The position numbers were made by a program, and so were the translations under genes. DNA of 64,000 nucleotides from Azoarcus sp. (GTDB lineage: Bacteria > Pseudomonadota > Gammaproteobacteria > Burkholderiales > Rhodocyclaceae), in NCBI GenBank assembly GCA_031272995.1, contig JAISSY010000042.1, positions 1-64,000 of the forward strand, in the 5' to 3' direction. Under the pieces are notes generated by a model. The model was given only the letters and a program-made list of their open reading frames with translations, searched no databases and was not told where the DNA came from. How positions within the stretch are numbered: position 1 is the stretch's first letter; every line of letters starts with the position of its first letter. Below are positions 1 through 64,000 of this stretch, piece by piece.

Positions 1-123
1 TTTCGACCGTTCTGGCGCGCAGCCGCACGCCTTCGCCATGCTTTTTTCATTTTTAACATACATCATGGAGCGTCACTCGTCCTGACCGCGAAAATCCGCG
101 CACCTTGAAATCTGGAGCGCACG

Positions 124-1975
<1,852 letters not shown>

Positions 1976-1988
1976 GCGTCCAGACGAC

Positions 1989-2816
1989 ATGCGCCGCGAA
2001 GATTTTCCGATGCCGCCGCCGGCGGGGGGGAAAGGGGGTGGTGGAGCACCCTGGTACGCCCCCGTCGGCGGGGAGGAGGAAATCTTCGCCCACGCATGGC
2101 GCAACCGCCTGCCAGTACTCATCAAGGGGCCGACCGGTTGCGGCAAGACGCGCTTCGTTTCTCACATGGCGGCGACGCTCGGCGTGCCGCTTTTCACCGT
2201 TTCCTGCCACGACGACCTGACCAGCGCCGACCTCGTCGGCCGGCATCTGATCGTCGGCGGCGAAACCGTATGGTGCGACGGGCCGCTCACCCGCGCCGTG
2301 CGTCAGGGCGGCATCTGCTATCTCGACGAAATCGTCGAGGCGCGCAAGGACACCACCGTCGTGCTGCATCCGCTCGCCGACGACCGCCGCATCCTGCCCA
2401 TCGACCGCACCGGCGAGGTGTTGACGGCGCCGCCGTCGTTCATGCTCGTCGTCTCCTACAACCCCGGCTACCAGAATCTGTTGAAAGGGCTGAAACCCTC
2501 GACCCGACAACGTTTCGTCAGCCTGCGCTTCGATTTTCCCGACCCCGCGCGCGAGGCGGAAATCCTGCGCCGCGAAACCGGCTGCGACCCGGAGTTGGCG
2601 CGACGACTGGCCGGACTGGCGCAAGCCTTGCGCAACCTGCGCGACCACGATCTCGAAGAAGCGCCGAGCACGCGCCTGCTGATCTACGCCGCCACCCTGA
2701 CCCGCGCCGGCATGGCGCCGCTGGAAGCCTGCCGCGTCGCCGTCGTCGAGAGCCTCACCGACGACATCGACGTCGCCGAGGCTTTGCTGGAAGTGGCTCG
2801 CGCCACTTTCGATTGA
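1989..2816 (+). CDS. norQ: NorQ/CbbQ/NirQ family AAA+ ATPase
   Basis: LPVLIKGPTGCGKTRFVSHMAATLGVPLFTVSCHDDLTSADLVGRHL (Walker A); follows norB. Start codon uncertain because of a Gly/Pro-rich N-terminus. Confidence 0.92.
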   Translation: MRREDFPMPPPAGGKGGGGAPWYAPVGGEEEIFAHAWRNRLPVLIKGPTGCGKTRFVSHMAATLGVPLFTVSCHDDLTSADLVGRHLIVGGETVWCDGPLTRAVRQGGICYLDEIVEARKDTTVVLHPLADDRRILPIDRTGEVLTAPPSFMLVVSYNPGYQNLLKGLKPSTRQRFVSLRFDFPDPAREAEILRRETGCDPELARRLAGLAQALRNLRDHDLEEAPSTRLLIYAATLTRAGMAPLEACRVAVVESLTDDIDVAEALLEVARATFD

Positions 2817-2826
2817 GGCGAACGCG

Positions 2827-4683
2827 ATGGAAGAAGCGATTGGCCGCCTCTGGCACCGACTCGTCACCCGCGCCGCCGACGGCACGCACCCGCAGGCCGC
2901 CGCGCGGCTAAAAGACCTCTCGCGCCCGCTGGCGATTTTCTTCCGCGCTCTGGGCGGCGACCCCGGTTTGCGGCTGGCTTCCGCCACTGCGGAACGCCCC
3001 GGTCATCGTCGCCGCTGGCTGGCGCGCGTCGCGGGCAGCGGCGAACGGTTGTTTCCGTCGCGCCGCGACCATGAAGCGCTGCGGCTGCCGCCGGTCATCG
3101 ACGCCTTTCCCGACGCGGCGCTCAACCGCGACGCCTATTTCTGGCTGGCGGCGCTCGCCGCCGAACTCGACGCTGAGACGCCGCCGCGCCGACACGGCGA
3201 CGACGCCTCGCATCGCAACCAGCGCGCAACCTTGCGCGTGCTGCGCGACTGGCCGGGCATGGCGCGGCGCTATCGCCGACTGGTGGACGCTTACCTGCCC
3301 CGCCGCCGCGCGCCGCGAGAGTTGCCTGACGCCGAAGCGCGGCGCGAAGCGGCGATTCAACAGGCGCTGCGCGCCCCCGGCAGCGTCGAACGCTGGCCCG
3401 ACGTGCCCGCCAAGACCCCACCCGGCGAACCGGTGCTGCTGTGGCTGCGCCCCGACTCCGGCGAGCGCGTCGCGGCGCGCAGCGCCGAAGCGTCGGACGC
3501 GGCCGGCGCGCCGCACGGTGAAACCAAAGACGGCGGAGAAGCGACGCACAAGGCCGAACGCGCCGACGCGCCGCGCGACAAGCACGGTCTGCTGTTGCCC
3601 TTCCGCGCCGAAAGCCTGCTGTCGCTGGCCGAGTTTTTCCGCATTAACCGCAGCGTCGACGACGACGGCGAACCCGACCCTGAGGCAGCGCAAGACCTCG
3701 ACCAACTCGCCATCGCGCCGACGCGGAACGGCGAGCGCCTCGCCGCGCGCGTGCGTTTCGACCTCGACCTGCCTTCCGCCGCCGAAGACGACGACCGCAT
3801 CGGCGTCGGCATCGCGCTGCCGGAATGGGATTACCGCAAAAACCTGCTGCGTCCGAACCACGTCTTCGTGCAGGACATGCTGCCGCGCCACGCCGTGCCC
3901 TCGCCGCTGCCGCCGCGACTGGCGCCCACCGCGCGCCGCTTGCGCGAACGCTTCGCCCTGCTGCGCGCCGGCCGTCGCTGGGCGAAGGCGCGCCCCGACG
4001 GCAGCGAACTCGATCTCGACGCCGTGGTGCGCGCCCACACCGACCGCGCCTGCCGCCGCACGCCGGGCGAAAACCTGCACATGGCGCTGGAGCGGCGCGA
4101 ACGCGATCTCGCCTGCCTGCTGCTGGCGGATTTGTCGCTGTCGACCGACGCGTGGGTGTCGAACGAGGCGCGCGTCATCGACGTCATCCGCGACGCGCTG
4201 CTGCTGTTCGGCGAAGCCTTGCGCGCCACCGGCGACCGTTTCGCGCTGTGCGGGTTCTCGTCGGTGAAGCGCCACCACGTGCGCTTCCAGCGCCTGAAGG
4301 ATTTTTCGGCGCCGTTCGACGCGCGCGCGCGCGGACACATCGAAGCCATCCGCCCCGGCTACTACACCCGTCTGGGCGCGGCCATCCGTCGCGCCAGCCG
4401 CATGTTGGAGCAGGAACCCGCCGCGCGCCGGCTGCTGCTCATCCTCTCCGACGGCAAGCCCAACGACCTCGATCTCTACGACAGCCGTTACGGCATCGAA
4501 GACACGCGCATGGCGGTCGTCGAAGCGCGCCGTGCCGGCCTGTTGCCGTTTTGTCTGACCATCGACCGCGACGGCGGCGATTACCTCAAGCGCCTGTTCG
4601 GCCCCAACGGCTACGCGATGCTGCGTCGTCCCGAAGACCTGCCGCACCGGCTTCCCATGTTGTACGCCCAACTGACGAGATGA
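2827..4683 (+). CDS. norD: NorD, von Willebrand factor A domain protein
   Basis: 618 aa; C-terminal VWA (LLLADLSLSTDAWVSN...LLLILSDGKPNDLDLYDSRYGIEDTRMAVVEAR); follows norQ. Confidence 0.92.
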   Translation: MEEAIGRLWHRLVTRAADGTHPQAAARLKDLSRPLAIFFRALGGDPGLRLASATAERPGHRRRWLARVAGSGERLFPSRRDHEALRLPPVIDAFPDAALNRDAYFWLAALAAELDAETPPRRHGDDASHRNQRATLRVLRDWPGMARRYRRLVDAYLPRRRAPRELPDAEARREAAIQQALRAPGSVERWPDVPAKTPPGEPVLLWLRPDSGERVAARSAEASDAAGAPHGETKDGGEATHKAERADAPRDKHGLLLPFRAESLLSLAEFFRINRSVDDDGEPDPEAAQDLDQLAIAPTRNGERLAARVRFDLDLPSAAEDDDRIGVGIALPEWDYRKNLLRPNHVFVQDMLPRHAVPSPLPPRLAPTARRLRERFALLRAGRRWAKARPDGSELDLDAVVRAHTDRACRRTPGENLHMALERRERDLACLLLADLSLSTDAWVSNEARVIDVIRDALLLFGEALRATGDRFALCGFSSVKRHHVRFQRLKDFSAPFDARARGHIEAIRPGYYTRLGAAIRRASRMLEQEPAARRLLLILSDGKPNDLDLYDSRYGIEDTRMAVVEARRAGLLPFCLTIDRDGGDYLKRLFGPNGYAMLRRPEDLPHRLPMLYAQLTR

Positions 4684-4686
4684 ATC

Positions 4687-5949
4687 ATGGATGACAGAAA
4701 CGATTTCGCAGCCGCCATGCGCCACGATTGCGCCGCTCATTTCGGCTCGTCCCGCCCGCGCTTCCGCGTGCTCATGCTCCCCGCGCTGCTGGCGCTCGTC
4801 GTCGGCGTGCTCGCCGGTCTGGCGCGTCTGGGCTGGGAGTTCGTGCCGCCGCGGGTGGCCGACTACGCCGCTTGGCACGGGGCGCTGATGATCACCGGCT
4901 TCTTCGGCACCGTCGTCGGCATGGAAAAAGCGGTGGCGCACGGCGGCGTCTGGCCGTACATCGCGCCGCTTTTGTCCGGCGCCTGCGCCGTCGTCCTCCT
5001 CGCCGGCGGGCCGATTACCGTGGCTGCGGCGCTGGCGGTGGCCGCCGCGTGCGTGTTCTACGCGATCGCGATGTCGAGCTTCGCCCACGACGATTCGCTG
5101 TACGCCGTCATTGCGATGCTGGGCGCTTTTTGCTGGCTGGCGGGCAACGCCGCTTGGCTGGTCAAGGGCAGCGGCAACGGTCTTTTCGAGGCGTGGCTCG
5201 CTTTCATCGTGCTCGTCATCGCCGGGGAACGTCTCGAACTGTCGCGTTCCCGCTCCGTACCCATCTGGGCGCACTGCTTTTTTGGGCTCGCCGTTCTCGC
5301 CGTGTTGGTGGGTTCGATGTTCGGGCTGCTGGACGAACCGGTGGGCTCGCTGGTTTTCAGCGCCGGGCTGCTCGGACTCGCGCTCTGGCTGCTTTGTTTC
5401 GACGGTGCGCCGCGCAAGCTCGGCAGCGGCGGGCTATCCGGTTTCATCGCCGTCTGTCTGAGCGGCGGATACGTTTTCCTCGCTTTCGGAGCCATTGCCG
5501 GCCTCGGAGGCGCACTGGAGGCGGAGCATCGCTGGCGCGACACAGCGATGCACGCCATTACCGTCGGCTTTATTTTCTCGATGGTATTGGGGCACGCACT
5601 CATCGTGTTGCCGACGGTGGCCCGCATCCATGTGCCGTTCGGAGGTTTCTTCTACCTGCCGCTGGCGACCTTGCATCTGTCGCTCGTTCTGCGCATCGCG
5701 GGCGCCATGCTGGAGAAAGCGGAATGGGTGCGCTGGGGCGCGCTCGGCAACGGTGCGGCGCTGGCGCTGTTCGCGCTCACGGTGATCGTCGCGTTGCTTG
5801 TCGCTTCCACTACCCCTCGTAGCGCCGCAACTTCTCCACGTCGGGAATATGAATTTCCCGTCCGCGTACGTTTAGAAGGCCGGAATCCGCCAGTTCGTGG
5901 AGAATGCGCGAGAAGTGTTCCTGCGTCATGTTCAGCCGCGAAGCGATGA
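4687..5949 (+). CDS. NnrS-like polytopic membrane protein attached to the nor operon
   Basis: 420 aa with about 11-12 hydrophobic segments; WHGALMITGFFGTVVGMEKA and HAITVGFIFSMVLGHALIVLP resemble NnrS histidine motifs; 3' end overlaps the opposite-strand regulator. Confidence 0.6.
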   Translation: MDDRNDFAAAMRHDCAAHFGSSRPRFRVLMLPALLALVVGVLAGLARLGWEFVPPRVADYAAWHGALMITGFFGTVVGMEKAVAHGGVWPYIAPLLSGACAVVLLAGGPITVAAALAVAAACVFYAIAMSSFAHDDSLYAVIAMLGAFCWLAGNAAWLVKGSGNGLFEAWLAFIVLVIAGERLELSRSRSVPIWAHCFFGLAVLAVLVGSMFGLLDEPVGSLVFSAGLLGLALWLLCFDGAPRKLGSGGLSGFIAVCLSGGYVFLAFGAIAGLGGALEAEHRWRDTAMHAITVGFIFSMVLGHALIVLPTVARIHVPFGGFFYLPLATLHLSLVLRIAGAMLEKAEWVRWGALGNGAALALFALTVIVALLVASTTPRSAATSPRREYEFPVRVRLEGRNPPVRGECARSVPASCSAAKR

Positions 5950-6502
5950 CGTTCTTGCCGATGGAGAGCTTCACGGTGCGGACGTTCCCGGTTTCTTCGT
6001 CGGTCGGTTCGCGCAGCAGGTAGCCGATGATGCGCTGCTTGCCGGAGTGGAACGAATAATCCTCCACGTCGCTCACCAACTGGTGCAGACGCTTGGAAAG
6101 CCCGGCGAGCATCTTGCGCGCCAGCTTCGGATCGCGCTCCAGTTCGGCGAAAACCACCGCCTTGGGGAAATACAGAATCCACGAATCGGCCAGCGCCTGC
6201 GAATACACGACGTAGGGCTTCTCCATGAACATCAGCGCTTCGCCGAAGGTCTGGTTGGGGCGGATGACCTCCACCACTTTCTCGTAACCGTCGGGCGAGA
6301 CGAAGGCGAGCTTGATCTGGCCGACCAGCAGCAGATGGAAGCCGTTGCATTCGTCGCCCTTGTTGAACAGGGTCTGCCCCTTGTCCAGCCGAATCTCGCG
6401 CATGTCTTGGGTCAGGCGCGCAATCTCCGCGGTGGAAAGTCCCTCGAACAGCGGCAATTTGGCGAAGACGGCATCGATGTCGAGTTTCGTTCTGGTCGGC
6501 AT
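5810..6502 (-). CDS. dnr: Crp/Fnr family transcriptional regulator, Dnr/NnrR-type
   Basis: cNMP-binding fold plus HTH (GKNVIASRLNMTQEHFSRILHELADSGLL); lacks the FNR Fe-S cysteine cluster; located between nor and nir. ORF track extends to 6547; MPTRTKLD at 6502 is a likelier start. Confidence 0.85.
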   Translation of the reverse strand: MPTRTKLDIDAVFAKLPLFEGLSTAEIARLTQDMREIRLDKGQTLFNKGDECNGFHLLLVGQIKLAFVSPDGYEKVVEVIRPNQTFGEALMFMEKPYVVYSQALADSWILYFPKAVVFAELERDPKLARKMLAGLSKRLHQLVSDVEDYSFHSGKQRIIGYLLREPTDEETGNVRTVKLSIGKNVIASRLNMTQEHFSRILHELADSGLLNVRGREIHIPDVEKLRRYEG

Positions 6503-6534
6503 GGTGTCCCCTGCGCAGGGGGGAAGGGCTGCGC

Positions 6535-7350
6535 TTATGAAAACCATTGTAGCCTCTCGTGCAGCCGAACCACGCTACCCACCACGATGAGCGCGGGCGG
6601 TTCGATGTTGGCCGCGCGCAACTGCGCCGGGAATTCGCTCAAGGTCGAGAACAGCGCCGTCTGCGTCGGCAACGTGCCGTGACGCACCACCGCCACCGCC
6701 GTGTCGGCGGACAGGCCGTGCGCCGTCAGTTGGCGCGCGATTTCCTCGGCGGCGCCGACGCCCATGTAGAACACCAACGTCTGACAGGAATGCGCCAACG
6801 CCTTCCAGTCGAGATCGAAACCGTCGCGTTTGCGGTGGCCGGTGACGAAGGTGAGCATCTGCGCATGGTCGCGGTGGGTGAGCGGAAAGCCGGCGTAGGC
6901 GGCGCAACCCGAAGCGGCGGTGACGCCGGGCGTCACCTCGAAAGGCACCCCCGCCGCCGCCAGCGCTTCGAGTTCCTCGCCGCCGCGTCCGAAGATGAAG
7001 GGGTCGCCGCCCTTGAGGCGCACGACGGAAAGGTTTTCCCGCGCCAGCGCCAGCAGCAATTCGTTGATTTCCGGCTGCGGCAGGGTATGGCGCGAAGACT
7101 GTTTGCCGGCGTAGATCAGCCGCGCGTCGGGACGCGCCAACGCCACGATGCCCTCGCCCACCAGATGGTCATACACGATGGCGTCCGCCGAGGCGATCAG
7201 GCGCGCGGCCTTCAGCGTCAATAGTTCCGGGTCGCCGGGGCCGGCGCCGACGAGCCAGACCTTGCCGGGTTGCAAGTTCTCTCGCGACAGCGAGATGCCG
7301 GAAATTTCAGGCGAATAGCTATTCGGATTCTTTTCCATATGGATGGGCAT
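6535..7350 (-). CDS. cobA: Uroporphyrinogen-III C-methyltransferase (SUMT; NirE role likely)
   Basis: VWLVGAGPGDPELLTLKAARLIASADAIVYDHLV, VVRLKGGDPFIFGRGGEE, VTPGVTAASGCAAYAGFPLTHRD; divergent from nirS. Confidence 0.93.
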   Translation of the reverse strand: MPIHMEKNPNSYSPEISGISLSRENLQPGKVWLVGAGPGDPELLTLKAARLIASADAIVYDHLVGEGIVALARPDARLIYAGKQSSRHTLPQPEINELLLALARENLSVVRLKGGDPFIFGRGGEELEALAAAGVPFEVTPGVTAASGCAAYAGFPLTHRDHAQMLTFVTGHRKRDGFDLDWKALAHSCQTLVFYMGVGAAEEIARQLTAHGLSADTAVAVVRHGTLPTQTALFSTLSEFPAQLRAANIEPPALIVVGSVVRLHERLQWFS

Positions 7351-7426
7351 TTTCGCGGCTCGTATTCGAAAATAAAAGATGCCGATTCAAAAATACTTGC
7401 CGCATATTCGACGATGAAAAAACGCT

Positions 7427-7443
7427 AAGTTATTTAATAACTT
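7427..7443. promoter_or_regulatory. Perfect AT-rich inverted repeat AAGTTATT-T-AATAACTT in the cobA/nirS divergent promoter
   Basis: Read directly from sequence; 8-bp arms, 1-nt centre. Confidence 0.6.
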
Positions 7444-7452
7444 GCTGTGTAT

Positions 7453-7466
7453 TTGAACTTTAACAA
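7453..7466 (+). promoter_or_regulatory. Candidate Dnr/FNR-type box TTGAACTTTAACAA
   Basis: Matches TTGA-N6-TCAA with one mismatch in the right half; upstream of nirS; neighbouring regulator has the E..SR recognition helix. Confidence 0.55.
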
Positions 7467-7500
7467 AAATCAAGGAAACCTTATTTGCACTTCGTCATGA

Positions 7501-9213
<1,713 letters not shown>

Positions 9214-9237
9214 GCATGTGAGACGAGGCTCCCGGCG

Positions 9238-9567
9238 ATGCGAAAGACGACTCTGGCTTTGGTCATGAAGCTGGCGGCGTCCTTCGCATTCGCCGGAGAG
9301 TCTCCCCCCGCGCCGCCCCCCGACCGCCAAAGAGAGCTGGTGCAATTTGTGCGTCAGGACTGCGGTGCTTGCCACGGCCTCGGACTAGCTGGTGGTCTGG
9401 GGCCGTCTCTTTTGCCGTCGGCACTGGAGCAATGGCCGCCCGAGGCGCTCGCGCTCACCATCCATGAAGGACGACCCGACACGCCGATGCCGCCTTGGCG
9501 CCGCTTCCTCAGCGAAGCCGAAACCCTGTGGATCGCCCAACGGTTGAAGGAAGGTTTTCCGCGATGA
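9238..9567 (+). CDS. nirC: Small c-type cytochrome, NirC-like
   Basis: 109 aa, signal peptide, CGACHGLGLAGGLGPSL; between nirS and nirF. Confidence 0.8.
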   Translation: MRKTTLALVMKLAASFAFAGESPPAPPPDRQRELVQFVRQDCGACHGLGLAGGLGPSLLPSALEQWPPEALALTIHEGRPDTPMPPWRRFLSEAETLWIAQRLKEGFPR

Positions 9568-10736
9568 CCCCACTGCGCCTCTTTCTCGTTTTCTTCGTCT
9601 GCGCGCTCTGCATCGCGTGCGGCAACGCGCCGCTGCGCGGCGCCGGCGATCTGGGAATCGTCGTCGAGCGCGAAAGCGGCTGCGTCACACTCGTCGACAC
9701 CAGCGCCCGCGCCGCCTATGGCCGCGTTTGCGGGTTGGGCGACCTGTCGCACGCCCACGCCGTGTTCTCGCGCGACGCCCGCTACGCCTACGTGTTCGGA
9801 CGCGACGGCGGCCTGACCAAAGTCGACTTGCTCGCCGCGCGCATCGCCCGTCGCATCGTGCAATCCGGCAACGCCATCGGCGGCGCGATTTCGCAGAACG
9901 GACGGCTGGTGGTGGCGCAGAACTACGTTCCCGGCGGCATCAAGGCGTTCGATGCCGACACGCTCGATTTCGTCGCCGAGGTGCCGGCCGAGTACGCGCC
10001 GGGGTTGTTCTCAAAGGTGGTTGGGTTGGCCGACGCGCCGGGGCAGCGCTTCGCCTACGCGCTGTTCGACGGCGGCGAAATCTGGGTGAGCGACTTCAGC
10101 GACCCCAGACATCCGACGACGCGACGCTTCCCCGCCGGACGCCAGCCTTACGACGGACTGGTGACGCCCGACGGACGCCATTACCTCGCCGGCCTGTTCG
10201 GCGAAGACGGCGTGGCGCTGCTCGACCTCTGGCGACCGGACGAAGGCAGCCGCAAGATTCTCATCGGCTACGGCGCGCACGACGAAAAAATGCCGGTCTA
10301 CAAAATGCCGCACCTGCGCGGCTGGGCGCTGGCCAGCGGCAAGGCGTGGCTGCCCGCCGTCGGCCACAACGAAGTCATCGCGCTCGACGCCGCGAACTGG
10401 CATCAGGCCGCCCGCATTCCCGTGCGAGGCCAGCCGGTGTTCGTCATGGCGCGTCCGGACGGCCGGCAGGTGTGGGTGAACTTCGCCCTGCCCGACAACG
10501 GCAAGGTCGACGTCATCGACACGCTCAACGGCCGCGTGATGCGACGGCTGGAGCCGGGTCACGCCATCCTGCATCTCGAATTCACCCCGCGCGGCGAGGA
10601 AGTGTGGCTGTCGGCGCGCGACGACGACAAGGTGACGGTGCTCGACACCGAAACTTTCGCCCCGCTCGCCACCCTGCCGGTGCCGCGTCCCTCCGGCATT
10701 TTCTTTACCAGTCGCGCCCATCGCATCGGGTTCTGA
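9564..10736 (+). CDS. nirF: Heme d1 biosynthesis protein NirF
   Basis: Lipoprotein-like N-terminus (MTPLRLFLVFFVCALCIACGN), d1-type beta-propeller, ATGA overlap with nirC; ORF track start 9495 is too early. Confidence 0.9.
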   Translation: MTPLRLFLVFFVCALCIACGNAPLRGAGDLGIVVERESGCVTLVDTSARAAYGRVCGLGDLSHAHAVFSRDARYAYVFGRDGGLTKVDLLAARIARRIVQSGNAIGGAISQNGRLVVAQNYVPGGIKAFDADTLDFVAEVPAEYAPGLFSKVVGLADAPGQRFAYALFDGGEIWVSDFSDPRHPTTRRFPAGRQPYDGLVTPDGRHYLAGLFGEDGVALLDLWRPDEGSRKILIGYGAHDEKMPVYKMPHLRGWALASGKAWLPAVGHNEVIALDAANWHQAARIPVRGQPVFVMARPDGRQVWVNFALPDNGKVDVIDTLNGRVMRRLEPGHAILHLEFTPRGEEVWLSARDDDKVTVLDTETFAPLATLPVPRPSGIFFTSRAHRIGF

Positions 10737-10740
10737 AGCC

Positions 10741-11700
10741 ATGAACGCCGCCGCTTTCCATCTGTTGAACGATTTCCAGCGCGATTTCCCGCTCTGCGCG
10801 CGTCCGTTTGCGCGAATCGGGCAGCGCGTCGGACTCTCCGAGACGCAAGTGCTCGACGAGTACGTCCACCTGCGCCACGAAGGCAAGATTGGTCGCATCG
10901 GCCCGGTGTTCGCGCCGCACTGTTTCGGCGCCTCGACGCTGGCGGCGATGCGCGTGCCGCCCGCCGAACTGGAAGCGACTGCCGCGCGCGTCGACGCCTT
11001 CGCCGCCGTCAATCACGACTACGAACGCGAGCACCGCTGGAATCTGTGGTTCGTCGTCACCGCCGCCGACCGGACACGACTGGTCGCGACGCTGAACGAC
11101 ATTTCGGCCAGCGCCGGACGCCCGCTCATCAGCCTGCCCATCGTGCGGGCGTTTCACGTCGACCTCGGCTTTCCGCTCGACGGCGCGCGCGGCGATGCCC
11201 GGCCGCCGCGCGCGCCGTCGACGGTGACGACGAGCGCGCGCGAACGTCGGCTGGTCGCCGCCCTGCAGGACGGTCTGCCGCTGGAGCCGCGTCCGTTCGC
11301 GCGCGTGGCGGAGCGTGCCGACATGAGCGAAGAAGACACCGTGATACAACTGGCGCGCTGGCTGCACAGCGGCGCGGTGCGGCGCGTCGGCGTGGTGGTG
11401 CGCCACCGCGCCGTCGGCTACGTCGCCAACGCCATGCTGGTGTTCGACGCGCCCGACGACGCCGCCGCGCGCATCGGCGAAGCGCTCGCCGCCGACGGCG
11501 AAGTGTCGCTGTGCTACTTGCGCCGCCGCGCCGCGCCGCACTGGCCTTACAACCTTTTCTGCATGATTCACGGCCACGCGCGCGACGAAGTCGCCGCCGG
11601 CATCGAGCGCCTGCGCGAACGCCACGGCATCGCGCACCTGCGCCACGAAATCCTGTTTTCGCGCCGCTGCTTCAAGCAAACCGGAGCGCGCTATGTCTGA
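10741..11700 (+). CDS. nirD: Siroheme decarboxylase, fused NirD-like and NirL-like AsnC-type domains
   Basis: Two Lrp/AsnC-like halves: REHRWNLWFVV (N-half) and CYLRRRAAPHWPYNLFCMIHG (C-half). Confidence 0.87.
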   Translation: MNAAAFHLLNDFQRDFPLCARPFARIGQRVGLSETQVLDEYVHLRHEGKIGRIGPVFAPHCFGASTLAAMRVPPAELEATAARVDAFAAVNHDYEREHRWNLWFVVTAADRTRLVATLNDISASAGRPLISLPIVRAFHVDLGFPLDGARGDARPPRAPSTVTTSARERRLVAALQDGLPLEPRPFARVAERADMSEEDTVIQLARWLHSGAVRRVGVVVRHRAVGYVANAMLVFDAPDDAAARIGEALAADGEVSLCYLRRRAAPHWPYNLFCMIHGHARDEVAAGIERLRERHGIAHLRHEILFSRRCFKQTGARYV

Positions 11701-12187
11701 ACGCTGGCGCGAACCCGGATTCGACGCGGCGCTCGACGCCATCGACCGTCGCATCGTCGACGCCTTGCAGGAGGGTTTTCCGCTCTGCCCGCGCCCGTAC
11801 GCGGAAGCCGCCGCCCGACTCGGACTCGACGAAGCGGAACTCATCGCCCGTCTCGACGCCCTGTTGGCCAGAAAGGCGCTGACTCGCTTCGGCCCGCTGT
11901 TCCAGATCGAACGCCTCGGCGGCGCTTTCACGCTCGCCGCCCTCAGCGTGCCGGAGGAAGATTGGGAACGGGTCGCCGCCCTGCTCGACGCCATGCCGGA
12001 AGTGGCGCACAACTACCGGCGCGAGCACCGCTGGAATATGTGGTTCGTGGTCGCCGCCGCCTCGGTCGCCGCAGTCGAAGCGACGCTGGCGCGCATCGAG
12101 TCCGCCACCGGACTCGCGGTGCTGGCGCTGCCCAAGGAGAAGGAATATCGCGTCGATATGCGGCTGAAAGTAAGGAGCGCCGCATGA
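11693..12187 (+). CDS. nirG: Siroheme decarboxylase subunit, NirG-like
   Basis: 164 aa AsnC-like; NYRREHRWNMWFVVAAAS. Confidence 0.82.
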   Translation: MSERWREPGFDAALDAIDRRIVDALQEGFPLCPRPYAEAAARLGLDEAELIARLDALLARKALTRFGPLFQIERLGGAFTLAALSVPEEDWERVAALLDAMPEVAHNYRREHRWNMWFVVAAASVAAVEATLARIESATGLAVLALPKEKEYRVDMRLKVRSAA

Positions 12188-12702
12188 ACGCGCCGCGCGA
12201 GAGCGACTTCCTCCCCGACGAACTCGATCTGGCGCTGGTGCGCGCGACGCAAGGTGGGCTGCCGCTCACCGCCCGGCCGTATCTGGCGCTCGCCGAACGC
12301 CTGCGCGTGAGCGAGGCCAAAGTCATCGCCCGTTTGCGCGCGCTGCTCGACGCCGGCGTCGTGCGGCGCATCGGCGCGGTGCCCAATCACTACGCCATTG
12401 GCTACGCCGCCAACGGCATGAGCGTGTGGGACGTGGACGACGCGACGGTCGACGCGCTCGGCGAACGGCTCGCGACGCTCGATTTCGTCACCCACTGCTA
12501 CCGCCGCCCACGTCGGCCGCCGCAGTGGACGTACAACCTGTTCGCCATGCTGCACGGGATCGACCGCGAAGAAGTGCTGGCGCGGCGCGACGAAGTGCGC
12601 GCCCTGCTCGGCGACGCCTGCCGCGCCCACGACATCCTGTTTTCCACCCGCCTGCTGAAAAAAACCGGCGTTCGCCTCCCCGAGCCGCAAACACAAGATT
12701 GA
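12184..12702 (+). CDS. nirH: Siroheme decarboxylase subunit, NirH-like
   Basis: MNAPRESDFLPDELDLALVRATQGGLPLTARPY; CYRRPRRPPQWTYNLFAMLHG; ATGA overlap with the preceding gene. Confidence 0.83.
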   Translation: MNAPRESDFLPDELDLALVRATQGGLPLTARPYLALAERLRVSEAKVIARLRALLDAGVVRRIGAVPNHYAIGYAANGMSVWDVDDATVDALGERLATLDFVTHCYRRPRRPPQWTYNLFAMLHGIDREEVLARRDEVRALLGDACRAHDILFSTRLLKKTGVRLPEPQTQD

Positions 12703-12706
12703 CGTC

Positions 12707-13873
12707 ATGTTCCGCCTGAGCCGCTTCATCGCCGAAATAGACAACCCCACCCCGGTCGACCCGCACCGCGATCCGCCCGCGCCGGTCGTCATCTGGAATC
12801 TGACGCGGCGCTGCAACCTCACCTGCAAGCATTGCTACGCCGTGTCCACCGACACCCGTTTCCCCGGCGAACTCGACACCGCGACCGCGCTGCGCGTGCT
12901 CGAAGACCTGTGGGCGAGCCGCGTGCGCGTGCTCATCCTTTCCGGCGGCGAACCGCTGCTGCGCCCCGATTTCTTCGAGATCGCGCAAAGCGCGCGCGCA
13001 ATGGGCTTTTTCGTCGCGCTCTCCACCAACGGCACGCTGATCGACGAGCGCAACATCGTCGAGATCGCCGCCAGCGATTTCGATTACGTCGGCATTTCGC
13101 TCGACGGCATGGAAACGACGCACGACCATTTCCGCCAATGCGTCGGCGCCTTCGCTGCCTCGCTCGCCGGCCTGCGCCTGTGCCGCCGGCACGGGCTGAA
13201 AACCGGCGTGCGCTTCACGCTGACGCGACAGAACGCCGCCGATCTGCCGGCGCTGCTCGATTTGGTCGAACGCGAGGGCGTCGACCGCTTCTACCTTTCG
13301 CACCTCAACTACGCCGGACGCGGCGGCAAGAATCGTCATGAAGACGCGCATTTCACCATGACACGCTGGACGCTGAAGCTGCTGTTCGAGCGCGCGCTTC
13401 ATGCGAACTGGCACGGGCAAAAAATCGACTTCACCACCGGCAACAACGACGCCGACGCCATTTACTTTCTGCACTGGGCGACGCGCCGCTTCCCTGCCGT
13501 CGCCGAACACCTCGCCGACAAATTGCTGCAATGGGGCGGCAACGCTTCCGGCATCAACGTCGCCAACATCGACAATCTCGGCAACGTCCATCCCGACACG
13601 ATGTGGTGGAGCCATACGCTCGGCAACGTGCGCGAACGCTCGTTCGACGCCATCTGGCACGACGAATCCGATCCGCTGCTCGCCGGACTCAAGCGCCGCC
13701 CGCGCCCGGTTGGCGGTCGCTGCGCCGCCTGCCAATATCTGCCCGTTTGCAACGGCAACACCCGCATCCGCGCCCTTGCCGCCGATGGCGACCCGTGGAG
13801 CGAAGACCCCGGCTGTTATCTGAGCGACGCCGAAATCGGCCTCGGCGAGGAGGCTTTCGCCGCCACGACTTGA
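12707..13873 (+). CDS. nirJ: Heme d1 biosynthesis radical SAM protein NirJ
   Basis: WNLTRRCNLTCKHCYAVS radical SAM motif; SPASM-like C-terminal cysteines; after nirH. Confidence 0.94.
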   Translation: MFRLSRFIAEIDNPTPVDPHRDPPAPVVIWNLTRRCNLTCKHCYAVSTDTRFPGELDTATALRVLEDLWASRVRVLILSGGEPLLRPDFFEIAQSARAMGFFVALSTNGTLIDERNIVEIAASDFDYVGISLDGMETTHDHFRQCVGAFAASLAGLRLCRRHGLKTGVRFTLTRQNAADLPALLDLVEREGVDRFYLSHLNYAGRGGKNRHEDAHFTMTRWTLKLLFERALHANWHGQKIDFTTGNNDADAIYFLHWATRRFPAVAEHLADKLLQWGGNASGINVANIDNLGNVHPDTMWWSHTLGNVRERSFDAIWHDESDPLLAGLKRRPRPVGGRCAACQYLPVCNGNTRIRALAADGDPWSEDPGCYLSDAEIGLGEEAFAATT

Positions 13874-13913
13874 CCCCCCTTCCCCCCTGAACAAAGCAAA
13901 GAGGATAAAAAAC

Positions 13914-15155
13914 ATGCCCCAACTGCTGCGCATCGAAGAACCGCAACGCGCCCCCCGCCCCCTCCCGCCCCGCGCCGACAAAAGCGACGTCTATCCGCTA
14001 TGGCGGCTCGGATTTCGTCCGTTTTTCCTGTTCGGCGTCGTTTTCAGCCTGTTCGCGCTCGCTTTGTGGATTGGTTTCTACGCCGGCTGGACGCCCGCGC
14101 CCGCGACATGGGAGCCGCTGGGCGGCTGGCTGTCATGGCACCGCCACGAAATGCCGTTCGGCTTCGCCACCGCCATCGTCGCCGGTTTTCTGCTCACCGC
14201 CATCCAGAACTGGACTTCGCGCCCTAGCCTCTCCGGCAAGCCGCTGCTCGGCCTGTTCGCCTTGTGGGCGCTGGCGCGGCTGGCGTGGCTCGTCGGCGCG
14301 CCCTGGCCGGTCGCGGCGGCGCCCGAACTGGCCTTTCTGCTCCTGCTCGCCTTCGCCACCGGACGCCTGCTGTGGCGGGCGCGGCAGAGCCACAATTATT
14401 CGGCGCCGTTCACCATCGTGATGATGGCCGCCGCCGACGCGCTTTCCATCGCCGGGCTGGCCACCGTCAACGACGACTGGCAACGCAACGGCGCGCTCGC
14501 CGTGGTGTGGTTGATCGTGGCCTTGATGACGATGATCGGCGGCCGCGTCATCCCCTTCTTCACCCAACGTGGACTCGGCCGCGCCGCGCCGCGTCCCGCG
14601 CCGCTGTGGCTAGACGCGACCCTGATGGCCGCCGCGCTCGTCCTCGCCCTGCTCTCCGCCTTCGGCCTCGGCGCCACGGCGTCCCTCGTCTGGGTCGCGC
14701 CGTTCGCCCTGCTCGCGGTCGCGCACGCATGGCGTCTGTGGCGCTGGCACGACCGCGACATCTGGCGCGTGCCGCTTTTGTGGTCGCTGCACCTCGCCTG
14801 CCTGTGGCTGGCGGTCGCGCTGGCCGCTTTCGCGCTTTTTCACGCCGGCTGGCTCACATCCTCCAGCATCGCGCTGCACGCGCTCACCGTCGGCGCCATG
14901 TCCGGCCTGATTCTGGCGATGATCGCCCGCGTCAGCCTCGGCCACACCGGCCGCCCGCTGCAAGCATCGGGCGCGATGACGTGGGCCTTTGCCTTGTTGA
15001 ACCTCGGCGCGGCGGCGCGGGTGTTCGTCGCGCCCTATTTCTTCATGGCTGGTCTCGCCGTCGCCACCGTCTGCTGGCTCGCCGCTTTCGGCATCTTCGC
15101 GTGGCGCTACGCCCCCATCCTGCTCGCGCCGCGCGCCGACGGCAAGCCGGGCTAA
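13914..15155 (+). CDS. nnrS: NnrS family protein
   Basis: PLWRLGFRPFFLFGVVFS, WHRHEMPFGFATAIVAGFLLTAIQNWT, HALTVGAMSGLILAMIARVSLGHTGRPL. Confidence 0.94.
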   Translation: MPQLLRIEEPQRAPRPLPPRADKSDVYPLWRLGFRPFFLFGVVFSLFALALWIGFYAGWTPAPATWEPLGGWLSWHRHEMPFGFATAIVAGFLLTAIQNWTSRPSLSGKPLLGLFALWALARLAWLVGAPWPVAAAPELAFLLLLAFATGRLLWRARQSHNYSAPFTIVMMAAADALSIAGLATVNDDWQRNGALAVVWLIVALMTMIGGRVIPFFTQRGLGRAAPRPAPLWLDATLMAAALVLALLSAFGLGATASLVWVAPFALLAVAHAWRLWRWHDRDIWRVPLLWSLHLACLWLAVALAAFALFHAGWLTSSSIALHALTVGAMSGLILAMIARVSLGHTGRPLQASGAMTWAFALLNLGAAARVFVAPYFFMAGLAVATVCWLAAFGIFAWRYAPILLAPRADGKPG

Positions 15156-15616
15156 ACCGCCCCCGCAAACCCGTTCTGCCGCCACGCTTCATAAACCACC
15201 ACCGCGACGGCGTTGGAGAGGTTGATGCTGCGGTTGGCGGGGCGCATCGGGATACGCAGGCGGCGCTCCGGGGGGAATTCCTCCAGCACCGCTTGCGGCA
15301 GGCCGCGGGTTTCCGGGCCGAACAGGAACACGTCGTCGGGGGCGTAGGCGACGGCGTCGAACCGCGCGGCGACGCGGGTGCTGAAGGCGAAGACGCGGCG
15401 TCCGGCGAAATGGGCACGGCAGGCGGGCCAATCGGGATGCACGGTGACGTGCGCGAGGTCGTGGTAATCCAGCCCGGCGCGGCGCAACTGGCGGTCGGAG
15501 AGGTCGAACCCCAACGGCTCGACCAGATGCAACCGCGCGCCGCTGTTGGCGGTCAGGCGAATGACGTTGCCGGCGTTGGGCGGGATTTCCGGCTCGAAAA
15601 GGATGACGTCGAACAT
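15152..15616 (-). CDS. trmL: tRNA (cytidine(34)-2'-O)-methyltransferase TrmL (SPOUT)
   Basis: MFDVILFEPEIPPNAGNVIRLTANSGARLHLVEPLGF; FLFGPETRGLPQ; RSINLSNAVAVVVYEAWRQ; real start is inside the larger ORF. Confidence 0.93.
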   Translation of the reverse strand: MFDVILFEPEIPPNAGNVIRLTANSGARLHLVEPLGFDLSDRQLRRAGLDYHDLAHVTVHPDWPACRAHFAGRRVFAFSTRVAARFDAVAYAPDDVFLFGPETRGLPQAVLEEFPPERRLRIPMRPANRSINLSNAVAVVVYEAWRQNGFAGAV

Positions 15617-15630
15617 CGCGCCCCGCCGCT

Positions 15631-16257
15631 TTATTGCCGCAATCCGAGTTGGCGGTCGTGCAGGCGCGAGAGCAGCAACTGCGAAAGCGCCGCGCCGACG
15701 AGGCACAGGAACATATCCCACTGCGCGTCCCAGATGTCGCCCTGCCACGCGAGGTAGGCGGAAGCGTCCGCGCCGAAAACGAGCGCCGCCCACCATTCCA
15801 TCAACTCGAAGAACGCGGCGAAGGACAGACAAATCGCCAACACCAGATAAACCAGCAACCCGCCGCGCTTGAGCGGCGAGAAGCGCAGCAGCAGTTCGCG
15901 CGCCAGAATGGCAGGCACGAAGCCCTGCATCAGATGCCCGACGCGATCCCAAGGATTGCGCTCGAAGCCGAACGTATCCTTCAACCAATAACCGAGCGGC
16001 GCCTGTTCGTAAGTAAAAACGCCGCCCTCGATGAGCACCAGCGCGTGCAGCGCCAGCAGCCAGCACAGCAACCGCGTCAGCGGCAACCGCCGCCACAGCA
16101 GCGCCAACGCCGGCAGCGCCGCGACAATCCAGAACGTTTCGAGAATCCACGTCAGCCGGTCGTTGGTCAAACAGAACGACCACACCAGCACGACGGCGAC
16201 GAACAACCAAAGCGCCGCGCCTTCGCGGCGCGTGGGAGTCTGGATGGCAGTCGTCAT
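15631..16257 (-). CDS. DUF2238/YjdF family membrane protein
   Basis: DRVGHLMQGFVPAILARELLLR and FELMEWWAALVFG...WDAQWDMFLCLVGA; start chosen at MTTAIQ (ORF track extends to 16308). Confidence 0.75.
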   Translation of the reverse strand: MTTAIQTPTRREGAALWLFVAVVLVWSFCLTNDRLTWILETFWIVAALPALALLWRRLPLTRLLCWLLALHALVLIEGGVFTYEQAPLGYWLKDTFGFERNPWDRVGHLMQGFVPAILARELLLRFSPLKRGGLLVYLVLAICLSFAAFFELMEWWAALVFGADASAYLAWQGDIWDAQWDMFLCLVGAALSQLLLSRLHDRQLGLRQ

Positions 16258-16345
16258 GGCGCGAAGCCCCGAAAGCGAAGGAAGCCCGATTCTCCCCGAA
16301 TGATTCACTTTGAGCCAGCCCCGCCGCCCGCTAGAATGCCCGCCT

Positions 16346-16420
16346 CTCCCTGTAGTTCAATGGATAGAACGGGCGCCTCCTAAGCGCCAGATGCAGGTTC
16401 GATTCCTGCCGGGGGGACCA
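16346..16420 (+). tRNA. tRNA-Arg (anticodon CCU)
   Basis: Cloverleaf read by eye: acceptor CTCCCTG/CGGGGGG, D-stem GTTC/GAAC, anticodon arm GGCGC-CTCCTAA-GCGCC, T-arm GCAGG-TTCGATT-CCTGC, encoded CCA. Confidence 0.93.
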
Positions 16421-16433
16421 ACGCCATCTTCGA

Positions 16434-16859
16434 TCAAGCCGCGAACAGTTCCATCGGCACATGAAACCGGCGTGCCAACGCTTTTACCTGCCGCAAGTTG
16501 AGAGCGCGTTTGCCGGCAAGAATTTCGGAGATGACGGATTGCGTCCCGACTTCGGGCAAATCGCTCTGAGTGAGTCCCCACTCGGTCATGAGTTCACGCA
16601 GAACCTGATGCGGCGGCAGTTCCGGCATGGGGTGCGCGCGCGTCTCATATTCGTTGACCCGGTCGGCGATGATCGAAACCAGCCCCCAAAGCGGTTCGTT
16701 GGCGTCGTCCGGCAAGGTATCGGCGAGCGATTCCGCGAACTCCGCCAAACGGGCGCAGTGCGCATCGTCGCGAATCGGCGTCGCCAGCCCCAGTGCGTCA
16801 TGCAGCACATACCACGCCTGCGCGATAGCGGCGGAATTGGTCGTGGTTTCAGTGTTCAT
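16434..16859 (-). CDS. HigA-like antitoxin / HTH regulator (orphan)
   Basis: MNTETTTNSAAIAQAW...LTQSDLPEVGTQSVISEILAGKRALNLRQVKALARRFHVPMELFAA; Xre HTH; no HigB-like ORF adjacent. Confidence 0.8.
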   Translation of the reverse strand: MNTETTTNSAAIAQAWYVLHDALGLATPIRDDAHCARLAEFAESLADTLPDDANEPLWGLVSIIADRVNEYETRAHPMPELPPHQVLRELMTEWGLTQSDLPEVGTQSVISEILAGKRALNLRQVKALARRFHVPMELFAA

Positions 16860-16917
16860 TTCCATTGGTAGAACAAACGCCTCCCAAGCTTCTAATGCTG
16901 ATTCGATTTTTGCCAAA
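16850..16917 (+). pseudogene. Degenerate tRNA-Arg(CCU)-like relic
   Basis: 16869-16914 aligns without gaps to the tRNA from the D-arm 3' side through the T-arm: 34/46 identities by hand count; upstream GTTCA and ATTGG also match after a 5-nt insertion. Confidence 0.6.
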
Positions 16918-16920
16918 TTC

Positions 16921-18396
16921 TCAATCGTTCAAACTAATCTCCCAACTATCCAGCGTCGTGCCCTGTATGCGCTCCAGCGTGGCCTGGGCGTTGCGGTAGG
17001 CGACGATGGCGTTGATGCGGGTGGCTTCGGCGTCGCGCAGGGCGGACTCGAAGGCGGGGAGACGGGAGGCGCTGGAGCCGGTGCGTTGCCGTTCGCGCTC
17101 GTTTTCCAGTTTGCGGCGGGCGAGGTCTTGGGCGCGTTGGGCGATTTCGACTTGCCGCCAGCGCGTGTCGAGGGTGCGCACGGCGTCGTTGATGTCGCGC
17201 TCCAGCGCTTGACGGGCTTCGATGAGACGGGTGTTCTCGTTGCGGACGTTGATGCTGGCGCGCGCTTCGCTCTCGCGCGGGCCGGCGTCGCCGATGGGGA
17301 TTTCGATTTGAATGCCGGCGTGGTTCTCGCGGTCGGTGGTGGTGTCGTGGCCGCCGTTGGCGGCGTGGGCGTAGTTGCGCGACTGACGGGCGCCGCCGAC
17401 CAAAGACACGTCCCATTTGCGCTGATCGCGCGCCACGGTGAGATCGACGCGGGCGCGCTCGAAGGCGATGTTCTGGATGAGCCACGCCGGCTGCTGCTCG
17501 CGCGCGGCGCGTAACGCTTGCGCGACGCTGACCTTGACGCGATGGGCGTCGATGGCGTCGACGGCGCGCACGTTCAACTCCAAATCCAGCGCCAGCAGGC
17601 GCAACAGGTGCAGGCGGCAGGCTTCGAGCTGGTTGACCGCTTCCTCGGAGGCCAACTCCTGCTGCGCCACTTCCGCCTCGGCGAGCACGAAATCGACGTC
17701 GTGATAAAACCCGGCGGCGATGAGATGCAGGTTGTCGAACAGCAAGCGGTTCGCCTGCGTCACGGCCTGACGGGCAAGGCGCTCCTGTTCCTGCGCGCGC
17801 AGCAGATCGTTGTAGGCGACGACGATTTCCGTCACCGCATTGGCGACGGCGGCCTTCAACTTGAGGCGGTTCATCTGGTCGGTCATTTCCGCCTTGCGCA
17901 ACGGCGCGGTGACCACCTCGCGACTGGCGCCGCGCAACAGCGGTTGCACGACGGTGAAGGAGGCGCCGTCGTTGCGGTTGTAGCCGACCAGTCCGCCCTG
18001 CGTGATGCGGTTGTCGTAGGAGAGGCTGAACTTGGTGCCGTATTCGCTTTGCAGCGTCGCGGTCGGCTTGATTTCGGTGAGGCTGAAATAATCGTCGCCC
18101 TCGGTCTGGTTGGCGACGTGGCGGCTGCTGACCGAGAAGCGCGGCGAGAAGATGTCGCTGGCCTGTTTCAGTTCCTGCTTCTGCGCGGCGCGTTCGAGAT
18201 AGGCGCTGCGGATGGCGCCATTGTTGGCGAGTCCGATGAACACCGCGTCGGCGAGGCGCAGGGCGACTTCCACGCCGTCGAGCGCCACCGGTTCGCCGGG
18301 CATGGTCGGGCGCGCAACGTCCGCCGCGACGGCAGGCGCGAGGCACGCGGTCAAAAACAGACAGCCAGCGAAGCTGCGGAGGCGAAATCGGGGCAT
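16921..18396 (-). CDS. TolC-family outer membrane efflux protein
   Basis: Signal peptide MPRFRLRSFAGCLFLTACLAPAVAA; long coiled-coil pattern; DARRTLDTRWRQVEIA-like repeat halves typical of OEP. Confidence 0.8.
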   Translation of the reverse strand: MPRFRLRSFAGCLFLTACLAPAVAADVARPTMPGEPVALDGVEVALRLADAVFIGLANNGAIRSAYLERAAQKQELKQASDIFSPRFSVSSRHVANQTEGDDYFSLTEIKPTATLQSEYGTKFSLSYDNRITQGGLVGYNRNDGASFTVVQPLLRGASREVVTAPLRKAEMTDQMNRLKLKAAVANAVTEIVVAYNDLLRAQEQERLARQAVTQANRLLFDNLHLIAAGFYHDVDFVLAEAEVAQQELASEEAVNQLEACRLHLLRLLALDLELNVRAVDAIDAHRVKVSVAQALRAAREQQPAWLIQNIAFERARVDLTVARDQRKWDVSLVGGARQSRNYAHAANGGHDTTTDRENHAGIQIEIPIGDAGPRESEARASINVRNENTRLIEARQALERDINDAVRTLDTRWRQVEIAQRAQDLARRKLENERERQRTGSSASRLPAFESALRDAEATRINAIVAYRNAQATLERIQGTTLDSWEISLND

Positions 18397-18523
18397 CGCG
18401 CGGGTCTTTTGGTGATATGACGCGAATTCAAACGACACGGGGAAGAAACCATTGGCGTATTTAACATTCCGGACGGAACTCCGACAAGGACTGACGGCAT
18501 GAAATAAAGTTTCAGCACACCCC

Positions 18524-18550
18524 TTGAAATCCTTGAAACCGCCCCAATGT
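18524..18550 (+). promoter_or_regulatory. Sigma32 (heat-shock)-type promoter of grpE
   Basis: CTTGAAA (18524-18530), 12-nt spacer, CCCCAATG (18543-18550); about 43 nt upstream of the grpE start. Confidence 0.8.
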
Positions 18551-18592
18551 GCGCGTCCTCGCATTTCAAGACGAAAGAGGGAACCCTTGTCC

Positions 18593-19363
18593 ATGCCGCC
18601 AGACCGTCCCAATCCCGCCGCGCAGGCCGGCGCCGTGCCGCCGCCGCCGCCCGGTCAGGAACAAGCGCCGCTGTCGAACCCGCTCTCCGGGGACGCCGAC
18701 AGCGGCGGAATCAAAATCACCGGCCAATCCCGCCCCGCGCCGGACGCGCAAACGCCGCCCGCGCCACCCGCTCCCGAAGCCGCCGCTCCCGCGCCCGAAG
18801 CCGCCGCGCCCGCCACCTCCGCTTCCGAAACCGTCGCCGCGCCCGTCGAGGAGCAGCCTCTGCTGACGCCGGCGGAGCAAAACGTCGACCTCACCATCAA
18901 GCTCATCGAGGCCGAAGGGCGCATCGCCGAAGCCGAGGCGCAGGCCGCCGAACAGCGCGACGCGTGGTTGCGCGCCAAGGCGGAAACCGAGAACGTGCGC
19001 CGCCGCGCGCAGGAGGAAGTGGCCAAGACCGCCAAGTTCGCCAGCGAGAAGTTCGCCGGCACCATGCTGCCGGTGAAGGACGCGCTGGAAGCGGCGCTCG
19101 CCATCGAAAACCAGACGCTGGAAAAACTGCGCGAAGGGGTCGAACTGACGCTCAAGCAACTCGTCGCCGCCTTCGAGAGCGCCGGGTTGCGCGAGGAAAA
19201 CCCGCTCGGCCAGAAATTCGACCCCAACAAGCATCAGGCCATCGGCGCGCTCGAATCCGACGCCGAACCGAACACCGTCATCGACGTGCTGCAGAAAGGC
19301 TATCTGCTCCACGAGCGTGTCATACGACCGGCCATGGTCATGGTTGCGCGCGCCAAGGCTTGA
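18593..19363 (+). CDS. grpE: Nucleotide exchange factor GrpE with long Pro/Ala-rich N-terminus
   Basis: [91 protein letters not shown]. Confidence 0.94.
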
Positions 19364-19445
19364 AAGCGCGCCGCCGCCCCCCATATACGACGCATCCACG
19401 GGTGAAGCCCGCACAGGAAATCTCACAAACAAAGGAATCCACATC

Positions 19446-21398
<1,953 letters not shown>

Positions 21399-21405
21399 GC
21401 TGCGC

Positions 21406-21434
21406 GTTGGGGCGGGTTTCAAACCCGCCCCAAC
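21406..21434. terminator. Perfect 14-bp hairpin GTTGGGGCGGGTTT-C-AAACCCGCCCCAAC
   Basis: Self-complementarity read directly; just after the dnaK stop; no obvious U-tract. Confidence 0.6.
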
Positions 21435-21453
21435 AACCGCAAATAACCGCCCG

Positions 21454-21481
21454 ACGTCATTCCAAACACTTGGAATGACGT
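21454..21481. repeat. 12-bp inverted repeat ACGTCATTCCAA-ACAC-TTGGAATGACGT
   Basis: Self-complementarity read directly; between dnaK and dnaJ. Confidence 0.65.
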
Positions 21482-21500
21482 ATTAGTTTCAGAAACCACC

Positions 21501-22628
21501 ATGGCCAAAAAAGACTACTACGACATCCTCGGCGTCAATCGGGACGCCAGCGACGACGATATCAAGAAGGCTTATCGCAAGCTGGCGATGAAGTACCACC
21601 CCGACCGCAACCCCGACAGCAAGGATGCCGAGGAAAAGTTCAAGGAGGCCAAGGAAGCCTACGAGGTGCTCTCCGACGCCAAGAAGCGCGACAGTTACGA
21701 CCGCTTCGGCCACGCCGGCGTCGACCCCTCGATGGGCGGCGGCCCCGGCGGCTTCGGCGGCGGCGGTTTCGAGGGTTTCGGCGACGCCTTCTCCGACATC
21801 TTCGGCGACCTGTTCGGCGGCGGGCGCGGTCGTTCCAACGTCTATCGCGGCGCCGACCTGCGCTACAACCTCGAAATCTCGCTCGAAGAAGCGGCGCGCG
21901 GCGCCGAGAAAACCATCCGTATTCCCACCATCGAGGAATGCGAAACCTGCCACGGCACCGGCGCGAAACCCGGCACCCACGCCACCACCTGTCCCAACTG
22001 CGGCGGCTCCGGCCAGATGCGCATCCAGCAGGGCTTTTTCTCGCTGCAACAGCCCTGCCCCAAGTGCCACGGCTCCGGCCGCATCATCCCCGACCCCTGC
22101 CGCGACTGCGGCGGCGCCGGGCGCGTCAAACGGCAAAAGACGCTGGAGGTGAAAATCCCCCCCGGAATCGACGAAGGAATGCGTCTGCGCCACTCCGGCC
22201 ACGGCGAACCGGGCGTCAACGGCGGCCCTCCGGGCGACCTCTACGTCGAAATTCACATCCGCCAACACTCGGTTTTCGAGCGCGAACACGACGACCTGCA
22301 CTGCGAAATGCCGATCAGCTTCGCCACCGCCGCCCTTGGCGGCGAAATCGAAATTCCCACCCTCGACGGCCTCGCCCGCCTGAAAATCCCCGCCGAAACG
22401 CAAAGCGGAAAAGTATTCCGCTTACGCGGCAAAGGCATCAAAAACGTGCGCAACCAAAGCCACGGCGATTTGATGTGTCATGTCGTGGTGGAAACGCCGG
22501 TGAACCTCACCGACCGTCAGCGCGAGTTGCTATTCGAATTCGACGAAATCTCGAAACGCAACGGGGACAGGCACAACCCGAAGGCGAAGTCGTTCATGGA
22601 TAAGGTGAAGGATTTCTTTGGGACGTAA
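21501..22628 (+). CDS. dnaJ: Chaperone DnaJ
   Basis: J-domain YHPDRNP (HPD), G/F region, four CxxCxGxG zinc repeats. Confidence 0.98.
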
Positions 22629-22637
22629 GCGGGCGAA

Positions 22638-23996
22638 CTACCCGCCCACCGCCTTCCGCACCACCGTCGCAATCTCCTGCGCCAGCCGTTCGACCTGCGC
22701 CCCATCCTTCCCTTCGATCATCACCCGCAACAGCGGCTCCGTCCCCGACGGCCGCAACAACACCCGCCCGCTATCGCCCAACTCCTTCTCCGCCGCTTCC
22801 TGCGCGGCTTTGATGCCGGCGTCGGCTTGCCACTCGAAACCGAGCGGCAGGCGCACGTTCACCAGCTTTTGCGGATAGAACACGAGGGCGGAGCAGGCTT
22901 GCGCGAGGGTTTGGCCTTTTTCGCGCAGAGCGGCGAGGACTTGCAGGGCGGAGACGATGCCGTCGCCGGTGGTGTGGCAGTCGAGACAGATGATGTGGCC
23001 GGAGTTCTCGCCGCCCAAGCGCCAGCCTTTTTCGTGCAGCAGTTCGAGCACGTAGCGGTCGCCGACCTTGGCGCGGGCGAACGGCAGACCGAGACGGACG
23101 ATGGCGTGCTCGAAGCCGAGGTTGCTCATCAGCGTGCCGACGACGCCGCCGACCTTGCCTTTGGCCTGCTTGGCGGCGGCGATGACGTAGAGCAGCTTGT
23201 CGCCGTCATAGATTTCGCCCTGGCGGTCGACCATGATGAGGCGGTCGCCGTCGCCGTCGAGGGCGACGCCGATGTCCGCCGCGTGGGCGAGCACGGTCTG
23301 GCGCAGGGATTCGGGGTTGGTCGCGCCCACGTCGGCGTTGATGTTGAAGCCGTCGGGGGCGGCGCCCGCCGTCACCACTTCGGCGCCGAGTTCGTGAAAG
23401 ACGCGCGGGGCGATGTGATAGGCGGCGCCGTGAGCGCAGTCGACGGCGATTTTCAGGCCGCGCAGGTCGAGTTCGTTGGGGAAGGTGCTCTTGCAGAATT
23501 CGATGTAACGCCCCGCCGCGTCGTCGATGCGCGCGGCGCGTCCCAAGTGCGCGGCTTCGACGCAGCCCATGCCGGCTTCGAGGCGGGTTTCGATTTGCGC
23601 TTCCACCGCGTCGGGCAGTTTGTGGCCGCCGGCAGAGAAGATTTTGATGCCGTTATCGTAGTAGGGATTGTGCGAGGCGGAAATCACCACGCCGGCTTGC
23701 AGGCGCAGGGCGCGGGTGAGGTAGGCGACGGCGGGCGTGGGAATCGGGCCGGCGAGCATGACGTCGACGCCCGCCGAGGAGAAACCGGCTTCGAGCGCCG
23801 CTTCCAGCATGTAGCCGGAGATGCGCGTGTCTTTGCCAATCAAGACCGCCGGACGCTCGCCCGCAGGCAGGATGTGGCGCTCGGCGAGCACCACCCCGGC
23901 GGCGTGGCCGAGGCGCAGAACGAAATCGGGGGTAATCGGGGCGTTGCCGACACGGCCGCGCACGCCATCGGTGCCGAAATATTTGCGAATTCCCAT
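22638..23996 (-). CDS. glmM: Phosphoglucosamine mutase
   Basis: [61 protein letters not shown]. Confidence 0.97.
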
Positions 23997-24010
23997 TTTC
24001 TTTTCCTCTC

Positions 24011-24841
24011 TTACTTCGCCTCGAAACAGGCGCGCCAGATTTGCAGCGCCTCGCGCGTGGCGGCGACATCGTGAACCCGAACGATACGCGCGCCGTGCTC
24101 AACGGCCAATGCCGCGCCGACGACGCTGGCGATGAGGCGCTCGTCCGTCGCTTTGCCGGTGACGGCTCCGAGCATGGATTTGCGCGACAGACCCGCCAGC
24201 AACGGCAGGCCGTCGATGGCGAAACGCTGGAAATGTTTGAGGATGCTGTAGTTGTGGGCGACGCTCTTGCCGAAACCGAAACCGGGGTCGAGCACGATGC
24301 GGTCGGGCGCGACGCCGGCGGCTTGCAGCGCCGCGACGCGTTCGCCGAGCCATGCGGCCACTTCCGCCACCACGTCGTCGTAATGCGGCTCGCGTTGCAT
24401 GGTGCGTGGTTCGCCGCGCATGTGCATCACGCACAGGGCGCAGGAGCTTGCCGCCACTGCCTCCATCGCGCCGGGGGCGGTGAAGCCGGCGATGTCGTTA
24501 ATCATGTCCGCCCCGGCGGCGAGCGCGGCGCGCATGACCGCCGGTTTGCAAGTGTCGACGGATATTGGCGCGTTCAGGGGGCGCAGGGCTTCCACCGCCG
24601 CGACGATGCGTTCGATTTCCTGCGCTTCGGGAACCGGGTCGCTGCCCGGACGGGTCGATTCGGCGCCGAGGTCGAGCAGGTCGGAGCCCTCCTCCAACGC
24701 CTGTTCGGCGCGGCGCAGCGCCGCGCGTGCGTCGCCGCGCAGGCCGTCGCCGGAGAAGGAATCGTCGGTGAGGTTGACGATGGCCATGATTCGCGGCGCG
24801 GCGAGGTCGAGGGTGAAACGGCCACAGGCGAGGTTGGTCAT
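24011..24841 (-). CDS. folP: Dihydropteroate synthase
   Basis: [50 protein letters not shown]. Confidence 0.96.
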
Positions 24842-24858
24842 CGCCCCCTACACCGGTG

Positions 24859-26757
<1,899 letters not shown>

Positions 26758-26904
26758 CGTGATTTTCCTGAGAACCCGCGTCAGTCGCGGGGGTATGTGC
26801 GCACGAAAGGTTTGATTCTAGTGGCGATTCTCCCACCCGGCAAACCGATGAGCCGCCATTATCGCCGCTCGTCGTCACGACGCTCGCGGCATTTGCCACA
26901 AGCA

Positions 26905-27525
26905 TTAGGCGCGCGGCTTGCCGCCGAGCAGATAGACCTCCGGGCTGCGGTCGCGCGACGCCTTCGGTTTGCGCACCTGCACGCTGACGAAACGCCGCTC
27001 CATCTCGCGCCGGAAGGCGTCGAAACCTTCGCCCTGAAAAACCTTGACCAAAAAGCGCCCGTCGGGACGCAGCCAGTCGACCGCGAAAGCGAGCGCCAGT
27101 TCGCACAAACCAATCGAACGCGCCTGATCCGCCGCCGCCACCCCCGATATATTGGGGGCCATGTCGGAAAGCACAAGGTCGACGCGCCTGCCTTCCAGAC
27201 GACGCTCGAATTCGGCCAGCACCGCGTCGGCGGCGAAGTCGCCCTGCAGGAAATCCACCCCGGCGATCGGCTCCATCGCCAGCAGGTCGAGCGCGAACAC
27301 CTTGCCGCCGACTCCGCAACGCTGCGCCGCCACCTGACTCCACGAACCCGGCGCGGCGCCGAGATCGACCACGGTGGCGCCGGGTCGCAACAGGCGGTCG
27401 CGGTCGTCGATTTCGATCAACTTATAGGCGGCGCGCGCCCGGTAGCCTTCGGCGACGGCGCGCTGCACCCACGGATCGGTGACGTGTTCCCGCATCCACG
27501 CCTTGCTGGTCTTCGTTCGTTTCAT
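26905..27525 (-). CDS. rlmE: 23S rRNA (uridine-2'-O)-methyltransferase RlmE/FtsJ
   Basis: [70 protein letters not shown]. Confidence 0.95.
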
Positions 27526-27564
27526 ATCGAGAGTAGAATCCACGCCCCTGTCGAGGCCAAGTCC

Positions 27565-28041
27565 ATGTCGAAAATCGAATTATCTCCCGGCGCGCGCCGC
27601 GATCTGCGCGCCCGCGCCCATTCGCTGCATCCCGTCGTCGCCATCGCCGGCAACGGACTCGCCGCCAGCGTCGTCGCCGAACTGGAGCGTTCGCTGCAAG
27701 CGCACGAACTCATCAAGGTGCGCGTGCAAGGCGCCGAACGCGCACAGCGCGAAGCGCTGCTCGCCGAACTGTGCGACACGCTGGAGGCCGCGCCGGTGCA
27801 ACACATCGGCAACATCCTCGTCGTCTGGCGTCCGCGCAAGGAAGAAGCGCCCAAACCCAAACCGGCGCCGACGCCGCAGAACCCCGCCACCGCCAAATCG
27901 GCGGGCGCTTTCGCCGCCGCCGCGCGGCGCGCCGCACATGCGCAAGCCGCCGCCGGGAAAAAACCGGAAGAAAAGCGCAAACACTGGTTCAAGGGCGCAG
28001 CGCCCGCCAGCGGCGCGAAACGTCCACGCGGAAATCGCTGA
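27565..28041 (+). CDS. yhbY: YhbY-type (CRM domain) RNA-binding protein with basic low-complexity tail
   Basis: [46 protein letters not shown]; only the 3' part of the 24856-28041 open frame is real. Confidence 0.88.
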
Positions 28042-28105
28042 CAGGCGCGCCGCGCCGCCTTCGTTATAATCGCCGCTTTTCCGCCCCAATCTTCATTCAA
28101 AATTC

Positions 28106-28951
28106 ATGGAAATCATTCTTCTCATCAAAGCGTTGATTCTCGGCATCGTCGAAGGTCTGACCGAATTTCTGCCGATTTCCTCCACCGGCCACCTCATCAT
28201 CGCCGGCGATTTGCTCGACTACAACGACGACTTCGCCAAGGTTTTCGAGATCGTCATCCAACTGGCGGCCATTCTCGCGGTGTGTTGGGCGTATCGCGGC
28301 AAGCTCATCGACGTGACCACGGGGTTGCTGCGTCGGCATCCCGAAAAAAGCGCCGTGCGCTTCGTGCTGATGCTGTTCCTCGCCTTTCTGCCGGCGGCAG
28401 TGTTGGGGCTGATCTTCCACAAGTTCATCAAGGACGTGCTGTTCAACCCGCTGGTGGTGGCGACGGCGTTGATCGTCGGCGGTCTCATCATTCTGTTCAT
28501 CGAGCGCCCCGGCAAGGTCGAGCCGGCGGGCACCGAAATCGACGACATCGACATGGCGACCGCGGTCAAGGTGGGCTTCGCGCAGGCGTTGGCAATGATT
28601 CCGGGCACCTCGCGCTCCGGGGCGACGATCATCGGCGGCATGATTTTCGGGCTGTCGCGCAAGGCGGCAACCGAGTTCTCCTTCTTCCTCGCCATCCCGA
28701 CCATGCTGGCGGCGACGGTCTACGACGTCTACAAATCGTGGGGCACGGCGGCGCTCGACGCCAGCCGCCTGCCGGAACTGGCGGTGGGCTGCGTGGTGTC
28801 CTTCATCTCGGCGATGTGGGCGGTGCGCTTCCTGCTGCGCTTCATCTCCACCCATACCTTCGTGTCGTTCGCGTGGTACCGCATCGTTTTCGGGGTGGTC
28901 GTGCTCGCCACCGCGTACTTCGGTTGGGTGGACTGGAGCGTTCCGACCTGA
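28106..28951 (+). CDS. uppP: Undecaprenyl-diphosphatase (BacA/UppP)
   Basis: [59 protein letters not shown]. Confidence 0.98.
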
Positions 28952-28958
28952 GCGCGCG

Positions 28959-29528
28959 GTGATCTACTACCTGCACGGCTTCACTTCCGCCCCGGCGTCG
29001 TGGAAGGCGCGGGCGTTGCACGAACGCATGGCGGGACGCGGTTTGCAGGACGCCTTCTGGTGCGAGCAGTTGCCGGTGTCGCCCAAGGCGGCGATTTCGA
29101 TGATCGAGGCCGCCGTAGCAGCGCGACGCGACGCGGCGCCCACTTTCGTCGGCTCCTCGCTCGGCGGTTTCTACGCCACCTGTCTCGCCGAAAAACTCGA
29201 CGCCAAAGCGGTGCTGATAAACCCCGCCGTGCTGGCGCCGCTGGTGCTGGAAAAATGGCTCGGCGAGCACGAAAACCTCTACACCGGCGAACACTTCGTG
29301 CTGACGCCGACGCACATCGAGGAATTGCGCCGCCTCGACCTGCCCGCCGTCACTCGCCCCGAACGCTACTGGCTGCTGGTCGAAACCGGCGACGAAACGC
29401 TCGACTGGCGCGTTGCCGTAGCGCGCTACGTCGGCGCGCGCCAGACGGTGTGCGAAGGCGGCGACCACTCCTTCACGCGCTTCCCCGACTACCTCGACGA
29501 AATCGTCGCTTTCGCCGCCCTTGCCTGA
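28959..29528 (+). CDS. YqiA/YcfP-type alpha/beta-fold esterase
   Basis: MIYYLHGFTSAPASWKARAL; FVGSSLGGFYATCLAEKLDAKAVLINPAV; GGDHSFTRF; GTG start. Confidence 0.88.
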   Translation: MIYYLHGFTSAPASWKARALHERMAGRGLQDAFWCEQLPVSPKAAISMIEAAVAARRDAAPTFVGSSLGGFYATCLAEKLDAKAVLINPAVLAPLVLEKWLGEHENLYTGEHFVLTPTHIEELRRLDLPAVTRPERYWLLVETGDETLDWRVAVARYVGARQTVCEGGDHSFTRFPDYLDEIVAFAALA

Positions 29529-29616
29529 AACGAGCCTGCCTGACTTCGTGCAAACCGCCCCCTCGCCACGGCGACGAATCCGCTACACTGGCGCGTTTCC
29601 ATTGCACTGACTCCCG

Positions 29617-31515
29617 ATGTTCGTCTTGTTCGAGGAAGACGGTTCCTTCAAAGCCGGAACCGTCATGGCCGATAACGACAGTTCGCTTCAGGTCGAGAAC
29701 ACCCACGGCAAGCGGGTGAAGATCAAGCGCGCCAACGTGCTGCTCGAATTCCGCGAGCCGGCGCCCGCCGACTTGCTGACGCGCGCCGAGACGGCGGCAG
29801 CCGAACAGGACACCGATTTCCTCTGGGAAGTGTGCGGCGACGACGAATTCGGCTTCGCCGAACTGGCCGCCGATTACTTCGGCCACGCCCCCGGCGCGGT
29901 GGAAGCCGCCACCATGCTGTTCGCCCTGCACGCCGCGCCGATGTGGTTTCACCGCAAGGGCAAGGGTCGCTACCGCAAGGCGCCGGAAGACATCCTGCGC
30001 GCCGCCAAGGCCGGCATGGAGAAAAAGCGCCAGCAGACCGAAGCCATCGAGAAGATGCGCGCCGAACTGGTCGCCGGACGGCTGCCCGCCGAATTCGCCG
30101 ACATGGTGCCGCAACTGCTCTACCGCCCCGACCGCAACCGCATCGAGGTAAAGGCGCTGGAAGCGGCCTGCGTCGACACCGGCCTGTCCGCCGCCAAACT
30201 GCTGCTGAAGTGCGGCGCGCTCTCCTCGACGCACGACTTCCACTTCAACCGCTTCCTGTTCGAGTTCTTCCCGGCGGGCGTCGCCTTTCCGCCTTTCGAC
30301 GCCCCCGTTTTCCCCGCCGATTTGCCGTGCGCCGAAGTCTCCGCCTTTTCCATCGACGACGCCCACACCACCGAAATCGACGACGCCTTTTCGGTGACGC
30401 CGAAGCCGGAAGGCGGCTGGAAAATCGGCATCCACATCGCCGCCCCGGCCCTCGGCTTCGCGCGCGGCTCGACTCTCGACGGCATCGCCCGCAAGCGTTT
30501 GTCCACCGTGTACATGCCGGGCAACAAAATCACCATGCTGCCCGACGAGGTGGTGAACGCGTTCACGCTCGCCGCCGGCAGCGCCAAACCGGCGATTTCG
30601 CTCTATCTCGACGTGCGCGCCGACCTCACCGTCGTCGGCCACGAAAGCCGCATCGAACTGGTGCCGGTGGACGCCAACCTGCGCCACCACGACATCGAAC
30701 CGCTGTTCAACGAAACGACGCTGGCCGAAGGCGGCCCGGATTTCGCGTGGAAGAAGGAACTGGTGTTGCTGTGGGAACTCGCCACCGTGCTGGAAGCCGG
30801 GCGCGGCAAGCCCTCGGCGCACGCCAGTCAGGTCGATTACAACTTCGCCGTCGACTGGGTGAGGATGACCGCCGACGGCCCCGGTTTCGTCACCATCGGC
30901 AAACGCCTGCGCGGCTCGCCGATGGACAAGCTCGTCGCCGAATTGATGATTCTCGCCAACTCCACGTGGGGGCGGCTGCTCGCCGAGGCGGGCGTCCCCG
31001 GCCTCTACCGCGTGCAAGGCGGCGGCAAAGTAAAAATGTCCACCGTCGCCGCGCCGCACGAGGGCTTGGGGGTGGATTGCTACGCGTGGTCGAGTTCGCC
31101 GCTGCGCCGTTACGTCGATCTGGTCAACCAATGGCAAATCGCCGCCGTGTTGAGCGGCGCGACGCCACCCTTCGCGCCCAAGTCGGTCGACCTGATGGCG
31201 GCGATGCGCGATTTCGAACTGACCTACGCCGAATACAACGAATTCCAACGCCGCATGGAACGTTACTGGTGCGTGCGCTGGCTGCGGCAGCACGAATTAC
31301 GCACGGCGGAAGCCATCGTCTTGCGCGACAATCTCGTTCGCCTCGTCGATGTGCCGCTGATCTTCAAAGTGCCGTCGTTGCCGCCGCAGTTGCCGGGTTC
31401 CAAAGTTGGGCTGGCGATCACCGGCAGCGACTTGATCGACGTCGAGGTCGACGCCCGCTACCTCGCCACGCTGGCCGAGCCGGACGCCGAGGCGCTGGAA
31501 GAAACCGAATTTTGA
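29617..31515 (+). CDS. RNB-domain (RNase II/R family) exoribonuclease
   Basis: SAFSIDDAHTTEIDDAFSVTPKPEGGWKIGIHIAAPALG; SSPLRRYVDLVNQWQIAA. Confidence 0.88.
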   Translation: MFVLFEEDGSFKAGTVMADNDSSLQVENTHGKRVKIKRANVLLEFREPAPADLLTRAETAAAEQDTDFLWEVCGDDEFGFAELAADYFGHAPGAVEAATMLFALHAAPMWFHRKGKGRYRKAPEDILRAAKAGMEKKRQQTEAIEKMRAELVAGRLPAEFADMVPQLLYRPDRNRIEVKALEAACVDTGLSAAKLLLKCGALSSTHDFHFNRFLFEFFPAGVAFPPFDAPVFPADLPCAEVSAFSIDDAHTTEIDDAFSVTPKPEGGWKIGIHIAAPALGFARGSTLDGIARKRLSTVYMPGNKITMLPDEVVNAFTLAAGSAKPAISLYLDVRADLTVVGHESRIELVPVDANLRHHDIEPLFNETTLAEGGPDFAWKKELVLLWELATVLEAGRGKPSAHASQVDYNFAVDWVRMTADGPGFVTIGKRLRGSPMDKLVAELMILANSTWGRLLAEAGVPGLYRVQGGGKVKMSTVAAPHEGLGVDCYAWSSSPLRRYVDLVNQWQIAAVLSGATPPFAPKSVDLMAAMRDFELTYAEYNEFQRRMERYWCVRWLRQHELRTAEAIVLRDNLVRLVDVPLIFKVPSLPPQLPGSKVGLAITGSDLIDVEVDARYLATLAEPDAEALEETEF

Positions 31516-31580
31516 ACGTATATGTGTATATATACAAAAGAGAATCGACGGCAACCCGTTCGCTTGCGTAGAATCCGCCC

Positions 31581-32474
31581 ATGGCAATGACGCTCTCGTT
31601 ACCCTTCTCGATGGACGACATGACCGACCCGCGCAACCGGTGGTTGCACGTCGGCATCGTCAGTTCCGTGTTGATTCATGCCTTGGTGTTGGCGGTTCAG
31701 TTCACTTTCCCGTACACCACCCCGACCCGGGCGCCGAGCCTCGCCGTCGTGCTGGTCAACGCCAAGAGCGAAAAAGCGCCGACCGAGGCGCAGGTATTGG
31801 CGCAAGCCAACCTCGACGGCGGCGGCAACAGCGACAAGGACGAGTACGCCACCACGCCGATGCCGGCGCAGAGCGACACGCAAACCGGCAACGACCTCGT
31901 AGACCTGCAGCGCGGCCAGAACAACCCGGCGCGGGAACAACAGGAAGTGCTCACGGCGGAGCGCGGCGACATCGCCGTCGCTAAACTGGAGGATGCCGAC
32001 AAGGCCAACAAGCCCAAGCCCTCCGCCACGAACGACGACCGCGATGCGAAGGCGGAGATGTCCAGACTACAAGCGGCGATTGCCGAGAAATCGAGCAATT
32101 ACGCCAAACGCCCCCGGCGCGACAACAACAAGGGCGTGCGTGCCAAGGAGTTCGCTTTCGCCCTGTATTACGACCAATGGAAAACCAGAACCGAACGCAT
32201 CGGCGAGTTGAATTACCCGGCGACGGCGCGCGGTCGCACATATGGTTCGTTGATCATGACCGTTTCCGTCAACAAGGACGGCACCATCGAAAAAATCGTC
32301 GTAGACCGCCCATCCAAATACAAGGTGCTCAACGAAGCGGCAGTGCTCATCGCGCAGCGGGCGGCGCCTTACGGGAAATTCCCCGCCGGCATGTCCGGCG
32401 TCGATGTTTACGACATCACCAGCACGTGGACGTTCACCAACGACAGGCTGACCACGAAACCCACCGAACGATAA
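31581..32474 (+). CDS. Energy transducer TonB-like protein
   Basis: N-terminal TM (VGIVSSVLIHALVLAVQFTF), linker, TonB CTD-like LNYPATARGRTYGSLIMTVSVNKDGTIEKIVVDRPSKYKVLNEAAVLIAQRAAPYGKFP. Confidence 0.8.
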   Translation: MAMTLSLPFSMDDMTDPRNRWLHVGIVSSVLIHALVLAVQFTFPYTTPTRAPSLAVVLVNAKSEKAPTEAQVLAQANLDGGGNSDKDEYATTPMPAQSDTQTGNDLVDLQRGQNNPAREQQEVLTAERGDIAVAKLEDADKANKPKPSATNDDRDAKAEMSRLQAAIAEKSSNYAKRPRRDNNKGVRAKEFAFALYYDQWKTRTERIGELNYPATARGRTYGSLIMTVSVNKDGTIEKIVVDRPSKYKVLNEAAVLIAQRAAPYGKFPAGMSGVDVYDITSTWTFTNDRLTTKPTER

Positions 32475-32537
32475 GTTTTCGCCCAAGGGCTTGGCGGTTC
32501 TAGAATAGCGTCCCTCCCCAACCGCTGTTCTTAGCTC

Positions 32538-33374
32538 ATGGATCGATACGCCGTCATCGGCCACCCCATCAAACACAGCAAGTCGCCGCAAATCCACGCC
32601 GCCTTCGCGCGCCAGACCAAGCAGGAAATGGAATACAAGCCGCTGCTGGCGCCGCTCGACGGTTTCGCCGACACGGTAAGAGCGTTTCGCGACGAGGGCG
32701 GGCGCGGCGCCAACGTCACCGTGCCGTTCAAGTTGCAGGCGTGCTCGCTGTCCACCCGGCTCACCGAACGCGCCCGCGCCGCCGGGGCGGTCAACACCCT
32801 GACCTTCGAGGGCGACGTCATCGTCGGCGACAACACCGACGGCGCCGGCTTGGTGCGCGACCTCGCCAACAACCTCGCCTGTCCGCTCGCCGGCAGCCAC
32901 ATCCTGCTGCTCGGCGCCGGCGGCGCGGCGCGCGGCGTCATCCTGCCGCTCCTGCTCGCGCGCCCGGCCGTGCTCACCATCACCAACCGCACCGTCGAGC
33001 GCGCCTACGAGTTGCGAGCGCTGTTCGCCGACCGCGCCGGCGGGACGCAACTCACGGCAGGTGGCTACGACGATCTCGAAGGCTGGTCGTTCGATCTGGT
33101 GATCAACGCCACCTCCGCCAGTCTGGAAAACCAGTTGCCGCCGATACCGGAAAGCGTCTTCGCGCCCGGCGCGCTCGCCTACGACTTGATGTACGGCAAG
33201 GGAGTCACGCCTTTCCTCGCTGCGGCGCGTTCGGCCGGCTGCGATCTGATCGCCGACGGGTTGGGCATGTTGGTGGAACAGGCGGCGGAAAGTTTCGCGC
33301 TCTGGCGCGGCGTGCGCCCGGACAGCGCCCGCGTGCTGGCGCGGATGCGCCGCAAGCAGGCGTTCACCCGTTGA
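32538..33374 (+). CDS. aroE: Shikimate dehydrogenase
   Basis: YAVIGHPIKHSKSPQIHAAFARQT; GANVTVPFK; GDNTDGAGLVRDL; LLLGAGGAARGVILPLL. Confidence 0.97.
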   Translation: MDRYAVIGHPIKHSKSPQIHAAFARQTKQEMEYKPLLAPLDGFADTVRAFRDEGGRGANVTVPFKLQACSLSTRLTERARAAGAVNTLTFEGDVIVGDNTDGAGLVRDLANNLACPLAGSHILLLGAGGAARGVILPLLLARPAVLTITNRTVERAYELRALFADRAGGTQLTAGGYDDLEGWSFDLVINATSASLENQLPPIPESVFAPGALAYDLMYGKGVTPFLAAARSAGCDLIADGLGMLVEQAAESFALWRGVRPDSARVLARMRRKQAFTR

Positions 33375-34066
33375 AGAAGTTTCTGTTCCGCTGGCTGCGT
33401 CGCGTCGTTTGGGTCGCGCTCGCGCTCGCCTTCGGACTGCAACTGTGGTTTTTCGCCCACGTTCTGTGGTGGCGCAGCTTCAACCCCACCGAGACGAGTT
33501 TCATGCGACTGGCGCGCGCCGAACTGCGCTTGAAACAACCGCAAGCGCAACTCGCGCATCAATGGGTGCCTTACGAGCGCATCTCGGTGCATCTGAAACG
33601 CGCTGTGGTCGCCTCCGAGGACAGCCATTTCGTCGAACATTCCGGCTTCGACTGGCAGGGCATCCAGCACGCGCTGGAGAAGAACCTCGCGCGCGGCAAA
33701 ACCCGTTCGGGCGGCTCGACCATCACGCAGCAACTGGCGAAAAACCTTTTCCTGTCGCCGAGCCGCAGCTATTTGCGCAAAGCGCAGGAAGCGATAATCA
33801 CGGTGATGATCGAAGCGTTGTGGAGCAAGCGCCGCATCCTCGAGGTCTATCTCAACGTGGCGCAATGGGGCGAAGGCGTCTTCGGCGCCGAAGCGGCGGC
33901 GCGGCATTATTACCAGATCCCCGCCGCCCGACTTGGCCCTTACGAGGGAGCGCGGCTCGCCACCATCCTGCCCAGTCCGCGCCGTTACGGGCGATTTTTC
34001 GGCCCGGCGCAAAAAGCGCGCGCCAATCGTCTGCTGGCGTGGATGAGCGGCACGCGAATTCCTTGA
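33371..34066 (+). CDS. mtgA: Monofunctional biosynthetic peptidoglycan transglycosylase
   Basis: AVVASEDSHFVEHSGFDWQGIQHALEKN; GGSTITQQLAKNLFLSPSRSYLRKAQEAIITVMIEALWSKRRILEVYLN; TTG start overlapping the aroE stop. Confidence 0.93.
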   Translation: MKKFLFRWLRRVVWVALALAFGLQLWFFAHVLWWRSFNPTETSFMRLARAELRLKQPQAQLAHQWVPYERISVHLKRAVVASEDSHFVEHSGFDWQGIQHALEKNLARGKTRSGGSTITQQLAKNLFLSPSRSYLRKAQEAIITVMIEALWSKRRILEVYLNVAQWGEGVFGAEAAARHYYQIPAARLGPYEGARLATILPSPRRYGRFFGPAQKARANRLLAWMSGTRIP

Positions 34067-34112
34067 CCAAATGGCGCGACCACACTGACGAAGTGGGTAG
34101 AATTCGCGCACG

Positions 34113-35594
34113 ATGATTTCTGAAGAACTCCTGCACGCCGGAGAGCAGCCCCTGAGCGCCGAAAGCGCGGGCATGCACCCCGATGAACTCCAACAGCACC
34201 TGCGCGACGTGCAGGATCTGTTGGCGCGTTCGCGCGTGCGCGCCGAGGACGACGAGGACGGAGAACACGAGGAAATTCCCGCCCTCGTGCTGCCCTCGCC
34301 CGAACACGCGGGCGAACTGCGCGCCCTGCTCGACACCCTCCACCCGGCCGACATCGCCTACATCCTCGAAGCGTTGCCGCTGGAGGAACGGCGCTACGTC
34401 TGGGACTTGGTCAAGGCCGAACGCGACGGCGAAATCCTGCTCGAAGTTTCCGACGCCGTCCGCGAATCCCTGATCGAGACGATGGCGCCGCACGAGTTGA
34501 AAGCGGCCGCCGAAACGCTGGACGCCGACGAACTCGCCGACCTCGCCCCCGACCTGCCGCCGGAAATCATTCAGGACGTGTTCAAGTCGCTCTCCAGCGA
34601 CGAGCGCGAACAACTGCGCGCGGCGATGTCCTACCCGGAGGACTCCGTCGGCGCGCTGATGGATTTCGACCTCGTCACCGTGCGCGAGGACGTCAGCCTC
34701 GAAGTGGTGTTGCGCTATCTGCGCCGCTTCGAGGAATTGCCCGACCACACCGACAAATTGTTCGTCATCGACCGCGAGGAGCATCTCGCCGGCGTCCTGA
34801 CTCTGGAGGCGCTGCTCATCAGCGACCCCGACACCGAAGTGTCGGAAGTGATGCGACGCGAGCCCAAAATCACCTTCTCCCCCGACGACGACGCCGGCGA
34901 CGCGGCGCAGGCGTTCGACCGTTACGACCTCGTCTCCGCGCCGGTGGTCGACCGCAACAACAAGCTGATCGGACGCCTCACCGTCGGCGACGTGGTCGAC
35001 TTCATCCGCGAGGAAACGGAAGCGGAAATGCTCAGCCACGCCGGTCTGCGCGAGGAAGAAGACGTTTTCGCCTCGGTGTGGGATTCGCTCAAAAACCGCT
35101 GGGCGTGGTTGGCGATCAACCTCGTCACCGCCTTCATCGCCTCGCGCGTCATCGGCGCCTTCGAGGGTTCGATTGAAAAACTGGTGGCGCTCGCGGCGCT
35201 GATGCCCATCGTCGCCGGCATCGGCGGCAACTCCGGCAATCAGACCATCACCATGATCGTGCGCGCCATCGCCGTCGGACAGGTGGAGGAAAGCGCCACC
35301 AAACGCCTGCTGAAGAAAGAACTCACCGTCGCGCTGTGCAACGGGGTGCTGTGGGGCGGCCTGCTCGGCGTGCTGGCGTGGTGGCTATACAACAGCGTCT
35401 CGCTCGGGCTGGTGATGACGGCGGCGATGACCCTGAACCTGCTGCTCGCCGCCTGCGCCGGAGTGATGATTCCGATGCTGCGGCAAAAACTCGGCGCCGA
35501 TCCGGCGGTGGGCGGCTCGGTGATGATTACCGCGCTCACTGATTCGGGCGGCTTTTTCATCTTTCTGGGGCTGGCGACTCTTTTCCTGCTGTAG
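34113..35594 (+). CDS. mgtE: Magnesium transporter MgtE
   Basis: MgtE N domain, CBS pair, and IVAGIGGNSGNQTITMIVRAIAVGQV in the TM domain. Confidence 0.95.
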   Translation: MISEELLHAGEQPLSAESAGMHPDELQQHLRDVQDLLARSRVRAEDDEDGEHEEIPALVLPSPEHAGELRALLDTLHPADIAYILEALPLEERRYVWDLVKAERDGEILLEVSDAVRESLIETMAPHELKAAAETLDADELADLAPDLPPEIIQDVFKSLSSDEREQLRAAMSYPEDSVGALMDFDLVTVREDVSLEVVLRYLRRFEELPDHTDKLFVIDREEHLAGVLTLEALLISDPDTEVSEVMRREPKITFSPDDDAGDAAQAFDRYDLVSAPVVDRNNKLIGRLTVGDVVDFIREETEAEMLSHAGLREEEDVFASVWDSLKNRWAWLAINLVTAFIASRVIGAFEGSIEKLVALAALMPIVAGIGGNSGNQTITMIVRAIAVGQVEESATKRLLKKELTVALCNGVLWGGLLGVLAWWLYNSVSLGLVMTAAMTLNLLLAACAGVMIPMLRQKLGADPAVGGSVMITALTDSGGFFIFLGLATLFLL

Positions 35595-35597
35595 GCG

Positions 35598-36128
35598 ATG
35601 GCGGACATGAAACCCTTACTTCCCGCCCTGTTCGCGCTTCTCGCCGCGACGCCTCTCCCGTCGGCCACCGCCGCCCCGGTCGACGACGCCGCCCGCATGC
35701 GCGAACTCGAAGCCGAAATCGCGCGCCGCACGCAGGCGTACGAGCAGCAGCACAAACTGCGCCGCAAACGCATCGGCGGCGACGTCGCCGACAAGCGCTT
35801 CGAGAAATACCTCGCTTCCTTCCGGCGCAAGATCGCGTGCAGTTCGTTGCAGAACTTCCCCGCCGCCGCACGCGGCAAGACCTACGGCGACATGATCGTC
35901 ACCGTTTCCATCCGCGCCGACGGTTCGTTCGAGAAAGCGACGGTCGACCGCGGTTCCGGCTTCAAGGTGCTCGACGACGGCGCCATCGAAATCGCCCGCC
36001 GCGCCGCGCCCTACGAGCCGTTCCCGCCATATCTCAAGGTAGATACCGACGTGCTGGACATCACTCGCACGTGGACGTTTACCTCTCAGGAAACAGAAGA
36101 AGGCGCGGTCGACGACCCTTGCGCCTGA
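35598..36128 (+). CDS. Exported protein with a TonB-CTD-like domain only
   Basis: Signal peptide MKPLLPALFALLAATPLPSATAAP; LQNFPAAARGKTYGDMIVTVSIRADGSFEKATVDRGSGFKVLDDGAIEIARRAAPYEPFP parallels the 31581 gene. Confidence 0.7.
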   Translation: MADMKPLLPALFALLAATPLPSATAAPVDDAARMRELEAEIARRTQAYEQQHKLRRKRIGGDVADKRFEKYLASFRRKIACSSLQNFPAAARGKTYGDMIVTVSIRADGSFEKATVDRGSGFKVLDDGAIEIARRAAPYEPFPPYLKVDTDVLDITRTWTFTSQETEEGAVDDPCA

Positions 36129-36141
36129 CCTTGCCTACCGT

Positions 36142-37422
36142 TCAACCCAACCCCGCGAACGCTTCCCGCGCCGCCGCGATTGTGGCGTCGATTTCCGCCT
36201 CGCCGTGCGCCGACGACACGAAACCGGCCTCGAACGCCGAGGGCGCGAAGGCGTGCCCCTGCGCCAGCATGGCGTGGAAGAAACGGTTGAAGCGCGGCTG
36301 ATCCATCGTCATCACTTCGGCGAACGAGCGCGGCGGTTCGGCGCGGAAGTAGAGGCCGAACATGCCGCCTACCGCGTCGGCGCTGAAAGCGACGCCGACG
36401 GCGCGCGCTGCTGCCGTCATGCCCTCGGTCAAACGGCGCGCGCTGGCGGCGAGTCGGTCGTAGAAACCCGGCGCGCGCGTCAGTTTGAGCGACGCCAAGC
36501 CCGCCGCCACCGCCACCGGGCTGCCGGAGAGCGTGCCCGCCTGATAGACCGGGCCGAGCGGGGCGATTTTTTCCATCACGTCGCGCCGTCCGCCGAAAGC
36601 GCCCACTGGCATGCCGCCGCCGATGACCTTGCCGAGCGTGACCAGATCGGGCTGGATGCCGAACAAGCCCTGCGCGCCCTGCGGGCCGACGCGAAAGCCG
36701 GTCATCACTTCGTCGAAAATCAGCAGCGCGCCGTATTGCGTGCACAAGCGGCGCAAGCCTTCGAGAAAGCCGGGCTGCGGACGCACCATGTTCATGTTGC
36801 CGGCCACCGGCTCGACGATGATGGCGGCGATGCCGTCGCCGTTGGCCTTGAAGGCCGCTTCGACCTGATCGAGATCGTTGTAGCCGAGCACGACGGTGTG
36901 ACGGGCGAAATCCGCCGGCACCCCGGCCGAGGACGGATTGCCGAAAGTGAGCATGCCGGAGCCGGCCTTCACCAGCAGGCTGTCGGCGTGGCCGTGGTAG
37001 CAGCCCTCGAACTTGACGATGGCGTCACGCCCGGTAAAGCCGCGCGCCAGACGGATGGCGCTCATCGTCGCCTCGGTGCCGGAATTGACCAAGCGCACCA
37101 TTTCCAGCGCCGGCAGCAGTTCGCAGAGCAGATCGGCCATCTCCACTTCGGCGGCGGTCGGCGCGCCGAAGGACAAGCCTTTCAATGCCGCCGCGCGCAC
37201 CGCTTCGACGATGGCCGGGTGCGCGTGTCCGGTAATCGCAGGGCCCCACGAGCCGACGTAGTCGATGTACTCGCGCCCGTCGGCGTCCCACACCCGCGCG
37301 CCCTCGGCGCGTTCGATGAAGCACGGCGTGCCGCCCACCGAGCGGAAAGCGCGCACGGGCGAATTGACGCCGCCGGGGGTGTGGCGTTGGGCTTGGGCGA
37401 AAAGGGTTTCGTTGCGGGTCAT
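36142..37422 (-). CDS. hemL: Glutamate-1-semialdehyde 2,1-aminomutase
   Basis: [70 protein letters not shown]. Confidence 0.97.
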
Positions 37423-37504
37423 GGCGGGCGTCCGATCCGAGTCTGAAAAGAGAAGGCGGGATTCTCGCCCCTGCCGCCGTGCCGCCGCAACCTTTGCGCC
37501 GCTC

Positions 37505-38161
37505 TCAGCGCTGGCGGAGCGCCCGGTACGCGGCTGCGCGTGCGGTCGGGTCGACGGCGCCGAAAACATCGGAAATCGACGCCACCAGATCCGCCCCGGC
37601 CGCGAACACCGTCGCGGCATTGTCGAGCGTGACGCCGCCGATGGCCGCCACCGCGACGTTCAACTCGCGCCGCGCCCGGCCGAGCAAATCGAAAGGCGCC
37701 CGCCGCGCCGCCGGCTTGGTGGGCGAGGCGAACATGGCGCCGAAAGCGACGTAATCCGCCCCCGCCGCTGCCGCCGCTTCGGCGCGCGACCATTCGTCGT
37801 AACACGACACGCCGAGAATGCGCCCCTCCCCCTGCGCGTCGAGGGCGCGTCGCGCCGCCGACAGGTTGCCGTCGTCGCGCCCGAGATGCACCCCGTCGGC
37901 ATCGATGTCGAGCGCCAACGCCAGATCGTCGTTGACGATCAACGGCACCCCGGCGGCGCGACACAGCGCCAACAAATCGGCGGCGCGTCGCCGCGCCTGC
38001 GACGCGGAAGCGTTCTTGTCGCGATACTGCATCAGCGCCGGACGGCCGGCGAGCACGAGCGCGACTCGCTCGCGCAGGGACGCATCGTCCATACCGTCGG
38101 GCGTAATTGCGTAAAGTCCACGCCACCGGGAACGCTTGTTTTCTTTTCTTTCTATTTCCAT
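37505..38161 (-). CDS. thiE: Thiamine-phosphate synthase
   Basis: [88 protein letters not shown]. Confidence 0.93.
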
Positions 38162-38366
38162 TTCGAGTAAGCCGATTTCAAATACCCGCGCAAAAGATAC
38201 TCCCTCGTCGCCATTTGCATGTGGCAACGGTTTTCACTAATGCGCCGGGCGTCACTATCGAGGACTTAACCCTATATTGCGGAGTCTCTTTTGCGGTATG
38301 CTTGCCGACGATCGTAACAATTCAGTTCGTGGCACCTTTGGCGTCACGGATTCGGGGGCATAGTGC

Positions 38367-38753
38367 ATGGACCTGAGCGGACTCAAGGTGATGGTCATTG
38401 ACGACAGCAACACCATTCGGCGCAGCGCCGAGATATTCCTCAGTCAGGCTGGCTGTCAGGTGTTGCTTGCCGAAGACGGTTTCGACGCGCTGGCGAAAAT
38501 TACCGACCACCACCCTGACGTCATCTTCGTCGACATCATGATGCCCCGTCTCGATGGATACCAGACTTGCGCTCTCATCAAGAAAAACCCGAAACTGGCA
38601 AGAACGCCGGTAATCATGCTGTCCTCCAAGGACGGACTTTTCGATCGCGCCCGTGGGCGCATGGTGGGGTCGGACGAATATCTCACCAAACCTTTCACCA
38701 AAGACAGTCTGATCAAGGCGGTTTCCGAACATAGCGGCGGACGGCCGCGCTGA
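38367..38753 (+). CDS. pilG: Twitching motility response regulator PilG
   Basis: MDLSGLKVMVIDDSNTIRRSAEIFLSQAGCQVLLAEDGFDALAKITDHHPDVIFVDIMMPRLDGYQTCALIKKN. Confidence 0.93.
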   Translation: MDLSGLKVMVIDDSNTIRRSAEIFLSQAGCQVLLAEDGFDALAKITDHHPDVIFVDIMMPRLDGYQTCALIKKNPKLARTPVIMLSSKDGLFDRARGRMVGSDEYLTKPFTKDSLIKAVSEHSGGRPR

Positions 38754-38788
38754 AAGTCATTTGCAATACCCGATGGATAGAACAAACG

Positions 38789-39154
38789 ATGCCAATCAAA
38801 AAAATTCTCGTAGTCGACGATTCGCCCACTGAGCGACTGGCGTTGACCGAAGTCCTCGCTCGCAACGGCTACGAGGTCGTGACCGCCGAGAGCGGCGAGG
38901 ACGCGATCAGCAAAAGCCGCAGCGAAACGCCCGATTTGATCCTGATGGACGTGGTCATGCCCGGCATGAACGGCTATCAGGCCACCCGCACGATCTCGCG
39001 CTGGGAAACCACGCGCGGCATTCCGATCATCATGTGCACCAGCAAGGGACTGGAGACCGACAAAATCTGGGGAATGCGTCAGGGCGCATACGATTACATC
39101 GTCAAACCCCTCGATCACACTGCCCTGCTCGCCCGCATCAAGAGCATCGGATAA
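38789..39154 (+). CDS. pilH: Twitching motility response regulator PilH
   Basis: Receiver domain KILVVDDSPTERLALTEVLARNGYEVVTAESGEDAI...ILMDVVMPGMNGYQATRTI. Confidence 0.93.
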   Translation: MPIKKILVVDDSPTERLALTEVLARNGYEVVTAESGEDAISKSRSETPDLILMDVVMPGMNGYQATRTISRWETTRGIPIIMCTSKGLETDKIWGMRQGAYDYIVKPLDHTALLARIKSIG

Positions 39155-39160
39155 ACGCCC

Positions 39161-39676
39161 ATGTCCAAACGGATCAGCCTGCGCCAATTTCAGGAGAATC
39201 TGGCCCACCGATTGTCGGAGGCCGACACCGCCGACCGCCGGGGTCTGCTTGGCGTGCAGGCTGGCGAGGAAAACTGGCTGGTCTCCCTGCCGGAAGCGGG
39301 CGAAATCGTCACCCCGCCGGCCATGACCAGCGTGCCGCTTACCCACGAGTGGTATCGCGGTCTGGTCAACGTGCGCGGGGTACTGTACAGCGTGGTCGAT
39401 CTGTCGCGCTTCCACGACGGCCCGCTGGTTCAGGTACCCTCCATGCAGGCTCGTATGTTGCTGATCGGGGCGCGCCACGGGGTGCATAGCGCCATTCTGG
39501 TGTCACGTATGCTCGGTCTGCGCAACGACGACGATTTCGAACCCGACGCGGAATCTTCCGATCCGCGTCCTTGGGTAAGCATCCGTTTGCGCGATGCGAA
39601 CGGGCAATTGTGGCTGCGACTGGACGTGCCGCAGCTTTTGTCCAACAGTGTTTTTCTCGATGCGGGCATCAGCTAG
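39161..39676 (+). CDS. pilI: CheW-like protein PilI
   Basis: MSKRISLRQFQENLAHRLSEADTADRRGLLGVQAGEENWLVSLPEAGEI; between pilH and pilJ. Confidence 0.9.
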   Translation: MSKRISLRQFQENLAHRLSEADTADRRGLLGVQAGEENWLVSLPEAGEIVTPPAMTSVPLTHEWYRGLVNVRGVLYSVVDLSRFHDGPLVQVPSMQARMLLIGARHGVHSAILVSRMLGLRNDDDFEPDAESSDPRPWVSIRLRDANGQLWLRLDVPQLLSNSVFLDAGIS

Positions 39677-39766
39677 GGTCGCATCGAAAGTTTTGCAGAA
39701 GAATTCAATCTTCACGACGAACCATTTACTCAAATCAGTTAGTCTGCAACCGCGGCGGAGCAACAC

Positions 39767-41680
39767 ATGGCATTCAAGCTCTTCTCGAAAAAATCAGCCA
39801 CGCAAGAGGATCTTTCCGACAGCGCCCTTCAGGAGCGCCGGGAACACGGCTATCGTTCGACGACAGCGGAGCGTCTCGCCGCCGAAGCCGGCGAAGCCCC
39901 TCAGACGACATCCGGCAAGGTGCGTCCTCTGGCCTGGCTGTTCATCATTCTGGGTCTCTCCACGGCAGGGTTGATGGCCTACCAGAACTGGCGCGTCGGT
40001 ACCGTCGCGCAACAGGTTGCCGTCACCGGGGAACTTCAGGCGATTTCGCAGCAGATCGCCAAGGCGGGACAACTCGCCTTGCAGGGGCAGAACGACGCGT
40101 TCTCCGAACTGCGAAGCGCCCGCGACCGTTTCAACCGGTTGAAGGATTTGCTCGCTCAGGGCGGTGAAACCGACAGCGGTCGCACCCTGACCCCGGCCGA
40201 TCCTAGCGAACAACCCGAGTTGAACGCAGTCGACCAAAGCTGGCTGCTGATGGAACGGGACGTGCAGTTGATCGTCGACAACGAAAAGGCGCTCACCTCC
40301 TTCACCAATCCGCGCGGCGAGAGCATCGACGCGCTGCCGAAACTCGCCCGACTGGTGTTGGCGGTCAAAACGCCGGGCAGCAGTTCGCAGGACGTGCAGG
40401 AAGCGATGGCCAACGTGGTGAGCGACGACCTCATCCGCATGCTCATCACCGCCAAGGCGGCGAGCGACCGGCTTTCCACGCAAGCGACGGCGGTGTTCAA
40501 GGACGCCGGCGCGCTCGGCGACGCCTTCGCGCGCGCCGCGAGTTCGTCCAGCGTATTCTCGCTGGCCACGGCGGTCTGCGCGTTGGGCGCCTTGCTGGTG
40601 CTGATTCTGCTCACCAAGGTGTACAGCACCGAGATGAACGCCCGCCAAGCGAGTCTCGACCGGCAACGGCGACTCTCCGAGGACGAGCGCAATCACACTC
40701 AGGCCGCCATCCTTCGCCTGATGAACGAGATGGGCGACTTGGCCGACGGCGACTTGACCATCCGTACCACGGTGTCGGAAGACATCACCGGCGCCATCGC
40801 CGACTCGGTGAACTACACCATCGAGGAACTGGCGATGCTGGTGAGCCGGATCAACGACGCCGCCGGACGCGTGACCAACGCCACCCAAACCGCCCAACAC
40901 ACCTCGGCCGAACTGCTCGACGCCACCGAGCGTCAGTCGCACCAGATCGAGGAAGCCGGCGCCACCGTGCAGAACATGGCGCAACAGATGACCGAATCCT
41001 CCGAACGCGCCCTGCACACCGCGCAGGTGGCGCGCGCCTCGCTGGAATCGGCGCGCAAGGGCGCGGACGCGGTGGAAAACACCATCCGCGGCATGAACGC
41101 CATCCGCGAAAAGATTCAGGAAACCTCCAAGCGCATCAAGCGGCTGGGCGAATCCTCGCAAGAGATCGGCGAAATCGTGGAACTGATCTCGGACATTACC
41201 GAGCAAACCAACGTGCTGGCCCTTAACGCCGCCATTCAGGCGGCCTCCGCTGGCGAAGCGGGACGCGGCTTCACCGTGGTTGCGGAAGAAGTGCAGCGGC
41301 TAGCCGAACGTTCGGCGGAAGCCACCAAGCAGATCGCCGCCATCGTGAAGACGATTCAGACCGACACCCAAGACGCCGTGGGCGCCATGGAAAACGCCAC
41401 CCGCGACGTGGTCGAGGGCGCGCGCCTGTCGGACGCCGCCGGTCAGGCGCTGGCCGAAATGGGGCAAGTCTCCATGGACGCCGCCCACCTGATCGAACAA
41501 ATCTCCGGCGACACGCAGAGTCAGGCCGCCGAGGCCACCCGCGTCGCGGAGTCGATGAAGGACATTCTCGCTATTACGGAACAGACGACACACGGCACCA
41601 AGCAGACGGCGGAATCGGTCGGCCAGCTTGCCGACCTCGCCATCGAGCTGAAAGGCTCGGTCTCCGGCTTCAAGGTTTGA
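39767..41680 (+). CDS. pilJ: Methyl-accepting chemotaxis protein PilJ
   Basis: Two TM segments, HAMP-like region, MCP hairpin [48 protein letters not shown]. Confidence 0.95.
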
Positions 41681-41706
41681 ACAGGATCTAGCACGGGATT
41701 GCATCC

Positions 41707-44700
41707 ATGACGCAAGCCAATGAACCGGATCTCGGGCCGCTGACCTGGGTCAAGGGCGAAATCGACCAAGCGCTGTCGCAAGCCAGCGACAGCCTCAAGA
41801 GCGCGGGCGAAGCGGGCGCCGACGGCCCCGCGAAAGTCCAGTTCGCCCAGACGCATTTGCATCAGGCGCACGGCGCGCTGTCCATCATCGGTCTCGACGG
41901 CCTCACCAAGTTCGTCGCGGCGCTCGATTTGTTCCTCGCCGCGTTGTCGCGCGGCGAATTGCCCATCGACGACGAGCGTATCGCGCTCGGTCGCCGCGCG
42001 CTGGCCAGCATCGGCAATTATCTCGACGAACTCTCCCACGGCGCCCCCGATCAACCCTTGCGTCTGTTGCCGCTCTATCGGGAACTGGTCGTCGCGCGCG
42101 GCGAAGCCGCGCCGAACGCCGCCGATCTTTTCTTCCCCGATCTGAGCGTTCGCATTCCCCGCCGCAGCGGCGCCCCGGAACTCGACAAGGCGCAGCGCCA
42201 GAATCAGCGTCGCACCATGCGGCTGGGCTTCCAGCGCGGCCTGCTCGACTGGCTGCGTCATTCCGACGCCAGTCACGTCGACGCCATGCGCACCGCGCTG
42301 GCCGGACTCGAAGTCTCCGAAGACAACCCCGGCATGCGCGCCCTGTGGTGGGCCGGACAGGCGTTCATCGACACGCTCGGCGACGTGCCGTCCGAGGAAT
42401 TGCCCGCCGCCAAGCACCTGCTCTCGCGCATCGAAGGGTTGTTGCGTCACGCCGGCGATACGCCGCAAGTGCTGCCCGAACGCCTGCTGCGCGAAATGCT
42501 CTACGAAGTCGCCAGCCATCCGGCCAACACCCCGGTTCAGCAAGCCGTTCACAAAGCGTGGCAACTCGACGGACTGATTCCGGAAGAAGGCGCCACCGTC
42601 AGCGATCTGCCGCTGGCGCCGCTACTCGAAGATCTGCACGAACGCCTCTCCGCCATCAAGGAAGAATGGAACACCTTCGGCGAACAGGGCGCGACGGCGC
42701 TGCCGGAGTTCACCGCCCGGCTCGACGAGTTCGCCAAAGCCACCGCCACGCTCGGCCGCCCGGTGCTCAACCGGCTGCTTAACGGCGCGCGCCGTTTCAT
42801 CGTCTGGCTCAGTTCCAATCCACAACGCTATTCCGAACCGATCGCGCTCGAATTCGCCGCCGCGCTGCTGCTGGCGGAATCTGCGCTCGACCATAGCGTG
42901 CCCGACCCCGGCTTCCAAAGTCAGGTCGGCGACGAACTGGCGCGGCTTGAAGCGCTGGCGCGCGGCGAAGAAGTCTCCGCCGCGCCAAGCGAAGCCGGCG
43001 TCGAATCCGCGCGGCGGCAGCAGGAAAAAGACGCGCTGGCGCAGTTGTCGCGCGAAATCCTGCTCAGCCTCGCCACTATCGAGCAAACGCTCGACGATTT
43101 CTTCCGCGACCACTCGAAGCGCGCGCCGCTGGAAAACCTTTCCGCGCCGCTGCACCAGATCGAAGGCGCGCTCACCATGCTTGGCGAAACCGAAGCCATC
43201 GCATTGGTGCAGGAAGCCGGCAAAACCATCGCCCGACTCTCGCAAGAAAACGCGCCCATCGAGGACAGCGAACTGACCGAACTGGCGCGCCGCTTCTCCG
43301 CCCTCGGCTTCTTCATCCAGTCGCTGCAATACGGACGCGGCTCCGTCCAGCAATATCTCGAACCGGAAACCGCCGCCAAACCGCGCGTGACGGACATCGA
43401 ACTGCCCGAACTGCCCGACATTCCCGCTGCTCCGTCGCAAGCGCCGAGCAAGGAAGTCGTCGCTCCGTCCGACGGCATCGAAACCTTCCCGAGTTTCGAG
43501 ATCGAAACCGAGCCGCTGCCGATTCCCGAATCGCAAGAAACGCCGGTTCCCATCCCGCCGCCCACCGCTGAAACGCAGCGGCTGGCCGAAGCGCCCAAGG
43601 AAGAACTCGACGCCGAACTGCTCTCCATCTTCATCGAGGAAGCGCGCGAGGTGCTGGAACGCTGCGGCGAAAATCTCGCCCTGCTGCGCGACGCGCCTGA
43701 AAACCGCGACTACCTCACCGAAATCCGCCGTGGCTTCCACACCCTCAAGGGCAGCGGCCGCATGGTGGGCTTGTCCGAACTCGGCGAGGCCGCTTGGGGG
43801 TTGGAGCAGACTTTCAACCGCTGGCTGCAACTCGAATGGCAGGTCACGCCGGCGCTGCTGCAACTGATCGAAGTGGCGCACCGCGAATTCGGCGAATGGG
43901 TGACGCAAATCGACGTCCGCAACGAATACTCGCGCGACGTGACGGGTTTGCTGGCCGAAGCCGAACGTCTGCGCAACAGCGACACGCCTATCGAGGCTCC
44001 CGCCCCCGCCGCCGCTTTCAGGAAAAAGAAAGAGAAAGCCGGCAAACAATCCGCCACGCCCAAGAAGGCCAAGAGCGATCTGATCGACACCTCGCTCGAA
44101 CCCTTCGACATCGTTTTCGAGGTCACCGAACCGCCCGCCGAACCTGAAACGTCCGCCGAGCAACAGGTCGAACGCGAACCCGGCCCAGCCGACGACGTGG
44201 ACTTCGAACTCGACGACTCCGATCTGATTGAACTGAGCGACAGTTCGGTTCCCGCCAGTTCCGTCCCAGACGAACCGCCGGTCGTGGAAGAGCCGCCGCT
44301 CGAACTCGAGGCGTTCGACCTCTCCGAATTCCAGCCTGCCGCGCCGCAGCCCGAACCGGAACCGACGCCCGAACCCGGGCTTCAACCCGAATCGCAGGCG
44401 GAACCCGTCGCGGAGCCGACTCCCGAGCCAACCGAACCCGAACCCGAACCCGAACCTGTCGCCGAGGCCGAAGCGGACGAAACGCCCACGCCCGCCATCC
44501 AGATACCCGACATACCCAAGTTCGAACCGTTCAAGTTCGAGCCTTTCAAGTTCGAGCCGTTCGAACCGACGCCGACGCCCGCAGTCGAAGAAAGCGCCCA
44601 AGTCGACATCGAAGCGCACGTCGAACCCGCCGCAGAAACCGTCGAACCGTTGCAGGAAACCGAACCTCAGGCATCGACGACGGGCGCGGGCGATTCCGAC

Positions 44701-47556
44701 ACGATACACATCGGCGACGTCGAAATTTCGCGCGCGCTGTTCGAGCTTTACGTCGCCGAAGCGCAAACGCACATCGCCACGCTGCATCAGGAATTCGACC
44801 ATCTCTCCGCCAATCCGACGCTGCTCTTGCAGGAAACGGCCTTGCGCGCCGCGCACTCCTGCGCCGGCATCTCCGGCACCGCGCACTGCACGCCGCTGTT
44901 TACGCTCGGGCGCGCGCTGGAGCACGCGCAGCAACGCATCTTCGACCAAAAACGTCCGCCGACTTCCTCCGAACTCGATCTGCTCAAGTCCGCCACCAAC
45001 GCGCTCGATTCGATGCTGACCGAGGTCATCGGCCTGCGGATGCCGTTGGAAACACCCGAACTGGTGGCGCAACTCGACACCGTCGGACATGCGGAAGAAG
45101 CCAGCGCCAGCGTCGTGCAAGCGCCGGAAGAAGAAACTCTTGCCGAAGCCGTGGCGCAAGCCGTCTCCGACGCCACCAAGTCCAAGGCCAGAGCGAAACA
45201 GCCCGGGGACGAGCCGCCGGAACTGCGCGACGAAATCGACGTTCAACTCCTGCCGATCTTCCTCGAAGAAGCGCACGAACTGCTCGACGGCCTGCACTCC
45301 GCCCTGCGCGGCTGGCACGACGACGCTTCCAACAGCGAGTTGCCCAAGGTCGTCAAACGGCAGTTGCACACCCTCAAGGGCAGCGCGCGCATGGCCGGTG
45401 CCATGACGCTGGGCAACCAGCTCCACCAGATCGAAACCCGCATCGACGCGGCGCCGACCGACGAGCGCGAAGTTCCCGCCTTCATCGAAGAAATCGCTTC
45501 CGATCTCGACGCCGCCGAACAACTAATTGGCGCGCTCTCCAGCGAACAACCCGCCCCCACCGCCGAAGCGCCGGCGGAGAAGCCGAAATCCACGCCGCGC
45601 AAACGCAGAGCGGGCGAATCCTCCGTCGCCCCCGCCGTGGTGCTGTTCCCCGGCGGCAAGCCGGTCATGCCGGTATCGGCGCCCGCCGTCACGTCCACCG
45701 CGCCCACCGAGAGCGAATTCGCCACCGCCGCGCTACGCGTGCGGGCGGAACTGGTCGACAACTTCGTCAACGACGCCAGCGAAATCGGCGTCGCCCGTAC
45801 CCGCATCGAAGGCGAATTGCGGCAACTGCGCCGCAGCATGCTCGACCTCACCGAGAACGTCATCCGCCTGCGCAACCAGTTGCGCGAAATCGAACTGCAA
45901 GCCGACGTGCAGATGCAGACGCGCATGGCGCAGGCCGAAAGCACCCACGCCGAGTTCGACCCGCTCGAGATGGACCGTTACACGCGCCTGCAGGAATTGA
46001 CGCGGATGATGGCCGAGAGCGTCAACGACGTCACCACCGTGCAGCAAACCCTGCTGAAGAACCTCGACAGCGCCGACTTCGCGTTGCACAGTCAGGCGCG
46101 CACGACGCGCGAACTGCAACAGGCGCTGATGCAGGTGCGCATGGTGCCGTTCGACAGCCTCGCCGTGCGCCTGTACCGCATCGTGCGGCAAAGCGCCAAG
46201 GAACTCGGCAAGCGCGCCAACCTCGACATGCGCGGCGGCGGCATCGAAATCGACCGCAGCGTGCTCGAACACATCGTCGCGCCGCTCGAACACCTGTTGC
46301 GCAACGCGCTGTCGCACGGCATCGAATCGCCGGAAGAACGGCGCGCCAAGGGCAAACCGGAACTCGGCCAAATCACTTTGACCACGCGGCAGGAAGGCAA
46401 CGAAATCGTCATCGAACTGGCCGACGACGGCGCCGGTTTGAACTACGAGCGCATCGCCGAACGCGCCCGCGAACGCGGCCTGCTCGGGGCGGACGAAACC
46501 GCCGACGAACGCCGGCTGGCGAATCTGATTTTCGTGCCCGGCTTCTCCACCGCGTCCGAAGTCACCGCCGTCTCCGGACGCGGCGTCGGCATGGACGTGG
46601 TGAAGGCCGAAACCGCCGCAGTCGGCGGACGGGTGGACGTCTCCACCACGCCGGGCGCCGGCACCATGTTCAGCATCTTCCTGCCGCTGACGCTGGCGGT
46701 GACGCAGGCGCTGCTGGTGCGCTCCGGCGGACACCTCTACGCGATTCCCGCCAGCATGATTTCGCAGGTGATGGAACTGAAGGCCGACACGGTCGAGCAC
46801 ATCCGTCAAATCGGCAGCTACGAATGGATGGGGCAGCAGTACGACTACCACTACCTGCCGAACCTGTTGGGCAACGCCGCCGTGCGTCCGGAAATCGGCC
46901 GTTACAGTTGGGTGCTGCTGCTGCACTCCGGCTCGCAGGCGCTGGCGCTGCACGTCGACGCCCTGCGCGGCCATCAGGAAATCATCGTCAAGAACGCCGG
47001 GCCGCAACTGACGCGCATCGCCGGCATGTCGGGCGCCACCGTGCTCGGCAATGGCGAAATCGTCCTCATCATCAACCCGGTGGCGATGGTCAGCCGCGAA
47101 ATCATCTACGGCCAGACGCAAAAAGCCGCCGCGGCAGAAGCCGAAGCCGCCGGGGTGGCGACGCTGCCGCCGCCCGCGCCGGTGCACGAGCCGACGGTAA
47201 TGGTGGTCGACGATTCGCTCACCGTGCGCAAGATCACCAGCCGCCTGCTCGAGCGCGAGGGTTACAAAGTCATTACCGCCAAAGACGGGGTCGACGCCAT
47301 CGAGTCGCTGATCGACAACGTCCCCGACGTCATCCTCTCCGACATCGAAATGCCGCGTATGGACGGGTTCGACTTCGTGCGCAACATTCGCGCCGACGAA
47401 CGGCTGAAATCCGTGCCGGTGATCATGATTACCTCGCGGCTGGCGGACAAGCACCGCGACTATGCGATGGAGATCGGCGCCAACCACTATCTCGGCAAGC
47501 CGTATCAGGAAGAAGAACTGCTCGACCTGATCGCCAAATACGCGCGTCGCGGCTGA
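41707..47556 (+). CDS. pilL: CheA-type hybrid histidine kinase PilL/ChpA with multiple Hpt domains and C-terminal receiver
   Basis: 1949 aa; two HTLKGS Hpt sites, HATPase (VAPLEHLLRNALSHGIESPEERRAKGK), CheW-like domain, receiver VMVVDDSLTVRKITSRLLEREGYKV. Confidence 0.96.
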   Translation: MTQANEPDLGPLTWVKGEIDQALSQASDSLKSAGEAGADGPAKVQFAQTHLHQAHGALSIIGLDGLTKFVAALDLFLAALSRGELPIDDERIALGRRALASIGNYLDELSHGAPDQPLRLLPLYRELVVARGEAAPNAADLFFPDLSVRIPRRSGAPELDKAQRQNQRRTMRLGFQRGLLDWLRHSDASHVDAMRTALAGLEVSEDNPGMRALWWAGQAFIDTLGDVPSEELPAAKHLLSRIEGLLRHAGDTPQVLPERLLREMLYEVASHPANTPVQQAVHKAWQLDGLIPEEGATVSDLPLAPLLEDLHERLSAIKEEWNTFGEQGATALPEFTARLDEFAKATATLGRPVLNRLLNGARRFIVWLSSNPQRYSEPIALEFAAALLLAESALDHSVPDPGFQSQVGDELARLEALARGEEVSAAPSEAGVESARRQQEKDALAQLSREILLSLATIEQTLDDFFRDHSKRAPLENLSAPLHQIEGALTMLGETEAIALVQEAGKTIARLSQENAPIEDSELTELARRFSALGFFIQSLQYGRGSVQQYLEPETAAKPRVTDIELPELPDIPAAPSQAPSKEVVAPSDGIETFPSFEIETEPLPIPESQETPVPIPPPTAETQRLAEAPKEELDAELLSIFIEEAREVLERCGENLALLRDAPENRDYLTEIRRGFHTLKGSGRMVGLSELGEAAWGLEQTFNRWLQLEWQVTPALLQLIEVAHREFGEWVTQIDVRNEYSRDVTGLLAEAERLRNSDTPIEAPAPAAAFRKKKEKAGKQSATPKKAKSDLIDTSLEPFDIVFEVTEPPAEPETSAEQQVEREPGPADDVDFELDDSDLIELSDSSVPASSVPDEPPVVEEPPLELEAFDLSEFQPAAPQPEPEPTPEPGLQPESQAEPVAEPTPEPTEPEPEPEPVAEAEADETPTPAIQIPDIPKFEPFKFEPFKFEPFEPTPTPAVEESAQVDIEAHVEPAAETVEPLQETEPQASTTGAGDSDTIHIGDVEISRALFELYVAEAQTHIATLHQEFDHLSANPTLLLQETALRAAHSCAGISGTAHCTPLFTLGRALEHAQQRIFDQKRPPTSSELDLLKSATNALDSMLTEVIGLRMPLETPELVAQLDTVGHAEEASASVVQAPEEETLAEAVAQAVSDATKSKARAKQPGDEPPELRDEIDVQLLPIFLEEAHELLDGLHSALRGWHDDASNSELPKVVKRQLHTLKGSARMAGAMTLGNQLHQIETRIDAAPTDEREVPAFIEEIASDLDAAEQLIGALSSEQPAPTAEAPAEKPKSTPRKRRAGESSVAPAVVLFPGGKPVMPVSAPAVTSTAPTESEFATAALRVRAELVDNFVNDASEIGVARTRIEGELRQLRRSMLDLTENVIRLRNQLREIELQADVQMQTRMAQAESTHAEFDPLEMDRYTRLQELTRMMAESVNDVTTVQQTLLKNLDSADFALHSQARTTRELQQALMQVRMVPFDSLAVRLYRIVRQSAKELGKRANLDMRGGGIEIDRSVLEHIVAPLEHLLRNALSHGIESPEERRAKGKPELGQITLTTRQEGNEIVIELADDGAGLNYERIAERARERGLLGADETADERRLANLIFVPGFSTASEVTAVSGRGVGMDVVKAETAAVGGRVDVSTTPGAGTMFSIFLPLTLAVTQALLVRSGGHLYAIPASMISQVMELKADTVEHIRQIGSYEWMGQQYDYHYLPNLLGNAAVRPEIGRYSWVLLLHSGSQALALHVDALRGHQEIIVKNAGPQLTRIAGMSGATVLGNGEIVLIINPVAMVSREIIYGQTQKAAAAEAEAAGVATLPPPAPVHEPTVMVVDDSLTVRKITSRLLEREGYKVITAKDGVDAIESLIDNVPDVILSDIEMPRMDGFDFVRNIRADERLKSVPVIMITSRLADKHRDYAMEIGANHYLGKPYQEEELLDLIAKYARRG
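44518..44572 (+). repeat. Short tandem repeat encoding (FKFEP)n in the PilL linker
   Basis: aagttcgaaccgttcaagttcgagcctttcaagttcgagccgttcgaaccg; Pro/Glu-rich linker upstream. Confidence 0.7.
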
Positions 47557-47616
47557 TTGGGCGCGGCGTTCCAATTCGCACACGACGCGCCCGCAATGGC
47601 GCGTAAAATGCCGGGC

Positions 47617-48183
47617 ATGGATACCGTCTCCAGCAACCTCACGCATCATTTCCTCGTCGCCATGCCCAACATGGCCGACCCGCATTTCGCGCGCACCCTC
47701 ACCTACATCGCCGAACACAACGAACAGGGCGCGCTCGGCGTCATCGTCAACCGTCCGCTCGACATGACTCTCGGCACCCTGTTCGAGCGCGTCGAACTGG
47801 AACTGGAGAGCAGCGGCTTCAACAGCCAGCCGGTGTATTTCGGCGGCCCGGTGCAGACCGACCGCGGCTTCGTGCTGCATCGTCCGAGCGGCGAATGGCA
47901 CTCCACCCTGCGGGTCAACGACGAAGTGGGACTCACCAGCAGCCGCGACATCCTGCAAGCCATCGGCAGCAAGGGCGAACCGCACGAAGTCCTCGTCAGC
48001 CTCGGTTTCGCCGCGTGGGCGGCGGGTCAGCTCGAACAGGAACTGGCCGACAACGCCTGGCTCACCATCCCCGCCGACATGTCCATCGTCTTCGGCTTGC
48101 CGCCCGAACGACGCCTGAGCGCCGCGCTGCAAAAGCTCGGCATCGACCTCACGCAACTGAGCGAGGTCGCCGGGCATGCCTGA
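47617..48183 (+). CDS. yqgE: YqgE/AlgH family protein
   Basis: [49 protein letters not shown]. Confidence 0.94.
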
Positions 48184-48661
48184 GGGCGCGCCCGCCTTCG
48201 ACCCCTCCTCCCTGCCAGAGCGCGGCTGTCTCCTCGGTTTCGATTTCGGGCTTGCCCGCATCGGCGTCGCCACCGGCGAACTCGAAACCGGCATCGCCTC
48301 GCCGCTCCTCACCCTCGCGCTCGACGCCAACGACCTGCGTTTCGCCGCCATCGCCCGTCTGGTCAAGGAATGGCGACCCATCGGCTTCGTCGTCGGCCTG
48401 CCGCGCCCCTTGCGTGGCGAGGGCGCGCACGAACTCGAACCCGATTGCCGCCGCTTCGCCAACCGCCTGCACGGTCGCTTCGGCCTGCCGGTGTATTTCG
48501 CCGACGAACGGCTCACCTCGGCGGAGGCCGAACGCAGTCTCAAAGAGGCCGGAATGCGCCGTTGGCAAACTCGCAAAGACAAACTCGACGCTGTAGCGGC
48601 ACAATTCATCCTGCAGCATTTTCTGGACGCGAACCGACATGCCACAACTACCCGATGCTGA
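48176..48661 (+). CDS. ruvX: Holliday junction resolvase-like protein RuvX/YqgF
   Basis: [52 protein letters not shown]. Confidence 0.93.
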
Positions 48662-49142
48662 AAAGCTCTGCCTCGAACTGGCCGAGCAGATACGCCCCCA
48701 CGTCAAGCCGAACACGGTGCTCATCGGCATCCGCACCGGCGGCGAGTGGCTGGCGCAACGCCTGAACGCCCTGCTCGGACTCAAAGCGCCGCCGGGGGCA
48801 ATCGACGTTTCCTACTACCGCGACGACTACGGCGCCAAGGGCTTGCACGCCAACCCGCAACGCACGCACATCCCGTTCTCCATCGAAGACGCGCCGGTCA
48901 TCCTTGTCGACGACGTGCTCTACACCGGCCGCACCACGCGCGCCGCGCTGAACGAAATTTTCGATTTCGGTCGTCCGGCCAGCGTCGAACTGGCGGTGCT
49001 CGTCGACCGCGGCGGGCGCGAATTGCCAATCGGCGCCCGCTACTGCGCCCACGTTCTTCCCGAACCGCTGCCCGCCTCGCAGAACCTGCAACTCGAACAG
49101 ACGGACGACGGCAACTTGACCCTGAGGTTGATCGATGCGTAA
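48639..49142 (+). CDS. pyrR: Bifunctional pyr operon regulator/uracil phosphoribosyltransferase PyrR
   Basis: [50 protein letters not shown]. Confidence 0.95.
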
Positions 49143-50094
49143 TCCACAGCTCAACAAGAACGGTGAGCTGCAACACCTGCTCACCCTCGACGGCCTGCCG
49201 CGCGAAGTCATCGTCAGCATCCTCGACCATGCCGCGCCCTTCACCGAAGTGGCCGAACGCGAGGTAAAGAAACTGCCCTTGCTGCGTGGCAAGAGCATCT
49301 TCAACCTCTTTTTCGAGAACTCCACCCGCACCCGCACGACGTTTGAGATTGCCGCCAAACGGCTCTCCGCCGACGTGGTCAATCTCAACGTGTCGACGAG
49401 TTCCACCGCCAAGGGCGAAAGCCTGCTGGACACCATCGACAACCTCTGCGCCATGCACGCCGACATGTTCGTGGTGCGCCACGCCGCCAGCGGCGCGCCG
49501 GTGCTGATCGCCAAACACCTGCAAGCCACCGGACGCGACCACATCCACGTGGTCAACGCCGGCGACGGCCGCCACGCCCACCCGACGCAGGGCTTGCTCG
49601 ACATGTACACGATTCGCCACTACAAGCGCGACTTCACCCAACTGACCATCGCCATCGTCGGCGACGTGCTGCACTCGCGCGTGGCGCGCTCGCAAATCGC
49701 CGCCCTCACCACCCTCGGCGTTCCCGAACTGCGCGTCATCGGCCCCAAAACCCTGCTGCCCACCGCCATCGAGCAAATGGGCGTGCGCGTATTCCACGAC
49801 ATGAGCGAGGGCTTGAAAGGCGTCGACGTGGTGATGATGCTGCGCCTGCAAAACGAGCGCATGAGCGGCGCGCTGCTGCCGACGCCGCAGGAGTATTACA
49901 AGGTGTGGGGCTTGACCGAGGAAAAACTCGCCCTTGCCAAACCCGACGCCATCGTCATGCACCCCGGCCCGATGAACCGGGGCATCGAAATCGACTCCGC
50001 CGTCGCCGACGGCTCGCAAGCGGTGATTCTGCCGCAAGTCACCTTCGGCATCGCCGTGCGCATGGCGGTGATGAGCATGTTGGCCGGTCAATGA
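49135..50094 (+). CDS. pyrB: Aspartate carbamoyltransferase catalytic subunit
   Basis: [65 protein letters not shown]. Confidence 0.97.
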
Positions 50095-50108
50095 GGGAGC
50101 AGGAAACG

Positions 50109-51386
50109 ATGAAAATCCGCATAGCCAACGGTCGGGTCGTCGATCCCGCCCACCAGTCCGACCGCGTTCAGGACGTCTACATCGCCGACGGCAAAATCGC
50201 CGCCCTCGGCGCCGCCCCCGACGGTTTCGTCGCCGAGCGCACGCTCGACGCCGCCGGACTCATCGTCGCCCCCGGACTCATCGACCTCGCCGCGCGCCTG
50301 CGCGAGCCGGGATTCGAATACCGCGCCACGCTCGAATCCGAACTGGAAGCGGCGATGGCCGGCGGCGTCACCTCCGTCGCCATCCCGCCCGACACCGACC
50401 CCGCCCTCGACGAGCCGGGCTTGGTGGAGATGCTCTGCTACCGCGCCAAGAAGCTCAACCGCGCCCACATCTACCCCATCGGCGCGCTCACCATCGGACT
50501 CAAGGGCGAACGCCTCTCCGAGATGGACGAGTTGGTCGAAGCCGGCTGCTTCGCCTTCTCGCAGGCGAACGAACCGATGGTCGACACCACGGTGCTGATG
50601 CGCGCCATGCAATACGCCGCCACTTTCGGCTTCCGCGTCTGGCTGCAACCCATCGCCCCCTTCCTGTCGCGCGGCGGCTTCGCCCACGACGGCGAAGTCG
50701 CCAGCCGTCTCGGCCTGCCCGGCATCCCGGTCGCCGCCGAAACGGTGGCGATTTTCACCTACCTGCAACTGGCGAAAGTCACCGGCGCCAAGCTCCACAT
50801 CACCCGCCTGTCCAGCGCCGAAGGTCTGGCGCTCATCGAAGAAGCGCGCAGCCGCGGACTCGAAGTCACCTGCGACGTGTCCATCAACCACCTGCACCTG
50901 TGCGACCGCGACATCGGCTACTTCGACACCCACTGTCACCTCGTCCCGCCGCTACGCGCCCAATCCGACCGCGACGCGCTTTCAGCGGCACTGGCCGACG
51001 GTCGGATCGACGCCCTGTGCTCCGACCACACCCCGGTCGACGACGACCACAAACTCAAGCCCTTCAGCGAATCCGAACCCGGCGCGACCGGCCTCGAACT
51101 GCTGCTGCCGCTGACGCTGAAATGGGCCGAGGACAAAAAGCTCCCGCTCACCACCGCCCTGGCGCGCGTCACCTCCGACGCCGCACGGCTGGCCGGCATC
51201 ACCCGCGCCGGCCACCTCGCCCCCGGCGCCCGCGCCGACGTCTGCGTATTCGACCCCACGGCACGTTTCACCGTCAGCCGCGAAGGACTCAAGAGTCAGG
51301 GCAAGAACACGCCGTTCCTCGGCGAGGAATTGCCCGGAGTGGTGCGCTATACCTTGGTCGAAGGGCAGTTGATGTATGAGCGCTGA
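50109..51386 (+). CDS. pyrX: Dihydroorotase-like protein (probably non-catalytic PyrC'/PyrX)
   Basis: MKIRIANGRVVDPAHQSDRVQDVYIADGKIAALG; ALCSDHTPVDDDHKLKPFSESEPGATGLELLLPL; HxH metal motif replaced by LIDLAARLREPG. Confidence 0.9.
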   Translation: MKIRIANGRVVDPAHQSDRVQDVYIADGKIAALGAAPDGFVAERTLDAAGLIVAPGLIDLAARLREPGFEYRATLESELEAAMAGGVTSVAIPPDTDPALDEPGLVEMLCYRAKKLNRAHIYPIGALTIGLKGERLSEMDELVEAGCFAFSQANEPMVDTTVLMRAMQYAATFGFRVWLQPIAPFLSRGGFAHDGEVASRLGLPGIPVAAETVAIFTYLQLAKVTGAKLHITRLSSAEGLALIEEARSRGLEVTCDVSINHLHLCDRDIGYFDTHCHLVPPLRAQSDRDALSAALADGRIDALCSDHTPVDDDHKLKPFSESEPGATGLELLLPLTLKWAEDKKLPLTTALARVTSDAARLAGITRAGHLAPGARADVCVFDPTARFTVSREGLKSQGKNTPFLGEELPGVVRYTLVEGQLMYER

Positions 51387-51398
51387 GCCGTAGCGTGC

Positions 51399-51429
51399 GT
51401 AGCCCGGACAAGCGCAGCGCAGTTCGGGG
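51399..51429 (+). repeat. REP-like hairpin with 5' GTAG
   Basis: GTAG-CCCGGAC-aagcgcagcgca-GTTCGGG; 7-bp stem with one G-T pair; intergenic. Confidence 0.55.
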
Positions 51430-51522
51430 ATTCACACATGCGGCGCGCAGCGCCGGAAAATGACGACGAGGATCCTGCGCACTTCGTTGCAGGCGTCACT
51501 GCTTTTTGCTATAAGCCGCTCT

Positions 51523-51894
51523 ATGCGCCCGCGCCGGTTTACTTCCCTTCTCGTCGCTGTTTTCATGCTGTTCGGCGTTTTGTCGAACAGCGTTGCGCTT
51601 GCGACATCGTCCATTCAGACACTCTGTCAGGGCGCGGCGACGGCGAGCGCGCACGAAGCGCACGCCACGCATACGATGGACGCGCATTGCCACGAGGACG
51701 GCGACGAAGGCGACGCGACACAGCGGCCAGACATGCCGGAAAAATGCTGCGCCATCTGCTACGCTGGCCTCACCACCCATCCCATAAGCATGGCGCCGCC
51801 CCACGTCGAGCAAGCTCTCCCAGTTTTTCTCGCCGCACCGCACTATTCGCTCGCGGCCGCCGGCATTTATCACCCTCCCCGCCTGAACGGCTGA
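51523..51894 (+). CDS. Small exported His/Cys-rich protein (putative metal-binding)
   Basis: Signal-like N-terminus; HEAHATHTMDAHCHEDGDEGD...EKCCAICYAG; precedes the heavy-metal RND genes. Confidence 0.55.
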   Translation: MRPRRFTSLLVAVFMLFGVLSNSVALATSSIQTLCQGAATASAHEAHATHTMDAHCHEDGDEGDATQRPDMPEKCCAICYAGLTTHPISMAPPHVEQALPVFLAAPHYSLAAAGIYHPPRLNG

Positions 51895-52012
51895 TCTCCG
51901 CCCCTCGTCCGAGGAGAGCGTCGATCCACTTCACCCGTATTTCGTTCCTCCCGTCCCTGTGACGGGGGACGCCGCGCGCCCGTGTGCGCGCATCCGAGTG
52001 GGGAGTCGTTTC

Positions 52013-53272
52013 ATGAATTCGTATCGCATGACCGTTCTGCTGATCGGTCTTTTGGGTCTGCTGCCCGGCAGCGCGCGCGCGCTGTCGCTGGACGAGGCCC
52101 TGGTGCGCGCCGAAAGCGCGCCGGAAATCCAAGGCATCGCGGCCAACGAAGCCGCAACGCGCGAACTCGAAAAGGCGGCCGACGCCCTGCCCGATCCGCG
52201 CCTCGTGCTGTCCGTCGACGATTACATGCTGGAAGGGGCGTCGCGCCACCGACTCGACGCCAGCAAACGCATGGTCGGCATCATGCAAACGATTCCGGCG
52301 GGCGCCAAGCGCGAGGCGGCGCGGCAAAAGGCGTTGGCGGCCAACGAAACCGCCGCGCGACAGCGCGATTTCGTGCGCCGCGACGTGCGGCGGGAGGCGA
52401 CCTTGCTGTGGCTGAAGCTGTACTTCCTGCAACGCAAGGAAGCCGTTTTGCAGGCGCGCATCGACGAAACCAAACGGCGCGAGAACGCCACATCGGGCGC
52501 TTTTGCCGCCGGCGGCGGGGCGCGTCCGGCGCTGGATGCGCGACTCGACCTCCAGATGCTGGAAGACGCGCTCGATCTGCTGCGCCGCGACGCCGAGTTG
52601 GCGCGCGTGAAGCTCGCGCGCTGGACGGGGCCGCTCGCGCCCGACGAGACGGCGAGCGGCGAGTTGCCCGTCTGGGCGACGGAAACAGCGCAGAGCGAGG
52701 AAGAAGCGGACGACGACGCGCCGCGCGAGTCCGGCGAAGCGGTTACCGAACTGCGCGCCAGCGCGGCGAAAATCGACCTCGCGCGCGCGGATTTCCAGCA
52801 GGCGCTGGCGGACAGGAAATCCGACTGGAGCGTCGAATTGGGTTGGGGTCAGGATGCGATGGGCGACGCCATGATGATGGCGAAAGTGGGCGTCTCGCTG
52901 CCCTTCTTCACCGCGACGCGGCAAACGCCGCGCATCGAGGCGGCGCGCCATCGCCTGACTGCCGCCGAGGCCGAACACGCGGCGCGGCGGGCGGATTTCG
53001 CGCGCCAGCGCGCCGAGTTGCTGGCCGAGGAAAGCGCCCTCGCCTCGCTCATCGAGCGACTGGAAACGGCGACCCTGCCTTTGCTGGACAAGAAAGCCGA
53101 ACTGGCGGCGGCACGATACGCCGGCGGCAGCGGCGAAGCCGCCGAATTGCTCATGGCGCGCGAAGCCACGCTCGCCGCGCGCTTGCGCGCCATCGACCTG
53201 ACGGCGGAACGCGCCGCCGTGCGCGCCCGGCTGCATTTTCTGCGCCAACGCGCGGGAGACGATCATGAATAA
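52013..53272 (+). CDS. Heavy-metal RND outer membrane factor (CusC/CzcC-like)
   Basis: Signal peptide MNSYRMTVLLIGLLGLLPGSARA; LSLDEALVRAESAPEIQ; coiled-coil TolC pattern; operon context. Confidence 0.83.
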   Translation: MNSYRMTVLLIGLLGLLPGSARALSLDEALVRAESAPEIQGIAANEAATRELEKAADALPDPRLVLSVDDYMLEGASRHRLDASKRMVGIMQTIPAGAKREAARQKALAANETAARQRDFVRRDVRREATLLWLKLYFLQRKEAVLQARIDETKRRENATSGAFAAGGGARPALDARLDLQMLEDALDLLRRDAELARVKLARWTGPLAPDETASGELPVWATETAQSEEEADDDAPRESGEAVTELRASAAKIDLARADFQQALADRKSDWSVELGWGQDAMGDAMMMAKVGVSLPFFTATRQTPRIEAARHRLTAAEAEHAARRADFARQRAELLAEESALASLIERLETATLPLLDKKAELAAARYAGGSGEAAELLMAREATLAARLRAIDLTAERAAVRARLHFLRQRAGDDHE

Positions 53273-54755
53273 GCGTTCATTCCTTTTCCCGCTCATCGCT
53301 CTGGCGCTGGCGGTGGGCGTCGGCATCGGCTGGCGTCTTGGCGGTGGCGATGAGTCGACGGCGACGACGACGAATGCGGCGCCCGCCGAACGCAAGGTAC
53401 TGTACTGGTACGACCCGATGAAACCGGACGCGCATTTCGAACAGCCCGGCAAATCGCCTTTCATGGATATGGATCTGGTGCCGCGCTACGCCGACGAGGA
53501 AAGCGCGGGCGCGGCGGCGGAAGGCTTCGGTCTGTCGCCCGCCTTCACGCAGAACCTCGGCGTGCAACTCGGCACGGTGGAGGAAGGCACGCTGCAAGGC
53601 GCAATCGAGGCGACCGGCAACGTCGCTTTCGACGGGCACGCCGTCGCCGTGGCGCAGGCACGCACGAACGGCATCGTCGAACGCGCATGGCCGCTGGCGG
53701 TGGGCGACCGCGTGCGCGCCGGCGCCCCGCTCGCGCAAGTGCGGGTGCCGACTTGGTACGCGGCGCAACAGGAATATCTCGCCCTGCGCGACGACGCGGA
53801 ACTCGCCGCCGCCGCGCGCGCCCGTTTGCTGCAACTGGGCATGAGCGCCGAACAGATCGCCACCCTGACGCAGCGGGGCGAGGCGATGGAGGTCGTCACC
53901 ATCGTCGCGCCGCGCGCCGGCATGTTGTCGGAATTCAATCTGCGTCAGGGCATGACGGTGGCGGCCGGGCAAACGCTGGCGCGCATCAACGGCATCGAGC
54001 GAGTGTGGATCGAGGCGCGCATTCCGGAAGCCGGCGCGGCGCAACTGGTCGAGGGCGGTAAAGCGACGGCGACGCTGCCAGCCTTGCCGGGGCGGACGCT
54101 GCAAGGACGCATCGACGCCCTGATTCCCGAACTCGACGCGGCGACGCGCACCGTGCGGGCGCGCCTGACCTTTCCCAATCCGCAAGGCGTGCTCAAGCCC
54201 GGCATGTCGGCCTTCGTGCGTCTGGAGAAAGCCGGCGCCTCGCCGCCGCGCCTGCTCGTGCCGACGGAAGCGGTGCTGTCGACCGGCAAACGACAACTCG
54301 TCATCGCCTCGCCGGAGGACGGGCGCTTCGTGCCGGTGGAGGTCACGCTCGGACAGGAGGCGAACGGCAAGACGGAATTGCTCGCGGGCGAATTGCGCGC
54401 CGGCGACCGCGTCGTGGTTTCCGGCCAGTTCATGATGGATTCGGAAGCCTCGCTGCGCGGCGTGCTGGCGCGAATGCGCACGCAGGAAGGCGAACCGGCG
54501 ACGCAGGCGCAAAACCCGACGACTCATGTGACCACCGGCGTCGTGCGCGCGGTCGACGCGGAGGAAATCACTCTCGCGCACGAGCCGGTGCCGACGCTGC
54601 AATGGCCGGCCATGACCATGCCGTTCGCGCTGGCGCGCCCCGAACTGGGGCAAGGACTGCGCCCCGGGCAGAAAGTGCGCGTCCACTTTTCGCAGCGCGA
54701 CGGCGAGGCGGTCATCGAGCAGGTGGAAATCGTCGCGGCGGAGGACAAATCATGA
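53265..54755 (+). CDS. cusB: Heavy-metal RND periplasmic adaptor (CusB-like) with C-terminal CusF domain
   Basis: [32 protein letters not shown]; HlyD-like lipoyl/barrel; C-terminal [39 protein letters not shown]. Confidence 0.9.
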
Positions 54756-57700
54756 TCGCCCGTCTGATTCATGCTTCGATTCGCCACCGCCTCCTCGTGT
54801 TGCTGGCGGCGGTGGCGCTGACCGTCTGGGGCGTGTGGGCGGTGCGCTCCACGCCGCTGGACGCGCTGCCGGATCTCTCCGACACGCAGGTCATCCTTCG
54901 CACCGTGTATCCGGGGCAAGCGCCGCGCATCGTCGAAGATCAGGTGAGCTATCCGCTCTCTACCGCCATGCTCTCGGTGCCGGGGGTGAAAACGGTGCGC
55001 GCCTATTCGTTTTTCGGCGCTTCCTATGTTTACGTGTTGTTCAACGACGACACCGATCTGTATTGGGCGCGTTCGCGCGTGCTGGAGTATCTGAATCAGG
55101 CGGCCGGACGCCTGCCCGCCGGGGTGACCCCGACGTTGGGGCCGGACGCCTCCGGGGTGGGCTGGATTTACGAATACGCGCTCGTCGACCGCAGCGGTCG
55201 CCACGGACAGGCGGATTTGCGCGCCCTGCAGGACTGGTTTCTCAAGTACGAACTGCAAACCGTACCCGACATCGCCGAAGTCGCCTCCATCGGCGGCATG
55301 GTCAAGCAATACCAGATCGTCCCCGACCCGGTGAAGATGGCCGCCTTCGGCATCACTGAAGCGCAAATCGCCATGGCGGTGGGGCGCGGCAATCAGGAAA
55401 CCGGCGGCGCGGCGCTGGAGATGGCGGAGACGGAATACATGGTGCGGGCGAGCGGCCTCTTGCGCGGGCTCGACGACCTGCGTGCCATTCCGCTCAAAAC
55501 CGACGCCAGCGGCATCGCCGTGCGTCTGGGCGACGTGGCGCGGGTGCAGACCGGGCCGGAGATGCGGCGCGGCATCGCCGAACTCGACGGCGAAGGCGAA
55601 GTGGCGGGCGCGGTGGTCATCCTGCGCAACGGCAAGAACGCCTACAAAGCCATCGTTGAAGTAAAGGCGCGGCTGGAGCGCCTGCGCGCGAGTCTGCCGG
55701 AAGGGGTGGAAATCGTGCCGACCTACGACCGTGGCCCGCTCATCGAAGCCACGGTCGCCAACCTGACCCACAAACTGATCGAGGAATTCATCGTCGTCGC
55801 TCTCGTCTGCGCGCTGTTCCTGTGGCATCTGCGCTCGGCGCTGGTGGCGATCGTCTCCCTGCCGCTCGGCGTGCTGGCGGCCTTCGTGGTCATGCGCTAT
55901 CAGGGCGCCGACGGGGTGAGCGCCAACATGATGTCGCTGGGCGGCATCGCCATTGCGGTCGGGGCGATGGTCGACGCGGCCATCGTCATGATCGAGAACG
56001 CCCACAAAAAGCTGGAGGCGTGGCAGGACGCGCACGAGAACGAAACGCCTGCGCCCACCGAACGCTGGCGCATCGTCGCCGAGGCCGCCGCCGCCGTGGG
56101 CCCCGCCCTCTTTTTCAGCCTGCTCATCATCACGCTCTCGTTCATTCCGGTGTTTGCCTTGCAGGCGCAAGAAGGACGGATGTTCGCGCCGCTCGCCTAC
56201 ACGAAAACCTTTTCGATGGCCGCCGCCGCCGCGCTCTCGGTGACGCTGGTGCCGGTGTTGATGGGTTACTGGATTCGCGGCCGCATTCCGTCCGAGTCGC
56301 GCAATCCCCTGAGTCGGGTGCTGGCGCGTTTCTACGGCGGCTGGCTCGACGCCGCCCTCGCCCATCCGTGGGCGACGCTCGCCATCGCGGCGCTTGCTTT
56401 TCTGAGCGCTTGGTGGCCGGCGTCGCAGTTGGGAGGCGAATTTCTCCCCTCCATCGACGAGGGCGATCTGCTCTACATGCCCACCGCGCTGCCGGGGCTG
56501 TCCGCCGGCAAAGCGGCGGAGTTGCTGCAACAAACCGACCGTCTCATCCGCCGCGTGCCGGAAGTGGCGAGCGTATTCGGCAAGGCGGGACGGGCGGACA
56601 CCGCGACCGATCCGGCGCCGCTGGAAATGTTCGAGACGACCATCCGCTTCAAGCCGCGCGAACAATGGCGCGAAGGCATGACGCCGGACAAGCTCGTGGG
56701 GGAACTGGACGCGGCGGTGCGAATTCCGGGGCTCGCCAATCTGTGGATTCCTCCCATCCGCAACCGCATCGACATGCTGGCGACCGGCATCAAAAGCCCC
56801 ATCGGCATCAAGGTGGCGGGCAGCGATCTGACCACCGTCGAGCGCGTCGCGCTGGCGATAGAGGAGGCGGTCAAAACCGTGCCCGGCGTGCGTTCGGCGT
56901 TGGCCGAGCGTCTCACCGGCGGGCGCTACGTCGACGTCGACGTGCGGCGCGAGGCGGCGGCGCGTTACGGCATGAACATCGCCGACGTGCACAACGCCGT
57001 GGCGATGCTCGTCGGCGGACGCAACATCGGCGAGACGATCGAGGGCACGGCGCGCTACCCGATCAACCTGCGGTATCCGCGCGAGTGGCGCGATTCGCTG
57101 GAATCCCTGCGTCAGATGCCGCTGGTGACGCCGCGCGGCGAACAGGTGACGCTGGCGACTCTGGCCGACGTGCGCATCGGCGACGGCCCACCGATGCTCA
57201 AGAGCGAAAACGGGCGTTTGTCGGCGTGGATCTACGTCGACGCGCGCGGCCGCGATCTGGTCGCCGTCGTACGCGACCTGCAAGCGCGCATCGCCGCCGC
57301 GGTCGAATTGCCCACCGGAGCGAGCATCGCCTATTCCGGACAGTTCGAAGCGCTGGAGCGCGCCAACGCCCGTTTGCGGCAAGTGGTGCCCGCGACCCTG
57401 CTCATCATCTTTCTTCTCTTGCATCTCACCTTCGGGCGCTTCGACGAAGCTCTGCTCATCATGGCGAGCCTGCCGCTGTCGCTGGTGGGCGGCGTGTGGT
57501 TCCTGCACCTCATGGGCTATCACCTCTCGATTGCCACCGGGGTCGGTTTCATCGCCCTTGCCGGCGTAGCGGCGGAGTTCGGCGTCGTGATGCTCATCTA
57601 TCTGAAAGAAGCGCTCGCCAAAACGCCGGATTGGCAAAGCCGCCCGGAGCGCGAGGCCATCCTGCTCGCCGCCATTCGCGCCGGCGCGATCCAGCGCATT

Positions 57701-57937
57701 CGTCCCAAGGCGATGACGGTCGCCGTCATCGTCGCCGGCCTGATGCCCATTTTCCTTGGGCAAGGCGCCGGCTCGGAAATCATGCGGCGCATCGCCGCCC
57801 CCATGGTCGGCGGCATGCTTTCCGCACCGCTTTTTTCCCTGTTCGTCATTCCGGTGCTCTACCTGCTCTTGCGCCGCCGCGAAGCGAACCGGATTTCTTC
57901 CCGTCAACCCTCGATTCACGCAAGGAGTACGACATGA
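54752..57937 (+). CDS. cusA: Heavy-metal RND pump (CusA/CzcA-like)
   Basis: [91 protein letters not shown]; true start 54752. Confidence 0.95.
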
Positions 57938-58281
57938 CCCCACACCCGAATCCCGCCCGCCAAACCCTGCGTCGCGTCGCCCTCGCCCTGTGCCTGAGCG
58001 CGCTCGCCCCCGTCGCTTTGGCGCAGCACGATCATCACGCACCCACCGTCGACGCCGCGTCGCAAGGCGTGTTGGCGAGCGGGGAAGGCGTCGTCAAGAA
58101 AATCGACGCGGGCAAGAATCGAATCACCGTGGCGCACGAACCCATCGCCAAGCTCTCCTGGCCCGCGATGACCATGCCGTTCAAAGTGCGCGACCCGGCT
58201 TTGCTGCGCGACTTGAAGGTTGGCGAGCGGATCGGCTTCGATCTGGAGGACGAGGGCACCATTTCCGCCATTCGGCGGTAG
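57934..58281 (+). CDS. cusF: Periplasmic CusF-like metal-binding protein
   Basis: Signal peptide; [55 protein letters not shown]. Confidence 0.9.
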
Positions 58282-58292
58282 TCGCCACCACC

Positions 58293-58589
58293 TCACGCCA
58301 TCGCTGCCCGCAGCCGCTCCGCGCGCCCTTCCCCCGCTGCGATGCGCACGCGCTTGGCGCGGGAGGTTTCGCCGCTGACCAGCGTCACCGCCGATTTCGG
58401 CGCGGCGCAGATTTCCGCGAGGTACGCGCACAGGGCGGCGTTGGCTTTGCCGTCTACGGGCGGCGCGGCCAGACGCAGTTTGGCGGCTTCGCCGTAAAGT
58501 CCTGCGAAGCCGGTGCGTTTGGCGCCGGGTTGCACGTGCAGGGTGAGGAGCAGGCTGCCGTCGGCGGCTTGCTGGAGCCAGTCGGGCAT
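58293..58589 (-). CDS. yggU: DUF167/YggU family protein
   Basis: LHVQPGAKRTGFAGLYGEAAKLRLAAPPVDGKANAALCAYLAEI; KSAVTLVSGETSRAKRVRI. Confidence 0.92.
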   Translation of the reverse strand: MPDWLQQAADGSLLLTLHVQPGAKRTGFAGLYGEAAKLRLAAPPVDGKANAALCAYLAEICAAPKSAVTLVSGETSRAKRVRIAAGEGRAERLRAAMA

Positions 58590-58595
58590 GACGAC

Positions 58596-59150
58596 TCAGG
58601 TCAGCAGCATGCGCGGCAACTCGTCGACGACCCGCAGCAGGATTTGCAGAATCAGCAGCAGGACGAGCGGCGAGAAGTCGATGCCGCCCAGAGGCGGAAT
58701 GAGACGGCGGAACGGGGCGAGCAAGGGGCGCGACAGGCTGTCGAACACCGCCGCCATCGGCGAGTGCGCCGCGACCCACGACAGCACCACGGCGACGAGG
58801 ATGACGCCGAAAACGAGCCAGATCGCCATGCGCAACAGGCCGACGAGACCGACCACCGGGGTGTAGACGAGCAACATGCTCGCCGGCGCGCCGGCGATGG
58901 CGAGGTCGAGCGCGGCGTTGACCAACTGCGTCAACAGCGCCGCGATGAGGCTCGCCATGTCCAGCCCGAACAGGCCGGGAATGAAGCGCCGCAACGGCGT
59001 CACCGCCCAATCGGTGGCGACGACGACGAATTGTCCAATCGGGTTGCGGAAGGAAACCCGCGCCCATTGCATGAAGAACCGCGCCAGAAAAGCGAGGGTG
59101 AGCAACCCGAACACGGTGTCGGTGATGATGCGCAGGATGTCCGCAAACAT
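58596..59150 (-). CDS. yggT: YggT family membrane protein
   Basis: FFMQWARVSFRNPIGQFVVVATDWAVTPLRRFIPGLFGLD repeated in the C-half (SLSRPLLAPFRRLIPPLGGIDFSPLVLLLILQ). Confidence 0.92.
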   Translation of the reverse strand: MFADILRIITDTVFGLLTLAFLARFFMQWARVSFRNPIGQFVVVATDWAVTPLRRFIPGLFGLDMASLIAALLTQLVNAALDLAIAGAPASMLLVYTPVVGLVGLLRMAIWLVFGVILVAVVLSWVAAHSPMAAVFDSLSRPLLAPFRRLIPPLGGIDFSPLVLLLILQILLRVVDELPRMLLT

Positions 59151-59177
59151 GTCGTTTCGTTCCTTTGGTCAGGTCAA

Positions 59178-60002
59178 TTATTTGCCGAACTGCTCGCCCA
59201 TTTCGCGGCTGCGTGCCGCGCAGGCGGCGACTGCGGCGACGACGGCGTCGAACCAGCCGCGCTCGGCGAGCACCGCGAGCGCGGCGGCGGTGGTGCCGCC
59301 CTTGGAGGTGACTTTCTCGCGCAACACGGCGGGCGAATCATCGGATGTCGCCGCCAGTTTGGCGGCGCCGAGCACGGTGCCGAGCGCGAGGGCGCGGGCG
59401 CTTTGGGCGTCCAGCCCTTGCGCGCGTCCCCCCGCTTCCAGCGCCTCGATGAAGTGGAAAACGTAGGCCGGGCCGCTGCCGGAGACGCCGGTGACGGCGT
59501 CGAGCTTGTCCTCCGTCTCCACCCAAACCGTGCTGCCGACGGCGGCGAGCAGCCGCGTCGCCAATTCGCGTCCGGCGGCGTCGACGGCGGGCGCGGCGTA
59601 GAGACCAAGCACGCCCTCGCCAATCAAGGCCGGGGTGTTGGGCATACAGCGCACCAGCCGCGCGTAGGGCGCGCCGCTGCCGCCGAGCCAGCGCCCGATG
59701 TCGGCCAGTTGCAAGCCGGCGGCGATGCTAATGACCAATGCGCCCTGCAACGCGCCCGCGAACGGCGCCAGCGCCGCCTTCATCTGCTGCGGCTTCACCG
59801 CCAGCACCAGCACGTCGGCGGAGAACGTCGCAGCGTCGGGCGCGGCGCTCGTCGCCACGCCGAACTTCGCCTGCAGACGCTCGCGCGCAGCAGGGTCGAT
59901 TTCGACGACGCGAATGTCGGCAGCGGCGGCGACGCCGCTTTCGATCATGCCGCCAATCAGGGCGGTGGCCATGTTGCCGCCGCCAAAGAAAGCAATCTTC
60001 AT
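59178..60002 (-). CDS. proC: Pyrroline-5-carboxylate reductase
   Basis: MKIAFFGGGNMATALIGGMIESG; VRCMPNTPALIGEGVLGLYA; DAVTGVSGSGPAYVFHFIEAL. Confidence 0.96.
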   Translation of the reverse strand: MKIAFFGGGNMATALIGGMIESGVAAAADIRVVEIDPAARERLQAKFGVATSAAPDAATFSADVLVLAVKPQQMKAALAPFAGALQGALVISIAAGLQLADIGRWLGGSGAPYARLVRCMPNTPALIGEGVLGLYAAPAVDAAGRELATRLLAAVGSTVWVETEDKLDAVTGVSGSGPAYVFHFIEALEAGGRAQGLDAQSARALALGTVLGAAKLAATSDDSPAVLREKVTSKGGTTAAALAVLAERGWFDAVVAAVAACAARSREMGEQFGK

Positions 60003-60033
60003 GCGCCTCTGTTTCCTTGGTTGAAAAAACGTT

Positions 60034-60735
60034 TCATGCCGTGGCGAGCGGCTTGACGCGCTCGCCGAAAATCGCCGTGCCGACGCGCACGATGGTCGCG
60101 CCTTCGGCAATGGCCAAATCGAAATCGTGCGACATGCCCATCGACAGGGTGTCCAGCGCCAGCCCCTCCGCCGCCAGTTGGTCGCGCAACTGACGCAACA
60201 ACGCGAAACGCCGCCGCAACAAGGCTTCGTCGCCGGTCGGCTCAGGTATGCACATCAAACCGCGCAGGGTCAGACGCGGCAGCGCCGCCACCTGCCGCGC
60301 CAGCGTCGCTGCTTCCTGCGGCGCAACACCGCTTTTACTCGCTTCGCCGCTCACGTTTACTTGCAAACACACCTGCAAGGGCGGTTGGTTTTCGCCGCGC
60401 TGGTTGGAGAGTCGCTCGGCGATTTTCAGCCGGTCAACACTGTGCACCCAATCGAACGACTCGGCCACGAGGCGCGTCTTGTTGGCCTGCAACGGGCCGA
60501 TGAAATGCCATTCCAGATTCAGGGGCGCCAACGCGGCGATTTTCTCCGCCGCTTCCTGCACGTAGTTCTCGCCAAAGGCGCGCTGCCCGGCCAGATGCGC
60601 CTCGCGCACGCTGGCGGCGGGCCACGTCTTGCTGACCGCCAACAGCTTCACCGTCGCCGGGTCGCGCCCGGCGGCGCGGGCTGCGGCGGCGACGCGCGCG
60701 ACAACGGTCTGCAAATTGGTACTAATTGGCGGCAT
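60034..60735 (-). CDS. yggS: YggS family pyridoxal phosphate-binding protein
   Basis: VKLLAVSKTWPAASVREAHLAGQRAFGENYVQEAAEKIAAL; LEWHFIGPLQANKTRLVAESFDWVHSVDRLKIA; LSMGMSHDFDLAIAEGATIVRVGTAIFGER. Confidence 0.95.
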   Translation of the reverse strand: MPPISTNLQTVVARVAAAARAAGRDPATVKLLAVSKTWPAASVREAHLAGQRAFGENYVQEAAEKIAALAPLNLEWHFIGPLQANKTRLVAESFDWVHSVDRLKIAERLSNQRGENQPPLQVCLQVNVSGEASKSGVAPQEAATLARQVAALPRLTLRGLMCIPEPTGDEALLRRRFALLRQLRDQLAAEGLALDTLSMGMSHDFDLAIAEGATIVRVGTAIFGERVKPLATA

Positions 60736-60840
60736 GACCCCGAAATTTTTGCTATGAATGTTCGCTACGGCGGGATGGCAGTATACACCGGCGCAATCCA
60801 GCGCCCCGCGCGACCTTTTCGAGCACGAACGAATCAAACC

Positions 60841-61884
60841 ATGGACATAACCGAACTGTTGGCCTTCGCGGTCAAGAATCAGGCATCCGACCTGCACCTT
60901 TCCGCCGGGATGCCGCCGATGATCCGCGTCAACGGCGACGTGCGCAAAATCAACCTGCCGCCGATGGAGCACAAGGACGTGCACGCGCTGGTCTACGACA
61001 TCATGAACGACCGCCAGCGCAAACAATACGAAGAAGTGCTGGAAGTCGACTTTTCCTTCTCCATCCCCAATCTGGCGCGTTTCCGGGTCAACGCCTTCAA
61101 TCAGGAACGCGGCGCGGCGGTGGCCTTCCGCACCATTCCGAGCAAGGTGCTCTCGCTCGAAGCCCTGAACTGTCCGAAGATTTTCTACGACATCGTCGAT
61201 CAACCGCGCGGCATCGTGCTGGTCACCGGCCCGACCGGCTCCGGCAAATCGACGACGCTGGCGGCGATGATCGACCACATCAACGACAACGCTTTCGCCC
61301 ACATCCTCACCGTCGAAGACCCGATTGAATTCGTGCATGAGCCGAAACGTTGCCTCATCAACCAGCGCGAAGTGTTCCGCGACACGCTCTCCTTCAACAA
61401 CGCGCTGCGTTCGGCATTGCGCGAAGACCCGGACGTGATTCTCGTCGGCGAATTGCGCGACCTCGAAACCATCCGCCTCGCGCTCACCGCCGCCGAAACC
61501 GGCCACCTTGTTTTCGGCACCCTGCACACCTCGTCGGCGGCCAAGACCGTCGACCGTATCGTCGACGTCTTCCCCGCCGCCGAAAAGGAAATGGTGCGGT
61601 CGATGTTGTCGGAATCGCTGCGCGCGGTGATTTCGCAGACGCTGCTGAAAACCAAGGACGGTTCGGGTCGCGTCGCCGCGCACGAAATTCTCATCGGCAC
61701 CCCCGCCATCCGCAATCTGATTCGCGAAAACAAGGTGGCGCAAATGTATTCGTCCATCCAGACCGGGCAAAACCACGGCATGCAAACGCTCGACCAGTGT
61801 CTGGCCGACCTCGTGCGCCGCAACGTCGTCGCCGCGCCGGAAGCGCGCGCCTACGCGCAGAACAAGGACAATTTCGCCGCCTGA
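60841..61884 (+). CDS. pilT: Type IV pilus retraction ATPase PilT
   Basis: MDITELLAFAVKNQASDLHLSAGMPPMIRVNGDVRKI; GIVLVTGPTGSGKSTTLAAMIDHIN; AAKTVDRIVDVFPAAEKEMVRSML. Confidence 0.97.
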   Translation: MDITELLAFAVKNQASDLHLSAGMPPMIRVNGDVRKINLPPMEHKDVHALVYDIMNDRQRKQYEEVLEVDFSFSIPNLARFRVNAFNQERGAAVAFRTIPSKVLSLEALNCPKIFYDIVDQPRGIVLVTGPTGSGKSTTLAAMIDHINDNAFAHILTVEDPIEFVHEPKRCLINQREVFRDTLSFNNALRSALREDPDVILVGELRDLETIRLALTAAETGHLVFGTLHTSSAAKTVDRIVDVFPAAEKEMVRSMLSESLRAVISQTLLKTKDGSGRVAAHEILIGTPAIRNLIRENKVAQMYSSIQTGQNHGMQTLDQCLADLVRRNVVAAPEARAYAQNKDNFAA

Positions 61885-61928
61885 CCCGGCAGCGAAAACA
61901 AACAACGACATCTTCGGGGAGAGGCGCC

Positions 61929-63065
61929 ATGGAACGAGATCAGGCACTCAAATTCATGCACGACCTGCTGCGCCTGATGCTGCAGAAGAACGGTTCCGAC
62001 TTGCTCATCACCGCAGGTTTCCCGCCCGCGATCAAGATCGACGGTCGCGTGGTGCCGCAATCGAACCAGCCGCTGTCGCCCGCGCACACCGCGGAACTGG
62101 CGCGCGCGGTGATGAACGACAAGCAGGCCGCCGAGTTCGAGGCTTCCAAGGAGTGCAATTTCGCCATCTCCCCGGCGGGCATCGGCCGCTTTCGCGCCAA
62201 CGCCTTCGTGCAGCAGGGTCGCGTCGGACTCGTGCTGCGCACCATTTCCAACAAGATTCCGACGCTGGAAGAACTGCGCCTGCCCCCGATACTTCAGGAA
62301 GTCGCCATGACCAAGCGCGGTCTGGTGATTTTCGTCGGCGGCACCGGCACCGGCAAAACCACCTCGCTCGCCGCGATGGTCGATTACCGCAACGAGAATT
62401 CCTACGGCCACATCATCACCGTCGAAGACCCCATCGAATACATCCACGCGCACAAGAACTGCATCGTCGAACAGCGCGAAGTGGGCATCGACACTGACTC
62501 GTGGGAAGCCGCGCTCAAAAACACCTTGCGGCAAGCGCCCGACGTCATCCTGATGGGCGAAATCCGTGACCGCGAAACCATGGACTACGCCATCGCCTTC
62601 GCCGAAACCGGCCACCTCGCGCTGGCGACGCTGCACGCCAACAGCACCAATCAGGCCATCGACCGCATCGTCAATTTCTTCCCCGAACAGCGCCGCCAGC
62701 AACTGCTGATGGATTTATCGCTCAACGTCCGCGCCATGATTTCGCAGCGTCTGCTGCCGATAAAGGACAAAAAGGGGCGCGTGCCCGCAGTCGAAATCAT
62801 GCTCACCTCGCCCCTGATTTCCGACCTCATCTTCAAGGGCGACATCCCCGAAATCCGCGAAGTGATGAAGCGTTCGCGCGAACTGGGAATGCAGACCTTC
62901 GACCAGTCGCTGTTCGACCTCTACGAAGAAGAACTCATCACCTACGAAGACGCCCTGCGCAACGCCGATTCGGTCAACGACCTGCGCCTGCAAATCAAGC
63001 TGAACAGCAAACACAGCAAGCCGGGCGAATTGAATCAGAGCATCAAGGAGTTGGGGGTGGTTTAG
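61929..63065 (+). CDS. pilU: Type IV pilus ATPase PilU
   Basis: MERDQALKFMHDLLRLMLQKNGSDLLITAGFPPAIKIDGRVV; IFVGGTGTGKTTSLAAMVDYRN; after pilT. Confidence 0.96.
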   Translation: MERDQALKFMHDLLRLMLQKNGSDLLITAGFPPAIKIDGRVVPQSNQPLSPAHTAELARAVMNDKQAAEFEASKECNFAISPAGIGRFRANAFVQQGRVGLVLRTISNKIPTLEELRLPPILQEVAMTKRGLVIFVGGTGTGKTTSLAAMVDYRNENSYGHIITVEDPIEYIHAHKNCIVEQREVGIDTDSWEAALKNTLRQAPDVILMGEIRDRETMDYAIAFAETGHLALATLHANSTNQAIDRIVNFFPEQRRQQLLMDLSLNVRAMISQRLLPIKDKKGRVPAVEIMLTSPLISDLIFKGDIPEIREVMKRSRELGMQTFDQSLFDLYEEELITYEDALRNADSVNDLRLQIKLNSKHSKPGELNQSIKELGVV

Positions 63066-63163
63066 CGTTCCGCCCGATTGGGGCGACGGCCAAACTCGAT
63101 GCCAATGGTTTTTTTGGCAGGGATATGCTAAAAGGGTCATATTCGGCATTCGAGGCAATAAAA

Positions 63164-64000
63164 ATGGGCGAGCAACGCAACAAGGTCAAACTCTTTGAGC
63201 ATCGACAGGTTCGTGCCGAATGGGACGAACAGGCCGAAAAGTGGTGGTTTTCGGTCGTCGATGTCGTGGCCTTGCTGATTGACGCCGATTATCAGCGTGC
63301 GCGCAAATACTGGAAGGTTTTGAAGGGCAGATTAGCCGACGAGGGGAATCAAACGGTAACGGATTGTTACCAGTTGAAGATGGTCGCCAGTGACGGAAGG
63401 ATGCGCCTGACCGACGTTGCCGATACGGAACAACTGTTGCGACTCATCCAGTCCGTGCCTTCGCCGAAGGCGGAACCCTTCAAGCTCTGGCTTGCCAAGG
63501 TGGGCAGCGAACGGCTGGACGAGACTGTCGACCCGGAACTTTCCATCGACCGAGCCATCCAGAATTACCGTCGCTTGGGATACAGCGAAAACTGGATAAA
63601 TCAGCGCATAAAGGCCATCGAGGTTCGCAAGGCCCTGACGGACGAATGGGACAAAAGCGGTGTCCAGCCGGGCGAAGAATACGCGGCGCTGACCGACTTG
63701 ATGAGCAAGGTATGGAGCGGCATGACCACCCGCGAGTACAAAAAATACAAAGGGCTGAAAAAAGAAAACTTGCGTGACAACATGACCAATACGGAATTGG
63801 TGCTGAACATGTTGGCGGAGGTGGCGACGACCGATATTTCCACCGTGCGCCGTCCGCAGGGATTTGTCGAAAGCGCGGAAGTCGCCCACGAAGGAGCCAC
63901 GACCGCGAAAGTCGCGCGCGACCAACTCGAACGCAGCACCGGCAAATCGGTCGTCAGTAAGGGAAACGCAAAAAGCTTGGGGTTCGTCCGCCAGAGCGGA
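63164..64000 (+). CDS. BRO-N/DinD-like antirepressor family protein, 3' truncated by window edge
   Basis: Translated by hand: MGEQRNKVKLFEHRQVRAEWDEQAEKWWFSVVDVVALLIDADYQRARKYWKVLKGRLADEGNQ...; open to 64000, hence absent from the ORF track. Confidence 0.75.
   Translation, partial: MGEQRNKVKLFEHRQVRAEWDEQAEKWWFSVVDVVALLIDADYQRARKYWKVLKGRLADEGNQTVTDCYQLKMVASDGRMRLTDVADTEQLLRLIQSVPSPKAEPFKLWLAKVGSERLDETVDPELSIDRAIQNYRRLGYSENWINQRIKAIEVRKALTDEWDKSGVQPGEEYAALTDLMSKVWSGMTTREYKKYKGLKKENLRDNMTNTELVLNMLAEVATTDISTVRRPQGFVESAEVAHEGATTAKVARDQLERSTGKSVVSKGNAKSLGFVRQSG

Follow-up and report, generated by a model that had tools for sequence, protein, structure and literature searches.

The window analysed here is a stretch of DNA of 64,000 nucleotides from Azoarcus sp., and the locus under study lies between a tRNA gene and the 3′ end of a gene for a TolC-like efflux protein. 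Its features are as follows.

16346..16420, plus strand: intact tRNA-Arg(CCU) (ARAGORN; Rfam RF00005, 63.4 bits)
16434..16859, minus strand: orphan higA-like antitoxin gene, 141 aa from the ATG at 16859 (HTH_3; phmmer; relatives)
16856..16864, minus strand: tail of a lost higB, TGGAAATGA (Trp-Lys-stop) (upstream-region alignment with G019, G014, G009 and others)
16860..16914, plus strand: decayed fragment of a tRNA interior, spanning tRNA positions 11-65 from the D-arm to the T-stem
16921..18612, minus strand: gene for a TolC-like outer membrane efflux protein (Pfam OEP, 1.9e-30)

By both ARAGORN and Rfam, tRNA-Arg(CCU) is the sole tRNA in the window. A first-pass annotation had placed the end of this tRNA at 16420 and the stop codon of the higA-like gene 13 nt away; ARAGORN, Rfam and the open reading frames bear out both positions, with the stop codon at 16434-16436. 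Read antisense, the anticodon arm of the tRNA (16346-16420) spells AGGAGG, and inverted copies of it thus carry a Shine-Dalgarno motif. The tolC gene is directly upstream of higA on the same strand, and 6 nt separate the tRNA-like fragment from the tolC stop codon. Besides the ATG at 16859, alternative in-frame starts of higA are present at ATG 16865 and TTG 16916. The HigB tail overlaps the higA start codon, in the same arrangement as in relatives.

An orphan antitoxin gene and its empty sites

The higA product carries a Pfam HTH_3 domain and is matched by phmmer to the solved HigA antitoxins 5ifg/5ycl (E=1.7e-12); by both domain and sequence it is a HigA antitoxin. The closest HigA proteins are those of G019 (77% identity) and G014 (72% identity), and both adjoin HigB. 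In these two genomes an intact HigB_toxin (PF09907) gene ends in the codons TGG AAA TGA, which overlap the higA ATG. The Azoarcus sp. and Zoogloeaceae MAG sets that carry the closest HigA proteins presumably come from termite guts. Searches with HigA among viruses, phages and plasmids revealed no close source, yielding one short viral-contig match and plasmid matches that were nearly all below 60% identity.

Upstream of the window's higA, just TGGAAATGA of HigB is left, followed by the tRNA-like stretch, and the adjacent HigB toxin gene expected of a HigBA system is therefore missing. No HigB is encoded anywhere in the 64 kb window, and the sole PF09907 gene in the assembly (contig 14, C14) is paired with a different HigA, which is 27% identical. 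The description of the antitoxin as an orphan in the first-pass annotation agrees with these results. Because only the last codons of HigB remain where the paired relatives have the whole gene, the toxin was deleted. The assembly, a draft of 189 contigs, is 93% complete and might therefore lack a cognate higB located far away in the genome.

Orphan higA genes are also present in two other genomes. In G009 (L037 1513-1914, G009:C56) 17 HigB codons are left, and in G022 (L038 1498-1902, G022:C7) the KDWK-stop of HigB is left, so that toxin-first loss recurs in this family of HigBA pairs. Additionally, HigB (3e-24) and HigA (2e-11) score against the PADLOC models PD-Lambda-2 A and B (window 16434-16916, L035 1914-2219), and these defence models therefore detect HigBA-like pairs as well.

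On the contigs examined, tRNA-Arg(CCU) stands beside a tolC homologue in 3 of 22 genomes of the genus, namely the window's own, G001 and G010. The distance from the end of the tRNA to the TolC stop codon is 18 nt in G001, with neither higA nor the fragment, and about 110 nt in G010, where a terminator-like hairpin is found with no gene and no fragment. The segment had been described as foreign to its site, with a comparison of the tRNA-Arg(CCU) locus in relatives proposed as the check; the cassette of about 500 bp is indeed absent at these two empty sites. Because both are empty, higA and the fragment were probably inserted as a cassette in the window's lineage, two clean losses being the less likely alternative. 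In G005 (L035 1331-2219, G005:C71), an intact higBA of another subgroup is convergent to tRNA-Arg(CCU). Given a different spacing and a HigA of 60% identity, this is probably an independent insertion at tRNA-Arg(CCU), and it may be a hint of some mechanism that draws such cassettes to the site.

Nature and source of the tRNA-like fragment

The fragment at 16860-16914 forms an ungapped direct repeat with 16356-16410 at a spacing of 504, with 40 of 55 positions identical. An earlier hand count of 34/46 over a shorter stretch is exact on recomputation, and the ungapped match extends further, to 55 nt. Its first bases, TTCCA (16860-16864), are equally readable on the minus strand as part of the lost-higB tail TGGAAATGA. 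Local alignment of the fragment with tRNA-Arg(CCU) gives a score of 25, whereas the highest score is 15 both among 300 dinucleotide shuffles of the region and among 2000 shuffled tRNAs. A score of 15 is also what the second-best site of the 64 kb window reaches, and the top score of the genome's own tRNA set against shuffled DNA is 17. The tRNA likeness of the fragment is well above chance, and the worry that an alignment this good might be common in shuffled sequence is not confirmed. A chance origin of the 46-nt similarity could appeal to an identity of merely 73% and to the resemblance of part of the stretch to the G014 higA 3′ end (score 17), but with shuffle maxima of 15-17 against a score of 25, and with the higA resemblance weaker and resting largely on the ATGGAAATG motif, we give it almost no credence.

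The resemblance to higA was observed between 16857-16900 of the window and the 3′ end of the G014 gene (L033 1870-1914). It is weak and centred on ATGGAAATG, although its score was reached by 0 of 1000 shuffles for that single target. The resemblance was judged a likely coincidence, given that the alignment is ATGGAAATG-centred, requires a gap and falls short of the match to the tRNA.

Pairing is retained at 3/4 positions of the D stem, 3/5 of the anticodon stem and 4/5 of the T stem (one G-U). The acceptor half is absent; at the acceptor 3′ strand and CCA, 2/10 bases are kept, a retention with P=0.0008 if this part had diverged like the remaining fragment. The fragment does not make the complete cloverleaf of a functional tRNA gene, ARAGORN does not call it as a tRNA and an Rfam search of it gives no tRNA match even at E<=10, all in keeping with the first-pass judgement that the relic is not a functional tRNA. 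The same judgement had taken both the anticodon and T stems to be broken, which is correct for the anticodon stem, whereas the T stem is mostly kept. Relative to tRNA-Arg, 10 of the 15 substitutions are G/C to A/T, a bias that a decaying copy would show. A search for the fragment in the remaining 21 genomes of the genus gave nothing beyond chance-level matches to short pieces, and the regions downstream of tolC homologues in other genus genomes hold no tRNA-like sequence except the intact tRNA-Arg(CCU) of G001 and G010. The 46 nt are accordingly absent from these relatives, rather than being ordinary upstream sequence conserved among them.

The choice of parent tRNA is a close one. Among the genome's own tRNAs, which were gathered through genome searches (38 found in the assembly), tRNA-Gly(TCC) matches the fragment with a score of 24 (35/46) and tRNA-Arg(CCU) with a score of 25; over the same 52 columns the counts are 36/52 for Gly(TCC) and 37/52 for Arg(CCU). 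The assignment to the same tRNA made in the earlier reading is thus favoured, with Gly(TCC) nearly equal. A tRNA of the Gly TCC or CCC type with no tie to the adjacent tRNA-Arg, which might have come along with the cassette or been an old tRNA neighbour, would fit the fragment's anticodon triplet, CCC. A tRNA-Gly(CCC), carried by several members of the genus and lacking in several others, is not among the 38 tRNAs found. We regard such a source as unlikely, given that the T-arm and flank (ATGC.G.TTCGATT..TGCC) agree with Arg(CCU) and not with Gly, that the best match among all tRNAs compared is the Arg(CCU) of a relative (38/52), and that the presumed Arg(CCU) parent is 0.5 kb away in direct orientation. 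On account of the T-arm side and the position, the neighbouring tRNA-Arg(CCU) is the most likely parent of the fragment.

The displaced tRNA fragment of integrated islands is normally the 3′ end, from the anticodon or T-loop to the CCA. For example, in G031, a genome of the same family, a 9.8 kb element is integrated at tRNA-Arg(CCU) (L158 2077-11985, G031:C1), with an intact tRNA, a 3′-terminal 47-nt tRNA copy and a tyrosine integrase at 10795-11853. When an element integrates into a tRNA gene, it is a fragment of the tRNA end that is split off, and Islander accepts neither internal tRNA fragments nor candidates that are below 2 kb or have no integrase (PMC4383910). In the window, the match covers tRNA positions 11-65 and is not a displaced end fragment, and between tRNA-Arg(CCU) and the fragment the higA-like ORF is the sole recognised gene, with no integrase.

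Could the fragment nevertheless be the displaced attachment-site half of an island that targeted tRNA-Arg(CCU) and was then reduced to one antitoxin gene? The fragment lies in direct orientation on the 3′ side of the intact tRNA with foreign cargo between them, the insert is absent from G001 and G010, and the same tRNA gene is used by the real island in G031. Set against this, the fragment is internal, includes the D-arm and is without the 3′ end (2/10, P=0.0008), whereas in G031 the copy is canonical and comprises the 3′ 47 nt; the integrase is absent, the insert is below 0.5 kb, and the pattern is one that is rejected under Islander rules (PMC4383910). We consider an island origin improbable, and leave it some weight because a 3′-end copy might have decayed extremely. 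The 'footprint of tRNA-targeted integration' proposed in the first-pass annotation is not supported on these points, and the locus is not recognisable as the scar of an island that targets tRNAs.

Retention and expression of higA

The dN/dS of higA is 0.10-0.13 against G019 and G014, and that of the paired genes against each other is 0.105. Differences by codon position (30/18/68) have a third-position excess. Synonymous distances are saturated, so that this estimate of selection averages in time before the toxin was lost. Assuming an exact copy at toxin loss and neutral drift (distance 0.34), higA should have taken approximately 4.3 nonsense hits and has 0, the expectation resting on the assumed timing of fragment copying. 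The codon-level comparison shows higA to be intact and, by its substitution pattern, under purifying selection, and HigA would seem to be still in use.

There are possible explanations for how the gene is expressed. The first-pass annotation had offered the fragment as an antitoxin promoter or operator, a proposal without sequence support: a promoter and terminator scan at the fragment found nothing on the minus strand, where no sigma-70-like site is present, and no operator-like inverted repeats were found at the fragment. As higA immediately follows tolC in the same orientation and the minus strand has no promoter-like site there, read-through from tolC is the simplest source of transcript, and higA is probably expressed and translated via this mRNA. 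One further hypothesis is that the fragment has been kept since its minus-strand anticodon arm gives higA a ribosome-binding site (GGGAGG) after coupled toxin loss. Antisense tRNA-Arg(CCU) has AGGAGG and the decayed copy retains GGGAGG, upstream of ATG 16865, with a predicted pairing to the anti-Shine-Dalgarno of -10.2 kcal/mol that 4% of shuffles equal; additionally, higA in relatives begins within the higB stop codon. The distance from GGGAGG to ATG 16865 is about 14 nt, above the optimal spacing, and the motif is inherent to any antisense copy of tRNA-Arg(CCU), so that finding it proves nothing by itself. Retention for this purpose strikes us as very unlikely, and slighter still is the chance that a tRNA-Arg(CCU) copy was captured as a translation-initiation element, rescuing higA expression after coupled deletion of the toxin.

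An anti-addiction role is commonly proposed for orphan antitoxins (PMC7354431). HigA here may be a solitary HigA-fold DNA-binding protein or an antitoxin that could neutralise incoming related HigB.

Proposed history and known systems

The history that we favour begins with the insertion of a type II HigB-HigA pair between tRNA-Arg(CCU) and the tolC-like 3′ end in the window's lineage, as the two empty sites show. The higB gene was then deleted down to the last codons overlapping the higA start, which is shown by the paired relatives. The internal tRNA piece at the junction, most likely a copy of tRNA-Arg(CCU) and now decayed, most likely arose without an integrase, when the insertion or deletion was accompanied by template switching or illegitimate recombination. 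HigA has stayed intact under purifying selection, its mRNA probably being read-through from tolC. An intermediate genome that would order the higBA insertion, the tRNA copying and the toxin deletion was not found. We hold this account as a whole, from higBA insertion and toxin loss to an illegitimate tRNA-fragment junction and a retained, selected higA, to be moderately probable.

The locus is a tidy but ordinary gene-decay scar, a new example of the known orphan antitoxin together with a tRNA fragment at an illegitimate junction. Through the empty sites and the paired relatives, it shows the reduction of a toxin-antitoxin cassette to a lone antitoxin that is apparently still selected. It also calls for caution, as an integration footprint cannot be called from a tRNA plus a tRNA-like fragment alone. 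A functional antitoxin could shield the cell from related incoming HigB toxins.

Much like the paired HigA proteins of the same genus, which belong to type II HigBA systems (PF09907 with an HTH antitoxin), the window's HigA has a start that overlaps the HigB stop, and it differs from them in that the toxin gene is gone save for its last codons. As with other orphan antitoxins (PMC7354431), an intact solitary antitoxin is left from a former pair, but here a tRNA-like fragment is present at the deletion junction. The arrangement of a tRNA and a direct tRNA-like fragment around foreign DNA is likewise that of tRNA-integrated islands (Islander, PMC4383910; L158 in G031), from which the window differs in its internal fragment without the tRNA 3′ end, its lack of an integrase and its size below 0.5 kb.
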